Source: Kutzneria viridogrisea
GTDB lineage: Bacteria; Actinomycetota; Actinomycetes; Mycobacteriales; Pseudonocardiaceae
Length of the DNA stretch: 64,000 nucleotides
NCBI GenBank assembly: GCA_014138725.1
Contig: JACJID010000001.1
Coordinates: 310,001-374,000, forward strand
Direction of reading: 5' to 3'
Part shown: one piece after another, positions 1 through 64,000 of the stretch
Layout of the letters: each line of letters opens with the position of its first letter
How positions within the stretch are numbered: the stretch's first letter is position 1
The notes under the pieces: generated by a model
The model's database searches: none
What the model was told of the DNA's origin: nothing
What the model saw: the letters and a program-made list of their open reading frames with translations, nothing else
Program-made: the position numbers and the translations under genes

Positions 1-111
1 GCGCAGGAGATGAAGGTCGAGGGCGGCTGGCAGTCCTTGCTGGACAAGAACAAGGGCTTCCTGACCAATGCGGACCTGATCTTCCCCGGCGACAGAATCC
101 TCACGAAGTAG
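1..111 (+). CDS. LysM-domain protein, C-terminal fragment
   Basis: Only the last 36 codons are inside the window; the reading frame is open from base 1 to a TAG at 109-111. The peptide has the signature of a LysM peptidoglycan-binding module: a Trp followed by LLDKNK near its start and ADLIFPGDRIL near its end. In actinobacteria a C-terminal LysM of this sort often ends a resuscitation-promoting factor or another secreted wall hydrolase, but the catalytic part is outside the window, so only a wall-binding role is supported. Confidence 0.7.
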   Translation, partial: AQEMKVEGGWQSLLDKNKGFLTNADLIFPGDRILTK

Positions 112-118
112 TCCGCGG

Positions 119-146
119 GAGCGGGGACCGGGCACGGTCCCCGCTC
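119..146. terminator. Bidirectional hairpin terminator
   Basis: Perfect 11-bp inverted repeat (GAGCGGGGACC / GGTCCCCGCTC) with a 6-nt loop between the LysM gene and the convergent FMN reductase gene. The right arm overlaps the reductase stop codon. There is no U-tract, as is usual in high-GC actinobacteria. Confidence 0.75.
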
Positions 147-735
147 ACCCGTTGCCCGCCAGCAACTGCTCGAACGGGACCACGTTCTCGTACGGATCCT
201 GACGAACGGGTTTCGGCGTTCCGGCAACGAGGTTCGCCAGTTCCCCGCCCGCCAGCCCGATCCGGTCGGTGAGCTGGCCGCCCCAGTCCTCCGCCGCCGC
301 GTACACCGCGGTCGGCACCACGACCGCCCGCAGGTAGGCGAACAGCGGGCGCAGTGCGTGTTCCAGCGCGAGCGAGTGCCGCGGCGTTCCGCCGGTCGCG
401 CCGATCAGCACTGGCTTGCCCGCCAGCGAATCCGGCTCCAGCACGTCGAAGAAGGACTTGAACAGGCCGCTGTAGGAGGCGTTGAAGATCGGCGTCACCG
501 CGATCAGCGCGTCCGCCCCGACCACGGTGTCCACCGCCTCGCGCAGCGCGCCCGCGGGGAAGCCGGTCAGCACCGCGTTGGCCACCTCGTGCGCCAGGTC
601 CCGCAGCGCCACCACGTGGATCTCGGCCTGCCCGCCCAGCGCCTGCCCGGTGGCCTGCGCCAGCCGCTCCGCCAGCAATCTCGTCGAGGACGGCTCGCCG
701 ATCCCCGCCGACACCACCGCCAGCCGGTACGTCAT
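145..735 (-). CDS. NAD(P)H-dependent FMN reductase (CE1759-like)
   Basis: 196 aa flavodoxin-fold flavin reductase. The N-terminus (LAVVSAGIGEPSSTRLLAERL) is the phosphate-binding loop after beta1 seen in NADPH:FMN reductases, and VTPIFNASYSGLFKSFFDVL is the family's conserved YxGxxKxxxD block. It should supply reduced FMN to the luciferase-like monooxygenase directly upstream. The two genes overlap by 4 nt (732-735), indicating translational coupling. This pairing matches the CE1758/CE1759 gene pair known in corynebacteria. The substrate of the two-component system is unknown. Confidence 0.88.
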   Translation of the reverse strand: MTYRLAVVSAGIGEPSSTRLLAERLAQATGQALGGQAEIHVVALRDLAHEVANAVLTGFPAGALREAVDTVVGADALIAVTPIFNASYSGLFKSFFDVLEPDSLAGKPVLIGATGGTPRHSLALEHALRPLFAYLRAVVVPTAVYAAAEDWGGQLTDRIGLAGGELANLVAGTPKPVRQDPYENVVPFEQLLAGNG

Positions 736-1817
736 GCCCTGACCTCCTGTCGTGCCGCGAGCAGGCTCGCGTGCGTCGGGGCCTGCGGCACGTGTGCCGG
801 TCGCAGCGCGTCGTACTCCTTGCGCAGCACCGGGATCACTTCCTCGCCGAGCAGGTCCAGCTGTTCCAGCACGGTCTTCAGCGGCAGGCCCGCGTGGTCG
901 ATCAGGAACAGCTGCCGCTGGTAGTCGCCGAAGTCCTCACGGAAGCGCAGGGTCCGGTCGATCACCTGTTGCGGGCTGCCGACGGTCAGCGGGGTCTGCG
1001 AGGTGAATTCCTCCAGCGAGGGTCCGTGCCCGTAGACCGGGGCGTTGTCGAAGTACGGCCGGAATTCCCTGACGGCGTCCTGGGAATTGCGCCGCAGGAA
1101 AACCTGCCCGCCCAATCCGACGATCGCCTGGTCCGCCTTGCCGTGCCCGTAGTGCTCGTAGCGTTCCCGGTACAGGCCGATCAGTCGCTGGAAGTGGTCG
1201 GCGGGCCAGAAGATGTTGTTGGCGAAGAACCCGTCCCCGTAGTAGGCGGCCTGTTCCGCGATCTCCGGGCTGCGGATCGAGCCGTGCCACACGAAGGGCG
1301 GCACCCCGTCCAGCGGGCGCGGCGTGGAAGTGAAGCCCTGCAACGGGGTGCGGAAGCGCCCCTGCCAGTCCACCACGTCCTCGCGCCACAACCTGTGCAA
1401 CAGCGCGTAGTTCTCCACGGCCAGCGGGATGCCCTGGCGGATGTCCTGGCCGAACCACGGGTACACCGGCCCCGTGTTGCCCCGGCCCAGCATCAGGTCC
1501 ACCCGGCCGTCGGCCAGGTGCTGCAACATCGCGAAGTCCTCCGCGATCTTCACCGGGTCGTTGGTGGTGATCAGTGTGGTGGAGGTGGACAGGATGAGCC
1601 GCTCGGTCCTGGCCGCGACGTAGCCCAGCATGGTCGTCGGCGAGGAGGGCACGAACGGCGGGTTGTGGTGCTCACCGGTGGCGAACACGTCCAGGCCCAC
1701 TTCCTCGGCCTTGAGCGCGATGGCCACCATGGCCTTGATCCGCTCGGCCTCGGTCGGGGTCCGGCCCGTGGTCGGGTCGGTGGTCACGTCGCCGACGGTG
1801 AAGATCCCGAACTGCAC
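732..1817 (-). CDS. LLM-class flavin-dependent monooxygenase (CE1758-like)
   Basis: 361 aa bacterial luciferase-like (TIM-barrel) oxidoreductase. Family features include MQFGIFTVGDVTTDPTTGRT at the N-terminus, FATGEHHNPPF and the GYVAARTERL segment. It uses FMNH2 from the partner reductase to oxidise an unidentified substrate. The GTG start at 1817 is preceded by GAGAGGAG at good spacing. It lies 27 nt downstream of the Lrp-type regulator stop, with a palindrome at 1836-1849 in that gap, so it probably has its own promoter. Confidence 0.88.
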   Translation of the reverse strand: MQFGIFTVGDVTTDPTTGRTPTEAERIKAMVAIALKAEEVGLDVFATGEHHNPPFVPSSPTTMLGYVAARTERLILSTSTTLITTNDPVKIAEDFAMLQHLADGRVDLMLGRGNTGPVYPWFGQDIRQGIPLAVENYALLHRLWREDVVDWQGRFRTPLQGFTSTPRPLDGVPPFVWHGSIRSPEIAEQAAYYGDGFFANNIFWPADHFQRLIGLYRERYEHYGHGKADQAIVGLGGQVFLRRNSQDAVREFRPYFDNAPVYGHGPSLEEFTSQTPLTVGSPQQVIDRTLRFREDFGDYQRQLFLIDHAGLPLKTVLEQLDLLGEEVIPVLRKEYDALRPAHVPQAPTHASLLAARQEVRA

Positions 1818-1835
1818 GGCTGCTCCTCTCTGGTT

Positions 1836-1849
1836 GTTGAGCTCTCAAC
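1836..1849. promoter_or_regulatory. Palindrome upstream of monooxygenase operon
   Basis: GTTGAG-CT-CTCAAC is a perfect 6+6 inverted repeat 19 bp upstream of the monooxygenase start, overlapping the 3' end of the Lrp-type gene. Its size and position suit a dimeric repressor such as a MarR-type protein; no such regulator gene is adjacent. Confidence 0.45.
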
Positions 1850-2837
1850 TACTGGGCTTCAACCTAGCATGGGCCGCCGGTATTCCCGCTGCTGGGGTGA
1901 TCGGGCCGGCGGCCTTCAGGGTGCGCAGCACGGGGGCCGTCTCCAGGGTCTGGATCCCGTCGAGGCTGCCGAGCCGCCGGGTGAGGTAGTGGTGCAGGGC
2001 CGCCGGGTCGCGGCACAGTGCGTGGGCGACCAGGTTGGTGGGGCCGGTGGTGGCGGCGACGAAGGCGAGCTCCTCGTGCTGTGCCAACGTGCTGGCGACC
2101 ACGTCCAGCCGGGAGGGGGTGATCGACATCCAGAGCAGCGCGGCGGTGCTGGCGCCGAGCAGCCCGGCGCTGATCTCCACGTCGAAGAAGATCGCGCGGG
2201 CCGCCCGCAGGGCGGCGAGCCGGCGGGCGACGGTGGACTGGGACCAGCCCGTGGCCTCGGCCAGTTCCGCGTGGCTGGCGCGCCCGTCCCGGCCGAGGGC
2301 GCCGAGCAGTGCGCGGTCCTCCTCGGTGATCGACTGGGGGTGGGCGGTGTGGCTGGGGGTCAGCTCGCGCTGCTGGTCCTCGCTGAGCGCGGCGACGTGC
2401 CCGTGCCAGGCCGAGGGGCCGCCCAGGTAGGTGTGCAGCAGGTAGTGCGCGGACACCGAGGTGATGCTCGCGGTGCGCGGGATGTCGTGCAGCAGAAGGG
2501 AATGCCCGGCCGGGTCCGGGGCGTGCACGATGGCGACGATCTCGGTGCCGCCGGAGGCGAGCTTGACCCAGGAGGTGTCCGGGCGGCGGGCCAGGGCCTG
2601 CGCGAGGTCCTGGGCGGTGTGCGGGCTCGCGGTGAGCCGGGCCAGCCAGCGGGCCTGACGCGCGCGGTCGGCGTCGGGCAGGCCGACCACCCGCAGCCCC
2701 GCCTCGGCGCGCAGCCTCCGGTAGCGGCGGGCCACCGTCTGCGTGGACACCCCGAGCACTGAGGCGATCCGGCTGAACTGGGCCCGGCCGTCGAGGTGCA
2801 GGGCGTGGATCAGACCCTTGTCGATCTCGTCCAGCAT
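1845..2837 (-). CDS. Lrp/AsnC-family regulator with two HTH-AsnC units
   Basis: 330 aa from the ATG at 2837 (MLDEIDKGLIHALHLDGRAQ). It carries two AsnC-type winged-helix units, one at the N-terminus and one starting at ITEEDRALLGALGRDGRA, each followed by an effector (RAM-like) segment: a duplicated Lrp architecture common in actinobacteria. A further upstream in-frame start exists but encodes a non-homologous leader. The start may be leaderless: CAGAAT (2849-2844) lies 6 nt before the ATG. It is divergent from an efflux gene, the probable target, with three phased TGGAAC motifs between them. Confidence 0.85.
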   Translation of the reverse strand: MLDEIDKGLIHALHLDGRAQFSRIASVLGVSTQTVARRYRRLRAEAGLRVVGLPDADRARQARWLARLTASPHTAQDLAQALARRPDTSWVKLASGGTEIVAIVHAPDPAGHSLLLHDIPRTASITSVSAHYLLHTYLGGPSAWHGHVAALSEDQQRELTPSHTAHPQSITEEDRALLGALGRDGRASHAELAEATGWSQSTVARRLAALRAARAIFFDVEISAGLLGASTAALLWMSITPSRLDVVASTLAQHEELAFVAATTGPTNLVAHALCRDPAALHHYLTRRLGSLDGIQTLETAPVLRTLKAAGPITPAAGIPAAHARLKPSS

Positions 2838-2904
2838 GGAACTATTCTGCACATGCCGGGGTGCGAGTGGAACTTTCGGTCTGATTCGTGCGGATGAGTG
2901 GAAC
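2837..2904. promoter_or_regulatory. Three 31-bp-phased TGGAAC motifs in a divergent promoter
   Basis: TGGAAC occurs at 2837-2842, 2868-2873 and 2899-2904, spaced exactly 31 bp (three helical turns) twice over. The last two share GAGTGGAAC. They span the gap between the Lrp-type regulator and the DHA2 exporter. Lrp-family octamers wrap DNA through phased sites, so this is a good operator candidate; the assignment is inferred. Confidence 0.5.
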
Positions 2905-2934
2905 CATTGGCCAGTGGTCCGCAGGCTCGGCGCC

Positions 2935-4257
2935 ATGACAACAGTGCTCTACCGGTGGCGCTGGGCGGCACTGGCCGCCCTGCTGACCGCCGAGGCGATG
3001 AACCTGCTGGACTCGACGATCGTGCAGGTCGCCGCGCCGGTGATGCACGCCGACCTGGCCGGGCCGGAGTCGGACATCCAGTGGTTCAGCGCCGCCTACA
3101 CCCTGCCCTTCGCCGTGCTGCTGATCACCGGCGGGCGGCTCGGCGACATCGCGGGCCGCAAGCGGGTGTTCCGCCTCGGGGTGGCCGGGTTCGTGCTCGC
3201 CTCGCTGTGCTGCGCGCTGGCTGGCACGGCCTGGCTGCTGATCACCGCGCGGGCCGTGCAGGGCGCCGCCGCCGCTCTGATCATCCCGCAGACCTTCGGG
3301 TTGATCCGGAGCATGTTCGAGGGCCCCGAGCTCTCCCGCGCGCTGGGCAGCATCGGCCCGGTCATGGGCCTGGCCGCCATCTGCGGACCGGCACTGGGCG
3401 GCATCCTCACCCACGCCGACCTGTTCGGCTCCTCCTGGCGCTCGGTGTTCCTGGTCAACCTCCCGCTGGGGCTCGGTGTGCTGGCCGCGACCCGCCTGCT
3501 GCGCGAGGATCGCGCCGAGCACCGGCCACGCCTTGACCTGCTCGGCACGGGGCTGGTGGTGCTCGGCGCCGGGCTGGTGGTCTACCCGCTGATCCAGGGC
3601 GGGGACTGGGTGCTGTTCGCGGCGGGTGCCGCCGTGCTGGCGGTGTTCGCGGTGCAACAGCGCAAGGGCAGCCTGGTGGAGCGGACCCTGTTCCACAGCA
3701 AGGGATTCCCCGCCGCGCTGGTGAGTTCGGTGCTGTTCTTCGCCGTCATGAACGGGCTCATGCTGGTGGTGGTGCTGCAACTGCAACTGGACCTGCACGC
3801 CGAGGTGCTGACCTCGGGGCTGACCATGGTGCCCTGGTCCTGCGGCATGGCGGTGGTCTCCTGGGTGTCGGGCGCGTACCTGGTGCCACGCCTGGGGAAT
3901 CGGGTCATGCACCTCGGACTTGCCGTGCTGCTGCTGGGTCTGCTGGCGGCGATCGCGGTGTACGCCGGAACCCCGGCGGGCAGCTACCCGTGGCCGCTGC
4001 CCGGCGCGCTCACCGTGTGCGGACTGGGCATCGGCCTGTTCACCACCTCGTTCTTCACCTCCGCGCTGCGCCAGGTCCGTCCACAGGAGACTGGTTCGGC
4101 GGCCGGTCTGCTCAACGCCGTGCAGCAGTTCGGCGGCGCGCTCGGTGTCGCCGTGCTGGGCAGCGCCTTCCTCGGTGGCACAGCACAAACCGCGTGCTGG
4201 GTGGCCGTGGCCGCACTGCTGGTGACCGGGCTCAGCTCCGCGCTGATGAGTGGCTAG
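2935..4257 (+). CDS. MFS transporter, DHA2 family
   Basis: 440 aa membrane protein with about 12-14 hydrophobic segments. NLLDSTIVQVAAPVMHADL in TM1 is the DHA2 motif (LDxTIVNVALP), and GGRLGDIAGRKRVF is MFS motif A. It probably exports small hydrophobic compounds or drugs by proton antiport. The ATG at 2935 was chosen because it begins just before TM1; upstream in-frame codons lie in the divergent promoter. Its stop overlaps the convergent PucR-type gene's stop by 2 nt within CTAG. Confidence 0.9.
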   Translation: MTTVLYRWRWAALAALLTAEAMNLLDSTIVQVAAPVMHADLAGPESDIQWFSAAYTLPFAVLLITGGRLGDIAGRKRVFRLGVAGFVLASLCCALAGTAWLLITARAVQGAAAALIIPQTFGLIRSMFEGPELSRALGSIGPVMGLAAICGPALGGILTHADLFGSSWRSVFLVNLPLGLGVLAATRLLREDRAEHRPRLDLLGTGLVVLGAGLVVYPLIQGGDWVLFAAGAAVLAVFAVQQRKGSLVERTLFHSKGFPAALVSSVLFFAVMNGLMLVVVLQLQLDLHAEVLTSGLTMVPWSCGMAVVSWVSGAYLVPRLGNRVMHLGLAVLLLGLLAAIAVYAGTPAGSYPWPLPGALTVCGLGIGLFTTSFFTSALRQVRPQETGSAAGLLNAVQQFGGALGVAVLGSAFLGGTAQTACWVAVAALLVTGLSSALMSG

Positions 4258-5909
4258 CCCGGCACGACCCGCAGCAGCACCTGGAGGTCCAGTGCTCGCG
4301 GGTGCTCCCGCCAGCCGGGGCCGAGCAGGGCGTCGAGGTGGCCAAGTCGTTGGTACAGCGTGTTGACGTGCACCCCGAGGGCCTGCGCCGCGGCGGCGGC
4401 CCGCCCACCACTGTCCAGGTAGGCGCGGACGGTGTCCAGCAGCGGCACACCACGCCGCTCCTGCTCGGCGAGGACCGGGCCGAGCGCGCGCTCGAACTCG
4501 GCGTGCAACTGCTCGCGCCCGGCATGGGTCAGCAACACCCGGTAGATGCCCAACTGGGCGGCGGTGCACGACTCACCCTCGCGGCCCAGGGCGAGCAGCG
4601 CGTCCAGGGTCTGCTCGGCCTCCTGGTAGCAGCGGGCGAGCTCGCCGGGGTTGGCGGCCGGTCCGGCGGCGCCCACGGTGTGCCGACCCGGCGGCCACTG
4701 GGCGAGCAGGTCCTCCGCCGACTCGCCGGGCGCCACCAGCACGAGCCGGTCCCCGCTGCGGGCGAGCACACCGCCGGTCGGCACACGGGGCGGCTCGGTG
4801 CCGGGCGTCGCGAGGAGCACGCAGTGCGGGCGGGACGGGTCCAGGCCCAGGGCGCGCATCCGCTGGCCGTCCGCGGCGGGGCGGGTGAGCAGGTCGATCA
4901 CCTGGGTGTCGCGGGTGAGCCGACTCGCCTCGGCCGCGGCCCGCTCGCGCAGCACCGCGAGCGCCAGCACCGGGGCGGCCCGCTCCAGCAACAGCCGGTC
5001 CCCGGCGCACACCTGCTCGCCGACCAGCACGAGCGAGCCGAGCACCAGCCGGTCCGCCCGCACGGTGCACACCACCTCACCCTCGGCCTGCTCCTGGCCA
5101 GGCAGGAACCGCACCTGCCCCGCCACCGAGGCGGCCACCTCCGCGACCAGGTCGTCCACCCCGCCGCCGCGCAGCACCACCTCGGTCAGCTGCCGGTCCC
5201 AGCCCAGGGTCCGGGCCAGTTCCGCGTTGGCCTCGTTGAGCCGGTGCAGGGTCACCGCGTTGTCGATCGCCACGGCCGCGTGCGCGGCCAGCGCGGTGAG
5301 CAGGGCGACCTCCTCCTCGGTGAAGTGCCGCTCCTGCCGCTTGCAGGCGAACAGCGCGCCGAGCACCCGCCCGCGCACCGTCAGCGGCACGCCCAGCAGG
5401 GCGCGGATGTTCTCCGCTGCGGCCACCTCGTCGGCCACCGGGTGGTGCTCGAAGGACACGGCCGCGGCGTACTCACAGGTCCAGATCGGTCGTGCCCCGG
5501 TGACCACGGCGCCCGCGATGCCCGCCGCACGCGGCAGGCGCAGCCCGAGCAGCTGCGGGGTGAGCGCCCCGCTGGCCACCTCCATCACGAACTGCTCGCC
5601 CTGCACCAGCCCGATGTAGGCCAGGTCCACGGCCAGCAGCCGACGGGCCTGCTCGGTGACCTCGCGCAGCAGCTCACCCGGCTGGTGCAGCCCGGCGAGG
5701 CGGCCCGCGATCTCGTTGAGCGCCGACAGCTCGGCCGCCCGCTGGCGGCGCTGCGCCAACAGGGCCCTGACCTGGAGGGCCGCCCGCGCCTCGCGCTCCA
5801 CCTGCTCGGTGGGCAGGCCCCGCGCGAGCAGCCGGTCCCGGTGGGCGGCCAGCGCCTGGGCCGGTTCCTCGGCGAGCAGCAACTCCAACCACATGGGAGG
5901 AGTATCCAC
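4254..5909 (-). CDS. GAF-domain PucR/CdaR-type transcriptional regulator
   Basis: 551 aa. An N-terminal helical stretch is followed by a GAF domain (about residues 65-210), a middle region, and a C-terminal PucR-type helix-turn-helix (LDTVRAYLDSGG through LGVHVNTLYQRL). The family usually controls neighbouring catabolic genes in response to small molecules. The gene is divergent from the GlcD-type oxidase at 5977, its likely target. The frame opens with GTG at 5909; an ATG five codons in (5894) is an alternative start. Confidence 0.85.
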   Translation of the reverse strand: MDTPPMWLELLLAEEPAQALAAHRDRLLARGLPTEQVEREARAALQVRALLAQRRQRAAELSALNEIAGRLAGLHQPGELLREVTEQARRLLAVDLAYIGLVQGEQFVMEVASGALTPQLLGLRLPRAAGIAGAVVTGARPIWTCEYAAAVSFEHHPVADEVAAAENIRALLGVPLTVRGRVLGALFACKRQERHFTEEEVALLTALAAHAAVAIDNAVTLHRLNEANAELARTLGWDRQLTEVVLRGGGVDDLVAEVAASVAGQVRFLPGQEQAEGEVVCTVRADRLVLGSLVLVGEQVCAGDRLLLERAAPVLALAVLRERAAAEASRLTRDTQVIDLLTRPAADGQRMRALGLDPSRPHCVLLATPGTEPPRVPTGGVLARSGDRLVLVAPGESAEDLLAQWPPGRHTVGAAGPAANPGELARCYQEAEQTLDALLALGREGESCTAAQLGIYRVLLTHAGREQLHAEFERALGPVLAEQERRGVPLLDTVRAYLDSGGRAAAAAQALGVHVNTLYQRLGHLDALLGPGWREHPRALDLQVLLRVVPG

Positions 5910-5964
5910 TCAACCCGGCGAACAGTGGGCGGTTCGTCCATCGGCAGACCCCGGTGAGCGGGCC

Positions 5965-5979
5965 TAGCCTGATCTTGTG
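5965..5979 (+). promoter_or_regulatory. -10 box of probable leaderless glcD-type transcript
   Basis: TAGCCT (5965-5970) lies exactly 6 nt upstream of the GTG start at 5977, and no Shine-Dalgarno sequence precedes that start. This geometry predicts transcription from the start codon itself. Confidence 0.5.
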
Positions 5980-7359
5980 CTGATCGAGGACCTGCTGGCA
6001 GGGCTGCCCGAGGACCGCGTGGTCCGCGACCCGGACGTGCTGCGCGGCTACGCCCACGACGAGGCCGAGTGGGCGCCCTGGGAGCTGCCCGCGGTGCTCG
6101 TGCGCCCGCACAGCGCCGAGGAGGCGCGGACCGTGGTCCGGACCTGCCTGCGCCACCGGGTCCCGGTCGTCACCAGGGGAGCGGGCACGGGGTTGTCCGG
6201 CGGGGCCAACGCGCTGGCGGGCTGCGTGGTGCTCAGCACCGACCGGCTCACCGCCATCCGCGAGATCAACACCGTGGAGCGGCTCGCCGTGGTGCAGCCC
6301 GGGGTGGTCAACGAGGACCTGCGCGCGGTCTGCGCCGAGCACGGGCTGTGGTACCCGCCCGATCCGGCCAGCTCCCCGTGGTCGACCATCGGCGGCAACG
6401 TGGCCACCAACGCGGGCGGCGTGTGCTGCGTCAAGTACGGGGTGACCCGCGACTACGTGCTGGGCATGCAGGTGGTGACCGGCACGGGTGAGCTGGTGCG
6501 GCTGGGGCGGCGCACCGCGAAGGGCGTGGCGGGCTACGACCTGGCGGGCCTGCTGGTCGGCTCGGAGGGCACGCTGGGCGTGATCACCGAGGTGACGGTC
6601 CGGCTGCGCGCCCAGCGCGCGCCCGAACGCACCGTGGCCGGCTACTTCGGCTCCACCGGCGCGGCGGGCGAGGCTGCGGCGGCGATCGCGGCGGCCGGGG
6701 TCGTGCCCTCCGCGCTGGAACTGGTGGACCGGCACTGCCTGGCCGCGGTGGACGCCTGGAAGAACATGGGCCTGAGCGCCGACGCCGAGGTCGTGCTGCT
6801 CGGCCGCACCGACGCGCCGGGCGCGCTGGGTGAGCACGAGGCCGCGACCATGCTGGACTGCTTCGAGCGGGCCGGGGCGAGCTGGGCCGTGCAGTCCAGC
6901 GACCAGGCCGAGGCCGACGCCCTGTTCGCGGCCCGGCGGCTGGCCTACCCGGCGCTGGAGCGGCTCGGCCCGGTGCTGACCGAGGACGTGTGCGTGCCCA
7001 CCGGGGCCGTGGCGCGGATGCTGGGCCGGATCGAGGCCGCGGCCCGGCGGCACGACACGCTGATCGCCAACATCGCGCACATCGGGGACGGCAACCTGCA
7101 CCCGCTGCTGATCACCCCGCCCGGGGACGAGGCGGCGCGCGCCAGGGCGCAGGCCGCCTTCGAGCAGATCATCGCCGACGCGCTGGACCTGGGCGGCACG
7201 GTCACCGGGGAGCACGGGGTCGGCCTGCTCAAGCGCTCCGGGCTGGACCGCGAACTCGGACCGGTGGTGCTGGACATGCACCGCGCGGTCAAGCAGGCAC
7301 TCGACCCGCACGGGATCCTCAACCCCGGCAAGGTCTTCGACGAGAGGAACAGCACGTGA
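5977..7359 (+). CDS. FAD-linked 2-hydroxyacid oxidase, GlcD family
   Basis: 460 aa. An N-terminal VAO-type FAD-binding domain contains RGAGTGLSGGANAL (pyrophosphate loop) and PWSTIGGNVATNAGG. The C-terminal FAD-oxidase domain has IAHIGDGNLHPLL and GTVTGEHGVGLLK, with the conserved His residues. It oxidises a 2-hydroxyacid such as glycolate or D-lactate; the exact substrate cannot be set. No GlcE or GlcF subunit is adjacent. The carboxylesterase start overlaps its stop by 4 nt, so the two are co-translated. Confidence 0.88.
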   Translation: MLIEDLLAGLPEDRVVRDPDVLRGYAHDEAEWAPWELPAVLVRPHSAEEARTVVRTCLRHRVPVVTRGAGTGLSGGANALAGCVVLSTDRLTAIREINTVERLAVVQPGVVNEDLRAVCAEHGLWYPPDPASSPWSTIGGNVATNAGGVCCVKYGVTRDYVLGMQVVTGTGELVRLGRRTAKGVAGYDLAGLLVGSEGTLGVITEVTVRLRAQRAPERTVAGYFGSTGAAGEAAAAIAAAGVVPSALELVDRHCLAAVDAWKNMGLSADAEVVLLGRTDAPGALGEHEAATMLDCFERAGASWAVQSSDQAEADALFAARRLAYPALERLGPVLTEDVCVPTGAVARMLGRIEAAARRHDTLIANIAHIGDGNLHPLLITPPGDEAARARAQAAFEQIIADALDLGGTVTGEHGVGLLKRSGLDRELGPVVLDMHRAVKQALDPHGILNPGKVFDERNST

Positions 7360-8762
7360 CCGAGCCCGTCGTCCGCACCACCTCCGGCCAGGTCCGCGGC
7401 GAGCAGGTGGCCGGGGTCAGCCGGTTCCTCGGCGTGCCCTACGCCGCGGGGCCCGTGCGCTTCGCCGCCCCGGCGCCCGCCCCGGCCTGGCCGGGCGTAC
7501 GCGACGCGCGGCGCCCCGGGCCCACGGCCCCGCAGAACCACCGCGAGTTCCCCGGCCTGGACGCCTCCGTGCTGACCGGCACCGGTTGGCGGCCCGGCCC
7601 GGACTACCTCTGCGCCGACGTGTGGACCTCGGACACCGGCGCGGGCGGCCTGCCGGTGATGGTGTTCGTGCACGGCGGGGCCTTCGTCGGCGGCACCGGC
7701 TCGGCCTCCTGCTACGACGGGGCCGCCTTCGCCCGCAACGGGGTCGTGCTGGTGACGATCAACTACCGGCTGGGCATCGAGGGCTGGCTGCCGGTGGACG
7801 GCGCCCCGGCCAACCTCGGGCTGCTCGACCAGATCGCCGCCCTGCGCTGGGTGCGGGACAACGCCGCCGCGTTCGGCGGGGACCCGGACAACCTCACCGT
7901 GTTCGGCGAGTCCGCCGGGGCGGTCAGCGTGGCCTGCCTGCTGCGCTCTCCCTTGGCGCAGGGCCTTTTCCGGCGCGCGATCGTCCAGAGCGGACACGCC
8001 GAGATGGTCCACGCCCCCGAGCAGGCCAAGCTGCTCACCGAGCACGTGGCCGGTCAACTGGGCGTGGCCCCGACCGCCGAGGCGCTGCGCACCGTGCCGG
8101 TGCAACGGCTGCTGGCGGTGCAGGAGGCGTTGGCCGTGCGGGGCCCGGACCTGCGCGACGCCAGCGGTGCCGCCCCGGCGCACGGCATCGCCTCGTTCCT
8201 GCCCGTGCTGGACGAGGAGTCGCTGCCCGAGCGGGCCGAACCGTCCACTGTGGACCTCATTGTGGGCAGCTGCGCCGAGGAGATGCGGCTGTACCTGGTA
8301 CCGACCGGGATGATCGACGCACTCGACGAGCAGCAGGCGATCGCCATGCTCGCCAGGACACACCCCGAGCCGGAGGCCGAGCTGCGCCGCCACGGCCTGG
8401 GCACCGACGGCCGTTCACCCGGTGAGGTGTTGTCCAGCACCATGACCGACCTGGTGTTCGCCGACGGCGCGCGCCGGTTGGCCGCCGAGCACGCCGGGCG
8501 GGCCTTCTGCTACGAGTTCGGCTGGCGCTCCCCGCAGTTCGGCGGGCGGCTGGGCGCCTGCCACGGCGTGGAACTGCCCTTCGTCTTCGACAACCTCGCC
8601 GCCGCCTCGGGGCCGCGGGGCCTGGTCGGCGAGCGGGCCCCGCAGGAACTGGCCACGCAGCTCAACCGCGCGTGGGTGGAGTTCGCCCACACCGGACGGC
8701 CCGGCGAGGTCGGGCACAGCGCGCTGACCTGGCGGCACGTCGAAACGCACTCGGGCGAATAG
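7356..8762 (+). CDS. Type B carboxylesterase
   Basis: 468 aa alpha/beta-hydrolase of the carboxylesterase type B family. VHGGAFVGG forms the oxyanion hole, FGESAGAVSV carries the nucleophilic Ser, and GACHGVELPFVF carries the catalytic His. GTG at 7356 overlaps the oxidase stop (GTGA). No signal peptide is evident, so it is probably cytoplasmic. Coupling to a 2-hydroxyacid oxidase suggests it releases a hydroxyacid or alcohol from an ester for oxidation; this is inferred from context. Confidence 0.88.
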   Translation: MTEPVVRTTSGQVRGEQVAGVSRFLGVPYAAGPVRFAAPAPAPAWPGVRDARRPGPTAPQNHREFPGLDASVLTGTGWRPGPDYLCADVWTSDTGAGGLPVMVFVHGGAFVGGTGSASCYDGAAFARNGVVLVTINYRLGIEGWLPVDGAPANLGLLDQIAALRWVRDNAAAFGGDPDNLTVFGESAGAVSVACLLRSPLAQGLFRRAIVQSGHAEMVHAPEQAKLLTEHVAGQLGVAPTAEALRTVPVQRLLAVQEALAVRGPDLRDASGAAPAHGIASFLPVLDEESLPERAEPSTVDLIVGSCAEEMRLYLVPTGMIDALDEQQAIAMLARTHPEPEAELRRHGLGTDGRSPGEVLSSTMTDLVFADGARRLAAEHAGRAFCYEFGWRSPQFGGRLGACHGVELPFVFDNLAAASGPRGLVGERAPQELATQLNRAWVEFAHTGRPGEVGHSALTWRHVETHSGE

Positions 8763-8800
8763 TTCAACGGGGACAACGGAAATCTGTCACCTGTACGAGT

Positions 8801-8827
8801 GGACAGTGTCCGAACTGCTGGCAGTTC
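8801..8827. promoter_or_regulatory. Two adjacent inverted repeats
   Basis: GGACA-g-TGTCC (8801-8811) is followed directly by GAACTG-ctgg-CAGTTC (8812-8827), 55 bp before the roadblock start and 39 bp after the esterase stop. They could be a weak terminator or paired operators. Confidence 0.4.
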
Positions 8828-8882
8828 CAATCACAGCACGTTAGGAAGGTGCGCCTAGGGACCACTCTGAGGAGCACAGCAC

Positions 8883-9284
8883 GTGAGATCGTCCGAGGAC
8901 TACCACCGGCTGGTCACCGAGTTCACCCGGTGCACGCCCGGCGCTGAGCACAGTGTCGTGGTGTCCAGCGACGGCCTGCTGCTGTGCACCTCGGACCCGC
9001 TGGCGGCCGACCGCTCCGCGCAGCTGGCCGCCGTGGTGTCCGGGCTGGTCAGCCTGGCCGACGGTGCCTCGGACGTGATCGACGGCGGCGCGGTGCGGCA
9101 GGCGGTGGTGGAGATGCGCCGCGGCGTGCTGCTGCTGGTCTCGCTGGGCCGGGGTGCCCGCCTGGCGGTGCTGGCCGGTCAGCATGCCGACATCGCGGTG
9201 CTGGCCCGCGCCGCGGTGGAGCTGTCCGAGGGCCTGTCCGCACTGCCCACGCCCGACCCGCGCGAGAACCTGGTGGCGTGGTGA
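8883..9284 (+). CDS. Roadblock/LC7-domain protein (conservon CvnB-like)
   Basis: 133 aa, a single roadblock/LC7 fold: HSVVVSSDGLLLCTSDPLAAD, then a helix, RRGVLLLVSLGRGARLAVLA, then a helix. Such proteins act with Ras-like GTPases (MglA/MglB-like pairs) and are the second gene of streptomycete conservons. The usual preceding sensor kinase (CvnA) and following DUF742 gene (CvnC) are absent. Instead the GTPase gene overlaps its stop (GTGA at 9281). Cytoplasmic; its signalling target is unknown. Confidence 0.85.
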   Translation: MRSSEDYHRLVTEFTRCTPGAEHSVVVSSDGLLLCTSDPLAADRSAQLAAVVSGLVSLADGASDVIDGGAVRQAVVEMRRGVLLLVSLGRGARLAVLAGQHADIAVLARAAVELSEGLSALPTPDPRENLVAW

Positions 9285-9775
9285 GACGCTCCACGAAGAT
9301 CGTGCTGGCCGGCGGGTGCGGCGCGGGCAAGACCACCTTCGCCAGCGCCGTCTCCGAGATCCCGCCGCTGACCGCCGAGAACACCGACTTCGGCCGGATC
9401 AGCCTGGACACCGAGCTGGTGCTCTACCTGTTCGGCACGCCGAGCCGGTTCTGGTTCACCTGGGACGACATCTCCGGCGGGGCCATCGGCGCCGTGGTGC
9501 TGGTGGACACCAGGCGGCTGGCCGACTGCTTCGCCGCGATCGACTACTTCGAGCACCGCGGCCTGCCCTTCGTGGTGGCGCTCAACCACTTCGACGGGCA
9601 CCGGGGGCGCACCGCCGAGCAGGTCCGCCAGGCGCTGCGGCTGGACCCGCTGGTGCCGGTGCTGGACTGCGACGCACGCGACCGGGAGTCCGTCCGGGAC
9701 ACGTTGATCGACCTGGTGCGGCACGCGATGCGTTGTCAAGGCGCGTTCCAGCCCGTGGGCGCACTGTCCGACTAG
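9281..9775 (+). CDS. Shortened conservon GTP-binding protein (CvnD-like)
   Basis: 164 aa, shorter than the roughly 190-200 aa typical of CvnD proteins. The P-loop (GGCGAGKTT), the [11 protein letters not shown] block and the NHFD (G4) motif are clear. Compared with CvnD sequences I recall, the switch I region between EIPPL and TDFGRI is about 25 residues shorter, and the usual GTPGQDRFWF (G3) reads GTPSRFWF, losing the Gln position. GTP hydrolysis may therefore be impaired. It is coupled to the roadblock gene, its probable regulator or partner. Confidence 0.8.
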
Positions 9776-9814
9776 GGGTTCGCGCAATCATGCTTTCCGG
9801 TATCCTCCATGTTC

Positions 9815-9887
9815 AGGTCGAGAGGCGCTGCAACGGACCAAGGCGGTCCGCCACGCTCGACCGGACCCACCCGGACAAGGGCGCCTC
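9815..9887 (+). ncRNA. S-adenosylhomocysteine (SAH) riboswitch
   Basis: The 5' leader of metH has the SAH riboswitch architecture. P1 is GGTCGAG (9816-9822) with CTCGACC (9856-9862). P2 is CGGACC (9834-9839) with GGTCCG (9845-9850). The conserved GCGCTGCAAC lies between them. A short P3-like CCGG/CCGG follows, then the pseudoknot strand GCGCCT (9881-9886), which pairs with AGGCGC (9823-9828). The pseudoknot bases complement each other although they differ from the usual GAGCGC form. The family is known upstream of metH and SAH hydrolase genes and activates expression when SAH accumulates. Confidence 0.88.
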
Positions 9888-9903
9888 CGATTCCAGTCGG
9901 AGG
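9884..9903 (+). promoter_or_regulatory. Shine-Dalgarno-sequestering hairpin of metH
   Basis: CCTCCGA (9884-9890) and TCGGAGG (9897-9903) form a perfect 7-bp stem around a 6-nt loop, burying the GGAGG site (9899-9903). The left strand shares 9884-9886 with the riboswitch pseudoknot, so the two structures exclude each other. SAH binding should free the ribosome site. Confidence 0.7.
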
Positions 9904-9911
9904 TGTACGGA

Positions 9912-13529
<3,618 letters not shown>

Positions 13530-13578
13530 CCTGCAATCGGCGGTAGCAGCGACACCTGGTGGCCGAATACCAAGGGCT

Positions 13579-14625
13579 ATGGAGTTACAGGTCCGCCACC
13601 TGAGAGTGATCCGCGCCATAGCCCAGGAGGGCAGCCTCAACCGTGCGGCTGCCAGCCTGGGCATGGCGCAGCCCTCGCTCAGCCACCAGCTCCGCCGCAT
13701 CGAGCGGCTGCTCGGCGGTCAGCTGTTCGACCGCGACCAGCAGGGCACCCGTCCCACCGAACTGGGCCGCCTCGTGCTGGCCAGGGCCAAGGCCATCGTG
13801 CTCGCCTTCGACGAGATCGAGCGCGACTTCCGCCGCCAGCAGCCACATGCCGCCGATTTCGTGCGCATCGGCTGGAACGACAGCGCGCTGACCGCTCAGC
13901 TGCTGGACTGCGTGCAGGTCGTGCTGCCCGGGGTCGCCGTGCGCACCAGGGCCGACGTGTCCCGGCTGCGGCTGCTCACCCAGTTGACCAACCGCTGCGT
14001 GGACGCCGCCCTGGTGATGATCTGCGGTTCGCGCCCGCTGTCCGTGCCGCCCGGGGTGCGCACCACGGTGATCGTCGAGGAGCCCGCCTTCCTCGCGCTG
14101 CCCGCCGCGCACCCGCTCGCCGCCCGCGCCGAGATCGCGCTCGCTGAGCTCGCCGACCAGGACTGGATCGTCTCCAGCTGCGGGGACGGCTGCCGGGTCG
14201 TGTTCCGCGAGCTGTGCCAGGCGCACGGGTTCTCCCCACGCATCGCCCACGACGTGGACACCGACTCCGCCCGCGAGGCCCTCGTGCTCGGCGGCTACGG
14301 GGTCGGCCTCATGCAGCCCACCCGCCCGCAGCGCCCTGGCCTGGCCATTCGGCCCCTGTCCGGCACGCCCATGCTCGTGCGGCATGTGCTCGCCTGGCGC
14401 GAGGAGAGCACCCTCGCGTTCTGCGCCGACGAGATCGCCGTGGCCGCCACCGAGGCGTACTGGGACCTCGCCCGCCGTACTCCGCACTACCAGCGCTGGC
14501 TGGATAACGGCACGACAGCACCAAGCGGCACTAGTCGGCAGCTTGCTCTACACGGCAGGGTGAACTCACCCTGCCTAGGAATTGAGGAGTCCGCCGTGTC
14601 CCGAGCCACCGCTTCCGCCACCTGA
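13579..14625 (+). CDS. LysR-family transcriptional regulator
   Basis: 348 aa. The N-terminal LysR winged helix (MELQVRHLRVIRAIAQEGS, SLSHQLRRIERLLGGQLFDR) is followed by a LysR substrate-binding domain. The last 35-40 residues extend past the domain with no recognisable fold. A second LysR gene starts 5 nt later and shares the lead sequence and layout, so the two are tandem paralogues. No divergent target is evident, since metH upstream runs in the same direction. Confidence 0.88.
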   Translation: MELQVRHLRVIRAIAQEGSLNRAAASLGMAQPSLSHQLRRIERLLGGQLFDRDQQGTRPTELGRLVLARAKAIVLAFDEIERDFRRQQPHAADFVRIGWNDSALTAQLLDCVQVVLPGVAVRTRADVSRLRLLTQLTNRCVDAALVMICGSRPLSVPPGVRTTVIVEEPAFLALPAAHPLAARAEIALAELADQDWIVSSCGDGCRVVFRELCQAHGFSPRIAHDVDTDSAREALVLGGYGVGLMQPTRPQRPGLAIRPLSGTPMLVRHVLAWREESTLAFCADEIAVAATEAYWDLARRTPHYQRWLDNGTTAPSGTSRQLALHGRVNSPCLGIEESAVSRATASAT

Positions 14626-14630
14626 CGGCC

Positions 14631-15572
14631 GTGCAACTGGAAGTCCACCACCTGCGTCTCGTGCAGGCCATCGCCGAGTCGGGCACCCTGTCGCGGGCCG
14701 CGACGGCACTGGGCGTCACCCAGCCCGCTGTCAGCGCCCAGCTCAAGCGCCTCGAGCGGATGTTGGACTGCCGGTTGTTCGACCGCACCGAGAACGCCGC
14801 CGTACCCACGCCGATGGGGGAGCTGCTGCTGCGTCGCACGGCCGCCGTGCTGCCGCTGATGGAGCACCTCATCGAGGAGGTCGAGCCGTGCACGGTCGCC
14901 GCGCGGGCACCCCAGGTGCTCCGCGTCGGCGCCGTGTGCAGCGCCATCGTGCCGCACCTGCCCACTGTGGTCGCCACCGCCTGTCCCGGCTCCACCCCCT
15001 CCGTGCTCAACGACGACTGCTGCGCCACCCTGCTCGGCCTGCTCGCCCAGAACCGCCTCGACCTCGCCCTGTACAAGGAGTACCCCGGTTTCGAGCAGGA
15101 GGTACCCGACGGCGTGGACACCGCGCTGGTGATCGAGGAGCCCACCTTCGTCCAACTCGCCCGCGACCACCCCCTCGCCTCCCGTGCCACCGTCACCCTC
15201 GCCGACCTGCGCGCCGAACGCTGGGCCCTGCCCCCCGTCTCCTCCGCCCGCTTCCACGAGTACTTCAACGACGCCTGCGCCCGCTCCGGCTTCACCCCGA
15301 TCCTCGACCAGACCGCCACCGAGGTCGTCGTGCTGATGGCCGTCCGCTGCGGCGCCGTCGGCCTCATCCAGCCCGCCTGCGAGGAGAGCCGCGACGTCGT
15401 CGTCCGCTCCCTCGCCGGCGACACCCTGCCCCGTCGCCACCTGCTCGCCTGGCGCCGCAACAGTTTCATGGCCACCCATTGGCGCGCGATGCTCGACGCC
15501 GCGATCGAGGGCTACTGGACCGAGGCCGCCCTCTCCGAGGTGTACCGCCGCTACCTGCCCCTCATCCGCTGA
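14631..15572 (+). CDS. LysR-family transcriptional regulator (tandem paralogue)
   Basis: 313 aa beginning at GTG 14631. LysR HTH (QLEVHHLRLVQAIAESGTLS, AVSAQLKRLERML), then an effector domain with VRCGAVGLIQPACEE near its end, matching VLGGYGVGLMQPT in the preceding regulator. The pair is probably co-transcribed and could heterodimerise or reflect a recent duplication. Its TGA (15570-15572) directly abuts the convergent stop of the DUF222/HNH pseudogene at 15573. Confidence 0.88.
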   Translation: MQLEVHHLRLVQAIAESGTLSRAATALGVTQPAVSAQLKRLERMLDCRLFDRTENAAVPTPMGELLLRRTAAVLPLMEHLIEEVEPCTVAARAPQVLRVGAVCSAIVPHLPTVVATACPGSTPSVLNDDCCATLLGLLAQNRLDLALYKEYPGFEQEVPDGVDTALVIEEPTFVQLARDHPLASRATVTLADLRAERWALPPVSSARFHEYFNDACARSGFTPILDQTATEVVVLMAVRCGAVGLIQPACEESRDVVVRSLAGDTLPRRHLLAWRRNSFMATHWRAMLDAAIEGYWTEAALSEVYRRYLPLIR

Positions 15573-16684
15573 TCACGTTTGTCTTCGCCTGAGCCAGTTC
15601 GGTGGTGTGAATTCCGGCCGTCCGTTGGTGATTCGTACTGTCCAGCCGCTGTGGTGGATCAACCTGTGGTGCATTCCGCACAGCAGCACCAGGTTGGTCA
15701 GTGCGGTGTCTCCTCCGTTGGCCCAGTGGGTGATATGGTGCGCGTGGCAGGTGCTGGGCCGTCGCCTGCACCCCGGGAATGCGCAATGCTTGTCCCTGAC
15801 GATCAGTGCTCGTCGGAGGTGCGGTGGCACGGTGTAGCTGATGCGGCCGATGTCGAGTGGTTCGGAGTTGCTGCCCAGCACTACTGGGAGGACCTTCGCG
15901 TCGCAGGCCAGCCTGCGGATCGCTGATGGGGCGAGTTCGGTGGTTCCTGTGCCGGTTTTTAGCGTGTGCCAGTCGATGGTCACTGCGATGTGGGGGCGTT
16001 CTCCGCCTTCGGTGGGGGTGGTGCTGGTTTCCAGTAGTTCCGCGAACGCGTCCCCTTGCCGTTCGGGCAGGGTGCGTGTGTCGTGGGCGTCGTGTGGTTT
16101 CGCCAGCGGGCTGAGGACTGCCCCAGCAGTGCGCCGGTCTCCGCGTCCAGGCACCCCTGGAACCGCACTGACCCGTCCCGCCGTGTGTCGTAGCGGAATT
16201 CTCGTCGGGGATGGGCGAGTTCGTCCTCGCTGGGTAGCGCCCCGTCGGGGTCCAGCCGGTTGACGATCTCCCGGCCCAGCGGCACCAGGTTGGAGGCGTC
16301 CAGTGTCTGGGCGGCTGCTGCCAGGACCTCCACCGCGTGTCCGCGCTCGGTCTGATCCACGTGTGGCGGCAGTTCTCTCAGTACCCTGTTGATCACCGAC
16401 AACTGCTCCGGCTCCAACGCCACCCCCACCGGAACCCCCGCGTGCGCAATCCGCTGCCTAGCTTCCTTCTTACTCACGCAGAGCACACCACGCAGCAACT
16501 CACTCAGGCTCGGATACCCCACCCGCTCCGCCACACCCCGCGCATCCGCCTCCGCGACCAACCCCAACACCCGCGCATACGCTTGCCGCAGAACCACTTC
16601 CGCGTCCTGCAACTGGCCCAACAGCTCCGCGTCCCCCAACCGCCACAACCCTTCGGCAGGCTGAGTCTCCACGAATGCTGTCAT
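15573..16684 (-). pseudogene. DUF222/HNH endonuclease (13E12-like), frameshifted copy
   Basis: The N-terminal DUF222 part reads from ATG 16684 (MTAFVETQPAEGLWRLGDAE). After ALLG near 16125 the frame is lost; the HNH part (CAFPGC, CHAHHITHWANGG, LLCGMHH) continues in another frame to 15573. Against the intact copy at 32859-33986, which shares most of its sequence, this copy has 1 bp fewer in the run GACTGCCCCAG (GATGGCCCCCAG in the intact copy, compared on the + strand). A full protein would be about 370 aa. The family resembles mycobacterial REP13E12 repeats. Programmed frameshifting cannot be excluded, but a simple deletion is more likely. Confidence 0.85.
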
Positions 16685-16757
16685 ACCAACAATTCTACCC
16701 CCGAAATCGCACCAAAGCCGTTGCCCACCAATGGCTACCCATGTGGGTGACCGACCC

Positions 16758-16873
16758 GGGTTGGTTTTGTGCGGGTAGCGGCGGCCTTACGCTGGCTGGC
16801 GAAATCGGGGCTGCCTGCACGCCCCGACTACCCCGATTACGGCCGCCGCGAGGGACCCGCACCAAACCAACCC
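16758..16873. repeat. 116-bp hairpin element, copy A
   Basis: Nested inverted repeat. The outer arms of 19 nt (16758-16776 and 16855-16873) pair except at one position, which is a G-U wobble in RNA. The middle arms GCGGCGGCC/GGCCGCCGC (16778-16786, 16841-16849) and inner arms AATCGGGG/CCCCGATT (16803-16810, 16831-16838) are perfect. A second copy at 34540-34655 differs at only two positions. It lies 73 bp upstream of the DUF222/HNH start codon and has no coding capacity. Confidence 0.85.
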
Positions 16874-16931
16874 ACGTCACCAACCCGGCAGCACCCCGCA
16901 CGCCACCCACCCACGCCACACCCCGCACACC

Positions 16932-17036
16932 GGGACTCGCGCTCCCCACAGCGGGACTCGCCCACCCCAGCCCGGGACTCGCTTGCTGGAGCCCGGGACT
17001 CGCCCACCCCACAGCGGGACTCGCGTGCTGGAGCCC
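16932..17036. repeat. 21-bp tandem array (GGGACTCGC family), copy A
   Basis: GGGACTCGC begins at 16932, 16953, 16974, 16995 and 17016, exactly 21 bp apart; a sixth degenerate unit (GGGACA) at 17037 starts the next array. Between the 9-bp cores, two 12-bp fillers alternate loosely (CACCCCA type and TGCTGGAGCCC type). The fixed spacing is two DNA helical turns. Confidence 0.85.
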
Positions 17037-17148
17037 GGGACACACCGCACCCCAACCGCCGACACACCGCCCCGCAACGTCGAACACGCCGCACCGCAAG
17101 CGCCGACACGCCATCCCGCAACGTCCGACACGCGCCACCTACCCCGCA
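17037..17148. repeat. 22-bp tandem array (GACAC/GAACAC family), copy A
   Basis: ACAC cores at 17040, 17062, 17084, 17106 and 17128 are exactly 22 bp apart, with unit text like CGCAACGTCCGACAC. It continues directly from the 21-bp array. The units have diverged in sequence, but the period does not slip. Confidence 0.8.
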
Positions 17149-17368
17149 CGCCGCCCGCCAACCCCCACACCCACCACCCCCCGCACGCCCCCCCACCCAC
17201 GACACACCCGCACACCGGAACTCACCCACCACGGAACCCGCCCCACCTCAGGACACGCCACCCACCACCCTCACACCCCGCCCAAATACCCAACTTCCGG
17301 AGGGCCGACCGGGGCGAGGTGGTCGGGTACGGTCCACCTCGTTGCCCTGCGGCACAACCGGAGGCGCC
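17149..17368. other. C-rich intergenic stretch before the XRE regulator gene
   Basis: Low-complexity CA/CC-rich DNA to about 17285, then a less biased 80 bp that should hold the promoter of the regulator gene. ACCGGAGGCGCC just before 17369 includes a Shine-Dalgarno. No convincing ORF or clear -10/-35 pair was seen. Confidence 0.5.
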
Positions 17369-18745
17369 ATGGAGACAGCCCCGCAGACTTGGGCGGAGTT
17401 CGGCAGGCAGCTGAGGGTGTGGCGGCGCCGCGCGGGCCTGACCCAGTTGCAGCTGGGACTGCGAATGGGCTACCACAACAGCCTGATCAGCAGGCTGGAG
17501 AGTGGTCTGCGCGAACCACAGGCGGGCCTGGCCGACCGGCTGGACGACCTGTTGGGCACCAACGGGGAGCTGTCGGCGATCCTGGCGCACCCGAGCGCCA
17601 CACCACGGCTGGACCGGGCGCTGTTCTCGCCGATCCCGGCGGGCAACGGGAGTGAGGCGCTGACACCGCTGAACGTGCGGTCCTGGCCCACCCGGCTGCC
17701 CGATTGCGGGATCTCCTGTCCTCTGCACGGCAACACGGGCTGTGAGCTCCCGCCCGCGGCCGACGTGCTGGACCTGTTCGCGGGCATCAACCGGCACGGC
17801 CTGCCCGCGCTGCCGAGCACGGCGGATCCCGATGTGCTGCACGGCATGACGGCCTTGCTGGCGGGCTGTGAGAAGGCCAGCGCGCACCTGGTCGCCACGG
17901 AGTTCGTGGACTCGGTGGAGCGGGCGCTGCACCTGGTGGTGCGCTGGGCGGAGACGGTCAACGCGGCGGGCAGGGTGCCGAGGGTCCAGTTGCGGCTGGC
18001 GGCGGGCTACGCGCAGATCGCGGGCAGGCTGCGCATGCAGCGCGGGCAGTCGACGATGGGCATGGCCTGGTTCGCGCACGGCATGCGCTGGGCGGAGGTC
18101 TCGGACAACCTCACCGTGCGGGCCACGCTGCACACCGACCTGAGCCTGCTGGCGAGACTGGACGGGGATCCCGCCTCGGCGCTGGGCTACGCGCAGGCCC
18201 TGGGGGTGCTGGAACCGGGCAGGGCGTGGATGGTCGCGCTCTCGCACCTGTACCAGTCGCGGGCCCATGCGCTCAACGGGCTAGCCGCGCCCTGCCGACG
18301 GCACATCTGCCTGGCCCGCAGGAAGGTGTCCCAACTGGACGAACGCGATCTGCTGGAGGCGCCGTGGCTGGCCGGTGCCGACGGTGAGCTGCGGGTGGAG
18401 ACCGCGGTCGGCGGGGCCCTGCGCGACCTGGCCGCGGTGACCGGTGACCGGGCCACGGGGCGGCAGGCGGTGCACGCCGTGCAGCGGGCACTCGCCCAGT
18501 TGCCGCAACACATGCGGGCCACCTACCTGTTGCTGACCCTGCGCCTGGCCGACGCGCACGCCTGCGCCGGCGACTTCGACACCGCCCTGTCGGTGGCCAA
18601 CCCCGTTGTGGGGGAGGCGATCCAGGCGGACCGGTTCACCCTCAACCACGAGCTGCGCGGGCTGCGCCGCAGGTTGATCGGCCGTTGGGGTGATCTTCAC
18701 CAGGCCCGCGATCCCTTCGGGGAACCGGGGTTTGCCGGTTTTTGA
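17369..18745 (+). CDS. XRE-family HTH regulator with helical-repeat C-terminus
   Basis: 458 aa. An N-terminal XRE helix-turn-helix (about residues 8-65: RRRAGLTQLQLGLRMGYH, LISRLESGLREPQ) is followed by a linker with four Cys/His positions (DCGISCPLHGNTGCE), then about 300 residues of alpha-helical TPR-like repeats. This architecture occurs in many actinomycete regulators that sense peptides or control development. Start ATG 17369 has GGAG 7 nt upstream. It sits beside the array region and ahead of the secreted protease; no target is shown by the sequence. Confidence 0.83.
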   Translation: METAPQTWAEFGRQLRVWRRRAGLTQLQLGLRMGYHNSLISRLESGLREPQAGLADRLDDLLGTNGELSAILAHPSATPRLDRALFSPIPAGNGSEALTPLNVRSWPTRLPDCGISCPLHGNTGCELPPAADVLDLFAGINRHGLPALPSTADPDVLHGMTALLAGCEKASAHLVATEFVDSVERALHLVVRWAETVNAAGRVPRVQLRLAAGYAQIAGRLRMQRGQSTMGMAWFAHGMRWAEVSDNLTVRATLHTDLSLLARLDGDPASALGYAQALGVLEPGRAWMVALSHLYQSRAHALNGLAAPCRRHICLARRKVSQLDERDLLEAPWLAGADGELRVETAVGGALRDLAAVTGDRATGRQAVHAVQRALAQLPQHMRATYLLLTLRLADAHACAGDFDTALSVANPVVGEAIQADRFTLNHELRGLRRRLIGRWGDLHQARDPFGEPGFAGF

Positions 18746-18853
18746 CAGAGCGGGGTGCGCACCCTGTTCGTCCGTTGACGTGGGATTGGCCTCGTGTGAC
18801 CGTTCGGCCGCTTGAGCCCGAAAAAGAGGCTTCACACCCTGCGAGGAGCCAAG

Positions 18854-21487
18854 ATGAGACGTAGCACGGTGGTGTCAGGCGCAGTCCTTGCCCTGGCCGT
18901 GGGCGTGACCGGACCGATGTCGGTGGCCGCACCCGCCGCACCCGCCGGTCCGGCGGCCCAGACCCCGCTGTCCCTGGCGGTCTCGGCCGCCGACCGAGCC
19001 GCGGCCGGTGGGCTGGACGCACTGGCCAAGGGGCCCTACGAGCAGTACGACCGGCACATGGTCACCCCGTGGCTCAACGGCCTGTACTCCGTGGCCTACG
19101 AGCGCACCTACCGCGGGCTGCCCGTGGTCGGCGGGGACGCCGTGGTGCTGGCCGACGGCCAGGGCACGGTCCGCGCGATGCAGGCGGCCACCGCCGCCAG
19201 GATCGACGTGGCCACCACGCCGAGGATCAGCGCCGCCACCGCCGAGCAGACCAGCCGCGCCAGGCTGGCCAGCGTGGACAGGGTCGACTCGCACCGGCTC
19301 GTGGTGCAGGTCAAGGACAACACCGCCCGGCTGGCCTGGGAGACGGTGCTGACCGGGCTCACCGAGCACGCGCCCAGCCACCTGCACGTCTTCGTGGACG
19401 CCGCCACCGGCGCGGTCCTGGACCAGCAGGACGACGTGAAGGCGGGCACCGGCACCAGCAAGTGGAACGGCCCGAACCCGCTGGCCCTGTCCACGACCAA
19501 CTCCGGTGGCAGCTACTCGCTGAAGGACCCGCTGCGCCCCGGCCTGCAGTGCGCGGACTACAGCACCGGCACGGTGTTCACCAAGTCGACCGACACCTGG
19601 GGCACCGGCAACCCGACCAGCAGGGAGACCGGCTGCGTCGACGTGATGTGGGCTGCCCAGCAGGAGTGGGACATGCTCAAGAACTGGCTGGGCCGCAACG
19701 GGCACAACGGCAACGGCGGCAGCTGGCCGGTCAAGGTCGGGCTCAGCGACGTCAACGCCTACTGGGACGGCTCCAGCGTGTCCATCGGGCACAACAACGC
19801 CAACGAGTGGATCGCCTCGATGGACGTGGTCGGCCACGAGATGGGGCACGGCCTGGACCAGTTCACCCCGGGCGGCACCAGCAGCGAGTCCGGGCTCGGT
19901 GAGGGCACCGGCGACATCTTCGGCGCGCTGACCGAGGCCTACGCCAACGAGCCCGCACCCTACGACACCCCCGGCGACTACCTGGTCGGCGAGATGGTGA
20001 ACCTGGTCGGCAACGGGCCGATCCGCAACATGTACAACCCCTCGCTGATCAGCAACGACCCGAACTGCTACTCCTCGTCCATCCCCGGCACCGAGGTGCA
20101 CGCGGCCGCTGGCCCGCTCAACCACTGGTTCTACCTGCTGGCCGAGGGTTCCAACCCCGGCAACGGCAAGCCCACCAGCCCGACCTGCAACAGCTCCACC
20201 GTCACCGGGGTCGGCATCCAGAACGCGGGCAAGGTCTTCTACGGTGGCATGCTGCTCAAGACCAGCGGCATGAGCTACAAGAAGTACCGCACCGCCACCC
20301 TGTCCGCGGCCAAGGGCCTGGACGCGACCTGCGAGCTGTTCAACCGCACCAAGGCCGCGTGGGACGCCATCAGCGTGCCCGCGCAGACCGCCGACCCGAC
20401 CTGCACCAGCAACCCGGGCAACGACTTCTCGGTGGCGCTGAACCCGACCTCCGGCAGCGTCAACCCCGGTGCCTCGGTGACCTCCACCGTGTCCACCGCG
20501 ACCACCAGTGGGTCCGCGCAGTCCGTGGCGCTGTCGGCCTCCGGCGCCCCCAGCGGGGTCACCGTCTCCTTCAGCCCCACCTCGGTCACCTCCGGCGGTA
20601 GCTCCACGATGACCGTGGCCGCCTCCGCCAGCGCCGCGCCCGGCAACTACACGATCACCGTCACCGGCACGGGCAGCGCCACCCACACCGCCCAGTTCAC
20701 GCTGACCGTCAACGGCAGCAACCCCGGCAACGACTTCTCCATCGCCACCAGCCCGACCTCCGGCAGCACGGCAGCGGGCGGCTCGGTGACCACGACCGTG
20801 TCCACGGCCACCACCAGCGGGTCCGCGCAGTCCGTGGCGCTGTCCGCCTCGGGTGCGCCCAGCGGGGTCACCGTCTCGTTCAACCCGTCCTCGGTGACCT
20901 CGGGCCAGTCCTCAACCGCCACGGTGGCCGCGGCCGCGAGCACCGCACCCGGCACGTACACCATCACCATCACCGGGACCGGATCCGCCACGCACAGCAC
21001 CACGTTCAGCCTCACGGTGACCGGTGGCGGCGGCTGCACGGCGGGCCAGCTGATCGTCAACGGCGGGTTCGAGAGCGGCACCAACCCGTGGACCGCGAGC
21101 TCCGGCGTGGTCGACAACGACAGCTCGCAGCCCGCGCACAGCGGCTCGTACAAGGCCTGGCTGGACGGCTACGGCCGCACGCACACCGACAGCGCCGCGC
21201 AGACCGTGACGGTGCCCAGCGGGTGCACCAGCGTGAAGCTGAGCTACTGGCTGCACATCGACACCAGTGAGTCGGGCAGCACCGCCTACGACACGTTCAA
21301 GGTCCAGGTCAACGGCACCACGCTGACCACCCTGTCCAACGCCAACGCCGCCGCGGGCTACACCCAGCGCACGCTGGACCTCGGCGCCTACGCGGGCAAG
21401 GAGGTGACGGTGACCTTCACCGCCACCGAAGACGCCAGCCTGCAGACCAGCTTCGTGGTCGACGACGTCACCTTGCAGGTGAGCTGA
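18854..21487 (+). CDS. Secreted M4 (thermolysin-like) metalloprotease
   Basis: 877 aa. It has a Sec signal peptide ([18 protein letters not shown], Ala-rich cleavage region) and an FTP/PepSY propeptide ([26 protein letters not shown]). The M4 catalytic domain carries HEMGH (His328, Glu329, His332), third zinc ligand Glu350 in GLGEGTGDI, and the catalytic-His segment [17 protein letters not shown]. Two near-identical Ig-like repeats follow (about residues 525-620 and 630-725), then a C-terminal jelly-roll/CBM-like domain. GAGGAG precedes ATG 18854. It probably digests extracellular protein. Confidence 0.92.
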
Positions 21488-21496
21488 TCGCACGCT

Positions 21497-21525
21497 CTCG
21501 GGGGACGGTACCGCCGTCCCCCGAG
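21497..21525. terminator. Bidirectional hairpin terminator
   Basis: Perfect 12-bp stem CTCGGGGGACGG / CCGTCCCCCGAG with a 5-nt loop, 10 bp after the M4 protease stop and 5 bp before the convergent caspase-chaperonin stop. Confidence 0.85.
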
Positions 21526-21530
21526 GGCGC

Positions 21531-23822
21531 TCAGCCGAGCATGATGAAGCGTGCGGCCAGTTCCGCGGCACTGGTCACGGCCACCCGCAGCACCCCGGCG
21601 GAGTCGATCACCCCGCTGTCCGGGCCGCCCGCGAAGGACTCGGTGTGCACGTCGAACCCGCCGGTCGGTGGTGCGGTGGTGAGCCGCTCGGCCTCGATCC
21701 CGCCGTTGACGGCGTTCTGCAGCAGGGGCGCGCGCAGGGCCGCGGCCACCGCCGCCCAGCCCGCGGTCTCGTCGGGGTCGGCCAGGCCCGTGCCGGACAG
21801 CGCCTCGCCCGCCAGGAACAGGGCGACCCCACCGCCCGCGACCACGCCCTCGGCGATGGCCGTGCGCATGGCCAGCACGGCGCGTTCGGTCCGGGACTTG
21901 CGCTCGGCCAGTTCGGACTGGGTCAGCGCCCCCACGGTGATCGCGGTGACGCCCCCTGCCAGCTGGTCCAGCCGCTGCTGCAACTGCGGGCGCTGCTCCG
22001 GCGGGGCCTGTGCGAGCTGCCAGTTGACCAGGCTGAGCCGTTCCGCCAGCCGGGGGTTCTGCCCCGACTCGACCACGATGGTGGTCTCGTCCCTGGTGAC
22101 GACCACGGTCCGCGCGGTGCCCAGGTGGTCCAGCTCCACCTGCGCCAGGTCGGCGGCCGAGGCCACGACCACCGCGCCGGTCACGGCGGCGATGTCCGCC
22201 AGCCACTCCACCTGGTCGGCGCCGCCCGGGGCCCGCACGGCCACCGACTTGAAGGTGCCCCGGACCTTGTTGACCACCAGGGTCGACTGGGTCTCGCCCA
22301 CCACCTCGGTGGCGATCACCAGCAGGGGCTTGCCGCTCTGCATCACCTTCTCCAACACCGGCACCAGCTCGGCGACGCGGTCCAGCACGTCGGCCACCAG
22401 CAGCACCCGCGCGTCTTCCAGCACGGCCTCGCGGCGCTGGTCGTCGGTGATGAAGTAGGCCGAGGTGAACCCGCTGCCGAAGCGGATGCCGCCGACCTCG
22501 CGGGTGGCCAGCGCGATGTCGTTGCTCTCCTCCACGACGATCGCCCCGCTGCGGCCCACCCGGGACAGGGCCTGTGCGATCAACGTGCCGATCTGGCCGT
22601 CGGTGGCCGAGCTGGTGGCCAGCCGCTCCACGTGGTGCATGGTCGCCAGCGGGGTGGCCATCGAGGCCAGCAGCGCGCAGGCCCGCGTCGCGGCCTGCGC
22701 CACGCCCCGCCGCAGCCGGATCGGGTGCGCCCCGGCCCGCATCGCCTCCAGCAGGCGGGTGACCATGGCCTGGGCGAGGACCACGGCGGTGGCCGCCCCG
22801 TCCCCGGCGCCGACCCGCACCTGCTGCACGAGGTCGCGCACGTAGCCGGCGCCCAGCTCGTAGCGCGGGTCCTCGGCGCGCAGCGTGCTGGTGATCAGCG
22901 CGGTGTCGCTGAGCTCCACGTAGCGGCCGTGTTCGTCGATGACCGCCACGCGGCGGCCCAGCGGGCCCAGGGTGCGGCCCACCGGTTCGGCCGCGGCGCG
23001 GATGCCCCTGGCCACGGCGATCTGCGCGGCGCTGTAGGTGGCCGCCCGCTTCAGGTCCGGACCGGCCGAGTTGTGCGGCTCGCCGACCACCCCGGCCCTG
23101 GCCACCCGCAGCCCGGGCCCCGCGTCGTAGGCGAAGTAGCGCGGGGACTGGTCGGGCCGCCGCACGCGCACGGCGTCGTGCACGTACTTGAACAGCTCCT
23201 CGCTGTCGATCCAGCCGTCCCCGTCGAGGTCGGCGTCCCCGGTGGACAGGCCCTGTACCAGCACGTCGGTGAAGATCGAGGACTGTGGGGACTCCACCGC
23301 GAGGGTGTCCTCCTCGTAGGCGTACTCGTAGGCGTTGGAGGCGGTGAGCACCACGTAACCGTGGTTCTCGTGGTTGTCCAGCACCTCGTCGCGGGCGGCC
23401 TTGAAGCCCTCCACGAAGGCCCCGCTGAAGCAACAGTCGAGCAGTAGCAGCTTGCCCGCGGCCAGGCAGTCCTCCAGCTGCTCGTTGACGAAGGAGCGGG
23501 AGATCGCCGAGCCAGCGGGCCGGTCCTGCACGGTGTTGGTGGTGGCGAAGTACAACCGCCGCTGCGGGGTGGTCACCCCGTGGCAGGAGAAGTACAGCAG
23601 CACCATGTCCTCGCGGGACCGGTTGGTGGTCAACGCCTCGATGCCCCGGCGCACCTCCAGGTCGGTGCCGTCGCGCAGTACCTCCACGGTGTCGAACGCC
23701 CCGACCGCGGGGTCCAGCAGCAGGGCCGCCAGCCGGGTGACGTCCTGCTCGGGCCCGCGCAGGCGGGACAGCCGGGTGTCCTCGTACTCGCCGGTGGCGA
23801 CCAGCAGCGCGTGTCGGCCCAT
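21531..23822 (-). CDS. Caspase / EF-hand / GroEL-like chaperonin fusion
   Basis: 763 aa. Residues 1-185 form a caspase-like (C14) protease with His81 in LLYFSCHG and Cys131 in LLLDCCFSG. Residues 198-209 are a canonical calcium EF-hand loop (DLDGDGWIDSEE). Residues about 258-763 align with GroEL over equatorial, intermediate and apical domains: VGRTLGPLGRRV, GDGAATAVVLAQAMV, AGAHPIRLRRGV, GGIRFGSGFTSAYFITD, TLVVNKVRGTFKSVAV, EGVVAGGGVALF. ATPase residues Asp52 and Asp87 of E. coli GroEL are kept (SDT, GDG), but the Asp398 position is Arg647 (TERAV) and the GGM tail is missing. ATP hydrolysis is therefore probably lost. It starts 3 nt after the EACC1-like gene. A conflict or regulated-death role is inferred. 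Confidence 0.88.
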   Translation of the reverse strand: MGRHALLVATGEYEDTRLSRLRGPEQDVTRLAALLLDPAVGAFDTVEVLRDGTDLEVRRGIEALTTNRSREDMVLLYFSCHGVTTPQRRLYFATTNTVQDRPAGSAISRSFVNEQLEDCLAAGKLLLLDCCFSGAFVEGFKAARDEVLDNHENHGYVVLTASNAYEYAYEEDTLAVESPQSSIFTDVLVQGLSTGDADLDGDGWIDSEELFKYVHDAVRVRRPDQSPRYFAYDAGPGLRVARAGVVGEPHNSAGPDLKRAATYSAAQIAVARGIRAAAEPVGRTLGPLGRRVAVIDEHGRYVELSDTALITSTLRAEDPRYELGAGYVRDLVQQVRVGAGDGAATAVVLAQAMVTRLLEAMRAGAHPIRLRRGVAQAATRACALLASMATPLATMHHVERLATSSATDGQIGTLIAQALSRVGRSGAIVVEESNDIALATREVGGIRFGSGFTSAYFITDDQRREAVLEDARVLLVADVLDRVAELVPVLEKVMQSGKPLLVIATEVVGETQSTLVVNKVRGTFKSVAVRAPGGADQVEWLADIAAVTGAVVVASAADLAQVELDHLGTARTVVVTRDETTIVVESGQNPRLAERLSLVNWQLAQAPPEQRPQLQQRLDQLAGGVTAITVGALTQSELAERKSRTERAVLAMRTAIAEGVVAGGGVALFLAGEALSGTGLADPDETAGWAAVAAALRAPLLQNAVNGGIEAERLTTAPPTGGFDVHTESFAGGPDSGVIDSAGVLRVAVTSAAELAARFIMLG

Positions 23823-23825
23823 CGC

Positions 23826-24197
23826 TCACTCCCGCCCGGCGGAGTGCTCGCGCAGCCAGGTCTCGACCACCTGGCGCTCGGTGCGCGCGCCGGCGCCGTC
23901 GATCCGGAGCCGGTCCTGGCCGGAGCGCAGTTCGATGCTGCGGGCGCTGCCCCGCTTGACGAAGGCCAGCAACACCGAGACCAGGGCCCTGATCGCGCTG
24001 GGCGTGGTGAGCCCGGCGACCACCAGCGCCCCGATCGTGGTGGCCGTGTCAGACTTGGCCCCGGGTTCGGCGGGCGTGGAGACGGGCCGGGCGTCGACCC
24101 GGGCCCCGCCGTGCAGCTCCCGCAGCAGCGAACTCGTTGCCGCGGCAAGGTTCCCGTCCGCTTCGAGGACGATCTCGATCTGGGTCACGGACTGCAC
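23826..24197 (-). CDS. EACC1-like small partner of the caspase-chaperonin
   Basis: 123 aa with a beta-rich N-terminus (QIEIVLEADGNLAAATSSLL), a hydrophobic central helix (ATTIGALVVAGLTTPSAIRA, VSVLLAFVK) and a C-terminal pair of strands plus helix (SIELRSGQDRLRIDG, ERQVVETWLREH). This order matches what I recall of EACC1 (effector-associated constant component 1), the small protein accompanying caspase or trypsin effectors in predicted actinobacterial conflict systems. The match is by pattern, not a search. GTG at 24197 is the first start; another GTG lies three codons in. It is separated from the caspase start by 3 nt. Confidence 0.65.
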   Translation of the reverse strand: MQSVTQIEIVLEADGNLAAATSSLLRELHGGARVDARPVSTPAEPGAKSDTATTIGALVVAGLTTPSAIRALVSVLLAFVKRGSARSIELRSGQDRLRIDGAGARTERQVVETWLREHSAGRE

Positions 24198-24211
24198 TTC
24201 GCCGCCCTGAC

Positions 24212-24245
24212 CCGGATCGTGTCGCCCCGGCGGGACACGATCCGG
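24212..24245. terminator. Hairpin terminator between hpa operon and EACC1-like gene
   Basis: Perfect 12-bp stem CCGGATCGTGTC / GACACGATCCGG with a 10-nt loop, 13 bp past the hpaD stop. It also lies only 14 bp upstream of the EACC1-like GTG, so that gene's promoter must overlap the hairpin, or it is read through from the hpa operon. Confidence 0.75.
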
Positions 24246-24258
24246 TCACGGCGGGGCG

Positions 24259-25296
24259 CTACACCTGCTCACCCAGCTTGAACTCCGTGGACCTGGTGTA
24301 GGAGAAGCCGTCGGCGCCGATGGTCACGTCCATCTCGCGGGCGTCGGTGCGGGCCACCAGCGGGCGCGGGGCGCCGTCCAGGTCGAGCACGGGGGAGGCC
24401 TCGGTGTACCAGCTGGGCACGACGGCGTTGCCCCACCAGTCGCGGCGCTGGTTGTCGTGCACATCCCAGGTGATCACGGGATTGTCCGGGTCCCCGGTGT
24501 AGTAGTCGTGGGTGTAGATCTCGATGCGGTGCCCGTCGGGATCGCGCAGGTACAGGTAGAACGCGTTGGACACGCCGTGGCGGCCGGGTCCGCGCTCGAT
24601 CATGTCCGACTGGCGCAGCGCGCCGAGGTGGTCGCAGATGTGCAGGATCTGGTGCCGCTCGTGGGTGGCGAACGCGATGTGGTGCAGGCGCGGTCCGTCG
24701 CCCCCGGTCAACGCCACGTCGTGCACGGTGGGCTTGCGGAACATCCAGGCCGCGTACACGGTCCCGTCCGAGTCCTGGATGTCCTCCGACACGCGGAAAC
24801 CCAGGCCCTCGTAGTACTTCCGGGCCGCGGGCACGTCGGGGGTGTTGAGGTTGAAGTGGTCCAGCCGGGAGATCGCGCCCGCCCCGTGGGTGTCGTAGCG
24901 CTGGGTGAACCGCTCCACGTGCACCGCCTCGTGGAAGAACTCGATCGGGAAACCGAGCGGGTCCTCCACCCGCACCGCCTCGCCGATGCCCAGCGTGGCA
25001 CCGGGTTCGCGCCGCCGCACCCGTACGCCGAGCTCCCGGTAGTACGCCTCGGCGAGGTCCAGGTCGGCGGGGGTGCGCACCCGGTAGCCCAGCACGGCCA
25101 GCGCGGGCACCGGGCCGCGCCGCAGCACCAGCGAGTGGTGCAGGTACTCCTCGAACGCGCGCAGGTGGATCGTGTCGGCGTCCTCGTGCGTGACGACCAG
25201 CCCGAGCACGTCCACGTAGAAGGCCCGTGAGGCTCGCAGGTCGCTGACGACGAACTCGGCGTAGGCGCAGCGGATCACGTCTGGGGCGGTGCTCAT
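24259..25296 (-). CDS. hpaD: 3,4-dihydroxyphenylacetate 2,3-dioxygenase
   Basis: 345 aa type I extradiol dioxygenase with two vicinal-oxygen-chelate modules. The iron ligands are visible as His in SRLDHFNLNTPDV, His in LHHIAFAT and Glu in HRIEIYTHDYY. The C-terminal NPVITWDVHDNQRRDWWG is typical of HpaD enzymes. It cleaves homoprotocatechuate to 5-carboxymethyl-2-hydroxymuconate semialdehyde, the substrate of the adjacent dehydrogenase. ATG 25296 overlaps the hpaE stop by 4 nt. Last gene of the operon. Confidence 0.92.
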   Translation of the reverse strand: MSTAPDVIRCAYAEFVVSDLRASRAFYVDVLGLVVTHEDADTIHLRAFEEYLHHSLVLRRGPVPALAVLGYRVRTPADLDLAEAYYRELGVRVRRREPGATLGIGEAVRVEDPLGFPIEFFHEAVHVERFTQRYDTHGAGAISRLDHFNLNTPDVPAARKYYEGLGFRVSEDIQDSDGTVYAAWMFRKPTVHDVALTGGDGPRLHHIAFATHERHQILHICDHLGALRQSDMIERGPGRHGVSNAFYLYLRDPDGHRIEIYTHDYYTGDPDNPVITWDVHDNQRRDWWGNAVVPSWYTEASPVLDLDGAPRPLVARTDAREMDVTIGADGFSYTRSTEFKLGEQV

Positions 25297-26804
25297 GCCG
25301 AAGTCCTCTCGCTGGCGCCGAATCGCGCGGTGTGCACCTCGCCGAGCGTGACGTGCACGGCCTGCTGGTGGGTGTAGAAGTCCAGTGAGCGGTAGCCGCC
25401 CTCGTGGCCGAGGCCGGATGCCTTGACCCCGCCGAACGGGGTGCGCAGGTCGCGGACGTTGTGCGAGTTCAGCCACACCATGCCCGCCTGCACGGACTGC
25501 GCGAAGGTGTGCGCCCTGGTGAGGTCGCTGGTCCACACGTACGCGGCGAGGCCGTACCTGACGGCGTTGGCCAGTTCCAGCGCCTCCTGTTCGGTGTCGA
25601 ACGGGGAGATCGCCACCACGGGACCGAAGACCTCCTCCTGGAAGATCCGCGCCGTGCGTGGCACGTCGGCGAACACCGTTGGCGCCACGTAGTTCCCGGT
25701 CGGCAACCCCGCGGGACGGCCGCCGCCCGCGAGCAACCTGCCCTCCGACTTGCCCAGTTCCACGTAGTGCATGACCTTGGCGTAGTGCTCGGGGTGCACC
25801 AGGGCGCCGACCTCGGTGGCCGGGTCGTGCGGGTCGCCGACCACGATGTTGGCGGCGCGCTCGGCGTAGCGGCGGCAGAACTCCGCGTAGACCGGGCGCT
25901 GCACCAGGATCCGGCTGCCCGCGGTGCAGCGCTCCCCGTTGAGCGAGAACACGCCGAACAGGGTGGAGTCGATCGCCGCGTCCAGGTCGGCGTCGGCGAA
26001 GACCACCGCTGGCGACTTGCCGCCCAGCTCCATGGACATCGCCTTGAGCGAGTCCGCGCAGTTGCGGTAGATCAGCTGCCCGGTGGTGGTCTCCCCGGTG
26101 AACGAGATCAGCGGCACGTCGGGGTGGCGCACCAGCGCGTCACCGGCCTGTTCCCCGATGCCGTTGACCAGGTTGAACACGCCATCGGGCAGACCGGCCT
26201 CCCGGAAGATGCCCGCCCACAGGCCCGCCGACAGCGGGGTGAACTCCGCGGGCTTGAGCACCACCGTGCAGCCCGATGCCAAGGCGGGGGCCAGTTTCCA
26301 GCTCTCCAACATGAACGGGGTGTTCCACGGGGTGATCAGCCCGGCCACGCCGACCGGCTTGCGGTGCACGTAGTTCAGCTGGCGGCCCGGCACCTGGTAG
26401 ACCTCGTCGGACTGCGCCACGACCAGGTCGGCGAAGAAGCGGAAGTTCTCCGCGGCGCGCTGGGCCTGGCCCAGGGCCTGGGTGATCGGCAGGCCGGTGT
26501 CGAAGGTCTCCAGCTCGGCGAGCCGCTTGTCCTGTGCCTGCACGGCATCGGCGATCCGGTTCAGGATCCGCGCCCTGGCCCTGGCCTGCATGCCGGGCCA
26601 TTCGCCGCTGACGAAGGCCGCGCGGGCCGCGGCCACGGCCCGGTCGACGTCGGCCGCCTGCCCCGCCGCGGCGAGGGTGTAGGGCTGGTTGGTGACGGGA
26701 TCGAGCACCTCGAAGGTCTCGCCGCCCACGCTGTCGACGAACTGCCCGCCGATGTAGTGCGGCAACTTGTCCGGCAGGTCCGCCGGGACGTGGTGCGCTG
26801 CCAT
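25293..26804 (-). CDS. hpaE: 5-carboxymethyl-2-hydroxymuconate semialdehyde dehydrogenase
   Basis: 503 aa NAD-dependent aldehyde dehydrogenase. Catalytic Cys lies in FSLNGERCTAGSR and the general-base Glu in MELGGKSP; GFTGETTTG-like cofactor residues appear as SFTGETTTGQLIY. Its position next to hpaD makes the HpaE assignment strong. ATG 26804 lies 2 nt after the stop of the DapA-like gene. Confidence 0.9.
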   Translation of the reverse strand: MAAHHVPADLPDKLPHYIGGQFVDSVGGETFEVLDPVTNQPYTLAAAGQAADVDRAVAAARAAFVSGEWPGMQARARARILNRIADAVQAQDKRLAELETFDTGLPITQALGQAQRAAENFRFFADLVVAQSDEVYQVPGRQLNYVHRKPVGVAGLITPWNTPFMLESWKLAPALASGCTVVLKPAEFTPLSAGLWAGIFREAGLPDGVFNLVNGIGEQAGDALVRHPDVPLISFTGETTTGQLIYRNCADSLKAMSMELGGKSPAVVFADADLDAAIDSTLFGVFSLNGERCTAGSRILVQRPVYAEFCRRYAERAANIVVGDPHDPATEVGALVHPEHYAKVMHYVELGKSEGRLLAGGGRPAGLPTGNYVAPTVFADVPRTARIFQEEVFGPVVAISPFDTEQEALELANAVRYGLAAYVWTSDLTRAHTFAQSVQAGMVWLNSHNVRDLRTPFGGVKASGLGHEGGYRSLDFYTHQQAVHVTLGEVHTARFGASERTSA

Positions 26805-26806
26805 GC

Positions 26807-27751
26807 TCAGTTGCCTCCAACGGTGAAGCCGTCCACGGGTGTGAGGTACTGCTCGCCCTGTGCCAGCAGGGTGGTGATGCGCTGCCGCCCGGGTTCGGTC
26901 GGCGTGATCAGCGGAGGGCGCACGAAGCCGGAGGCGAGCAGCCCGCGCTGCTGCAGCACCCACTTGCCCGGCGCGGGATTGGTCTCCACGAACAGCAGGT
27001 CCACCAACGGGTGCAGCCCGTAGTGCAGCTCGCGGGCCCGCTCCAGGTCACCGGCCTGCCAGGCCTCGTAGAGCTGCGCGCAGGCCGCGGGCGCGATGTT
27101 GGCCGTGGCGCTGACGAATCCCGCGCCACCCAGTGCGAGCAGTGGCAGGCACAGCAGCTCGATCCCCGACCAGACAAGCAGATCACGGCCGCACAGGTGC
27201 AGCACCCGCGAGAAGTGCTCGAAGTCCTTCGTCGTCTCCTTGATGCCAACGAAGTTCTCCAGGTCCGCGTAGAGCCTGGCGACCGTCTCCGGCGCGAGGT
27301 CCACGGCGGTGCGGCTGGGCACGTTGTAGGCGATCACCGGCAGGTCCGGGAAGCTGCGCGCAACCGTGCTGTACCAGGTGTACAGGGCCTCCTGGGTCGG
27401 CCGGGCGTAGTACGGGGTGATCACCAGCACCGCGTCCGCACCGGCCTCCCGCGCCGCGGCGGTCAGCTCCAGGGTCTCGTCCAGCTTGGCCGAGCCGGTG
27501 CCCGGCACGAAGGGCACCCGGTCGGCCACGGCCTGGGCCACCACGCGGATCGCCTCGGCGCGCTCGTCCAGGGTCTGCGCCCCGGGCTCGCCGGTGGACC
27601 CGCCGAGCGAGATCCCGTGCGTGCCCGAGGCCAGCTGCCAGTGCACCAGGTTCGCCAGCCCCGCGTGGTCCAGCTCCCCGTCCGCGGTGAACGGGGTCAT
27701 CAGCGGCGCGATCGACCCCCGGATCTGCCGGGGGTCAGAGCGGAATCGCAT
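26807..27751 (-). CDS. DapA-family aldolase of the hpa operon
   Basis: 314 aa class I aldolase of the dihydrodipicolinate synthase family. GSTGEPGAQTLDER, VITPYYARPTQEAL, the YNVPSRTAVDL loop and the Schiff-base Lys in GIKETTKD are all present. True DapA acts in lysine synthesis; the operon position instead suggests aldol cleavage late in homoprotocatechuate degradation, where other bacteria use the unrelated HpaI. That role is inferred. The gene start lies within the 3' end of the GntR gene. Confidence 0.8.
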   Translation of the reverse strand: MRFRSDPRQIRGSIAPLMTPFTADGELDHAGLANLVHWQLASGTHGISLGGSTGEPGAQTLDERAEAIRVVAQAVADRVPFVPGTGSAKLDETLELTAAAREAGADAVLVITPYYARPTQEALYTWYSTVARSFPDLPVIAYNVPSRTAVDLAPETVARLYADLENFVGIKETTKDFEHFSRVLHLCGRDLLVWSGIELLCLPLLALGGAGFVSATANIAPAACAQLYEAWQAGDLERARELHYGLHPLVDLLFVETNPAPGKWVLQQRGLLASGFVRPPLITPTEPGRQRITTLLAQGEQYLTPVDGFTVGGN

Positions 27752-28398
27752 GGGTTCTCCTTGTGGTCCAGGAAGGCTCGCAGGGTGGCCAGCCGGTGCT
27801 CGCGCACGGCCAGTTCGACCTCCAGCGCGGGCGCGCCGCGCGCCACCAGGTCGAGGATCTGCTCGTGTTCGCGCACCGACTCGTGCGCGCGTCCGGGCAC
27901 GAAGCTGAACGTGGAGGTGCGCAGCGCGGACAACCGGTTCCAGCCGCGGTGCACCAGGTCCAGCACGTGCGGGTTGGGGCAGTGCGTGAACAGCGCCTCG
28001 TGGAACTCCCGGTTGAGCGCGGTGAACCTGTTCGGCTCGAAGTGGTCTAGGCAGCTGGTCAGCTCGGCGTTGATCTCCCGTGCCCTGGCCAGGGACTCCG
28101 GGGCGCACAGCGGGGCGGACAGCGCCGCCGCGTACCCCTCCACCAGCGCCAGGGTCTGCATCGTGTGCTGGTACTCGGTCTCGTCCACCATGGCCACCTG
28201 GGCGCCCACGTTGCGCTCGAAGGTGACCAGGCCCTCGGCCTCCAGCAGCCGGACCGCCTCCCGCACCGGGACCGCGCTGACCCCCAGCTCCTGGGCGATC
28301 TGCCCCAGCACCAGGCGGTAGCCGGGGGAGTAGCTGCCGTCGGCGATGCGCTGCTTGATCCAGTCGTAGGCCAGCCGGGACTTGCTCGGTGCGGTCAT
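27700..28398 (-). CDS. GntR-family (FCD/FadR type) regulator of the hpa operon
   Basis: 232 aa. An N-terminal GntR winged helix (LAYDWIKQRIADGSYSPGYR, VPVREAVRLLEAEGL) is followed by an FCD helical effector domain with conserved His residues (NREFHEALF, REHEQIL, REHRLAT). ATG 28398 overlaps the preceding hpaG-type stop (ATGA), and its 3' end overlaps the aldolase start by about 50 nt. It probably represses the operon from the palindrome at 29814-29829 until a pathway intermediate is bound. Confidence 0.85.
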   Translation of the reverse strand: MTAPSKSRLAYDWIKQRIADGSYSPGYRLVLGQIAQELGVSAVPVREAVRLLEAEGLVTFERNVGAQVAMVDETEYQHTMQTLALVEGYAAALSAPLCAPESLARAREINAELTSCLDHFEPNRFTALNREFHEALFTHCPNPHVLDLVHRGWNRLSALRTSTFSFVPGRAHESVREHEQILDLVARGAPALEVELAVREHRLATLRAFLDHKENPCDSALTPGRSGGRSRR

Positions 28399-29786
28399 CG
28401 CTCGTACCTCGCCCGCCACGCGGGGTTCATCGGGTACAGGCCCTCCACCGGCTCACCGGCGGCCACCTGCTCGGCGATGAACACCTCCTGCGCCTCCTGG
28501 GACATCGCGTCGGAGACCAGTTCCTCGACCAGTTCCGGCGGGATCACCAGCACCCCGTCCGCGTCCCCGACGATCACGTCCCCCGGCCGCACGGACGCGC
28601 CGCCGCAGGCCACCACCTCGTCGACCGCCCAGGGCACGTGCCGCCTGCCGAGCACCGCGGGGTGCGCGCCGCCGTGGTAGGTCGGCAGCCCCAGCGCGGT
28701 CACGGCGGCCAGGTCGCGCACGCCGCCGTCGGTGACGATGCCCGCCGCGCCGCGGACCTTCGCCCGCAGCGCGAGGATGTCGCCGACGGTACCCGCCGTG
28801 CGGTCTCCGCGTGCCTCGATCACCAGCACGTCATTCGGCTCCAGGGCGTCGAAAGCCCGCTTCTGCGCGTTGTAGCCGTTGCCGTGCGAGGAGAACAGGT
28901 CCTTGCGGTACGGGACGTACCGCAGCGTGCGCGCCCGCCCGACCAGCCGCGCGCCCGGCTGGGTCGGCGTCAGGCCGTCGATCGACACGTGGTCGTGGCC
29001 CCGCTTGCGCAGTTGCGCGGACAAGGTCGCCGTGCTGACACTGCTCAGCCGGTCCCGCAGTTCCTCGGTCAGCACGAACTCCGTTGCCGTGCCCCAGGCT
29101 TCGGCGCGCTGGTGCTCGTCCACCCGTGGCTGCGCCCCGTACGGCCCGAGCGGTTCGGTCCCGGCCACGATCGGCGTGCGCAGCCGTCCGGTGCTCAGCC
29201 CGTCGCCGTCCACCTCGACCTCCACGGTGTCCCCGGGGCCCACCACGGAGGCGCCCGCCGGGGTGCCGGTCAGCAGCACGTCCCCGGGCTCCAGCGTGAT
29301 CAGCTGCGTCAGGTCGGCGATCACCCGGTCGAACGGGAACAACAGGTCGGCGGTGGTGTCCTCCTGCACCAGCACGCCGTTGACCCAGGTGCGCACGCGC
29401 AGCCTCCTCGGGTCCAGTTCGGCCGCGGGCAGCACGGTGGGCCCGAGCGGGGTGAAGCCGTCCCCGCCCTTGGCGCGCAGGTTCGAGCCCCGGTCGGCGT
29501 GCCGCAGGTCGTAGACGCCGAAGTCGTTGGCCGCCGTCACGCCCGCCACGTGCGACCACGCCTGTTCGGGCGTGATCCGCCGGGCCCTGCGCCCGATGAC
29601 CAACGCGATCTCACCTTCGAAGCCGAGCAGTTCGGTGCCCGCGGGGCGCTCCAGCGGGGTGCCGTGCTCGGCCACGGAACTGGGCGGCTTGAGGAAGTAC
29701 GAGGGGTGGGTCGGCGTCCGGCCGCGCTGCGCGGCCCGCGAGGGGTAGTTCAGGTGCAGCGCGATGATCTTGCCGGGGGTGTTCAT
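28395..29786 (-). CDS. Fused FAH-family isomerase/decarboxylase and RraA-like aldolase
   Basis: 463 aa. Residues 1-235 are a fumarylacetoacetate-hydrolase fold of the HpaG type (FEGEIALVIGRRARR with metal ligands, AANDFGVYDLRHAD, DVLLTGTPAGASVV). Residues 250-455 are an RraA/4-carboxy-4-hydroxy-2-oxoadipate aldolase-like domain (GAAGIVTDGGVRDLAAV, VRPGDVIVGDADGVLVIP). The FAH half fits 5-carboxymethyl-2-hydroxymuconate decarboxylation/isomerisation. The RraA half could be an aldolase or oxaloacetate-type decarboxylase acting later. First gene of the hpa operon. No separate isomerase or hydratase gene is nearby. Confidence 0.85.
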   Translation of the reverse strand: MNTPGKIIALHLNYPSRAAQRGRTPTHPSYFLKPPSSVAEHGTPLERPAGTELLGFEGEIALVIGRRARRITPEQAWSHVAGVTAANDFGVYDLRHADRGSNLRAKGGDGFTPLGPTVLPAAELDPRRLRVRTWVNGVLVQEDTTADLLFPFDRVIADLTQLITLEPGDVLLTGTPAGASVVGPGDTVEVEVDGDGLSTGRLRTPIVAGTEPLGPYGAQPRVDEHQRAEAWGTATEFVLTEELRDRLSSVSTATLSAQLRKRGHDHVSIDGLTPTQPGARLVGRARTLRYVPYRKDLFSSHGNGYNAQKRAFDALEPNDVLVIEARGDRTAGTVGDILALRAKVRGAAGIVTDGGVRDLAAVTALGLPTYHGGAHPAVLGRRHVPWAVDEVVACGGASVRPGDVIVGDADGVLVIPPELVEELVSDAMSQEAQEVFIAEQVAAGEPVEGLYPMNPAWRARYER

Positions 29787-29813
29787 GGCCGGTGTCCTGC
29801 CTGGTCGGTGAAC

Positions 29814-29829
29814 ATATCGCAAAAGATAT
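29814..29829. promoter_or_regulatory. Probable GntR operator/promoter of the hpa operon
   Basis: ATATC-gcaaaa-GATAT inverted repeat inside an AT-rich island (CATATATCT on the minus strand) that stands out in GC-rich surroundings, 28 bp upstream of the FAH-RraA start. The island also offers a -10-like TATATC. Size and symmetry suit a GntR/FCD dimer. Confidence 0.55.
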
Positions 29830-29867
29830 ATGATCTGGAGGTGTGGCGAGCCCTGCGCCCGGCCGGA

Positions 29868-31304
29868 TCAGTAGCCGTAGTGCAGCCAGACGGACTTGGT
29901 CTCGGTGTAGGCGTCCAGGGCCCACGGGCCCATCTCGCGGCCCCAGCCGGAGGCCTTGTAACCGCCCCAGGGCGCGGCCATGTCCGGGATCGGCGGCATG
30001 TTCACGAACACCGCCCCGGCCCGGATACCGTCGGAGAGCCGTTGCGCGGTGCGGATGTCGCGGGTCCACACCGTGGCCGCCAGGCCGTACTCGGTGTCGT
30101 TCGCCCTGGCCAGCACCTCCTCGACCTCCTCGTACGCGGTCACCGCGAGCACCGGCCCGAACACCTCCTCGCGCATGATCGTCATCTCGTCGGCGACCCC
30201 GGCGAACAGGGTCGGCTGGTAGAAGTAGCCCGGCCGGTCCACCGGCTGCCCGCCGGTCACCAGTTCGGCTCCCTGCGCGCGCCCGGTCTCCACCAGCCGG
30301 TGCACGTGCTCGCGGTGCCGGTCCGACACCAGCGGCCCCAACTGGGTCGTCTCCTCGATGCCGGGGCCGATCCTCAGCCCGGCAAGGCCGCTGGCCATCT
30401 TGTCCACGAACTCCTGCTCACGCCGCCGGTCCACGTAGAACCGGGTGTAGGCCGCGCACACCTGGCCCGCGTTGAGCGTGGACCCGGCCAGGTTGCCCGC
30501 CACGGCCGCGTCGATGTCCGCGTCGGCCGCGATCACGCTCGGCGCCTTGCCGCCCAGCTCCAGGGTCAGCCGCTTGAGGTTGGACCTGGCGCTGGCCGCG
30601 GTGATCAGCCTGCCCACCGCCGTGGACCCGGTGTAGGACAGGTGGTCCACGTCCGGGTGCTCGCTCAGCATCGCCCCCACGGCCCCGTCCCCGGTGACCA
30701 GGTTGACCACCCCGGGCGGGAAGCCCGCCTGCTCGCACAGCTCCACCAGCCGGATCGCCGTCAGCGGGGTGACCTCGCTGGGCTTGATCACCACCGTGTT
30801 GCCGGTGGCCAGCGCGGGCCCCAGCTTCCAGGTGAGGATCATCAGCGGGAAGTTCCACGGGGTGATCAGCGCGTTCACCCCGATCGGCTCGCGCCGCGTG
30901 TAGTGCAGGGTCTCGGGGTGGGACACCGGGTTGGTGCTGCCCTGGAGCTTGGTCACCCAGCCCGCGAAGTAGCGCAGGTGCGCCGCCGCCCCGGCCACGC
31001 TCAGCCCGCGCGACACGCCGATCGGCTGTCCCTGGTCACGGGTCTCCAACTCGGCCAGCTCCGCCTGGTTGGCCTCCACCAGTTCGGCGAGCCGGTACAG
31101 CAGTGCCGCCCGCTGGACCGGCAGCAGCCCCGCCCACTCCGCTGCCCCCAGCGCCCTGCGGGCCGCCGCCACCGCACCGTCCACATCGGACTGAGTTGCC
31201 GTGCCGACCTGCTCGATCACCTGCCCGGTCGCGGGGTCGGTGGTGGGCAGTGCCCCGCCGGAGGCCGCGGTCCACTGTCCGTCCACGAACAGCCGTGTGG
31301 CCAT
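29868..31304 (-). CDS. NAD(P)-dependent aldehyde dehydrogenase
   Basis: 478 aa ALDH with catalytic Cys in NAGQVCAAYTRF, Glu in LELGGKAPS and the PWNFPLMILTWKL signature. ATG 31304 has GGGAGGAG upstream; longer in-frame starts lack a ribosome site. It is upstream of the hpa operon, from which the operator separates it by 81 bp, and divergent from a GMC oxidoreductase. A plausible job is oxidising the aldehyde made by that enzyme. Substrate unknown. Confidence 0.88.
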   Translation of the reverse strand: MATRLFVDGQWTAASGGALPTTDPATGQVIEQVGTATQSDVDGAVAAARRALGAAEWAGLLPVQRAALLYRLAELVEANQAELAELETRDQGQPIGVSRGLSVAGAAAHLRYFAGWVTKLQGSTNPVSHPETLHYTRREPIGVNALITPWNFPLMILTWKLGPALATGNTVVIKPSEVTPLTAIRLVELCEQAGFPPGVVNLVTGDGAVGAMLSEHPDVDHLSYTGSTAVGRLITAASARSNLKRLTLELGGKAPSVIAADADIDAAVAGNLAGSTLNAGQVCAAYTRFYVDRRREQEFVDKMASGLAGLRIGPGIEETTQLGPLVSDRHREHVHRLVETGRAQGAELVTGGQPVDRPGYFYQPTLFAGVADEMTIMREEVFGPVLAVTAYEEVEEVLARANDTEYGLAATVWTRDIRTAQRLSDGIRAGAVFVNMPPIPDMAAPWGGYKASGWGREMGPWALDAYTETKSVWLHYGY

Positions 31305-31432
31305 GCCGCGCTCCTCCCGGTCCGACTGCATGCCATCGAGTATCGGCTCGCGTGCCCTGCTCGGTCTTGTCCCAGCGGGCACGCCGGTTGTCCGACAGCG
31401 AAGAGAACCCGTACGGAGCAGCGGGTCACTGA

Positions 31433-31447
31433 CAGTCTGGTCACATG
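31433..31447 (+). promoter_or_regulatory. -10 box of probable leaderless GMC transcript
   Basis: CAGTCT (31433-31438) is exactly 6 nt before the ATG at 31445, and no Shine-Dalgarno is present. The spacing matches other predicted leaderless starts in this window. Confidence 0.4.
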
Positions 31448-32893
31448 GACGTGATCGTGGTGGGCGCGGGTTCAGCCGGATGTGTGCTCACCCGGCGGCT
31501 CGTTGACTCGGGCGCCCGGGTCGTGCTGCTGGAGGCCGGTGGGCCCGACACGAACCCCGCCATCCACGACCCCGCGCGCATGGGCGAGCTGTGGCACGGC
31601 CCCGAGGACTGGGACCACCACACCGTGCCGCAGCCCGGGGCCGCCGGACGCCGACTGCACCTGCCGCGCGGGCGTGTGCTCGGCGGCTCCCACTCGCTCA
31701 ACGCGATGATCTGGGTCCGCGGCGCCGCCCAGGACTACGACGGCTGGCAGGTGCCCGGCTGGCGCTGGCGCGATGTGCTGCCCGTGTTCGAGCAGATCGA
31801 GAAGGGCCCGCTGGAGATCGTGCGCAACGAGCCGCTGCACCCCGTTCAGCGGTCCATTGTGGACGCCGCAGTCGAACTCGGCGTCCCGTACAACCCCGAC
31901 TACAACTCCGGAACCCTCGACGGCGTGTCCGTGCAACAGGTCACCATGCGGGGCGGCAGGCGCCTGAACACCTGGATCGCCTACGTGCTGCCCGTGCTCA
32001 CCCACCCCAACCTGACCGTCCACACTGGAGCTCGGGTGCACCGCCTGCTGATGAGCGGGACCCGGGCCACCGGCGTGCTCGTGGAACTGGACGGCCACCT
32101 GCAATCACTGCACGCCGACCAGGTCGTGCTCGCCGCCGGTGCCCTCGCCTCGCCCGCGATCCTGCTGCGCAGCGGCATCGGCCCCGCGCGGGAGCTCGCC
32201 GCGCTCGGCATCGAGGTGGCCGCCGACCTGCCCGGTGTCGGCCGGAACCTGCACGACCACCTGCTTTCGCCCGTCATCTTCACCACCGACCAGCGCGAGG
32301 TGCAGCCGCCCACGCCCGGCCGTTCCGTCACGCAGACCCACCTGTTCTGGCGCAGCCGCGCCGGGCTCGAGGTGCCCGACACCCAGCCCATCCATTTCAG
32401 TGTGCCCATGTACGAGCCGTGGATGACCGGCCCCGACACCGGGTTTTCCCTGATGGCGGGCATGATCACCCCACACAGCCGTGGCTCGCTGCGCCTGTCC
32501 GGCCCCGAGGTGGACGACGAGCCCCTGATCGACCTCGGCGCCCTCACCGAACAGGCCGACCTCGACAGCCTCGTCGCCTCCGTCGCCCAGTGCCGCGCCA
32601 TCGGCCGCTCCTGGGCCCTTCGCGGCGAGTGGGGCGCCCGCGAGCTCTACCCCGGCCCCGGCGAGCGCGACATCCGCTCCTACGTCCGGCGCACCGCCAT
32701 CACCTACCACCACCAGGTCGGCACCTGCCGGATGGGCCTGGACGACCAGTCCGTGGTCGACCCCCGGCTCGCCGTGCACGGCATCACCGGCCTGCGCGTC
32801 GCGGACGCCTCGGTGATGCCTCGCGTCATCAGCGGCAACACCAACGCCCCCGCCGTGCTCATCGGTGAGCAGGCCGCCCAGTTCTTCGTCTGA
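31445..32893 (+). CDS. GMC-family FAD oxidoreductase (choline dehydrogenase-like)
   Basis: 482 aa. FAD-binding GAGSAGCVLTRRL at the N-terminus, GMC signature LPRGRVLGGSHSLNAMIWVR, second signature GALASPAILLRSGIGP, and a C-terminal YHHQVGTCRMG plus GNTNAPAVLIGEQAA containing the catalytic His/Asn positions. It oxidises an alcohol to an aldehyde with FAD. The divergent aldehyde dehydrogenase is a natural partner. Its 3' 35 nt overlap the convergent DUF222/HNH gene. Confidence 0.9.
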   Translation: MDVIVVGAGSAGCVLTRRLVDSGARVVLLEAGGPDTNPAIHDPARMGELWHGPEDWDHHTVPQPGAAGRRLHLPRGRVLGGSHSLNAMIWVRGAAQDYDGWQVPGWRWRDVLPVFEQIEKGPLEIVRNEPLHPVQRSIVDAAVELGVPYNPDYNSGTLDGVSVQQVTMRGGRRLNTWIAYVLPVLTHPNLTVHTGARVHRLLMSGTRATGVLVELDGHLQSLHADQVVLAAGALASPAILLRSGIGPARELAALGIEVAADLPGVGRNLHDHLLSPVIFTTDQREVQPPTPGRSVTQTHLFWRSRAGLEVPDTQPIHFSVPMYEPWMTGPDTGFSLMAGMITPHSRGSLRLSGPEVDDEPLIDLGALTEQADLDSLVASVAQCRAIGRSWALRGEWGARELYPGPGERDIRSYVRRTAITYHHQVGTCRMGLDDQSVVDPRLAVHGITGLRVADASVMPRVISGNTNAPAVLIGEQAAQFFV

Positions 32894-33986
32894 GCCAGTT
32901 CGGTGGTGTGAATTCCGGCCGTCCGTTGGTGATTCGTACTGTCCAGCCGCTGTGGTGGATCAACCTGTGGTGCATTCCGCACAGCAGCACCAGGTTGGAC
33001 AGTGCGGTGTCCCCTCCGTTCGCCCAGTGGGTGATGTGGTGTGCGTGGCAGGTGCTGGGTCTTCTTGTGCAGCCGGGGAAGGCGCAGTGCCTGTCCCGGA
33101 TGGTCAAGGCTCGTCGGATGCTGGGTGGCACGGTGTAGCTGATCCGTCCGATGTCGAGCGGTTCGGAGTTGCTGCCCAGTACTGCTGGGAGTACTTTCGC
33201 GTCGCAGGCGAGTCGGCGGATCGCTGATGGGGCGAGTTCGGTGGTGCCGAGCCCGGTCTGGAGTGTTGTCAGCGGAACTGTCACCGCGATGTGCGGGCGT
33301 TCTCCGCCTTCGGTGGGTGTGGTGCTGGTTTCCAGTAGTTCCGCGAACGCGTCCCCTTGCCGTTCGGGCAGGCTGCGGGTGTCGTGGGCGTCGTGTGGTT
33401 TCGCCAGCGGGCTGAGGATGGCCCCCAGCAGTGCGCCGGTCTCCGCGTCCAAGCACCCGTGGAACCGTACTGATCCGTCCCGCCGTGTGTCGTACCGGAA
33501 CTCGCGTCGGGGATGGGCGAGTTCGTCCTCGCTCGGTAGCGCCCCGTCGGGGTCCAGCCGGTTGACGATCTCCCGGCCCAGCGGCACCAGGTTGGAGGCA
33601 TCCAGTGTCTGGGCGGCTGCTGCCAGGACCTCCACCGCGTGTCCGCGCTCGGTCTGATCCACGTGTGGCGGCAACTCCCGTAGCACCCGGTTGATCACCG
33701 ACAACTGCTCCGGCTCAAGTGGAACTGCGACCGGAACGCCCGCGTGCGCGATCCGCTGCCTGGCTTCCTTCTTGCTCACGCAGAGCACCCCGCGCAGCAA
33801 CTCCGCCAGGTTCGGATACCCCACCCGCTCCGCCACACCCCGCGCATCCGCCTCCGCGACCAACCCCAACACCCGCGCATACGCTTGCCGCAGAACTACT
33901 TCCGCGTCCTGCAACTCACCCAACAGCTCCGCGTCCCCCAACCGCCACAACCCTGCGGCGGGTCGAGCGTCCACAAATGCTGTCAT
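32859..33986 (-). CDS. DUF222/HNH endonuclease (13E12-like), intact copy
   Basis: 375 aa from ATG 33986, equivalent to the start of the frameshifted copy at 16684. An N-terminal DUF222 helical domain precedes a C-terminal HNH nuclease (CAFPGC, CHAHHITHWANGG, LCGMHHRLIHH) with both Cys pairs for the structural zinc. In mycobacteria the related REP13E12 genes are repeated and one hosts a prophage attachment site. DNA cleavage is predicted from the motif; the biological role is unknown. Sequence shared with the other copy begins at the GMC stop codon and extends about 65 bp past the start codon. Confidence 0.85.
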   Translation of the reverse strand: MTAFVDARPAAGLWRLGDAELLGELQDAEVVLRQAYARVLGLVAEADARGVAERVGYPNLAELLRGVLCVSKKEARQRIAHAGVPVAVPLEPEQLSVINRVLRELPPHVDQTERGHAVEVLAAAAQTLDASNLVPLGREIVNRLDPDGALPSEDELAHPRREFRYDTRRDGSVRFHGCLDAETGALLGAILSPLAKPHDAHDTRSLPERQGDAFAELLETSTTPTEGGERPHIAVTVPLTTLQTGLGTTELAPSAIRRLACDAKVLPAVLGSNSEPLDIGRISYTVPPSIRRALTIRDRHCAFPGCTRRPSTCHAHHITHWANGGDTALSNLVLLCGMHHRLIHHSGWTVRITNGRPEFTPPNWLRRRTGRPAHR

Positions 33987-34083
33987 GCCAACAATTCTAC
34001 TCCTCAATCAATCACAAAACCGTTGCCCACCAATGACTAACCATGTGGGTGACCGCATCACAACCGAAGCCGGGCCAGTCGGC

Positions 34084-34230
34084 GGGACTCGCCCACCCCA
34101 AACCGGGACTCACGCTCCCCACAGCGCGACTCGCGCCCCGGTCAGCGGGACTCACCCACCGGAGCCCGGGACTCGCTTGCTGGAGAGGGGGACTCGCGCT
34201 CCTCAGAGCGGGACTCGCGCTCCGGTCAGC
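34084..34230. repeat. 21-bp tandem array, copy B1
   Basis: Cores of GGGACTCGC or close variants begin at 34084, 34105, 34126, 34147, 34168, 34189 and 34210, with an eighth at 34231 that opens the next array. All steps are exactly 21 bp. It begins 97 bp upstream of the intact DUF222/HNH start. Confidence 0.85.
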
Positions 34231-34497
34231 GGGACACGCCACCTCACACCCGCCAACACACCGCACCGCAACACCGAACACGCGGCACCGCAACGTCCGA
34301 CACACCACCCCACAACCGCCAATACGCCGCCCCGGTACACCGAACACACCATCCCGCAACCGCCGACACACCACCCCGGAACGACGAACACGCCATCCCG
34401 GAACGTCCGACACACCACCTCAGAACACCGAACACGCAGCACCGAAACATCCGACACACCGCCCCGCAACGCCCGACACGCACCACCAACCCCCACG
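34231..34497. repeat. 22-bp tandem array, copy B1
   Basis: Twelve ACAC-type cores from 34234 to 34476 step by exactly 22 bp (one reads ATAC). Typical unit: CGCAACGTCCGACACACCAC. Fillers vary widely while the period is fixed. Confidence 0.85.
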
Positions 34498-34539
34498 TTC
34501 CGCGCCCCGCCAACCCCACGCATACCCCTCGCCAACCCG

Positions 34540-34655
34540 GGGTTGGTTTTGTGTGGGTAGCGGCGGCCTTACGCTGGCTGGCGAAATCGGGGCTGCCTGC
34601 ACGCCCCGACTACCCCGATTAGGGCCGCCGCGAGGGACCCGCACCAAACCAACCC
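34540..34655. repeat. 116-bp hairpin element, copy B
   Basis: Same nested inverted repeat as copy A (16758-16873) with two substitutions, one of which is in the left outer arm (GTGTGGGT for GTGCGGGT). It sits between two 21/22-bp array blocks, so the locus looks like a duplicated array around one hairpin. Confidence 0.85.
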
Positions 34656-34717
34656 CACACCCCCAACCCCGACACACCCCGTGTGCACCCCGCAAACGCC
34701 AACACCCACCAGAAGCC

Positions 34718-34864
34718 GGGACTCGCTCACCGGAACGCGGGACTCACCCGTCCCAGAGCGGGACTCACCCACCGGAACCCGGGACTCGCGCACCCCACAC
34801 CGGGACTCGCGCCCCTCTGCCCGGGACTCACACCCCGCACGCCAGCACTCACTCTCCCCACCCC
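34718..34864. repeat. 21-bp tandem array, copy B2
   Basis: Cores at 34718, 34739, 34760, 34781, 34802, 34823 and 34844 (the last degenerate) in 21-bp steps. It starts 62 bp after the hairpin; copy A keeps a comparable 58-bp gap. Confidence 0.85.
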
Positions 34865-35010
34865 GGGACACACCACCCCGCAACGCCGAACACGCGGCAC
34901 CGGAACGTCGAACACGCGATACCCGAACACCGAACACGCGGCACCGCAACGCCGAACACGCACCACCGCAACGTCCGACACACCACCCCCCAACCGCCGA
35001 CATCCACCCC
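34865..35010. repeat. 22-bp tandem array, copy B2
   Basis: ACAC-type cores at 34868, 34890, 34912, 34934, 34956, 34978 and 35000 in exact 22-bp steps. The array runs up to the stop codon of the convergent aldo/keto reductase gene at 35011. Confidence 0.85.
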
Positions 35011-35919
35011 CTACGGCCCCTCGGGATCCACGACATCCCGGTCTGCCCAGAGTGGTTCGACCGCGGTGCGCAGCTCCGCCGCACCGATCCGGTTCACCAG
35101 GTCCACGGCCTTCAGGTTGTCGGTGAGCTGTTCGGTGCTCGTCGCGCCGAACAGGGTGGTCACGTTGGCGGGGTGCGTCAGCGTGAACGCCAGGCAGAGC
35201 TGCGCCGGGGTGGCGCCGAGTTCCCCGCTGATCCGGCGTACCTCGGCTGCGGAGTCGCTGATTCGTTGCCGGATGCCGCCGGGGTCGCGGCCCACCTCGC
35301 GTGAGCTCTTGCCCAGCAGCACGCCGCCTTCGAACACGTCCGAGGACTGCAGGCCCACGCCGAGTTCGAAGACGCCCGCGAACGGCTCACCGTCCGGAAT
35401 GGACCGTCGGGCGAGGCTGTACTTGAGTTGCGCGAGGCACGGCCCGGCAACGCCTTCCGCCGTGGCGTGGGTGTGCAGCTCGCGGATCGTTGAGGCAGAC
35501 CAGTTGTTGACGCCCCAGCAGTCGATCAGCCCCTCGCGGTGCAACTCGGCCAGGTCGAGGACGAGCTGCCGCAGGTCGGTGTCGGAGCGCCGCAGGTCGC
35601 CGAGGACGACCAGGTCGGCGTGCTCCACACCGGCCCGGAACAGGGCGTTGACCAACTGCGCGCGCAGCGGGTGCTCGGGGTAGCCCTCCAGCCAGAGCTT
35701 GGCCGAGAGCTGGTAGTCCGAGCGCTTCAGCCCGGCCGCGCGGACCATCGCCGAGAACAGGACGTCGGTGAACACCGGGGCGCTGCCCGGGAACCCGTAC
35801 ACGCCCACGTCGTACCAGGTGATCCCGGCGTCCACGGCGGTGCGCAGCATGGTCACCGCCTCGCGGAAGTCCATGCGGTCGTAGGTGTGCCACGAGCCGA
35901 GCGCGAAGGGAACGGTCAT
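35011..35919 (-). CDS. Aldo/keto reductase-family protein
   Basis: 302 aa TIM-barrel AKR-like protein (FALGSWHTYDRMDF, WYDVGVYGF, SAKLWLEGY, CWGVNNWSASTIREL, GVLLGKSSREVGRDPGGI). A divergent-direction paralogue at 39235 shares the GSWxTxDRMxF start, WGVNNW and SSDVFEGGVLLG motifs. A Tyr before the GF or DFG segment fits the active site, but the usual AKR phosphate-binding pattern is loose. It probably reduces a carbonyl with NAD(P)H. Second gene of the Zn-dehydrogenase operon. Confidence 0.82.
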   Translation of the reverse strand: MTVPFALGSWHTYDRMDFREAVTMLRTAVDAGITWYDVGVYGFPGSAPVFTDVLFSAMVRAAGLKRSDYQLSAKLWLEGYPEHPLRAQLVNALFRAGVEHADLVVLGDLRRSDTDLRQLVLDLAELHREGLIDCWGVNNWSASTIRELHTHATAEGVAGPCLAQLKYSLARRSIPDGEPFAGVFELGVGLQSSDVFEGGVLLGKSSREVGRDPGGIRQRISDSAAEVRRISGELGATPAQLCLAFTLTHPANVTTLFGATSTEQLTDNLKAVDLVNRIGAAELRTAVEPLWADRDVVDPEGP

Positions 35920-35928
35920 CGGTCGCTC

Positions 35929-37038
35929 CTAGGGGAGTCGGGGGTCGATCACTGCCTTGAGCTCGCCGTACCGGGACATGGACTCGACGCTGGCCGAGGC
36001 CCCGGACAGGCCGACCGGCTCGCTGAACAACTCCTGCCACGGCATGCGGTCGGCGAAGGCGCGGAAGAACTCCACGGAACGGTGGTAGTCGCCGATGTCC
36101 CCGTTGAGCGAGCCGACCACCGTCAGCTCCTTGCCCATCACCGAACCCAGCGGCACCGGGCTGGGCCTCGGCCCGGTTGAGCCGACCACCGCGACGGTCC
36201 CGCGCTGGGCGGCGTAGCCCACCGCCTCCTCGCCAACGCCCGGCCCGCCCGCGAAGTCGAACACGTGGTCCGCGCCGCGCCCCTCGGTCAGTTCCAGCAC
36301 GCGGGCGAGCCGGTCGGCGGGCAGCAGGTCCACCGACACCGTCGCGCTGGCGCCGAACCGCTCGGCGATGGCCAGCCTCCTGCCCGGGCCGCCGACCGTG
36401 ATCACGATGCCCGCGCCGTTGATCCGCGCCACGGCGGTGGCGAACACGCCGAGCGCGCCCGCGCCCTGTATCACCACGCTGGCCCCGGGCCGGATGCCGC
36501 CTGACCGCGCGATCGCGCGTAGCACCGTCTTGCCCGCGCAGCCCGACATCGCCGCCCAGGTGTCACTGATCTCCTTGGGTAGCAGCAACTTCGCGGCACC
36601 CGGTGTGACGTAGCAGTAGCTGGAGAGCCCGCCGGTGGCGTACGGGGGCTGGTCCGCGCGCTGGCGGAAGCCGTAACCGCGGTCCGCGCAGGCCACCGGC
36701 TCGCGCAACACCGTGCAGCCGTAGCAGTGTCCGCAGGTCGACTCCGACCAGCCGATCCGGTCGCCGGGGGAGAGGGGGTGGCCCAGGGCGTCCACGACCC
36801 CCGGCGCGGCGGCCACCACGACGCCGACCATCTCGTGGCCCAGCACCAGGGGCAGCATGCCGGGCAGGTTCATCTGCCCGGACCACAGGTGTACATCGGT
36901 GCCGCACAGGGTGGCGCAGGTGATGCGGACCAGTACCGCGCCGGGTTCCAGCTCGCGGGGCAGCGGCAGCTCGCGCAGGACCAGCGGACGTCCGTGCTCG
37001 GTCAGCACCGCGGCGGAGGTACTCGTGGGCAAGGGCAT
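35929..37038 (-). CDS. Zinc-dependent alcohol dehydrogenase (MDR family)
   Basis: 369 aa. The catalytic domain has zinc ligands in ATLCGTDVHLWSG and VLGHEMVGVV; the structural-zinc lobe is partial (CGHCYGCTVLREPVACAD). The Rossmann domain has IQGAGALGVFATAVARI. It oxidises a secondary alcohol or polyol type substrate. Co-transcribed with the aldo/keto reductase 9 nt downstream and divergent from an amidohydrolase across a TetR-type operator. Confidence 0.9.
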   Translation of the reverse strand: MPLPTSTSAAVLTEHGRPLVLRELPLPRELEPGAVLVRITCATLCGTDVHLWSGQMNLPGMLPLVLGHEMVGVVVAAAPGVVDALGHPLSPGDRIGWSESTCGHCYGCTVLREPVACADRGYGFRQRADQPPYATGGLSSYCYVTPGAAKLLLPKEISDTWAAMSGCAGKTVLRAIARSGGIRPGASVVIQGAGALGVFATAVARINGAGIVITVGGPGRRLAIAERFGASATVSVDLLPADRLARVLELTEGRGADHVFDFAGGPGVGEEAVGYAAQRGTVAVVGSTGPRPSPVPLGSVMGKELTVVGSLNGDIGDYHRSVEFFRAFADRMPWQELFSEPVGLSGASASVESMSRYGELKAVIDPRLP

Positions 37039-37075
37039 CGGGTCTTCTCCTTGCTGGCAAGAGGAATCCGTTTAG

Positions 37076-37089
37076 TCTACGCTCGTGGA
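37076..37089. promoter_or_regulatory. TetR-regulon operator A
   Basis: TCTACG-CT-CGTGGA, 5 of 6 arm bases symmetrical. It overlaps a good promoter for the rightward amidohydrolase gene: TTGCTG (37051) - 16 bp - TAGTCT (37073). TTTAGTCTACGCTCGT here is repeated, inverted, at operator B. Confidence 0.7.
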
Positions 37090-37117
37090 AGAAAAAGTCC
37101 AGGCCGGGGAGGAACCC

Positions 37118-38413
37118 TTGTCCGCAGACCTCGTCGTGCTCGGCGGCACGGTGCACACCTTCGACCAGCGCGACCGCGTGGTCACCGGCCTGGCCGTGCG
37201 ATCGGGCCGGGTGCTCGCGGTGGGCGAGGTGCGCAGGCACATCGGACCGGCGACGCGGGTGATCGACCTGGGCGGGCGCACCGTGCTGCCCGGCATCAAC
37301 GACTCGCACCTGCACGCGGCGTGGATGGGCGTGCGATGGCCGCACACCCTGTTGGAGGACAACGAGTTCGTCGAGCCTGAAGTGACCGATGTGGACAGTG
37401 TGCAGGAGGCGATCCTGCGGGCTGGGGACGTGTGCGCCGCGCTGGGCATCACCAGCTACACCGAGCCAGGACTGGGGCCGGGGGAGACCGGCTGCTTCTC
37501 GCAGACCGTGCTGGAGCAGTACGCCTGGCTGGCCGCCCGCAGGCTGCTGCGGGCACGGGTGACCGTGCTGCGCCTGTTCGGCCGACTGGACGGTCCGAGC
37601 ACCCTGCCCGACTTCGCGCGCGGGCTGCTCACCCCGCCGCCGCGCGCCGACCCGAGTTGGCTCGCCGTCAACGGGGTCAAGATCTTCGCTGACGGCATAC
37701 CGCCGATGCGCACGGCGTGGACGCACCACTGCTACCCGGACGGCAGCAACGGGGCGCTGCTCGTGCAGGGTGTCGACGAGGCCGACCGGGCCGCCAACCT
37801 GCGCATGATGGTGGAACTGGCGCACCTCGCCGGGGTGCAGGTGGGGGTGCACGCCACCGGCGAACGCAGCATCGAGGCGGTGCTGGAGGTGCTGGCCGAC
37901 CGGCCCGGTGGCCGCCACTACATCGTGCATGGCGACCTCGTGACCCCCGATCAGCTCAGGCGCATGGCCGCCGCGGGGATCGGGCTCACCGCGCAGCCCG
38001 TCATCGCCGCCGCCATGACCGGGGCGGTGGCCGAGGCGCTGGGGCCCGAGGTGGCCGCGCGGGCCTGGCCGCTGGCGGAGGCGTTCGACTCCGGCCTGCC
38101 GCTGACCCTCAGCAGCGACGCACCCGTGGTGACCCCGGACTGGCGCGTGCACCTGGCCGCCGCCGCGGAGCGGTTGGGCAGCAAGGGCGTCGACCCGGAC
38201 CTGGTGCGCAGGCTGCTGCGCTGTTGGACGACCGCCGCCGCCTACCAGGACGGGGCCGAGGACTGGAAGGGCAGCCTGGTCCCCGGCAAGGTGGCCGACT
38301 TCTGCGTGCTGGCCGCCGACCCGCTCACCCTGCCCGCCGCCGACCTGCCTTCGGTGGCCGTGCTGGCCACGTTCGTCGGCGGGCGGCAGGTCTTCGGCGC
38401 GGAGGTGGCGTGA
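37118..38413 (+). CDS. Amidohydrolase-family metal-dependent hydrolase (YtcJ-like)
   Basis: 431 aa. LGGTVHTFDQRDRV is a typical amidohydrolase opening strand; GGRTVLPGINDSHLHAA holds the first metal ligands, then GVKIFADGIPP (Lys position), GVHATGERS, HYIVHGDLV, and SSDAPV for the last Asp. TTG 37118 was chosen because GGGGAGGAA ends 4 nt upstream and the protein then starts at the first family strand. The alternative GTG 37085 lies inside operator A and could serve a leaderless transcript. Substrate unknown; possibly an amide or cyclic imide. Confidence 0.85.
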   Translation: MSADLVVLGGTVHTFDQRDRVVTGLAVRSGRVLAVGEVRRHIGPATRVIDLGGRTVLPGINDSHLHAAWMGVRWPHTLLEDNEFVEPEVTDVDSVQEAILRAGDVCAALGITSYTEPGLGPGETGCFSQTVLEQYAWLAARRLLRARVTVLRLFGRLDGPSTLPDFARGLLTPPPRADPSWLAVNGVKIFADGIPPMRTAWTHHCYPDGSNGALLVQGVDEADRAANLRMMVELAHLAGVQVGVHATGERSIEAVLEVLADRPGGRHYIVHGDLVTPDQLRRMAAAGIGLTAQPVIAAAMTGAVAEALGPEVAARAWPLAEAFDSGLPLTLSSDAPVVTPDWRVHLAAAAERLGSKGVDPDLVRRLLRCWTTAAAYQDGAEDWKGSLVPGKVADFCVLAADPLTLPAADLPSVAVLATFVGGRQVFGAEVA

Positions 38414-38454
38414 AGGTGGCTTTCACTGCGTCCAGCGCAGTGAAAGCCACCTTC
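38412..38454. terminator. Large bidirectional hairpin terminator
   Basis: Perfect 19-bp inverted repeat (arms 38412-38430 and 38436-38454, beginning GAAGGTGGCTTTCACTG) with a 5-nt loop, between the convergent amidohydrolase and SDR genes. It starts inside the amidohydrolase stop codon. Similar GGTGGCTTTCAC hairpins are, as I recall, common in Amycolatopsis and relatives. Confidence 0.85.
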
Positions 38455-38470
38455 GCGGCGCCCTCCCCGA

Positions 38471-39184
38471 TCACGTCAGCAACTGCCCGCCGTCCACCGC
38501 GAGGCTCACACCGGTGATGTGCCGGGCGCCGGGTGAGGCGAGGAACAGCACGGCGGGCACCACGTCGTGCACCTCGGCGATGGTGCCCAGCGGGATGCGC
38601 GACTCCCAGGCGGCCAGCGCGGCCGGGTCCTCGGCGAACCCGGCGGTCATCGGGGTGCGCACCGGGCCGGGCGCCACCGCGTTGACCCGGATCCGGTGTG
38701 GCGCCAGCTCGATCGCCGCGCTGCGGGTCAGCGCGTCCACCGCGGCCTTGGTCGCCTCGTAGTGGCCCAGCCCCGGGGTGGGCTGTCTGGCGCCGATCGA
38801 GGAGATGTTGACGATCGCCCCACCGGTGCCGCGCCGGACCATGCGCGCGCCGATCGCCTGCGTCATCAGGAAAGTACCCCGCAGGTTCACGCTGACGCAC
38901 CGGTCGAACACCTCGGTGTCCAGTTCGGTCAGTGGGCCGCCGCCCCCGGCCAGCCCCGCGCTGTTGACCAGTACGTCGACCTCGCCGAAGCGCGCCGCCG
39001 CCGCGTAGACCGAGCTGGGCAGCGCGATGTCCACGTGTACGTACTCGGCGCCGATCTCACGGGCGACCGGTTCGCCCGAGATGTCGGCGACCACCACTGT
39101 GTCCCCGGTGGCAAGGAAGGCCTCGGCCACCCCGCGTCCGATCCCGCTCGCCCCGCCGGTCACCACCACGGTTCTGCTTGTCAT
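38471..39184 (-). CDS. Short-chain dehydrogenase/reductase
   Basis: 237 aa classical SDR. NAD(P) motif TGGASGIGRG, an Asp after beta2 (VADISGE) favouring NAD, NSAGLAG, catalytic Ser in VNISSIGA and YEATK. Start ATG 39184 directly follows operator B with no Shine-Dalgarno, implying a nearly leaderless message. Divergent from the second aldo/keto reductase and probably part of the TetR regulon. Confidence 0.9.
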   Translation of the reverse strand: MTSRTVVVTGGASGIGRGVAEAFLATGDTVVVADISGEPVAREIGAEYVHVDIALPSSVYAAAARFGEVDVLVNSAGLAGGGGPLTELDTEVFDRCVSVNLRGTFLMTQAIGARMVRRGTGGAIVNISSIGARQPTPGLGHYEATKAAVDALTRSAAIELAPHRIRVNAVAPGPVRTPMTAGFAEDPAALAAWESRIPLGTIAEVHDVVPAVLFLASPGARHITGVSLAVDGGQLLT

Positions 39185-39198
39185 TCTACGAGCGTAGA
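39185..39198. promoter_or_regulatory. TetR-regulon operator B
   Basis: TCTACG-AG-CGTAGA, a perfect 6+6 palindrome and the best copy of the motif. It lies in the divergent SDR/aldo-keto reductase promoter. TAGACT (39195) and, on the other strand, TAGTCT (39202-39197) are -10-like and overlap it. Confidence 0.75.
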
Positions 39199-39234
39199 CT
39201 AAAACTCCGTTGTGCAGCCAGAGAAAGGACGCTT

Positions 39235-40170
39235 GTGGACGGTCAAAAGAAGCTGTGGCACTCGGTGTTCGGCCTCGGCTCGTGGAACACCTGGGACCGC
39301 ATGGAGTTCGATGACGCCGTGGCACTGATCAGCGCCGCGGTGGACGCCGGGGTCACGCTGTTCGACGTGGCGCACTACGACTTCGGCCCGCACGCCGAAC
39401 AGTCCCGGACCGACGTCCTGTTTGGACAGGCCGTGCGCGCGGCCGGGCTGGCGCGCGAGCGCTACCAGCTCTGCGGCAAGCTCTGGTTGTGGGACTACCC
39501 GCGCACGGGGTTCGCGCGCCAGCTGGACGTGGCGCTGGACCGGGTCGGGGTGGACCGCGCGGACTCCGTCGTCGTCGGCGACTACCTGCACCGCGTGGAC
39601 ATCGCCCGCGTCGTGATCGACGTCAACGAGCAGATCCGCGCGGGCCGCTTCGACAGCTGGGGTGTGAACAACTGGGTCGCCGACGACCTGGACCTCGCGC
39701 TGGAGTTCGCCGAGCGCGAGGGCCTGTGCCCGCCGAGCTTCGCCCAGCTCAAGTACAGCGTGGTGCGGCGGTCCATGGCCGAAGGACCGTTCTACGGCAA
39801 GCACTTCGCCAGCGGGCGGCTCGCGTTGCAGGCCTCCGACGTGTTCGAGGGTGGGGTGCTGCTGGGCACCAGGACGCCCGCGCGCAAGATCGGTGCCGAC
39901 CCGGGCGGCATCCGGGAACTGGTGCACCAGGCCGCCGACATGCTCGGTGCGGTCGCGGCCGACTTCGGGGCGAGCCGGGCCCAGTTGGCGATCGCCTTCT
40001 GCCTGTGCCACGAGGCGGTGGCCAACGTGTTGTTCGGGGTGAGCCGCATGGCCCAGCTGACCGACAACCTCGGGGCACTGCGGCTGTGGCGCGAGCACGG
40101 GGAGGAGATCCAGTCAGCGGTGCGGGAACTGTGGCTGGACAAGGAGGTCAGCGCGGACGGCACCTGGTGA
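39235..40170 (+). CDS. Aldo/keto reductase-family protein (paralogue)
   Basis: 311 aa, paralogue of the protein at 35011-35919, sharing GSWNTWDRMEF, FDVAHYDFG, LCGKLWLWDY, WGVNNW and ASDVFEGGVLLG. GTG 39235 has AGAAAGGA 5 nt upstream. The pair probably arose by duplication within this regulon and may act on related carbonyls. Sequence does not identify the substrate. Confidence 0.82.
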   Translation: MDGQKKLWHSVFGLGSWNTWDRMEFDDAVALISAAVDAGVTLFDVAHYDFGPHAEQSRTDVLFGQAVRAAGLARERYQLCGKLWLWDYPRTGFARQLDVALDRVGVDRADSVVVGDYLHRVDIARVVIDVNEQIRAGRFDSWGVNNWVADDLDLALEFAEREGLCPPSFAQLKYSVVRRSMAEGPFYGKHFASGRLALQASDVFEGGVLLGTRTPARKIGADPGGIRELVHQAADMLGAVAADFGASRAQLAIAFCLCHEAVANVLFGVSRMAQLTDNLGALRLWREHGEEIQSAVRELWLDKEVSADGTW

Positions 40171-40171
40171 T

Positions 40172-40211
40172 CCGGCGTGGGGGCGGGACAGGTCTGCCGC
40201 CCCCACGCCGG
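40172..40211. terminator. Bidirectional hairpin terminator
   Basis: Perfect 15-bp stem CCGGCGTGGGGGCGG / CCGCCCCCACGCCGG with a 10-nt loop, filling the gap between the converging aldo/keto reductase and alpha/beta-hydrolase genes. Confidence 0.88.
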
Positions 40212-40934
40212 TCACGGCGCGTCCAGGAACCCCGCGGCGGCAGCGCGGAAGGCCGCGCCGCGCAGGGCCGCGCCGTGGTCGCCGGGAACGAGGACCAGTT
40301 CGCTGCCCGGCACGAGTGCGGCGAGGGCCTCGATGCCCTGGCAGATCGGGTCCTCGGCGCCGCCCACGAACAGGGTCGGTACCGAGAGCTGCCCCGCCGC
40401 GGGGCTGAAGGGGTGTTGCCGCAGTCCCGCCACGCAGGCGGCCAGTGCCACCGGGTCACGGCCCGGCGCGGTGACCATGCGGGCGATGGCCGCGCTGAGC
40501 GGATCGGCGGGCAGCCGCCCGCCGGAGGCGAAGTCCAGCACGGCGGCCACGTCCACCGCACCGAACGGTTCGACCGGGCTGATGCCGCCCAGCACGAGTC
40601 GGCGCACCGGCAGCGCCCCCGGCAGCTCCCAGGCGAGGCGGGCGCCCAGCGAGTAGCCGATCACGTCCAGCTCGCCCGTACCGGAGACGGACTTCGCCAA
40701 CGCCGCGACGAGCCCGCGCGGGCTCGTGTCGGCCGCGGCCGGGCTGGAGCCGTGGCCGGGCAGGTCGGGCACCAGCACGGTGCGCCCGGTGGCGGTCAGC
40801 GCCGCGGGCCAGCCGGTGGCGATCCAGTCCGTGTGCCCGTCCGAGGCGAAGCCGTGCACCAGCAGCACGGTGGGGCCGGTCGGGGTGCCCGTGGGTTCGA
40901 ACCGCCGCACGACGAGGGAGGTGTTGGTGGGCAA
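40212..40934 (-). CDS. Alpha/beta-hydrolase
   Basis: 240 aa alpha/beta-hydrolase: LLVHGFASDG (oxyanion region), PDLPGHGSS, nucleophile elbow IGYSLGARL, acid in GGAEDPI and His in GDHGAALRG. Start TTG 40934 has GAGGAG 7 nt upstream. Last gene of the oligopeptide-type ABC operon, 11 nt after the second permease. It probably hydrolyses the imported substrate or an ester intermediate. Confidence 0.85.
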   Translation of the reverse strand: MPTNTSLVVRRFEPTGTPTGPTVLLVHGFASDGHTDWIATGWPAALTATGRTVLVPDLPGHGSSPAAADTSPRGLVAALAKSVSGTGELDVIGYSLGARLAWELPGALPVRRLVLGGISPVEPFGAVDVAAVLDFASGGRLPADPLSAAIARMVTAPGRDPVALAACVAGLRQHPFSPAAGQLSVPTLFVGGAEDPICQGIEALAALVPGSELVLVPGDHGAALRGAAFRAAAAGFLDAP

Positions 40935-40945
40935 GGGGGTTCTCC

Positions 40946-41785
40946 TCAGGTCGTCCGGGTGCGCAGGCGCTGCAACTCGTGCAGGGTCCTGGCACGGGGG
41001 TCCACCGCCTGGCGCAGCGCGCTGCCCACCAGGTTGAGCAGGAACACGCAGAGCATGATCGTCACACCGGGCACGACCACCAGCCAGGGCGCGGTCACCA
41101 GGTAGGACCGGCCCTCGGCGATCATGTTGCCCCAGGTCGGGGTCGGCGGGGCGATGCCCAGCCCCAGGAAGCTCATCGCCCCGTCCACGAGCATCGCCGC
41201 CGCGGCCAGCACCACGACCTGTACCAGGGCCAGCGGCAGCACGTTGGGGAACACGTGCACCAGCAGGGTCTTCCAGCGGCCCATGCCCGAGACCCGCGCC
41301 GCGCCGATGTAGGCCCGGGAGGCCACGGCAAGCACCCGGCTGCGGATCACCCGCGCGGTGAACGGGGTGAAGATCACCGTCAGCGCGATCAGCTCGGTCC
41401 ACAGGCTGGCGCCCAGTGAGATCGCCAGCGCCATGGCCAGGATGATCGCCGGGAAGGACATCCACGCGTCCATCACCCGCATCAGCACGGCGTCGGCGGC
41501 CCGGAAGAACCCGCTCACCAGGCCGATGACCAGGCCGGTTGCCGCGGCACACACCGTGATCAGTGCGGACAGGCCCAGCGAGGCCCGGCCACCGGACACC
41601 AGCCGGCTGGCCACGTCCCGGCCGTAGGAGTCGGTGCCCAGCAGGTGTGCGGCAGAGGGCGGCAGCAGCCGGTGCACCGGGTCGGTGGCGCTCACACTGG
41701 GCAGGAACACCGGCAGCACCAACACGATCAGCACGATCAGGCCGAGCGCGCCGGCGGCCAGCACGAGGGTCCGGTTGCGCCTCAC
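40946..41785 (-). CDS. ABC importer permease, DppC type
   Basis: 279 aa. About six membrane segments, the DppC/OppC N-terminal segment with HLLGTDSYGRDVASRLV, and the inner-membrane EAA loop (RAYIGAARVSGMGRWKTLL). GTG 41785 overlaps the DppB stop (GTGA). With DppB it forms the channel of a peptide/nickel-type importer. Confidence 0.9.
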   Translation of the reverse strand: MRRNRTLVLAAGALGLIVLIVLVLPVFLPSVSATDPVHRLLPPSAAHLLGTDSYGRDVASRLVSGGRASLGLSALITVCAAATGLVIGLVSGFFRAADAVLMRVMDAWMSFPAIILAMALAISLGASLWTELIALTVIFTPFTARVIRSRVLAVASRAYIGAARVSGMGRWKTLLVHVFPNVLPLALVQVVVLAAAAMLVDGAMSFLGLGIAPPTPTWGNMIAEGRSYLVTAPWLVVVPGVTIMLCVFLLNLVGSALRQAVDPRARTLHELQRLRTRTT

Positions 41786-42726
41786 GACACACGCACCTTC
41801 GGGTCGATCGCCGCGTAGGACAGGTCCACCAGCAGGTTGACCAGGACGAACAACAGTGCCACGAACAGGGTCACGCCCTGGATCAGCGGGAAGTCCCGTG
41901 TGGACACAGCACCCATCAGCAGGTGCCCGAGCCCGGGGATGACGAAGATGGACTCGATGATCACGATCCCGCCGACCAGCATGGCGAAGTTGCTGCCCAG
42001 CTGGGTGATCAGCGGCATGAGCGCGTTGGGCAGCACGTGTCGCAGCATGACCCTGCTCTCGGACAGGCCCTTCGCCCGTGCCGTGCGCAGGTAGGCCAGC
42101 GGCAGTTCGCCGAGCATGCTCTCGCGCAGGGTCAGCACGAACAGCGCGGTCTGGCCGATCACCAGCACCACCAGCGGCAGCACCAGCGCGGGCAGCGCCT
42201 GGACGGGGTCGGTGAACAGGCTGTGGTAGCCGCTGGAGGGCAGCCAGCGCAGGGTCACCGAGAAGACCAGCACCAGCACCAGCGAGATCCAGAAGTCCGG
42301 GATCGCCATGCCCAGCGCGGAGAGGCGGTCCAGGGCCCGCGCCAGCGGGTTGCGCGGGGACACCGCGTACCAGGAGGTGACGGCCACCGAGAGCAGGAAG
42401 CTGATGACCGAGGACAGCACGGCCAGGGTCAGCGTGGGCGGGATGTGCTCCAGCACCACGCCCAGCACCGGCTGGTGGTAGGTGATCGAGCTGCCGAAGT
42501 CCCCGTGCAGCACGTGCCCGGCCCAGCTCAGGTACTGCTCCCACAGCGAACCGTCCAGGCCCATCGCCGAGCGCAGCGCGGCCACGTCGGCGGGGCGCGC
42601 GGTGGGGCCGAGGATCGCCAGCGCGGGGTCGCCGGGGATCAGCCGGATCACGAAGAACATCATCGTGCCGACCACGACCAGGATGACCAGCAGGTCGCGC
42701 AGCCTGCGCAGCAGCAGCCGGGTCAT
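41782..42726 (-). CDS. ABC importer permease, DppB type
   Basis: 314 aa. N-terminal TRLLLRRLRDLLVILVVVG, the IRLIPGDPA motif typical of DppB/OppB, about six membrane segments and an EAA loop (LAYLRTARAKGLSESRVML). ATG 42726 overlaps the binding-protein stop by 4 nt. Confidence 0.9.
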   Translation of the reverse strand: MTRLLLRRLRDLLVILVVVGTMMFFVIRLIPGDPALAILGPTARPADVAALRSAMGLDGSLWEQYLSWAGHVLHGDFGSSITYHQPVLGVVLEHIPPTLTLAVLSSVISFLLSVAVTSWYAVSPRNPLARALDRLSALGMAIPDFWISLVLVLVFSVTLRWLPSSGYHSLFTDPVQALPALVLPLVVLVIGQTALFVLTLRESMLGELPLAYLRTARAKGLSESRVMLRHVLPNALMPLITQLGSNFAMLVGGIVIIESIFVIPGLGHLLMGAVSTRDFPLIQGVTLFVALLFVLVNLLVDLSYAAIDPKVRVS

Positions 42727-44291
42727 GGCGCCAGCCAGGAGTTCCAGAAGATCCGGTAGAAGTTGTCGTAGCCCTTCAGCCGAGGGGAGTACGCGGCGTA
42801 GAGCCGCGACTGGCTCAGCGTGATCACCGACAGCTGGCGCCAGGTCAGGTCCTGCAACTTGTCCACTGTGGACTTGGCCTGGTCGGCGTTCGTCGAGGCG
42901 TTGAACTGGGCCAGCAGCGCGTCCAGCTCCGCGGAGGAGGACCCGTTGAGCGTGCCCAGGGTCAGCGCGGGCATCTGCGCGGGCGAGGTCAGCGCGGAGT
43001 CGAAGAACAGCGTGGTCAGGTCCCAGCCCGCGGGGTCCTTGGTCAGCGTGCCCAGCATGGTCGCGAAGTCGTAGGTGTCGATCTTCGTCTGGATGCCGAT
43101 CTTGGACAGCTCGTCCTGGAGCAGCACCGCCCACTTGCCGAACTCGGGGTAGGAGTTGGTGGTCACGATGTGCACCGTGCTGCCCGCGGGCACCCCGGCC
43201 TCGGCGAGCAGCTGCTTGGCCCTGGCCGGGTCGTGCTGGCGGTACACGTCCTCACCGGCGGTGGAGTAGAAGGACTTGTTGTCCGGTGAGGCGAAGGCGC
43301 CGGTCTCGATGGTCAGGTCCTTGCTGCCACCGGTGGCCGCGTTGATCGCGGGCTTGTCCAGCAGCAGGTTCAGCGCCTGCCGCGCCCTGGGGTCGGCGAA
43401 CCGCGAGCCCTTGGTGAAGTTCGGGATGATGACGTTCTCGTTGCCACCGGGCAGGTTGTGCACCACCACCGCGGGGTTGGCCTTCAACGACTCGTACTGG
43501 TCGTTGGTGGGCATCGCGTGGTCCCACTGCCCGGTCTGTAGGCCGTTGACCAGCGCGTCCTGGTCGGCGACCACCTTGTAGGTCACCGTGTCCAGGTAGG
43601 CGTGCTTGGCACCGGCCTGCCCGCCCCAGTCCTGTTCGGACCGTGACTTGTAGCCGTCGTAGCGCTGCAACACCAGCTGCTGGCCGATGTCCCAGCTCTT
43701 GAGCTTGTACGGCCCGGTGCCGATCGCCTTGTCCTGGCCGAACCCGGTCGCGGGCAGGCCGGCCAGGTTCTTCGCCTCGTAGATCTCGGTGCCGGGGCTG
43801 GCCAGCTCGTCGATGATCGGGTAGCGCGGGCGCTTGAGCCGCAGCTGCACGGTGTGCGGGTCACCGGCGGTGATGCTGTCGATGTCGGGGGAGACGAGCT
43901 GGCCGGTGCGGTGTGCCTTGCGCCAGCGGTCCAGGCTGGCCACCACGTCGGCGGCCGTCAGCGGGTTGCCGTCCTGGAAGGTCACGTCCTTGCGCAGCGT
44001 GAAGGTGTAGACCAGCCGGTCCTGGCTCGTGGTGTAGTTGTCCACGAGCATGGGCCGCGCGGTGAAGTCGCGGTCCACCTCGAACAGCTTCTCGTACATC
44101 ATGTTGCCGATCTGCGCGGTCACCTGGCCGGGGTTGGCCACCATGTCCAGGGACTGCGGATCGGTGGGTACCGCGACGGTCAGGTTGCCGCCGCGAACCG
44201 GCGGTCCGTCGGTACCGGAGTTCTGCGTGGCGCCACCGGCACAGCCGGCCAGCAACAGGGCGATCGGGATCAGCAGCGGGAGTCGTCTCAT
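42723..44291 (-). CDS. ABC importer solute-binding lipoprotein (family 5)
   Basis: 522 aa SBP_bac_5 protein. Lipobox LLAGCAG after a short signal peptide gives a lipid-anchored Cys. The family signature follows: VPTDPQSLDMVANPGQ, YTFTLRKDVTFQDGNPLTA, DVVASLDRW. It delivers peptides or other solutes to the DppBC-type permeases. ATG 44291 overlaps the ATPase stop by 4 nt. The ligand cannot be predicted. Confidence 0.9.
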   Translation of the reverse strand: MRRLPLLIPIALLLAGCAGGATQNSGTDGPPVRGGNLTVAVPTDPQSLDMVANPGQVTAQIGNMMYEKLFEVDRDFTARPMLVDNYTTSQDRLVYTFTLRKDVTFQDGNPLTAADVVASLDRWRKAHRTGQLVSPDIDSITAGDPHTVQLRLKRPRYPIIDELASPGTEIYEAKNLAGLPATGFGQDKAIGTGPYKLKSWDIGQQLVLQRYDGYKSRSEQDWGGQAGAKHAYLDTVTYKVVADQDALVNGLQTGQWDHAMPTNDQYESLKANPAVVVHNLPGGNENVIIPNFTKGSRFADPRARQALNLLLDKPAINAATGGSKDLTIETGAFASPDNKSFYSTAGEDVYRQHDPARAKQLLAEAGVPAGSTVHIVTTNSYPEFGKWAVLLQDELSKIGIQTKIDTYDFATMLGTLTKDPAGWDLTTLFFDSALTSPAQMPALTLGTLNGSSSAELDALLAQFNASTNADQAKSTVDKLQDLTWRQLSVITLSQSRLYAAYSPRLKGYDNFYRIFWNSWLAP

Positions 44292-45967
44292 CGGTTCAGC
44301 AGTCCTGGTTCCGGCAGTCGGGGCAGTTCGGGGTTGGCCGCGAGCAGCCTGCGGGTGTACTCGTGCCGAGGGGCGAGCCGGATCTGCTCGGGCTCGCCCA
44401 CCTCGACCAGCTCACCCCGGTACATCACGCCGACCCGGTCGGCCACCGAGAGCACCAGGCTGAGGTTGTGCGTGATGAACAGCAGGCTCAGGGTCCTGGT
44501 GCGGCGCAGGTGCAGCAGCAGGTTCATCACCTGGCCCTGCACCGAGACGTCCAGCGCGGAGGTGGGCTCGTCGGCCACGATCAGCGAGGGCTCGGCCGCG
44601 ATCGCGCGGGCGATGGACACCCGCTGGCGCTGGCCGCCCGACAGCTGGGCGGGCAGCTTGCCCGCGGTGTCGGCGGGCAGGCCGACCTCCGCGATCAGCT
44701 CGGTCACGCGACTGTCCAGTTCGGACCCGCGCAGGCCGATCAGCTCGCGCAGTGGCTCGGCGATGATGCGCGCCGCGGTGTGCCTGGGGTCCAGCGAGCT
44801 CTGCGGGTCCTGGAAGATCAGCTGCGTGGCCCTGCGGAACTCCCGCTCCGAACCGAGCAGGCCCTTCGGGGTGCAGCGGTGCGCGCCGAAGCTGATGGTG
44901 CCCGAGGTGGGCGTCTCCAGCGCGCTGATCATCCGGCCCAGGGTGGTCTTGCCGGAGCCGGACTCGCCGACCAGGCCGAAGAACTCGCCGGGCGCGATCT
45001 CCAGCGAGACCTCGTCTACGGCGCGCAGTGACCGTCCACTCCGGCCGTACACTTTGGACACCCCGTCGACGACCAGCGGCGCGCCGTCGACGGGGTGCTC
45101 GTGGGGCGGCAGGACGAGGGTCTCGGTGGCCACCTCGCCCTTGTCCAGCAACGCCTCGGAGATGGTCGGGAAGCCCTCGCGCCTGCTCACGCCCAGTTGC
45201 GGGACGCAGGCCAGCAGCGCGCGGGTGTAGGGGTGGCTGGGTGCGGTCAGCACCTCGTCCCTGTCGCCGATCTCCACCAGCTTTCCCCGGTAGAGCACGG
45301 CGATCCGGTCGGCCACCTGCGCGGCCACACCCATGTCGTGGGTGATGAACACGCAGGCCGTGCCGTGGTCGCGGCGAACCCGGTCGAACAGGGCGAGGAT
45401 CTCCGCCTGTGTGGTCACGTCCAGCGCGGTGGTCGGTTCGTCGGCGATGAGCAGGTCCGGGTCGGACATCAGCGCGAGCGCGATCATCACCCGCTGCTGC
45501 ATGCCGCCGGACATCTGGTGCGGGTACAGGTTCAGCACTCGCTCGGTGTCGGTCAGGCCGACCTCGGTCAGCAGCGCGCGGGCCTTCGCCTCGGCCTGCT
45601 CGCGCAGGTGCCTTGGATAGCACTCGACGAGCTGCCTGCGCACACGCTGGGCGGGGTTGAGCGAGTCCAGTGCCTCCTGGAAGATCATGCCCAGCCGCCT
45701 GCCGCGGTAGCCGCGCATCCGGTCGGGGCTCAGCCCGGTCAGGTCCTCGCCGTCGAAGCGGATCTGGCCGCTGGTGCGCACGGGGGCGACGAACTCCAGC
45801 AGGCGGATGATCGACAGCGCGGTCACCGTCTTGCCGCTGCCGGACTCGCCGACCACGCAGAGCGTGCGACCCGCGGCCAGGTCGAGGGAGAGCTCGTGCA
45901 CCAACTCGCGGTCGCCGTGCTCGGTGACCAGACCGACGCTGAGCCGGTCCAGCTCCAGCAGCGCCAT
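44288..45967 (-). CDS. Fused double ATPase of the ABC importer (DppD-DppF)
   Basis: 559 aa with two complete ABC domains. The first has Walker A GESGSGKT, signature MSGGMQQR and Walker B LLIADEPT; the second has GESGSGKTT, LSGGQRQR and LIVADEPTSALD. Each ends with an oligopeptide-ABC C-terminal extension. ATG 45967 was chosen for AAGGGGAT just upstream and the family start LLELDRLSVG. First gene of the importer operon, preceded by two copies of the TetR-type operator. Confidence 0.92.
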   Translation of the reverse strand: MALLELDRLSVGLVTEHGDRELVHELSLDLAAGRTLCVVGESGSGKTVTALSIIRLLEFVAPVRTSGQIRFDGEDLTGLSPDRMRGYRGRRLGMIFQEALDSLNPAQRVRRQLVECYPRHLREQAEAKARALLTEVGLTDTERVLNLYPHQMSGGMQQRVMIALALMSDPDLLIADEPTTALDVTTQAEILALFDRVRRDHGTACVFITHDMGVAAQVADRIAVLYRGKLVEIGDRDEVLTAPSHPYTRALLACVPQLGVSRREGFPTISEALLDKGEVATETLVLPPHEHPVDGAPLVVDGVSKVYGRSGRSLRAVDEVSLEIAPGEFFGLVGESGSGKTTLGRMISALETPTSGTISFGAHRCTPKGLLGSEREFRRATQLIFQDPQSSLDPRHTAARIIAEPLRELIGLRGSELDSRVTELIAEVGLPADTAGKLPAQLSGGQRQRVSIARAIAAEPSLIVADEPTSALDVSVQGQVMNLLLHLRRTRTLSLLFITHNLSLVLSVADRVGVMYRGELVEVGEPEQIRLAPRHEYTRRLLAANPELPRLPEPGLLNR

Positions 45968-45995
45968 GGGATCCCCTTTCGTCCACAGGGGTAGT

Positions 45996-46117
45996 TCTAC
46001 GCATGTTGACACCAGCCCGGGGCCATGTCAATGGTTCTTTCTACGCCCGTAGGAACTTGTTTTTGCTTGCCATCACAGGAAAATCTCAACCTGGTGTTTA
46101 TTGTCAACGTGTGTAGA
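45996..46117. promoter_or_regulatory. TetR-regulon operators C1-C3
   Basis: Three sites in one divergent promoter region: TCTACG-CA-TGTTGA (45996-46009), TCTACG-CC-CGTAGG (46040-46053) and TCAACG-TG-TGTAGA (46104-46117). The last overlaps TAGACT (46114-46119), a likely -10 for the methyltransferase operon. The region controls the importer operon leftward and methyltransferase-esterase rightward. Confidence 0.65.
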
Positions 46118-46147
46118 CTTTCGCGGATCCCAGTGAAGGAGGCGACC

Positions 46148-47128
46148 GTGAGCGGTCCCGATCCCAGTCGCATCGTCCAGATCGCCGTGGGCTACATGGC
46201 GGCCAAGCAGTTGTTCGCAGCCAGCGGAGCCGGGCTGTTCGCCGCGCTAGCGGACAAACCGCTCGCGGTGGCGGAGTTGGCCGAATCGACCGGTCTTCCG
46301 GTCAGCACAACGCGCATACTCGGTGACAGCATGTCATCGCTCGGGCTTCTGTCCCGAGTGGACGGACGATACGCGCTGTCCCCGGACGCCGCCGCGCATC
46401 TCGCGGGGGAGGCCTCCGGCGTGGATCTCCGGCCGTTCCTGGCCTTCCTGGACCAGATCAGCTATCCGCACTGGCAGCAGTTCGAGCGGACCGTGCGCAC
46501 CGGCGGACCCGGTGAGCTGGACCTGGAGGGGCAGCGCTGGAGCACCTTCCTGTCCGGGGTGATGACCTACAACGCCCTGCACGCCGAGGTGCTGGCCGCG
46601 CAGTTCGACTTCGGCCCGTACCGCGAGGTGCTGGACCTCGGTGGGCTGTCCAGCGCCTTCGCGGTGCGGGCCATGCGCGCCAACGACTCCCTGCGCACCA
46701 CCTTCGTGATCGACCCCAACTCGGTCGAACCGGTCAGGCAGGCCGTCGCCGAGGCGGGACTGGCCGATCGCAGCGTGGTGCTCGGCGAGGCCACCCCGAC
46801 CGCCCGTCCGCTGGGCTCCTTCGACCTGGTGCTGGTCAACCATGTCGTGCACCGGTTCACCGCCGAGCAGAACAGCGCGATCCTGGCCAACGCGCGAGCC
46901 GCCGCCGCACCCGGTGCGCGGTTGCTACTGCTGGACTTCTTCCTCGACGAGGACGAGCAGCCGCGCGCCCTGGACGCGCTGCACGCGGGGGAGTACCTCG
47001 TCATCGACGGCACGGTGGTCTACCCCGAGCGCGAGGTGCGCTCCTGGCTCGACGAAACCGGTTGGCGCACAGTCGATCGGCTCACCCTGCCCGGGTGCCC
47101 TCGGGTGCTGATCGCCGAGGCGGTGTGA
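46148..47128 (+). CDS. SAM-dependent O-methyltransferase (COMT/DnrK type)
   Basis: 326 aa. An N-terminal winged-helix dimerisation domain (YMAAKQLFAASGAGLFAALA, VSTTRILGDSMSSLGLLS) precedes a class I methyltransferase domain (VLDLGGLSSAFAV; the usual DxGGGxG is altered to DLGGLSS). The acidic FVIDPNSV and VNHVVHRF segments are present. GTG 46148 has AAGGAGG 5 nt upstream. It methylates a hydroxyl of an unknown small molecule. The altered SAM loop is worth noting. Confidence 0.82.
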   Translation: MSGPDPSRIVQIAVGYMAAKQLFAASGAGLFAALADKPLAVAELAESTGLPVSTTRILGDSMSSLGLLSRVDGRYALSPDAAAHLAGEASGVDLRPFLAFLDQISYPHWQQFERTVRTGGPGELDLEGQRWSTFLSGVMTYNALHAEVLAAQFDFGPYREVLDLGGLSSAFAVRAMRANDSLRTTFVIDPNSVEPVRQAVAEAGLADRSVVLGEATPTARPLGSFDLVLVNHVVHRFTAEQNSAILANARAAAAPGARLLLLDFFLDEDEQPRALDALHAGEYLVIDGTVVYPEREVRSWLDETGWRTVDRLTLPGCPRVLIAEAV

Positions 47129-47129
47129 C

Positions 47130-48059
47130 ATGGCTCTGGATCCCGCAGTCGTGGAGCTGCTCGCCCGTACCGCCGCGCGGGCGCCGACCGGTCCGCTGTC
47201 GGCCGCCGAGATGCGCGCGGCCTTCGCCGCCGAGTGGCAGCGTCCCCGCGAGCTGGAGCCGGTCGGGTCCGTGACCGACCACGAGGTGCGCGGGCCCGGC
47301 GGGCCGATCCGCACCCGCGTGTACCTGCCGGAGACCGATCAGCCCGTACCGGCCTTCCTGTGGATCCACGGCGGGGGCTGGACCCTGGGCGCCGTGGAGG
47401 AGAACGAGGTCGCCTCCCGGGCGGTGTGCAACGCGGCGCGGGTGGCCGTGGTCGCGATGGACTACCGGCTCGCCCCGGAGCACCCGTACCCGGCGGCGCC
47501 CGAGGACTGCTACGCCGTGCTGGAGTGGTTGGCCGCGGGCGGGGCCGGTCCGCTGGTGGACCCGAGCAGGCCGGTGGTCGGCGGGGAGAGCGCGGGCGGC
47601 AACCTGTCCACTGTGGTCGCACTGATGAGCAGGGACCGCGGTGGGCCGGAACTGGCGGGTCAGGTGCTGATCTGCCCGGTGTTCGGCCACCCCGACGACG
47701 GCTACGAGTCGTACCGGAGCTGCGCCGAGGGATACGGCATGAGCGCGGGCGCGATGCGGTTCTTCTTCGACCAGTACGTCGGCGACCCGGCGCAGCTGGA
47801 CGAACCGTACCTGTTGCCGTTGCGCGCCAAGGACCTGAGCGGACTGCCCCGCGCGCTGGTGCTGACCGCGGAGTACGACGTGCTGCGCGACGAGGGGGAG
47901 GAGTTCGCCAGGCGGCTGGTCGCGGCCGGGACGCGGGTGGAGCTGAGCCGGTACAAGGGGCAGATCCACGGGTTCTACGGGCTCTACACCGACCTGCCCG
48001 CCTCGCCGCGGTCACACGCCCACGTGGCCGAGTTCCTGCGCACCGTCAGGGGCGGGTGA
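47130..48059 (+). CDS. Alpha/beta-hydrolase, HSL-family esterase
   Basis: 309 aa. HGGGW oxyanion motif (WIHGGGWTLG), nucleophile GGESAGGNLS, acid in TAEYDVLRDEGE and His in GQIHGFYGLY: the complete hormone-sensitive-lipase-family set. ATG 47130 follows the methyltransferase stop by 1 nt. The 3' end overlaps the convergent TetR gene by 14 nt. Probably an esterase for a pathway substrate. Confidence 0.88.
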   Translation: MALDPAVVELLARTAARAPTGPLSAAEMRAAFAAEWQRPRELEPVGSVTDHEVRGPGGPIRTRVYLPETDQPVPAFLWIHGGGWTLGAVEENEVASRAVCNAARVAVVAMDYRLAPEHPYPAAPEDCYAVLEWLAAGGAGPLVDPSRPVVGGESAGGNLSTVVALMSRDRGGPELAGQVLICPVFGHPDDGYESYRSCAEGYGMSAGAMRFFFDQYVGDPAQLDEPYLLPLRAKDLSGLPRALVLTAEYDVLRDEGEEFARRLVAAGTRVELSRYKGQIHGFYGLYTDLPASPRSHAHVAEFLRTVRGG

Positions 48060-48633
48060 TCCGGTCCAGGAAGGACTCGATGTGCTGGTGTCGCAGCGCC
48101 ACCGTGGAGAACTCGGCACCGACCAGGCTCATCACGTTGGCGCCAGCGGTGAGCAGCACGATCTCGTCCACCAGTTGCTCGTCCGGCAGGGCCGTGCGGA
48201 TGTCCCCGTCCTCACGGCCCTCCGCGATGAACCGGTGCAGGACGCCGCGCCAGAACCGCAGGTGCTCCAGGTACTTCTCGTGCAGCTTGGCGTCGGACAG
48301 GGCCAGCTGCCAGAACGCCAGCAGGACCCGGCCCGCGGTGATGCGGGGCGGGTCCAGCGGCATGACCGCGGTGTAGATCTCGCGCAGCGCGGCCAGCCCG
48401 CGCAGCCCCGCCAGGTTCACGTACTCGGCCATCATGCCCAGCGCACGCTCGTAGGTGGCCTCGATGATTTCTTCCTTGCTGGCGAAGTAGTGCTTGAGCG
48501 CCCCGTTGGCGAAGCCCGCCGCCGCGGCGATCTCGCGCATGGTGGCCGCCTCGACGCCGCCCTCGGTGATCAGGCGCCACGTGACGTCGATGATGTGGCC
48601 GCGCCGCTGCTCGTGGTCGATGATCTTGGGCAT
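48046..48633 (-). CDS. TetR-family repressor
   Basis: 195 aa. N-terminal TetR HTH (ATMREIAAAAGFANGALKHY, then FASKEEIIEATYERAL), and a C-terminal helical ligand domain resembling the BetI-like type. A variant of the TCTACG-NN-CGTAGA palindrome lies 24 bp upstream of its start (48657-48670), as expected of an autoregulated repressor. The same motif at the three divergent promoter regions to the left suggests it controls those genes. The ligand is unknown. Confidence 0.88.
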   Translation of the reverse strand: MPKIIDHEQRRGHIIDVTWRLITEGGVEAATMREIAAAAGFANGALKHYFASKEEIIEATYERALGMMAEYVNLAGLRGLAALREIYTAVMPLDPPRITAGRVLLAFWQLALSDAKLHEKYLEHLRFWRGVLHRFIAEGREDGDIRTALPDEQLVDEIVLLTAGANVMSLVGAEFSTVALRHQHIESFLDRITRP

Positions 48634-48656
48634 CGGTCGCCTCCCGCGCTGGTGTG

Positions 48657-48670
48657 TCTACCAGTGTAGG
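48657..48670. promoter_or_regulatory. TetR-regulon operator D (autoregulatory)
   Basis: TCTACC-AG-TGTAGG between the tetR-type start and the stop of the upstream amidohydrolase gene. Both arms deviate by one or two bases from operator B. Confidence 0.6.
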
Positions 48671-48679
48671 AGAACGGAA

Positions 48680-50278
48680 TCAGTTCAGAGCGAACACGCG
48701 CCGCCCGGCGAACCAGGTCTGCGTCACAGTGGTCCGCGCCAGTTCCTGGGGAGTGCACCGGAACGGGTCGCGGTCCAGCACGGCGAAGTCCGCCGACTTG
48801 CCCGGGGCCAGCGAGCCGGTCACCTGGTCCAGTCCCATCGCCCGGGCCCCGTTCAGGGTGAACACCGCGATGGCCTCGGCCAGGGTGATCGCCTGCTCCG
48901 GCCACAGCGCTCCCGGCCACACCCCGCTGGGATCGCGCCTGCTGACCAGCCCCGCGATGCCCTCCCAGGCGTTGGGCGACTCGCTGACCGGCCAGTCCGA
49001 GCCGCCCGCCACCAGGGCCCCGCTGTCGATCAACGTTCGGTTCGGCTGCATGTGTGAGGCAAGCTCAGCGGGCAGCACCCCGGCTATCGCCGCCGGGATC
49101 ACGCCGGGCACCCACAGGTGCGGGGAGATGTCCGCGGCCACGTCCAGTTCGGCGAACCGGGGGATGTCCTCGGGGTGCACGAACTGCCCGTGCGCGATCT
49201 GGAAGCGGGCGGCCGTGTGCCCCTCGGCGCGGACTTGACCGATCGCGTCAAGGGCCGCGCGCACCGAGGCGTCCCCGGTGCAGTGGATCTTCGCGGACAG
49301 CCCGGAGCGCAGCCAGCCCGCGAGTTCGGCCACGCTCATGGTGGTGGCGCCCCGGAAGCACGGGCCGTGCGCCTCGTCGGGCAGGTAGGGCTCGAGGAAG
49401 GCCGCCGTGCGGGTCGGTGGCACCCCGTCCAGGAACACCTTGACGAAGTCCGGCCGGTGGTGCGTGCTGCGGTAGCGCTCGCCCAGTTCCAGCAGCTCGC
49501 GGCCGACTGGATCGAATCCGAACACCGGGTCGTTGACCAGCATGCAGGACACCACCCAGGCGTCCAGCCCGCCCGCCTCGTCCAGCTCGTGCAGCGCGCG
49601 CAGGATGTCCACCGACACCCCGGCGTCCTGGAACGTGGTGACCCCGTGGGAGTGCAAGATGCTGATCGCGTGCCGGGAGGACTCCAGGTGCTGCCGTGGG
49701 GTGAGCGGCGGCGGCTTGGGCAGTGCCCCGGCAGCCTCCAGCAGCACCCCGGTCGGCGCCCCGGTGACCGGATCGCGCAAGATCACCCCGCCATCCGGGT
49801 CCGGCGTGTCAGTGGTGATGCCCGCCAGCTCCAGCGCCCGCGTGCTGGCCCACCGGTTGTGCCTGCTGTCGTCGGTGAGCAGCACCGGACGGCCGCCCGC
49901 CGCCGCGTCCAGCGCGTGCCGGGCCGCCACCGTGCACAGCTCGTCCACCAGGGTGGAGGCCCACGCCCCGCCCACCACCCACTCGTCCGGGCCCAGCTCC
50001 GCCGACCAGGCGCGGACCGCCGCCAGGATCTGCCGCAGCCCGAACTCGGCGCCGAAGCTCAGCTCGAACAGGGCCGCCCGCCCCGCCATGGCGTGGTGGT
50101 TGTGCACGTCGACCAGGCCCGGCACGACGAACGCCCCGCCCAGGTCGACCACCTCGGTGTCCGGCCCGCGCTCGGGCTCGACCAGCACCCCGCCGGTCAC
50201 GGCCAGCTCGGTGCGCCAGGGCGTGGCCTCGTCCACGGTGTAGACCCTGGCGTTGGTGAGGATCAGCTCCGCTGGCAC
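48680..50278 (-). CDS. Amidohydrolase family protein (YtcJ-like)
   Basis: 532 aa. ILTNARVYTVDEATPW opening, VVPGLVDVHNHHAMAG metal site, VKVFLDGVPPTRTA, KIHCTGDASVRAAL, IAHGQFVHPEDIP and GGSDWPV, together the YtcJ/AmdHD3 set. GTG 50278 follows the MoaF-like gene by 3 nt, so they form an operon running toward tetR. It is distinct from the amidohydrolase at 37118, with which it shares only family motifs. Confidence 0.87.
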   Translation of the reverse strand: MPAELILTNARVYTVDEATPWRTELAVTGGVLVEPERGPDTEVVDLGGAFVVPGLVDVHNHHAMAGRAALFELSFGAEFGLRQILAAVRAWSAELGPDEWVVGGAWASTLVDELCTVAARHALDAAAGGRPVLLTDDSRHNRWASTRALELAGITTDTPDPDGGVILRDPVTGAPTGVLLEAAGALPKPPPLTPRQHLESSRHAISILHSHGVTTFQDAGVSVDILRALHELDEAGGLDAWVVSCMLVNDPVFGFDPVGRELLELGERYRSTHHRPDFVKVFLDGVPPTRTAAFLEPYLPDEAHGPCFRGATTMSVAELAGWLRSGLSAKIHCTGDASVRAALDAIGQVRAEGHTAARFQIAHGQFVHPEDIPRFAELDVAADISPHLWVPGVIPAAIAGVLPAELASHMQPNRTLIDSGALVAGGSDWPVSESPNAWEGIAGLVSRRDPSGVWPGALWPEQAITLAEAIAVFTLNGARAMGLDQVTGSLAPGKSADFAVLDRDPFRCTPQELARTTVTQTWFAGRRVFALN

Positions 50279-50281
50279 GGC

Positions 50282-50998
50282 TCACGCCCCGGCCGGGTAC
50301 ACGGTGGTGCTCAGCAGCTGCCCGTACGCGCCGAAGGTGAAGTGCGTCGGTACTTGACCGGACTCGTCAAGTCCGAACAGTGCCCCGTGTGAGCGCATCC
50401 GCCCCGCGTCGCGGTGATCGGCCACGGTGACCGCCGCGCAGGGGATCACCTTCTCCCGCCAGGCGAACACGTAGATGCCCGGCCGCAACTCGTAGGTGGT
50501 CTGCTCGTCGGTGTCGGCCAGCCCCCGCTCCGGCCCGGCCAGGCAGTGCCAGGTGTACCAGTGCTCGGTCAGGTAGACGTGCTCATAGGCGTGCGCCTGG
50601 CTGTACACCCAGCGAACCCGCCTGCCCAGCAGGGCCGTGCTCGGCGCGGGCGCCGAGCCCCGTGTCACGATGCCTTCGATCAATGCGGGCCGGAACCGTT
50701 GGGACACACGGGGTGTGCCCGCGCCGATCGTGCTCTCCACGAGCAGCGCGCGACCGGTGTGCAGGTCCAGGAACAGCGAGCTCGCCTGCGTGCCCTGGTG
50801 GGCCTGCACGTAGTACAGGTCCTCGTCCACCAGCCAGGTGTCGGCCGGTTCACGCCACTGCACGGTGCCGCCGTCCGCACAGTGCAGCACGAACGCGCGC
50901 CCGTGCAGGTCGTCCACAGTGGGCGCCCGGTTGGCGTCGAAACCGGGGGCGAGCCCGTCCAGGGGCAGCCAGGTCGAGGTGTCCGACAGGTCCGTCAT
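50282..50998 (-). CDS. MoaF-like protein
   Basis: 238 aa, resembling MoaF (PF10703 and its C-terminal domain): ADTWLVDEDLYYVQ, VYSQAHAYEHVYLTEHWYTW, CLAGPERG, YVFAWREKVIPCAAV. Despite database names mentioning molybdenum cofactor, MoaF takes its name from the Klebsiella monoamine (moaEF) region; its biochemical role is not established. A second family member is at 57565. Divergent from two SDR genes, a pairing that recalls moaE-moaF. Confidence 0.8.
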   Translation of the reverse strand: MTDLSDTSTWLPLDGLAPGFDANRAPTVDDLHGRAFVLHCADGGTVQWREPADTWLVDEDLYYVQAHQGTQASSLFLDLHTGRALLVESTIGAGTPRVSQRFRPALIEGIVTRGSAPAPSTALLGRRVRWVYSQAHAYEHVYLTEHWYTWHCLAGPERGLADTDEQTTYELRPGIYVFAWREKVIPCAAVTVADHRDAGRMRSHGALFGLDESGQVPTHFTFGAYGQLLSTTVYPAGA

Positions 50999-51098
50999 GC
51001 CGCCAGTCTCGGCAGCGCGCCCCGTCCGGCGGTACCCGTCGTGCGGGCCTGGTCAACAAGGATGCGCTGGCAGCCAACCGGTTCCGCCGCGCCGCCCG

Positions 51099-51113
51099 CA
51101 GGATGGCGGCATG
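51099..51113 (+). promoter_or_regulatory. -10-like box before SDR start
   Basis: CAGGAT (51099-51104) lies 6 nt before ATG 51111 with no Shine-Dalgarno, again a leaderless geometry. Weaker than the other examples. Confidence 0.3.
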
Positions 51114-51815
51114 TGGCTCGGGCTGGCGGGAAGATCAGTGCTCGTGACCGGTGCGGCCTCGGGCATCGGGTTGGCCTGCGCGCAGGCCCTGCTCGCCGAG
51201 GGCGCGCGGGTCGGCACGATCGACCTCGCCGATCCCGCGACCGTGCAAGCCGATGTCACCGACGAGCAGCAGCTCGCGAGCGCGGTGGACACGATCGCCC
51301 AGCGGCTCGGCGGCATCGACGTTGTCGTGGGCTGCGCGGGCATCTCCGGCCCGGTCGGCACCCCGCTGGAGCAGACCGGGCTCGCCGAGTTCACCCAGGT
51401 GCTCGCGGTGAACGTCACCGGGCAGTTCCTGCTGGTCAAGCACGCCCTGCCCTGGCTGCGCCGCGCAGTGGACCCGGCCGTGGTGCTGCTCGCCAGCGAC
51501 TCGGCCTTCGTGTCGGCGCCCGGCATGGCCCCGTACTGCGCGTCCAAGGGCGCCGTGGTCGCGCTGACCCGTGCCCTGGCCGTCGAACTGGACGGTGTGC
51601 GGGTCAACTGCGTGTGCCCGTCGATCGTGGACACGCCAATGGCGCGCGCCGACCTGGGCGACACCGCGCTGGACACCGCCGAGTTCCCGGTGCAGGCGGC
51701 CCAGGACGTGGCCGCGCACGTGCTGTACCTGGCCTCCGCGCGGTCCCGCACCGTCAACGGCCAAGCCGTGCTGGCCGACTTCGGCTGGTCCGCGCGGTCG
51801 AACTTCCCGGCGTGA
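51111..51815 (+). CDS. Short-chain dehydrogenase/reductase
   Basis: 234 aa SDR. TGAASGIGLACAQ cofactor loop, Asp after beta2 (TIDLADP, NAD preference), GCAGISG in place of NNAG, Ser in LLASDSAFVS, and YCASK. The C-terminus NGQAVLADFGWS replaces the usual VDGG. Start ATG 51111 is just before the first strand. It precedes another SDR by 13 nt. Confidence 0.88.
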   Translation: MWLGLAGRSVLVTGAASGIGLACAQALLAEGARVGTIDLADPATVQADVTDEQQLASAVDTIAQRLGGIDVVVGCAGISGPVGTPLEQTGLAEFTQVLAVNVTGQFLLVKHALPWLRRAVDPAVVLLASDSAFVSAPGMAPYCASKGAVVALTRALAVELDGVRVNCVCPSIVDTPMARADLGDTALDTAEFPVQAAQDVAAHVLYLASARSRTVNGQAVLADFGWSARSNFPA

Positions 51816-51828
51816 GAGAGGACTGAGG

Positions 51829-52626
51829 GTGAGCAAGAACAGGGTGGTGGCGATCACCGGTGGCGGCACGGGCATCGGCGCGGCGGTGGCGCAGCGCTAC
51901 GCCGCCGAGGGCGCGCAGGTCGTGGTGCTCGGTCGGCGCCGTGAGCCGCTGGCGGAGGTGGCCGCGAGGACCGGGGCACACGTGATCACCTGTGACGCCT
52001 CCGCCAGCGACCAGGTGCGGGCCGCGATCGACGAGGTGCTCGACCGGTACGGGCGGCTGGACGTGGCGGTGGCCAACGCGGGCGGGCACGGGCTGTCCTC
52101 GGTCACCGGCACGGAGGACGAGGCCTGGCGGCTCGCCATGCAGTCCAATTTGGACAGTGCTTTCGTGTTCTGCCGCGCCGCACTGCCCGAACTGGTGCTG
52201 ACCGGCGGCCAGGTGGTGGTCGTGTCCTCGCTGGCGGGCCTGTTCGCTGGGCCGAACGTCGCGGGCTACACCGTGGCCAAGCACGCGCTGATCGGGCTGA
52301 CCCGCAGCATCGCGCGGGACTACGGGCCGCAGGGCGTGCGCGCCAACGCCGTGTGCCCCGGCTGGGTGCGCACCCCGATGGCCGACGGGGAGATGGCCCA
52401 GTTCGCCGAGGCCGCGGGCTTCACCGGCGGCCACGAGGAGGGCTATCGGCGGGTCACGGCCGAGGTGCCGCTGCGCCGCGCCGCCGAACCCGAGGAGATC
52501 GCCAACATCGTGTGGTTCCTGGGCTCGGACCAGTCCTCGTACATCACCGGCGCGGTGCTCGTGGCCGACGGCGGCGCCCACGCCGTGGACCTGCCCACCC
52601 TCGCCTTCGAACGCGCCGGCATGTAA
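51829..52626 (+). CDS. Short-chain dehydrogenase/reductase
   Basis: 265 aa SDR. TGGGTGIGAAVAQRY, an Arg pair after beta2 (VVLGRRRE, NADP preference), ANAGGHG, SSLAG with catalytic Ser, YTVAK, and VADGGAH near the end. GTG 51829. With the preceding NAD-type SDR it may interconvert keto and hydroxy intermediates. The array/hairpin region starts immediately after its stop. Confidence 0.9.
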   Translation: MSKNRVVAITGGGTGIGAAVAQRYAAEGAQVVVLGRRREPLAEVAARTGAHVITCDASASDQVRAAIDEVLDRYGRLDVAVANAGGHGLSSVTGTEDEAWRLAMQSNLDSAFVFCRAALPELVLTGGQVVVVSSLAGLFAGPNVAGYTVAKHALIGLTRSIARDYGPQGVRANAVCPGWVRTPMADGEMAQFAEAAGFTGGHEEGYRRVTAEVPLRRAAEPEEIANIVWFLGSDQSSYITGAVLVADGGAHAVDLPTLAFERAGM

Positions 52627-52628
52627 CC

Positions 52629-52762
52629 GCGAGTCCCGCTCAGCCGACGCCGAATCCCGCCCAGCGGGCGTCGGCGCCCCACCGCTGAGCGGGATTCGCG
52701 CGACTGTGGGCGGGACTCGCGTGCTGGAGAACGGGACTCGCGTGCGCCTCAGCGGGACTCGC
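52629..52762. repeat. Inverted 21-bp repeat array with central hairpin
   Basis: Four direct cores (GGGATTCGC 52691; GGGACTCGC 52712, 52733, 52754) in exact 21-bp steps face two inverted cores (GCGAGTCCC 52629; CCGAATCCC 52650), also 21 bp apart. Between them GCCGACGCC (52643-52651) and GGCGTCGGC (52667-52675) form a 9-bp stem that may terminate both converging operons. The last direct core lies inside the LivF coding end. Confidence 0.8.
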
Positions 52763-53447
52763 CGAGGTAGGCGGTGTGCAGGGTGGCGGGGGAGGCGAGC
52801 AGGTCGGGGGCGGGGCCCTGGTGCGTCACACGGCCGGAGGACACGACCACGGCGTCCTGCGCGATGCCCAGTGCGAGGTGGGTGAACTGCTCCACGAGCA
52901 GGATCGCCGCGCCCTCGGCCGCGAACCGGCTGACCACCGGCAGCAGGCGGGTGAACACCACGGGGGCCAGTCCGAGCGACATCTCGTCGATCAGCAGGAA
53001 CGCCGGGTTCGCGGCGAAGGCCCGTGCCAGCACCACCATCTGCTGCTCGCCCCCGCTGAGCAGCGCCGCGGGCGAGTCGGCGCGCTTGGCCAGCTCGGGG
53101 AACAGCGCCAGCACCTGGTCCACCTGTTCGCCGGTGCGGGCGGTCAGCCGCAGGTTCTCCAGCACCGTGAGCCCGCCGAACACCGCGCGGCCCTGCTCGA
53201 TGTGGGCCAACCCGCGCCGGAACCGCCCCACCCTGGACTGCCGCGTGAGGTCGTGCGGTCCGATGTGGACAGACCCGGACGCGATCGGCAGCACCCCGGA
53301 GATCGCCTCCAGCAGGCTGGTCTTGCCCGCCCCGTTCGGCCCCACCAGCGCGGTGATCCGGCCCGGCACCAGTTCGAGGCTCACGTCCCGGATGACCGGG
53401 CCCGCACCCCGTGCCACCGTCACCCCGTTGACCCGCAAGGTGTTCAC
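52749..53447 (-). CDS. livF: Branched-chain amino acid-type ABC ATPase, LivF
   Basis: 232 aa. Walker A GPNGAGKTSLL, signature LLSGGEQQM, Walker B FLLIDEMSLGLAP and the H-loop replaced by LLVEQFTHLAL as in LivF. GTG 53447 overlaps the LivM-LivG stop by 4 nt. Its last residues (LGESR) are encoded by a unit of the 21-bp repeat array, giving a short tail after the usual AYLG ending. Confidence 0.92.
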   Translation of the reverse strand: MNTLRVNGVTVARGAGPVIRDVSLELVPGRITALVGPNGAGKTSLLEAISGVLPIASGSVHIGPHDLTRQSRVGRFRRGLAHIEQGRAVFGGLTVLENLRLTARTGEQVDQVLALFPELAKRADSPAALLSGGEQQMVVLARAFAANPAFLLIDEMSLGLAPVVFTRLLPVVSRFAAEGAAILLVEQFTHLALGIAQDAVVVSSGRVTHQGPAPDLLASPATLHTAYLGESR

Positions 53448-55141
53448 GCCAGCTCCGTTTCACCCATGTACGCCTTGAGCACCGCGGGATCGGCCAGCAC
53501 CTGGGCCTGCGGCCCGCTGGCCAGCACCCGGCCGAAGTCCAGCACGGTGATCGTGTCGCAGACGGCCCGCACCAGGTCCAGGTCGTGCTCCACCAGCAGC
53601 ACGGACACGCCGAACCGGGCGGGCACCTGGCGCAGCCGCCTGCCGAAGGCGAGGTGCTCCTCGTGCGGCAGGCCCGCCGCGGGCTCGTCCAGCAGCAGCA
53701 CCCTGGGTCGTGCCAGCAGGTGACCGACCACCTCCACGAGCCGCCGTGCGCCCACGTCCACGCGGGCCAGCGGCGTGTCAGCGGGCGGGCAGCCGAAGAA
53801 CGCCAACGCCTCGGCGATCTCCTCGCCCCGCAGGCGGCGTCGCGCCACGAACCGCACGTAGGCGGCCACGGTCAGGCCGGGCGGCACGCGGTCCTGCTGG
53901 AAGGTGCGGCGCAGGCTCAGCCGTGCCCGCCGGGTCGGGGCCAGACCCGCCAGCGAGCGGCCGTCCAGGGTCACCGAGCCCTCGGCGCGCGGCAGGAACC
54001 CGCTCAGCACGTCGATCAGCGTGGACTTGCCCGCCCCGTTCGGGCCGATCACCCCGAGCACCCCGTGTTCCGGCAGGTCCAGGTCCACATCGGACAGTGC
54101 GGTGACGTGTCCGAAGTGGACGCTGAGCCCGCGCACGGTGAGCACGGGCCCGCCGATCGGAACCGGTTCCGGGGCTGGCGGCACCTCGGCCGCCACGGGG
54201 GCGATTTCGTTCCCGGTGCGCCTGCGCAGCAGCAGACCCAGGTTGGTGCCGCTGGCCAGGGCCTGTACGCCGAACAGGCCGAAGACCACGAAGCCCCAGT
54301 CCTGCGGCACACCCCAGCGCTTGAGCAGTTCCGGCACGGCCACCCACAGCACGGCGCCGAACACCGCCATGTCGATCAGGTGCGCCCCGGACATGACCGC
54401 CAGCACGTACAGGGCCAGCGACTGGATCGTGGTGAAGCTGGCCGGGAACGCGAGGCCGACCTGCCCGGTGACCAGCCCGCCGCTGATGCCGCCCAGCGCC
54501 GCGCCGACCGCGAAGGCCGTGAGCTTGGACGTGCGCACGCTCGCCCCGGCCGCCGCCGTGGCGCGCTCGGAGAAGGCCACCGACTTCCACGCGCTGCCCC
54601 AACGACTCCGGTGCAGCAGGTGCACGGCCAGGCAGCACAGCACGAGCACGATCACGCAGAGCAGGAAGTAGGCGCGGTCCGAGGTGAACGGCCCAGGTCG
54701 TTGCACGGCAACGCCTTCCGTGGCGCCGGGGAACTGGATCTGCACCAGCGTGACGTCGGCCGCGGCGGCGAGCCCCAGCGTGACGACGGCCAGGTTGACG
54801 CCCCGCAGGCGCAGCGCGGGCAGGCCCACGACCAGACCGACCACGCCAGCGGCCAGGCCGCCGAGCAGCAGCCACACGAGGAAGCCACCGGGCGCGTCAA
54901 CCAGGTTGAGCGCGGAGACCACCCATGCGCCAACCGCGCCGAAAGTCAACTGGCACAGGGAGATCATGCCCGCACTGCCGGTGACCACCCCGAGCCCGAG
55001 GATCGCGACGCAGGCCACCACCGCGCTCATGCCGAGGTACACGAAGTACCCGGACAGGCCGACGCTCAGCCCCCAGCCCAGGACCAGCGCCAACACGGCG
55101 AGCAGCAGCGGCAGCGCGAACCTGCGGTCAACGCGCGGCAT
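53444..55141 (-). CDS. LivM permease fused to LivG ATPase
   Basis: 565 aa. Residues 1-310 form a LivM-type permease with about 8-10 membrane segments; residues 335-565 form a LivG-type ATPase with Walker A GPNGAGKST, Walker B RVLLLDEPAAGLP and H-loop LLVEHDLDLV. The ABC signature is degenerate: LSYGQ-type residues read VDVGA. Such fusions are known in actinobacterial Liv operons. The weak signature suggests that LivF supplies the main ATPase site. Confidence 0.9.
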   Translation of the reverse strand: MPRVDRRFALPLLLAVLALVLGWGLSVGLSGYFVYLGMSAVVACVAILGLGVVTGSAGMISLCQLTFGAVGAWVVSALNLVDAPGGFLVWLLLGGLAAGVVGLVVGLPALRLRGVNLAVVTLGLAAAADVTLVQIQFPGATEGVAVQRPGPFTSDRAYFLLCVIVLVLCCLAVHLLHRSRWGSAWKSVAFSERATAAAGASVRTSKLTAFAVGAALGGISGGLVTGQVGLAFPASFTTIQSLALYVLAVMSGAHLIDMAVFGAVLWVAVPELLKRWGVPQDWGFVVFGLFGVQALASGTNLGLLLRRRTGNEIAPVAAEVPPAPEPVPIGGPVLTVRGLSVHFGHVTALSDVDLDLPEHGVLGVIGPNGAGKSTLIDVLSGFLPRAEGSVTLDGRSLAGLAPTRRARLSLRRTFQQDRVPPGLTVAAYVRFVARRRLRGEEIAEALAFFGCPPADTPLARVDVGARRLVEVVGHLLARPRVLLLDEPAAGLPHEEHLAFGRRLRQVPARFGVSVLLVEHDLDLVRAVCDTITVLDFGRVLASGPQAQVLADPAVLKAYMGETELA

Positions 55142-55988
55142 CCCACACCTCCTTGCGCTGCGACCACAGCAGCAGGGCGACGATGAACAGCAGCGGCAGG
55201 AAGTACCGCACCAGCGACAGGTGGTCGGACTGCGCCACCGCGCCCTCGACTACACCCAGCACCAGCCCGCCGCCCACGGCCAGGTCCAGTCGGCGGAACC
55301 CACCGAGCAGCGCGGCGGCCGAGGCCGGTACCACCAGCATCGCCAGCGAGGTCGGGTCGTTGGACTGCGAGGGCGCCACGACCGAGATCGCCAGCGTGGC
55401 CACCAGCCCCGTGCCCGCCCACACCGCGATGCTCAACGGTTTCGCCGGTATGCCAAGCAGTTCCGCCGTCGTGGGCCGCTCCGACAGCGCGCGCAGCCGC
55501 ACGCCCACCGCCGTGCGGCCCAGCAGCAGGCGGCAGGCCAGCGCGACCAGTACCGCCAGCCCGACCGTCGCCACGGTGACCTGGCTGACCACCACGCCGC
55601 CCACCTGGAACGCGGGACCGGCCAGTACGGGCCGGAACGGCTGCGGCTTGTTGCCGAACAGGATGAAGGACAAGGAGATCAGCAGCAGCAACACCGCAGC
55701 GGTCACCGCGGAGCGGGTACCGGTGTCGGTCTCGGCCAGCCAGGTGCACACGATCCAGCCCAGCCCCGCGCTCAGCCCGGCGCCGAGCAGGATGCCGCCC
55801 AGCGTGGCGGCCCACTCCGGAAGTCCGGTGTGGACGACCAGCCACACGGCCAGGTAGCTGCCGACCATGCCGGTCGCGGCCTGCGCGAAGTTGACCACGC
55901 GGACCAGCCGGGACATCAGCGTCAGGCACACCGCCAGCACCGCGTACAGGCCACCGGCCGCCAGCCCGGCGAGCGCTCCTTGCAGCAT
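55128..55988 (-). CDS. livH: Branched-chain amino acid-type ABC permease, LivH
   Basis: 286 aa permease with about eight membrane segments. The N-terminal GLAAGGLYAVLAVCLTLM and VVNFAQAATGMVGSYLAVWL are the LivH signature. It overlaps the LivM-LivG gene by 14 nt and forms the channel with it. Confidence 0.92.
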   Translation of the reverse strand: MLQGALAGLAAGGLYAVLAVCLTLMSRLVRVVNFAQAATGMVGSYLAVWLVVHTGLPEWAATLGGILLGAGLSAGLGWIVCTWLAETDTGTRSAVTAAVLLLLISLSFILFGNKPQPFRPVLAGPAFQVGGVVVSQVTVATVGLAVLVALACRLLLGRTAVGVRLRALSERPTTAELLGIPAKPLSIAVWAGTGLVATLAISVVAPSQSNDPTSLAMLVVPASAAALLGGFRRLDLAVGGGLVLGVVEGAVAQSDHLSLVRYFLPLLFIVALLLWSQRKEVWDAAR

Positions 55989-55998
55989 CGCGGACTCC

Positions 55999-57162
55999 CT
56001 AGTTCTTCGGGATGCGCAGCCAGTCCGAGGCGGCGGGTTCCCACTTGTTGGTGCCGGAGGCGAGCTTGACCGGCCAGCCCGCGGTGTTGTCGTGGTGGGC
56101 CTTGCCGGTGCCGAACGCGTACGGCGTGCCGACCATCGGGTCGCTGATGGGCTTCATGCCGCGCAGCGCCGCCGTGACCGACTCGCGGGTGATCTCGCCC
56201 TTGATCCCCCTGAGTACGTCCAGGAAGTAGGTGGCGGCCAGATAACCGCCCTGGCTGAACGAGGTGAGCGGGATGTGCTTGCTGGTCATCAGGTCCCGCC
56301 ACGCCTTGGTCTGCTGGCTGACCGAGTCGGTGAACGGGTAGAACTCGGCCGGCACGTACACCCCGGCGCCCGCCTCGCTGACGGCCTTCGCGTAGTTCTC
56401 GCTGTAGACGCTGGTCAGCAGCAGCCAGGTGAGGTCGGTCCAGCCCTGGGCCTGCGCGGCCTTGAGCTGTCCGACGGAGTCCGGCTCCACCGGGTTCACC
56501 GTGATCGCCTTGCAGCCCGCCGCGCGCGCCTTGACGATGTAGGAGGTGTAGTCCGAGCCGCCGTAGGGCACGGTGGCGTCCACGTACCTCAGCTTCTTGC
56601 CGGTGATCCTCGACCACTCGTCGATGGCGGCCTGGTAGGCGGGCAGCGTGTTGCCCGCGATCTCCAGCAGGGCGCAGATGTCCTGAAGGTGCAGCACTTC
56701 CGAGCCGTACAGCAGGGTCAGCGTCATGTCGTGGAACGGGCCCACGTTCACCGGGGCGATGTTGGGGCTGGCGAAGCAGGCCGGGTCCACCCCGATGCCC
56801 TGCACGGACAACACCTGCTGCTGCTCGTAGTACTTGGCGTTGATCTCGCACTCGATCAGGCTGGAGGAGCCGACCAGCGCCACGGCGTTGTCCCCGCCGA
56901 CGATCTCGCGGGCCGCCGCCGCGGCGGCGGCCGGATCACCCTTGTCGTCGACCACCTTGTACTCGATCTTGCGGCCGTTCACCCCGCCCTGGGCGTTGGC
57001 CGCGTCGAACACCGCCCTGGCCGCCTGGGAGGCCTCGGGGAAGGTGGCCGCCCCGCTGAGCGCGTTGACCGAGCCGACCACGATCGGGTCCCCGGAACCG
57101 CTTGTGGCGCATCCGCTCGCGAGCAGGGCCACCGCCGCCAGCGCGGCCACGCCCGCTCTCAC
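55999..57162 (-). CDS. Liv-type solute-binding lipoprotein
   Basis: 387 aa periplasmic-binding-fold (type I) lipoprotein. Signal peptide AGVAALAAVALLASGC, then GDPIVVGSVNALSGAATFPE, typical of LivK/UrtA-like proteins. GTG 57162 overlaps the NTF2-like stop (GTGA). The ligand may not be an amino acid: the neighbourhood is full of catabolic enzymes, and Liv systems often import aromatic or other carboxylates. Confidence 0.9.
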   Translation of the reverse strand: MRAGVAALAAVALLASGCATSGSGDPIVVGSVNALSGAATFPEASQAARAVFDAANAQGGVNGRKIEYKVVDDKGDPAAAAAAAREIVGGDNAVALVGSSSLIECEINAKYYEQQQVLSVQGIGVDPACFASPNIAPVNVGPFHDMTLTLLYGSEVLHLQDICALLEIAGNTLPAYQAAIDEWSRITGKKLRYVDATVPYGGSDYTSYIVKARAAGCKAITVNPVEPDSVGQLKAAQAQGWTDLTWLLLTSVYSENYAKAVSEAGAGVYVPAEFYPFTDSVSQQTKAWRDLMTSKHIPLTSFSQGGYLAATYFLDVLRGIKGEITRESVTAALRGMKPISDPMVGTPYAFGTGKAHHDNTAGWPVKLASGTNKWEPAASDWLRIPKN

Positions 57163-57554
57163 GCGGGCTCCCCGAGCGCGGCGAGCACGGGCGCGGAGTC
57201 CACGATCTGCTCGAAGGTGTCGACCCGCCCGTCCACCAGCTTCCACACGTGCGCCACGCGGGCGGTGAAACTGCGCCCCGACACGCGGTGCGTGCCGCTG
57301 TAGCTGCCCAGCCCGATCACGGTGGACCCGGCGTCGACCAGTTCGGACAGCGTGAAGCGGTACTGCGCCCAGTCCCGGCCGATCGCCTCGAACACGTTGA
57401 CCCGCACCGCCTCCGGGCCGGTGTAGGTTCCCGCGTAGGGAAAACCGGCCGCCTCGGTCCACCGGCTCGACTCGGTCAGCGGGGCGAGCATGCCCGCCAG
57501 GTCCCCGCGGTCGCTGGCCGCGTAGTGCGCCGCGATGACGTCCACATCGGACAC
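57159..57554 (-). CDS. NTF2-like (SnoaL-type) small protein
   Basis: 131 aa single-domain cone fold of the NTF2/SnoaL superfamily: IAAHYAASDRGDLAGMLAPL, then YTGPEAVRVNVFEAIG and VAHVWKLVDGRVDTFEQIVD. Members are isomerases, hydratases or non-catalytic binding proteins. GTG 57554 start. It lies between the MoaF-like gene and the Liv operon genes and is co-transcribed with them. Confidence 0.8.
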   Translation of the reverse strand: MSDVDVIAAHYAASDRGDLAGMLAPLTESSRWTEAAGFPYAGTYTGPEAVRVNVFEAIGRDWAQYRFTLSELVDAGSTVIGLGSYSGTHRVSGRSFTARVAHVWKLVDGRVDTFEQIVDSAPVLAALGEPA

Positions 57555-57564
57555 TGCTTCCTCC

Positions 57565-58317
57565 TCAGACTGGTTGGGTGTCGGGGTAGCTGACCGCGCC
57601 CAGCGGCTGGATGTGCCCGCCCGCGCGGGAGTGCTCGGAGCGGCCGTCCCCGGTCAGCCCGAGGAACACCCCGGTGGTGCGCTTGGCCCTGCCCAGGTCG
57701 TGCAGCCAGACGCTGGCCACCGCGATGCGGAACTCCCTGAAGCAGAACAGGTACAGGTCATCGGCGAACTTCCACACCGTGGACAGGTCCATGTCCCCGT
57801 GACCGCGCTGCACACCCTCCAGGCACTGCCAGGCGTAGCGCTGGGAGGAGACGTACACGTGTTCGTACAGGTGCTGCGGGCTGTACCGGTAGAGGTTGCG
57901 GGTGCCGATCAGGTCGCGGGACGGACCGGGCACCTCGCCGGTGGCCCGACCCGTCGTCCCGGCCCAGAACTGTTGCGCCACCTGGGGAGTACCCGCGGGC
58001 TGGATCACCGAGCGGACCGCCAGCGCGCGGTGCGTGGCCGTGGAGTGCACCACGGTGAGCGACTCGCCCTGCACGCTGGTCAGCGGCAGGTTCACGAAGT
58101 GCACCTCCGGCCGCACCGCCACCGCGTCGTACGGCTCGCTGACCCCGTTGAGCAGCACGTGCTCCGCGTCGGTGAAGGACAACTCCAGCCGGGGGCCGCC
58201 GGTCAGCGTGACGGTCAGCTCACGGCCGGTGAGGTCCTCGCCGGGCAACCGGTAGGTGTCGATGCCCGCGGCGAACTCGTCGTAGGTGCGCCAGTCTTCT
58301 TCGGCCATGCGCCACAT
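57565..58317 (-). CDS. MoaF-like protein (second copy)
   Basis: 250 aa, paralogue of the protein at 50282. It shares YSPQHLYEHVYVSSQRYAWQ, CLEGVQRG and LYLFCFREFRIAVASV with the other copy at equivalent positions. A second ATG at 58308 is an alternative start; neither has a good ribosome site. Head gene of the NTF2-Liv operon and downstream of the AraC regulator. The function of the family is not known. Confidence 0.8.
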   Translation of the reverse strand: MWRMAEEDWRTYDEFAAGIDTYRLPGEDLTGRELTVTLTGGPRLELSFTDAEHVLLNGVSEPYDAVAVRPEVHFVNLPLTSVQGESLTVVHSTATHRALAVRSVIQPAGTPQVAQQFWAGTTGRATGEVPGPSRDLIGTRNLYRYSPQHLYEHVYVSSQRYAWQCLEGVQRGHGDMDLSTVWKFADDLYLFCFREFRIAVASVWLHDLGRAKRTTGVFLGLTGDGRSEHSRAGGHIQPLGAVSYPDTQPV

Positions 58318-58394
58318 GCTGGTGCGGTGGCGTGATCGGCTTAAGTGCTGGCGGGGCGGTCACGCGCTGGGTGGCAAGCGCTGCACGCTCCCAG

Positions 58395-59315
58395 TCAAGT
58401 CGAGGCCGCGGCGCGCAGCTCGCTGGGGGAGCGGCCGAACGCGGCGCGGAACACCCGGCTGAAGTGCGCGGCGTCCATGAAGCCCCAGCGCGCGGCGATG
58501 GCGGCCACCGGCCGTGCCGCGTGCAGCGGGTCCAGCAGGTCGCGGCGGCAGTGCTCCAGCCGCCGGGTGCGGATCCAGCCCGACACCGTGGCGCCCTGCT
58601 CCTGGAACAGCCCGTGCAGGTGCCGGGTGGAGATGTAGTGCGCCGCCGCGATCTGCGCCGGGCCCAGGTCGGGGGCGGACAGGTTCGTGTCGATGTAGCC
58701 GTGGATGCGCCGCACCAGTTCCCGGTGCGGGTTCCCGTTGTCCCTGGCCAGGTCGAGCTCGGCCGCGAACAGGGTGGACACCAGGTCCACCGTGCTGTGG
58801 GCGAGCCGCACGCCCGCCGGACCGTGCAGTTGCTCCAGGTTGCCGCCCAGCTGGGCCAGGAACGGCACCACCACGTTGGCCACGCCCCTGCGGCCCGAGA
58901 TGCGCACGGCGGTCAGCTGGGCGAGCAGGTCGGCGGGCAGGTCCAGGGACTGCTGCGGCAGCATGACCACCAGCGTGCTGAAGTCCTCCTCGAACATCAG
59001 GGAGTACGGTCGGCTGGTGTCGTAGAGCGCCACGTCGCCGGGACGCAGCACGGCCTCGCGGCGGTCCTGGGCGAGCAGCCCGGTGCCGGACAGGATCAGG
59101 CTCAGCTTGTAGTAGCGGCGGTCCGCCTTGGCGATCAGCTCCGGGGTGCGCGTCACCATGTGTGCGGAGGCGGTGATCTCCGACAGCTGTACCTCGTCGG
59201 CCCCGCCGGAGCGGATCCGGCCGCGGAACTGCTCGCGGTGCTCGCTGGTCACCTGGAGCGGCACGAAGGACTGGGACACCGCGGAGCGGAACCCGGTGAA
59301 GTCCAGCACCGCCAT
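58395..59315 (-). CDS. AraC-family transcriptional regulator
   Basis: 306 aa. N-terminal AraC-binding-like cupin domain (FRGRIRSGGADEVQLSEITA, LRPGDVALYDTSRPY) and C-terminal AraC double HTH (GPAQIAAAHYISTRHLHGLF, IAARWGFMDAAHFSRVFR). GAGGTGAG precedes ATG 59315. It probably activates the MoaF-Liv operon immediately downstream. The 78-bp gap between the genes has no obvious repeat. Confidence 0.9.
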   Translation of the reverse strand: MAVLDFTGFRSAVSQSFVPLQVTSEHREQFRGRIRSGGADEVQLSEITASAHMVTRTPELIAKADRRYYKLSLILSGTGLLAQDRREAVLRPGDVALYDTSRPYSLMFEEDFSTLVVMLPQQSLDLPADLLAQLTAVRISGRRGVANVVVPFLAQLGGNLEQLHGPAGVRLAHSTVDLVSTLFAAELDLARDNGNPHRELVRRIHGYIDTNLSAPDLGPAQIAAAHYISTRHLHGLFQEQGATVSGWIRTRRLEHCRRDLLDPLHAARPVAAIAARWGFMDAAHFSRVFRAAFGRSPSELRAAAST

Positions 59316-59349
59316 GACTCACCTCACGACCTCGGGAGGGCAGGTAAGT

Positions 59350-59369
59350 CGTATACGATAATCGATACG
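59350..59369. promoter_or_regulatory. AT-rich near-palindrome upstream of araC-type gene
   Basis: CGTATACGAT-a-ATCGATACG, an imperfect inverted repeat in a locally AT-rich patch 35-54 bp upstream of the AraC-type start. It is probably the promoter and/or a dimer operator. Confidence 0.45.
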
Positions 59370-59398
59370 ATGGCCCGCAACAAGGTCGGGCGCTCAGC

Positions 59399-59563
59399 TC
59401 AGCGGGAGAGGTGGGCGCACATGCAGGCGGGGTGCGTGGAGCGGCCACCCCAGGGGCTGCGGATGCGGCCGCAGCGGCACTCGCTGAGGTCGAGTTCGGC
59501 GCCCGCGGCTGCGGAGCCCCTCGGGCGGGAGTGCTGGGACGGGCGCGGCTGACGGGTGTCCAT
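59399..59563 (-). CDS. Small Cys-rich protein (54 aa)
   Basis: Open frame of 54 codons from ATG 59563 to TGA 59399-59401, with GAGGAG 8 nt upstream of the start. The peptide ends in CRCGRIRSPWGG and ACMCAHLSR, giving two CxC pairs that could bind zinc or iron. No family recognised. Third-position GC is high, but that also holds for other frames here. Supported mainly by the ribosome site and the paired CxC motifs. Confidence 0.5.
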   Translation of the reverse strand: MDTRQPRPSQHSRPRGSAAAGAELDLSECRCGRIRSPWGGRSTHPACMCAHLSR

Positions 59564-59689
59564 GGCGGGGGCTCCTCTCGTGCTTTCCTCGGCAAGGACT
59601 GCCCTGCGTCAGATCGGGCGAAACCCCGTAACGCCGGAAACACCCGTTCGGCCCTGCGCGGATCTCGTGGCGCACAAGGCGGTCCGGCC

Positions 59690-59704
59690 TAGACTGGGCT
59701 GATG
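59690..59704 (+). promoter_or_regulatory. -10 box of probable leaderless transcript
   Basis: TAGACT (59690-59695) is a consensus actinobacterial -10 box exactly 6 nt before ATG 59702, with no Shine-Dalgarno. Strongest example of the leaderless geometry in the window. Confidence 0.55.
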
Positions 59705-60331
59705 CGTGCGGTGCGCACTGCGGTGCTGGCAGGGGTGCTGGTCTGCGCATCCGCCTGCGGGGAGCCGGATTTCCAGTCCTGGGCGGAGAGTAGTGTGCAC
59801 GGCGGCTGGCAGTCGGTGTTCACCGGCCACGGCTCGACCGGTGTGGACAGTGCGGGCACGCTGATCGTCTCGCCGACGCCACCGTCCGGTTCGGACACAC
59901 ACGCGGCGCTGATCGTGTCCACAGCGGACTACACCACGGTGGACATCACCGTTCGTGTGCGAACGACAGCGCAACTGCGCTCGGGGCAACCGAATCCGTG
60001 GGAGGTCGGCTGGGTGCTGTGGCACTACGCCGACCCGACCCACTTCTACTACGTGACGCTCAAGCCCAACGGCTGGGAGGTGGGCAAGGAGGACCCGGCC
60101 TACCCGGGCAACCAGCGCTTCCTCGCCACCGGGGCGCGGGGCTTCACCGTGGGCGAGTGGCACGAGGTGCACGTGAAGCAGTCCGGGACCACCATCACCG
60201 TGTCGGCGGACGGCACCGAGCTGGGGACCGTCACCGACACGGACACCCCGTACCGGCGCGGCAAGGTGGGGCTCTACACGGAGGACGCCACCGTGCAGTT
60301 CCGCCCCACCTCGCTGTGCTGCCCCGACTGA
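59702..60331 (+). CDS. Exported beta-sandwich (concanavalin-like) protein
   Basis: 209 aa. An N-terminal signal (VRTAVLAGVLVCASAC) has a weak lipobox. The rest is beta-rich and resembles the laminin-G/3-keto-disaccharide-hydrolase-like fold (DITVRVRTTAQLRSG, GWVLWHYADPTHFYYVTLK, GEWHEVHVKQSGTTITVSAD, GKVGLYTEDATVQF). Likely binds or acts on glycans outside the cell. No catalytic residues can be named. It converges on the glycosyltransferase gene with a 1-nt gap. Confidence 0.75.
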   Translation: MRAVRTAVLAGVLVCASACGEPDFQSWAESSVHGGWQSVFTGHGSTGVDSAGTLIVSPTPPSGSDTHAALIVSTADYTTVDITVRVRTTAQLRSGQPNPWEVGWVLWHYADPTHFYYVTLKPNGWEVGKEDPAYPGNQRFLATGARGFTVGEWHEVHVKQSGTTITVSADGTELGTVTDTDTPYRRGKVGLYTEDATVQFRPTSLCCPD

Positions 60332-60332
60332 C

Positions 60333-61625
60333 TCAGGCCGGGACCGGCTCCTCCACCAGTCGTTCCGTCTTGCTCCACGCGTTGCGCCCGCTGAGGTGAC
60401 GGCCCAGCGCCCGGGTCGAGGCCAGCGCGCCGAGCAGCAGGAACGCCGGGTACAGCAGGCCGACCAGCACCGTGCGGTGCAGCGGCTCGTCCCGCAGGCG
60501 CAGGCGGTGCACCAGGCCCCACAGCACGCCGGGCGCGGTCAGCGCGGTGAGCCACAGGCCCAGCGCCCAGGGCGCGTCGGCGGTGTCGGCGACCAGTCCG
60601 CCGAAGGTCTGGCCGGTGGCCCAGCCGTAGCCCGTGACGCCGAGCAGACCCAGTACCAGCAAGGCCATCGGCACGACCAGCCACGGCGCGACCAGGTAGT
60701 ACGCGAAGTCCAGCAGTGCGGCCGTGCGCACGGTGCGCGCGGCGACCAGCCGTGGCAGGAAGCGCAGGCACTGGAGATTGCCCTGGCCCCACCGGGTTCG
60801 CTGGCGCACCAGCCGCCTCGGGTCGGTCACGGCCTGCTGGGTGATCACCGCGTTGGTGGCGTACCGCACGCGCACCCCGGCCAGGTGCAGCCGCAGGCCC
60901 AGTTCCAGGTCCTCCACCAGGCAGGCCGACCACGGGCTGTCGCCGAAGCGCATCAGGTCGGTCAGCCGCACGAACTGCCCGTTGCCGCCCAGGTCCACGC
61001 TGCCCAGCACGTCGCGCAGGCTCTGCGAGGCGTCGGCCACGCAGGAGAACTCCATGTCCTGCAGGAAACCCAGCAGGCTGCGGCGGTTGTGGATGCGCAC
61101 CCGGCACTGCACGGCGCCCACGTCCCGCGCGGACAGGAAGGCCGCCACCTCGCGCAGCATGTCCGGCGTGCCCCGGCCGTCCCCGTCGATCACGCCGAGG
61201 ACCGTCTCCCGCTCGCTGCCCTCGGCGACCGCGGTGTCGCGGATCAGCCGGTACGCAGCGTTGAGCGCCTCGCCCTTGCCCTGCCTGGCATTGGGCGGAT
61301 CCCGGCGCAGCACGTGCAGTCGTGAGTCCACAATGGACGCCAGGATCTCCGGCGTGGCGTCGGTGGACCCGTCGTCCACGACCAGCACCCGGACCGGTGT
61401 CCGCTCGCTGTCCAGCGCCAGGGCCGCGCGCACGGTGGCCGCAACCACCAGCTCCTCGTTCAGTGCGGGCACGACGATCCAGAACCGCAGTGCCGGTGGC
61501 CGGTCCGGGGTGGTTCGCCCGGGACGTGGCCGCCACCAGGCGAACCCGGCCAGCACGAGGTTGTGCAGTGGCCACACCAGCAGCAGCGCCACACCGAGGA
61601 CCAGCAGGGTGATGCCGCCGCTCAT
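60333..61625 (-). CDS. Membrane glycosyltransferase, processive GT2 family
   Basis: 430 aa with one N-terminal and about four C-terminal membrane segments around a GT-A domain. D,D,D,(Q/R)xxRW residues are visible: VVDDGSTDAT, GVIDGDGRG, VEDLELGLRL and QRTRWGQG, as in BcsA, NodC and PgaC. It should polymerise a sugar and push it across the membrane. ATG 61625 overlaps the stop of a small membrane-protein gene. The divergent UDP-GlcNAc 2-epimerase suggests an amino-sugar polymer. Confidence 0.88.
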   Translation of the reverse strand: MSGGITLLVLGVALLLVWPLHNLVLAGFAWWRPRPGRTTPDRPPALRFWIVVPALNEELVVAATVRAALALDSERTPVRVLVVDDGSTDATPEILASIVDSRLHVLRRDPPNARQGKGEALNAAYRLIRDTAVAEGSERETVLGVIDGDGRGTPDMLREVAAFLSARDVGAVQCRVRIHNRRSLLGFLQDMEFSCVADASQSLRDVLGSVDLGGNGQFVRLTDLMRFGDSPWSACLVEDLELGLRLHLAGVRVRYATNAVITQQAVTDPRRLVRQRTRWGQGNLQCLRFLPRLVAARTVRTAALLDFAYYLVAPWLVVPMALLVLGLLGVTGYGWATGQTFGGLVADTADAPWALGLWLTALTAPGVLWGLVHRLRLRDEPLHRTVLVGLLYPAFLLLGALASTRALGRHLSGRNAWSKTERLVEEPVPA

Positions 61626-61780
61626 CTGTGCCGCCCACCGGTGGTCGTGCGCAGCAGCAGCACTCGCGCGGTCAGCAACAGCACGAACAGGGCGAACGCG
61701 CAGGCCACGAGCGGGCCGAGGCCCTGGCCGAGGTAGGCCGCGCCGAGCGCGGTCGCGGGCGAGGTTCGGACAATGGACAT
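61622..61780 (-). CDS. Small membrane protein (52 aa) coupled to the GT2 gene
   Basis: Frame from ATG 61780 to TGA 61622-61624 with GGGGGAAG upstream of the start. One hydrophobic segment (GPLVACAFALFVLLLLTARV-like; actual core VACAFALFVLLLTARVLLL) is flanked by a basic C-terminus (TGGRHR). Its stop overlaps the glycosyltransferase ATG (ATGA), the arrangement used by real operon genes here. Probably a small accessory subunit of the synthase. Confidence 0.7.
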   Translation of the reverse strand: MSIVRTSPATALGAAYLGQGLGPLVACAFALFVLLLTARVLLLRTTTGGRHR

Positions 61781-62134
61781 TCTTCCCCCGAAGAAGCGGG
61801 TGCGGAGTGGATCGGTCGGAATTCGCTATCGCGTTCTCGGTCAGCGGCGTTACCTCAGTGGAATTGTCCCTGACTCGCGAGTCTTTCGTGCAATTGGTTC
61901 GCCACCGGCCTGAGCGACACTGGGCCGTTCGGTTCAAACTCGCAAGGCAAATGGCCGCCGTAGCGTGCTACCAGGACCAGTGTTGATGGGCTGAGTGGTC
62001 AGGAAGCGGTGGGCGATCACCCGAATGAGTGCAGTAGTCGCTATTTCCAGGAAAGCGCTAACGGGTTTTGAGAGTGTCTCGATAGCTGTCCTCGGAACCG
62101 ACCGTTGTCCGATCCGACCTATTCGGGAGCGTGA
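61781..62134. other. Divergent intergenic region of the polysaccharide genes
   Basis: 354 bp of lower GC than its surroundings between the small membrane protein and the epimerase gene. No convincing ORF. It must contain promoters in both directions; the sequence shows no clear -35/-10 pair. GGGAG 8 nt before ATG 62135 is a ribosome site for the epimerase. Confidence 0.5.
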
Positions 62135-63337
62135 ATGGTGGTACCTGAGGTGCTCGTGGTCGCAGGAACCCGTCCGGAGGCGATCAAGGTGGCCCCGTTG
62201 GCGATGAGCATGGCCCGCGCGGGCCGACTCAGACCCGTGCTGCTGGCGGCGGGACAGCACCCGAGGCTGGTCCGCGAGTCCCTGGCGGCCTTCGGGCTGG
62301 CGCCCGCGGTGTCGGTGCACCTGCGCAGGCGCAGCGGCACCCTGGCCGAGCTGGCCGCGGAGGTGGTGCGCGAACTCGACGCGGCGATGGCCGCCCGGCC
62401 ACCGGACGCGGTGGTCGTGCAGGGCGACACCAGCACCGCCGCGATGGCCGCGCAGGTCGCGTTCTGGCGGCGCATCCCGGTGGTGCACCTGGAGGCCGGG
62501 CTGCGCTCGCACGACCTGTACTCCCCGTTCCCGGAGGAGGCCAACCGCAAGATCATCGCGCAGGTCGCCGCCCTGCACCTGACGCCGACCGAGGAGGCCG
62601 CGCGCAACCTGGCCGCCGAGGGCGTGGCCGGGTCCACGGTGCTGACCACCGGCAACACCGTGGTCGACGCCGTGCTGCACGTGGCGGCGAACGCCCCGGG
62701 CTGCGCCGACCCGCGGGTGGAGGCCGCCGTGACGCGTGCCCGCGCGGGGCAGCGCAGGCTCGTGCTGGTCACCGCGCACCGCAGGGAGTCCTGGGGCGAG
62801 CCGCTGGAGCAGGTGCTCGCGGCGGTCGCCGACCTGGTGGCGGCGCACCCGGACGTGGAGGTGGTGCTGCCGACGCACCCGAACCCGGCGGTGTCCGGGC
62901 TGGTGCACCGCGTGCTGGACGGCCTCGAGCGGGTGGTGCTCACCGCGGCGCTGCCCTACCCGGAGCTGGCGCGGGTGCTGTCCGCCGCGACGCTGGTGCT
63001 GTCCGACTCCGGCGGCATCCAGGAGGAGGCGCCCTCCTTCCAGGTGCCGGTGCTGGTGCTGCGTGAGGTCACCGAGCGCATGGAGGCGGTCAAGGCGGGC
63101 TGCGCCCTGCTGGTGGGCACCGATCGCGAGCTGATCGTGAAGACCGCCGGCGGGCTGCTGCGCGAGGAAAGCGCTCGCCGTGCCATGACCACCGTGAGCA
63201 GCCCCTTCGGTGACGGGCTGGCCGCCGACCGCGCGGAACAGGCCATCGCCTGGCTGCTCGGTTGCGCACCCCAGCGTCCCGCCGAGTTCGCCGCGACCAG
63301 CGGCGTGCCAGCGGGCAGACCAGGAGGAGTTCGATGA
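62135..63337 (+). CDS. wecB: UDP-N-acetylglucosamine 2-epimerase (non-hydrolysing)
   Basis: 400 aa. GTRPEAIKVAPLA N-terminal motif, VVQGDTSTA, HLEAGLRSHD, FPEEANRKI, TAHRRESWGEPL, and DSGGIQEEAPS: the full set of the WecB/MnaA family. It makes UDP-ManNAc from UDP-GlcNAc. It overlaps the next gene by 4 nt and is divergent from the GT2 synthase, so ManNAc may enter an exopolysaccharide or wall polymer. Confidence 0.93.
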   Translation: MVVPEVLVVAGTRPEAIKVAPLAMSMARAGRLRPVLLAAGQHPRLVRESLAAFGLAPAVSVHLRRRSGTLAELAAEVVRELDAAMAARPPDAVVVQGDTSTAAMAAQVAFWRRIPVVHLEAGLRSHDLYSPFPEEANRKIIAQVAALHLTPTEEAARNLAAEGVAGSTVLTTGNTVVDAVLHVAANAPGCADPRVEAAVTRARAGQRRLVLVTAHRRESWGEPLEQVLAAVADLVAAHPDVEVVLPTHPNPAVSGLVHRVLDGLERVVLTAALPYPELARVLSAATLVLSDSGGIQEEAPSFQVPVLVLREVTERMEAVKAGCALLVGTDRELIVKTAGGLLREESARRAMTTVSSPFGDGLAADRAEQAIAWLLGCAPQRPAEFAATSGVPAGRPGGVR

Positions 63338-64000
63338 CCGCACGAAGATGGACCAGGGCAGGTGTGGCCGCGCTGCTGGCACTCGCCGCGGCGACCGCCG
63401 TGACGCCCGCCTCGGCCGCGCCTGCCCCCCAGTTGGTGTCGCACGCCGCGGACACCAGGAGCCTGCCAGCACCACCCGCGCCGCCCACCAGCGTGCCGCG
63501 ACTGGTGTCCGGACTGGGCAAGTTGCTGACGAACCCCTTGCCGCTGCTGAGTAGCCTGCTCGGTCCGGCGAGCAACGCCGCGCCGGGCGCCAACCCGAAC
63601 CAGCGCACCCTGGTGCTCTACGACAGCACCGGCCCGTACGCCTGGCTCGGTGAGGCCTACGCGGTGGAGGCCGCCAACCTGATCAGCCACGGCAGCGCGT
63701 ACAAGATGCAGCCGGTGGCCCAGTACACCGCCAACGAGATGGCCGGCTACACCGGCGTGGTCTACCTCGGTTCCACCTACGACGAGCCGATCCCCACCGC
63801 GTTCCTGGACGACGTGCTCAGCGGCAGCCGCCCGGTGATCTGGATGAACGACAACCTGTGGCAGCTCACCCAGCGCTCCGCCAACTTCACCGCGCAGTAC
63901 GGGTTCACCTGGACCGGCTTCGACTTCTCGAACACGCCCACGGTGACCTACAAGAACACCACGCTGCAGCGCGACGTACTGGCCGCGCCCTCCGGCCTGC
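63334..64000 (+). CDS. Secreted polysaccharide-deacetylase-like (DUF2334-type) protein, 5' part
   Basis: First 222 codons; the gene continues past the window. The signal peptide (GVAALLALAAATAVTPASA) and a Pro-rich linker are followed by TLVLYDSTGPYAWLGEAYAV, GYTGVVYLGSTYDEPIP and RPVIWMNDNLWQL. This pattern recalls DUF2334 proteins related to polysaccharide deacetylases. ATG 63334 has GGAGGAG upstream and overlaps the wecB stop. Likely modifies the polymer made by the cluster. Confidence 0.7.
   Translation, partial: MTARRWTRAGVAALLALAAATAVTPASAAPAPQLVSHAADTRSLPAPPAPPTSVPRLVSGLGKLLTNPLPLLSSLLGPASNAAPGANPNQRTLVLYDSTGPYAWLGEAYAVEAANLISHGSAYKMQPVAQYTANEMAGYTGVVYLGSTYDEPIPTAFLDDVLSGSRPVIWMNDNLWQLTQRSANFTAQYGFTWTGFDFSNTPTVTYKNTTLQRDVLAAPSGL

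What the first reader, a model, noticed from the sequence alone, without database searches (positions are those of the whole stretch)
21531..24197. Caspase fused to an EF-hand and a near-complete GroEL, with an EACC1-like partner
One 763-aa polypeptide joins a caspase (His81, Cys131), a canonical calcium loop (198-209) and a chaperonin covering all three GroEL domains. It is translated 3 nt after a small EACC1-like gene, the kind of constant partner described for predicted actinobacterial conflict systems. A chaperonin ring could collect unfolded or foreign proteins and cluster caspase domains, with calcium as a second input. I do not recall any experimental description of such a protein; the mechanism is inference.
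Basis: partly seen in the sequence, partly recalled or inferred. Interest (0 to 1): 0.93.

Follow-up and report, generated by a model that had tools for sequence, protein, structure and literature searches.

The report
Bacterial caspase fused to disabled GroEL
Some actinobacteria carry a two-gene suspected immune device in which a cell-death-type protease is fused to a captured, apparently disabled copy of the protein-folding machine GroEL, perhaps as bait for viruses that hijack the real one.

Summary
Window 21531-23822 (-) encodes a 763-aa protein: an EACC1-type caspase (His81/Cys131 intact) plus a GroEL covering all three domains, 3 nt behind a divergent EACC1 gene. The 'EF-hand' is no extra module: it is a loop of the caspase, also present in caspases without GroEL.

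It is a new variant of the predicted two-gene EACC1-caspase conflict system (Kaur et al. 2020), with a chaperonin as the variable module. Fused caspases form one clade (100/99), found in Pseudonocardiaceae and Micromonosporaceae. The GroEL is probably not a working chaperonin: Asp398 is lost in 27 of 36 sequences (Arg here), Thr89 in 35 of 36. On the founding branch the ATPase/ring domain changed about 18-fold more than the client-binding (apical) domain; later the apical domain became the fastest-changing part.

Best explanation (inferred, 0.42): an ATPase-dead pseudo-chaperonin serves as bait or sensor for proteins that engage host GroEL, such as phage proteins, and switches on the caspase. 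Against it: no defence-island context, one member lacks the apical domain, the variability may be relaxed constraint, and dN/dS controls are only partly distinct. Activity, oligomer and antiviral role are untested.

The parts
23826..24197 (-). EACC1-like gene (GTG start, 123 aa), first gene of the pair
   Evidence: No direct profile hit. BLASTP 2e-7 to P0008, which lies at an own-genome place that passes Pfam EACC1 (26.7 bits, cut-off 23.6). hhalign of its family against three own-genome EACC1s plus the Saccharopolyspora one: 98.5%, E 1.7e-15.
21531..23822 (-). caspase-GroEL fusion gene (ATG start, 763 aa, stop codon included in coordinates)
23136..23822 (-). EACC1-type caspase domain, residues 1-229; His81 and Cys131
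   Evidence: Pfam C14 residues 3-229, E 6.9e-15; NF047832 164.4 bits; dyad conserved; model pLDDT 86, Foldseek MALT1
23196..23231 (-). acidic DxDxDG loop, residues 198-209, part of the caspase domain, not a separate EF-hand
   Evidence: like loop in 30 of 32 caspases with and without GroEL; Pfam EF-hand_5 below cut-off
23037..23135 (-). variable linker, residues 230-262; a basic residue within six residues before the conserved Tyr in 30 of the 34 homologues (of 36) where the Tyr motif was found
   Evidence: possible self-cleavage site, weak
22656..23036 (-). pseudo-GroEL equatorial domain, first half, residues 263-389 (E. coli Asp52 and Asp87 kept; Thr89 and Thr90 changed to Ala)
   Evidence: domain limits recalled from E. 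coli GroEL
21927..22655 (-). intermediate and apical domains (residues 390-632), the most GroEL-like part
   Evidence: Identity to best housekeeping GroEL: apical 0.53, intermediate 0.43, equatorial 0.37; apical piece 182 bits to a GroEL model
21534..21926 (-). second intermediate segment, with Arg in place of E. coli Asp398, and second half of the equatorial domain, residues 633-763

Best explanation
The locus is an EACC1-caspase two-gene conflict system whose variable module is a captured actinobacterial GroEL turned into a pseudo-chaperonin. Shown by comparison here: one clade of fused caspases; an intact caspase dyad and fold; an EACC1 gene directly upstream; a chaperonin fold; loss of GroEL's ATPase residues in most members; an equatorial domain remodelled before the family radiated while apical and intermediate domains stayed GroEL-like; later, an apical domain that changes faster than the rest. 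Inferred: the apical face is a bait or sensor that meets proteins which normally engage host GroEL (phage capsid proteins, phage co-chaperonins of the gp31 kind, or misfolded protein). Because it cannot cycle through ATP hydrolysis it holds them, and the change of shape or crowding, perhaps at the membrane through EACC1, activates the caspase, which cleaves itself and/or cell proteins and stops growth. The changed equatorial domain would keep it out of the two housekeeping GroEL rings of the same cell.
For: EACC1-type caspase above the curated cut-off. EACC1 hit upstream, gap -4 to +10 nt, in 39 of 40 fused rows examined besides the window (some genomes are there twice). Fused caspases one clade, 100/99, 15 of 32 rows. 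Of 36: Asp398 is R 23, A 1, G 1, H 1, N 1, D 9; Thr89 kept in 1; Asp87 and Asp495 in 36, Asp52 in 35, so nucleotide may still bind. D398A GroEL has about 2% ATPase and slowed release of unfolded protein (PMC3813556, passages read). Founding-branch lengths on one constrained topology: equatorial 1.46, intermediate 0.06, apical 0.08. Later apical/equatorial ratio of summed branch lengths: 5.76/1.51 = 3.8 in 9 Saccharothrix-type fusions and 2.29/1.09 = 2.1 in 5 Plantactinospora-type ones, against 1.34/1.17 and 1.43/1.30 (both 1.1) in 17 and 11 housekeeping GroELs. Median dN/dS: caspase 0.26, equatorial 0.32, intermediate 0.61, apical 0.88 (19 sequences); 0.14, 0.28, 0.34, 0.50 (10 Micromonosporaceae sequences). 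Each of 10 tested carrier genomes keeps at least two housekeeping GroELs, and so does the window's. Seven flank contexts for one conserved pair (32 loci). T4 gp31 takes over GroES's role to fold phage proteins (PMC6318259, abstract in listing). Kaur et al. propose inactive enzyme copies as decoys in such systems (PMC7159879, passages).
Against: No known defence gene at the window: nine flanking proteins are metabolic, regulatory or a peptidase (Pfam only). At other loci PADLOC rang for 1 of 10 flanking proteins, an ABC transporter ATPase. One member (G895, L128) has lost the apical domain (6% of positions filled) and Saccharothrix-type members lack about a quarter of it, so the bait is dispensable or eroding in some. 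dN/dS near 0.9 also fits relaxed constraint, and the dN/dS contrast is not unique: apical/equatorial is 2.8 and 1.8 in the fusions but ranges from 0.5 to 2.5 in six small housekeeping sets (absolute apical values 0.04-0.44). Asp398 is kept in 9 of 36. EACC1's membrane helix is borderline. No phage or interaction data exist. The founding-branch contrast could reflect domain replacement; one origin of the apical plus intermediate parts is not rejected (p-AU 0.42) but is not shown.
Confidence: 0.42

Rival explanations
1. Effector model: the pseudo-GroEL is the weapon. EACC1 senses invasion at the membrane, the caspase cuts the linker, and the released ATPase-dead chaperonin poisons GroEL-dependent folding (dominant negative) or traps phage proteins.
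For: This is the general reading of Kaur et al. for the system: sensing by EACC1, deployment of the C-terminal module by autoproteolysis (PMC7159879 section 33). ATPase residues lost. A basic residue sits shortly before the chaperonin start in 30 of 34.
Against: The equatorial domain needed for co-assembly with GroEL is strongly diverged (0.28-0.37 identity to the best housekeeping GroEL) and ring-contact positions are changed. A trap would be expected to keep its apical groove, which is the fastest-changing part and is lost in one member. The linker basic residue is missing in 4 of 34.
Confidence: 0.25
2. Stress or development regulator: the module reports proteotoxic stress (loss of free chaperone) and the caspase triggers programmed death or differentiation; viruses are not the point.
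For: Non-defence flanks; shared flanks, so mainly vertical inheritance, among 16 Saccharothrix-type and 11 Plantactinospora-type loci. The genera are mycelial actinomycetes (recalled).
Against: Patchy elsewhere: 23 of 390 family genomes found fused, with only the 30 best places checked; fast change of the apical domain; five loci with unshared flanks.
Confidence: 0.17
3. One reading: an active chaperonin ring gathers unfolded or foreign proteins and clusters the caspases, with calcium as a second signal.
For: All three GroEL domains are present and fold like GroEL; a calcium-type loop is conserved.
Against: ATPase residues lost; ring-interface positions changed; equatorial domain remodelled. 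From recall: GroEL N-termini point into the cavity, where seven caspases would hardly fit. The loop is general to these caspases.
Confidence: 0.12

Closest known systems
EACC1-caspase two-gene conflict system (System 4 of Kaur et al., eLife 2020, PMC7159879)
   Same: Small EACC1 gene followed directly by a gene with an N-terminal EACC1-type caspase and a variable C-terminal module; actinobacteria.
   Different: The module is a chaperonin. The section read lists EF-Tu, Clp, JAB, STAND, OMP-decarboxylase-like and SAD domains among up to 50; the terms GroEL, Cpn60, chaperonin, HSP60 and TCP1 do not occur in the text held. Figures and source data were not seen. EACC1 is divergent here.
Group I chaperonin GroEL/Cpn60
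   Same: Three-domain fold; Asp52, Asp87, Asp495 mostly or always kept; apical domain up to 0.69 identical to housekeeping GroEL in the most GroEL-like members.
   Different: Fused behind a caspase; Asp398 and Thr89 mostly lost; below the GroEL equivalog cut-off.
Bacterial caspase homologues and the paracaspase MALT1
   Same: His-Cys dyad and fold.
   Different: Belongs to the EACC1-associated subfamily; no solved structure found by sequence (best E 0.42).
Integrated decoys of plant NLRs and decoy enzymes of eukaryotic immunity
   Same: The proposed logic: a captured, disabled copy of a host target serves as bait (plant part recalled; eukaryotic decoys as cited by Kaur et al.).
   Different: No homology; not shown experimentally here.

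Membership tests
EACC1-caspase system (Kaur et al. System 4) | 5' gene encoding EACC1 | tested here: met
   P0002 has no direct Pfam hit. Met through intermediates: BLASTP 2e-7 to P0008 from an own-genome place above the Pfam EACC1 cut-off; hhalign 98.5%. Of five other EACC1s scanned (three from fused loci on the list and one more fused, one from a plain caspase locus), three hit Pfam EACC1 just below its cut-off (18.6, 18.9, 22.8 against 23.6 bits) and two did not hit
EACC1-caspase system (Kaur et al. System 4) | 3' gene with N-terminal caspase of the EACC1-associated type | tested here: met
   NF047832 164.4 bits, cut-off 140
EACC1-caspase system (Kaur et al. System 4) | variable C-terminal module on the caspase protein | tested here: met
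   Chaperonin here; the next caspases L096, L098-L103, L117-L120 show no GroEL in the stretch held
EACC1-caspase system (Kaur et al. System 4) | transmembrane helix in EACC1 | tested here: inconclusive
   Best 19-residue hydropathy 1.71 in P0002, 1.63-2.07 in 18 relatives: borderline
EACC1-caspase system (Kaur et al. System 4) | role against invaders | not testable with these tools
   Predicted, not tested, in the passages read of the source paper
GroEL (working group I chaperonin) | three-domain chaperonin fold | tested here: met
GroEL (working group I chaperonin) | catalytic Asp398 and phosphate-binding Thr89/Thr90 | tested here: not met
   Arg, Ala, Ala in this protein; roles of Thr89/Thr90 recalled
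GroEL (working group I chaperonin) | NCBI GroEL equivalog cut-off | tested here: not met
   TIGR02348 392.8 against 582.1 bits
GroEL (working group I chaperonin) | ring assembly and client folding | not testable with these tools
   No oligomer prediction on hand; interface positions changed
EF-hand family | Pfam EF-hand cut-off | tested here: not met
   EF-hand_5 10.9 bits against 25.9; loop consensus fits by eye; a PDB calcium-binding protein matches 168-214 only at E 0.65
Caspase (C14) | fold and His-Cys dyad | tested here: met

The most novel reading that the evidence does not exclude
A bacterial immune receptor with an integrated chaperonin decoy: host GroEL was captured, its ATPase and ring engine disabled, and its client-binding face kept and then diversified as a surface that detects viruses dependent on GroEL and fires a caspase. 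It would be a prokaryotic counterpart of integrated-decoy receptors that guards protein folding.
Probability: 0.33. Interest if true: 0.87.

Novelty: new variant of a known kind. Interest (0 to 1): 0.63.

Why it matters
EACC1-caspase systems are diverse and, in the two papers of that group seen here in passages, rest on prediction. Here the captured module is a protein whose clients, lid and viral hijackers are known, so the idea that disabled copies of host machines act as bait becomes directly testable: offer GroEL clients or phage co-chaperonins and read out caspase activity. The two-step pattern (engine remodelled first, client-binding face changing fastest later) is a signature that can be sought in other modules of such systems, such as EF-Tu.

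Tried and rejected
Artefact or chance: rejected (coding signal; 35 other fusion sequences). Equatorial domain from another chaperonin lineage (phage, group II): no support; both halves score best with bacterial GroEL models and their one clear phage-family hit is a GroEL family. Repeated replacement of the apical part from housekeeping GroEL: the free tree puts apical plus intermediate parts of fusions in two places among housekeeping GroELs, but one clade is not rejected (p-AU 0.42), so not claimed. EF-hand as second input: a general caspase loop. Conserved self-cleavage site: basic residue in 30 of 34 with the motif found, of 36; weak. Empty site in the genus: no match at E 1e-100 to the flanking dioxygenase in the 6 other genomes; for the flanking peptidase the other genomes' best matches are 48-59% identical and I did not inspect those places. 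In the full-length model the caspase part is poor (block pLDDT 39-82), so the caspase was modelled apart. PADLOC gives its generic caspase model on the fusion, E 3.6e-13.

Rows dropped and limits: the trees leave out 17, 16 and 17 of the 36 fusions, close relatives chosen to save time, but also the degenerate L131, and L128 where the apical part is needed. dN/dS sets hold 19 and 10 of the 36; the method is a simple Nei-Gojobori count of my own, and high GC3 inflates absolute values. In one search only the 30 best places were fetched and checked for GroEL; weaker caspases, among them those of G483 and G485 of the window's genus, were not. The EACC1 profile was built from 19 EACC1s, 18 of them from fused loci, so only the rest are independent. 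The founding-branch lengths use a topology in which I held the fusions together beside the a-type GroELs. E. coli domain limits are recalled.
Full report
WHAT IS THERE. On the minus strand the window holds a tight gene pair: an EACC1-like gene (24197-23826, 123 aa) and, 3 nt on, a 763-aa gene (23822-21531). The long protein has a caspase (Pfam C14, residues 3-229, E 6.9e-15; NCBIfam caspase_w_EACC1 164.4 bits, cut-off 140) and a chaperonin (Cpn60_TCP1, residues 281-760, E 2.7e-38). The codon pattern is that of a real gene (GC3 0.97, GC2 0.49). AlphaFold gives a good chaperonin part, and the 50 Foldseek hits shown are all group I chaperonins. The caspase part of that model is poor; modelled apart with 32 caspases it reaches pLDDT 86 and matches MALT1, the Geobacter protein GSU0716, caspase-9 and metacaspases.

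CORRECTIONS. The calcium-type loop at 198-209 is inside the caspase domain and is shared by 30 of 32 aligned caspases, 15 of these 30 without GroEL. Pfam's EF-hand match is far under its cut-off. So 'caspase + EF-hand + GroEL' is 'caspase + GroEL'. The small partner has no profile hit by itself. It is EACC1 by intermediates: BLASTP 2e-7 to an own-genome protein whose place passes Pfam's EACC1 cut-off, and 98.5% profile-profile probability. The same genome has two further EACC1-caspase pairs, at C10:41258-42236 and C1:1885683-1886585, and two housekeeping GroELs.

WHO ELSE HAS IT. A scan of GTDB species genomes with the caspase part gave 20 loci, 16 of them caspase-GroEL: Saccharothrix, Plantactinospora and Micromonospora. 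The window's family is Pseudonocardiaceae, inferred because genomes of that group code carry loci scoring identically to named Saccharothrix records. Of 390 of its genomes, 143 have a caspase match at E 1e-50; the 30 best places were fetched and 23 genomes carry the fusion: 20 of genus code g6 (Saccharothrix; one degenerate), the window, G501 and G407. Most genomes without a match are not listed, so the share of g6 is unknown. In the window's own genus 1 of 7 genomes has a match in the fused score range; the weaker caspases of G484 and G487 lack GroEL, those of G483 and G485 were not checked. Of 354 Micromonosporaceae genomes, 17 match at 1e-75 and 13 of these 17 carry GroEL. Of 396 genomes drawn across the phylum, only the window matches at 1e-75. 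Besides the window, 39 of 40 fused rows have an EACC1 hit directly upstream, gap -4 to +10 nt (some genomes appear twice, under a record name and a G handle). The exception, G359, has Arg in place of the catalytic Cys and a shrunken GroEL: enzyme, partner and module seem to decay together.

ONE ORIGIN, MANY PLACES. Fused caspases form one clade (100/99; 15 of 32 rows), split into a Micromonosporaceae and a Pseudonocardiaceae branch. Flanks are shared among the 16 compared Saccharothrix-type loci and among a group of 11 Plantactinospora-type loci; the window, L050, L126, L129 and L130 share flanks with none (32 loci compared). The pair itself is thus the unit. Its neighbours in the window are an M4 peptidase, aldehyde dehydrogenases, a dioxygenase-type protein and similar (nine proteins). 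In G501 it lies between a histidine synthesis gene and an anthranilate synthase gene, and of 10 flanking proteins tested elsewhere only an ABC-transporter ATPase matched PADLOC. This is not a defence island, and it is a result against a simple defence reading.

THE GroEL IS PROBABLY NOT A WORKING CHAPERONIN. On a 36-sequence alignment numbered by E. coli GroEL, Asp398 is R 23, A 1, G 1, H 1, N 1 and D 9; Thr89 is kept in 1; Thr90 in 12; Asp87 and Asp495 in 36; Asp52 in 35. The 29 housekeeping GroELs all keep Asp398. Given the caspase tree, Asp398 was lost more than once (Pseudonocardiaceae; the L050/L114 branch; single H and N cases), unless regained (inference). D398A GroEL has about 2% ATPase and slow release of unfolded protein (PMC3813556, passages). 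Several ring-interface positions are also changed. ATP binding without turnover is the likely state (inference).

A TWO-STEP HISTORY. Against housekeeping GroELs the fusions' equatorial domain is 0.28-0.37 identical, while the apical domain is 0.53 here and 0.60-0.69 in L050, L126 and L129. Trees: for the equatorial domain the fusions are one clade (100/100) on a very long stem; for apical plus intermediate they sit among the housekeeping a-type GroELs, in two places, with one clade not rejected (p-AU 0.42). On one constrained topology (48 rows) the founding branch is equatorial 1.46, intermediate 0.06, apical 0.08. Afterwards the order inverts. Summed branches, apical against equatorial: 5.76 and 1.51 within 9 Saccharothrix-type fusions (ratio 3.8), 2.29 and 1.09 within 5 Plantactinospora-type ones (2.1), 1.34 and 1.17 within 17 a-type and 1.43 and 1.30 within 11 b-type housekeeping GroELs (both 1.1). 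Mean amino-acid identity in 19 Saccharothrix-type fusions: caspase 0.86, equatorial 0.76, intermediate 0.54, apical 0.47. Median dN/dS: 0.26, 0.32, 0.61, 0.88 there (171 pairs) and 0.14, 0.28, 0.34, 0.50 in 10 Micromonosporaceae sequences (45 pairs). The dN/dS control is less clean: six small housekeeping sets have apical 0.04-0.44 and equatorial 0.07-0.28, with apical/equatorial ratios from 0.5 to 2.5, against 2.8 and 1.8 in the fusions. One member, G895, has lost the apical domain. So the constant core is EACC1 + caspase + equatorial domain; the client-binding face was kept at first, then became the fastest-changing part. This fits a sensor face in an arms race; relaxed constraint fits too, and these data do not separate them.

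MECHANISM. Kaur et al. proposed that EACC1 senses at the membrane, the caspase deploys the C-terminal module by autoproteolysis, and inactive copies of host enzymes act as decoys (PMC7159879; abstract, section 33 and passages read). Phage T4 brings gp31, which takes over the role of GroES and favours folding of phage proteins (PMC6318259, abstract). I judge most likely that the pseudo-GroEL is a bait or sensor wired to the caspase (0.42), then a released effector (0.25), a stress switch (0.17), or an active ring (0.12). None of the functional steps is shown.

NOVELTY. Among the papers listed by searches for the combination (lists capped at 8 to 20, and one search had 729 matches) I saw none that describes a caspase-GroEL fusion. 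The library holds open-licence papers only, and the figures and source data of Kaur et al., who mention up to 50 module types, were not seen. Hence 'new variant of a known kind'.

Noticed in passing
window 21493-21529: An inverted repeat (16-nt arms, 94% complementary, 5-nt loop) lies between the convergent 3' ends of the M4 peptidase gene and the caspase-GroEL gene; it looks like a shared bidirectional terminator.
   Followed up: partly
L128 (G895), caspase-GroEL gene: Loss of almost the whole apical domain in an open gene: a natural caspase plus equatorial/intermediate version.
   Followed up: partly
L131/L097 (G359), at the shared Saccharothrix-type site: Degenerate member: catalytic Cys replaced by Arg, no EACC1 detected upstream, shrunken GroEL; suggests joint decay of the parts.
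   Followed up: partly
L130 (G501), about 4600-7102: The EACC1-caspase-GroEL pair sits between a histidine biosynthesis gene and an anthranilate synthase (trpE-like) gene, with small unidentified frames between.
   Followed up: partly
L063 (own genome C6:752072-752359): An EACC1 gene above the Pfam cut-off with no caspase match on that contig; its partner was not identified.
   Followed up: no
L117, L118, L120 (Micromonosporaceae) and L096, L098, L101 (Pseudonocardiaceae): Related EACC1-caspase pairs with other C-terminal parts, not identified here; they may carry further captured modules.
   Followed up: no
L156 (G684): A third housekeeping-type GroEL copy in a carrier genome, on its own branch near the a-type.
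   Followed up: no
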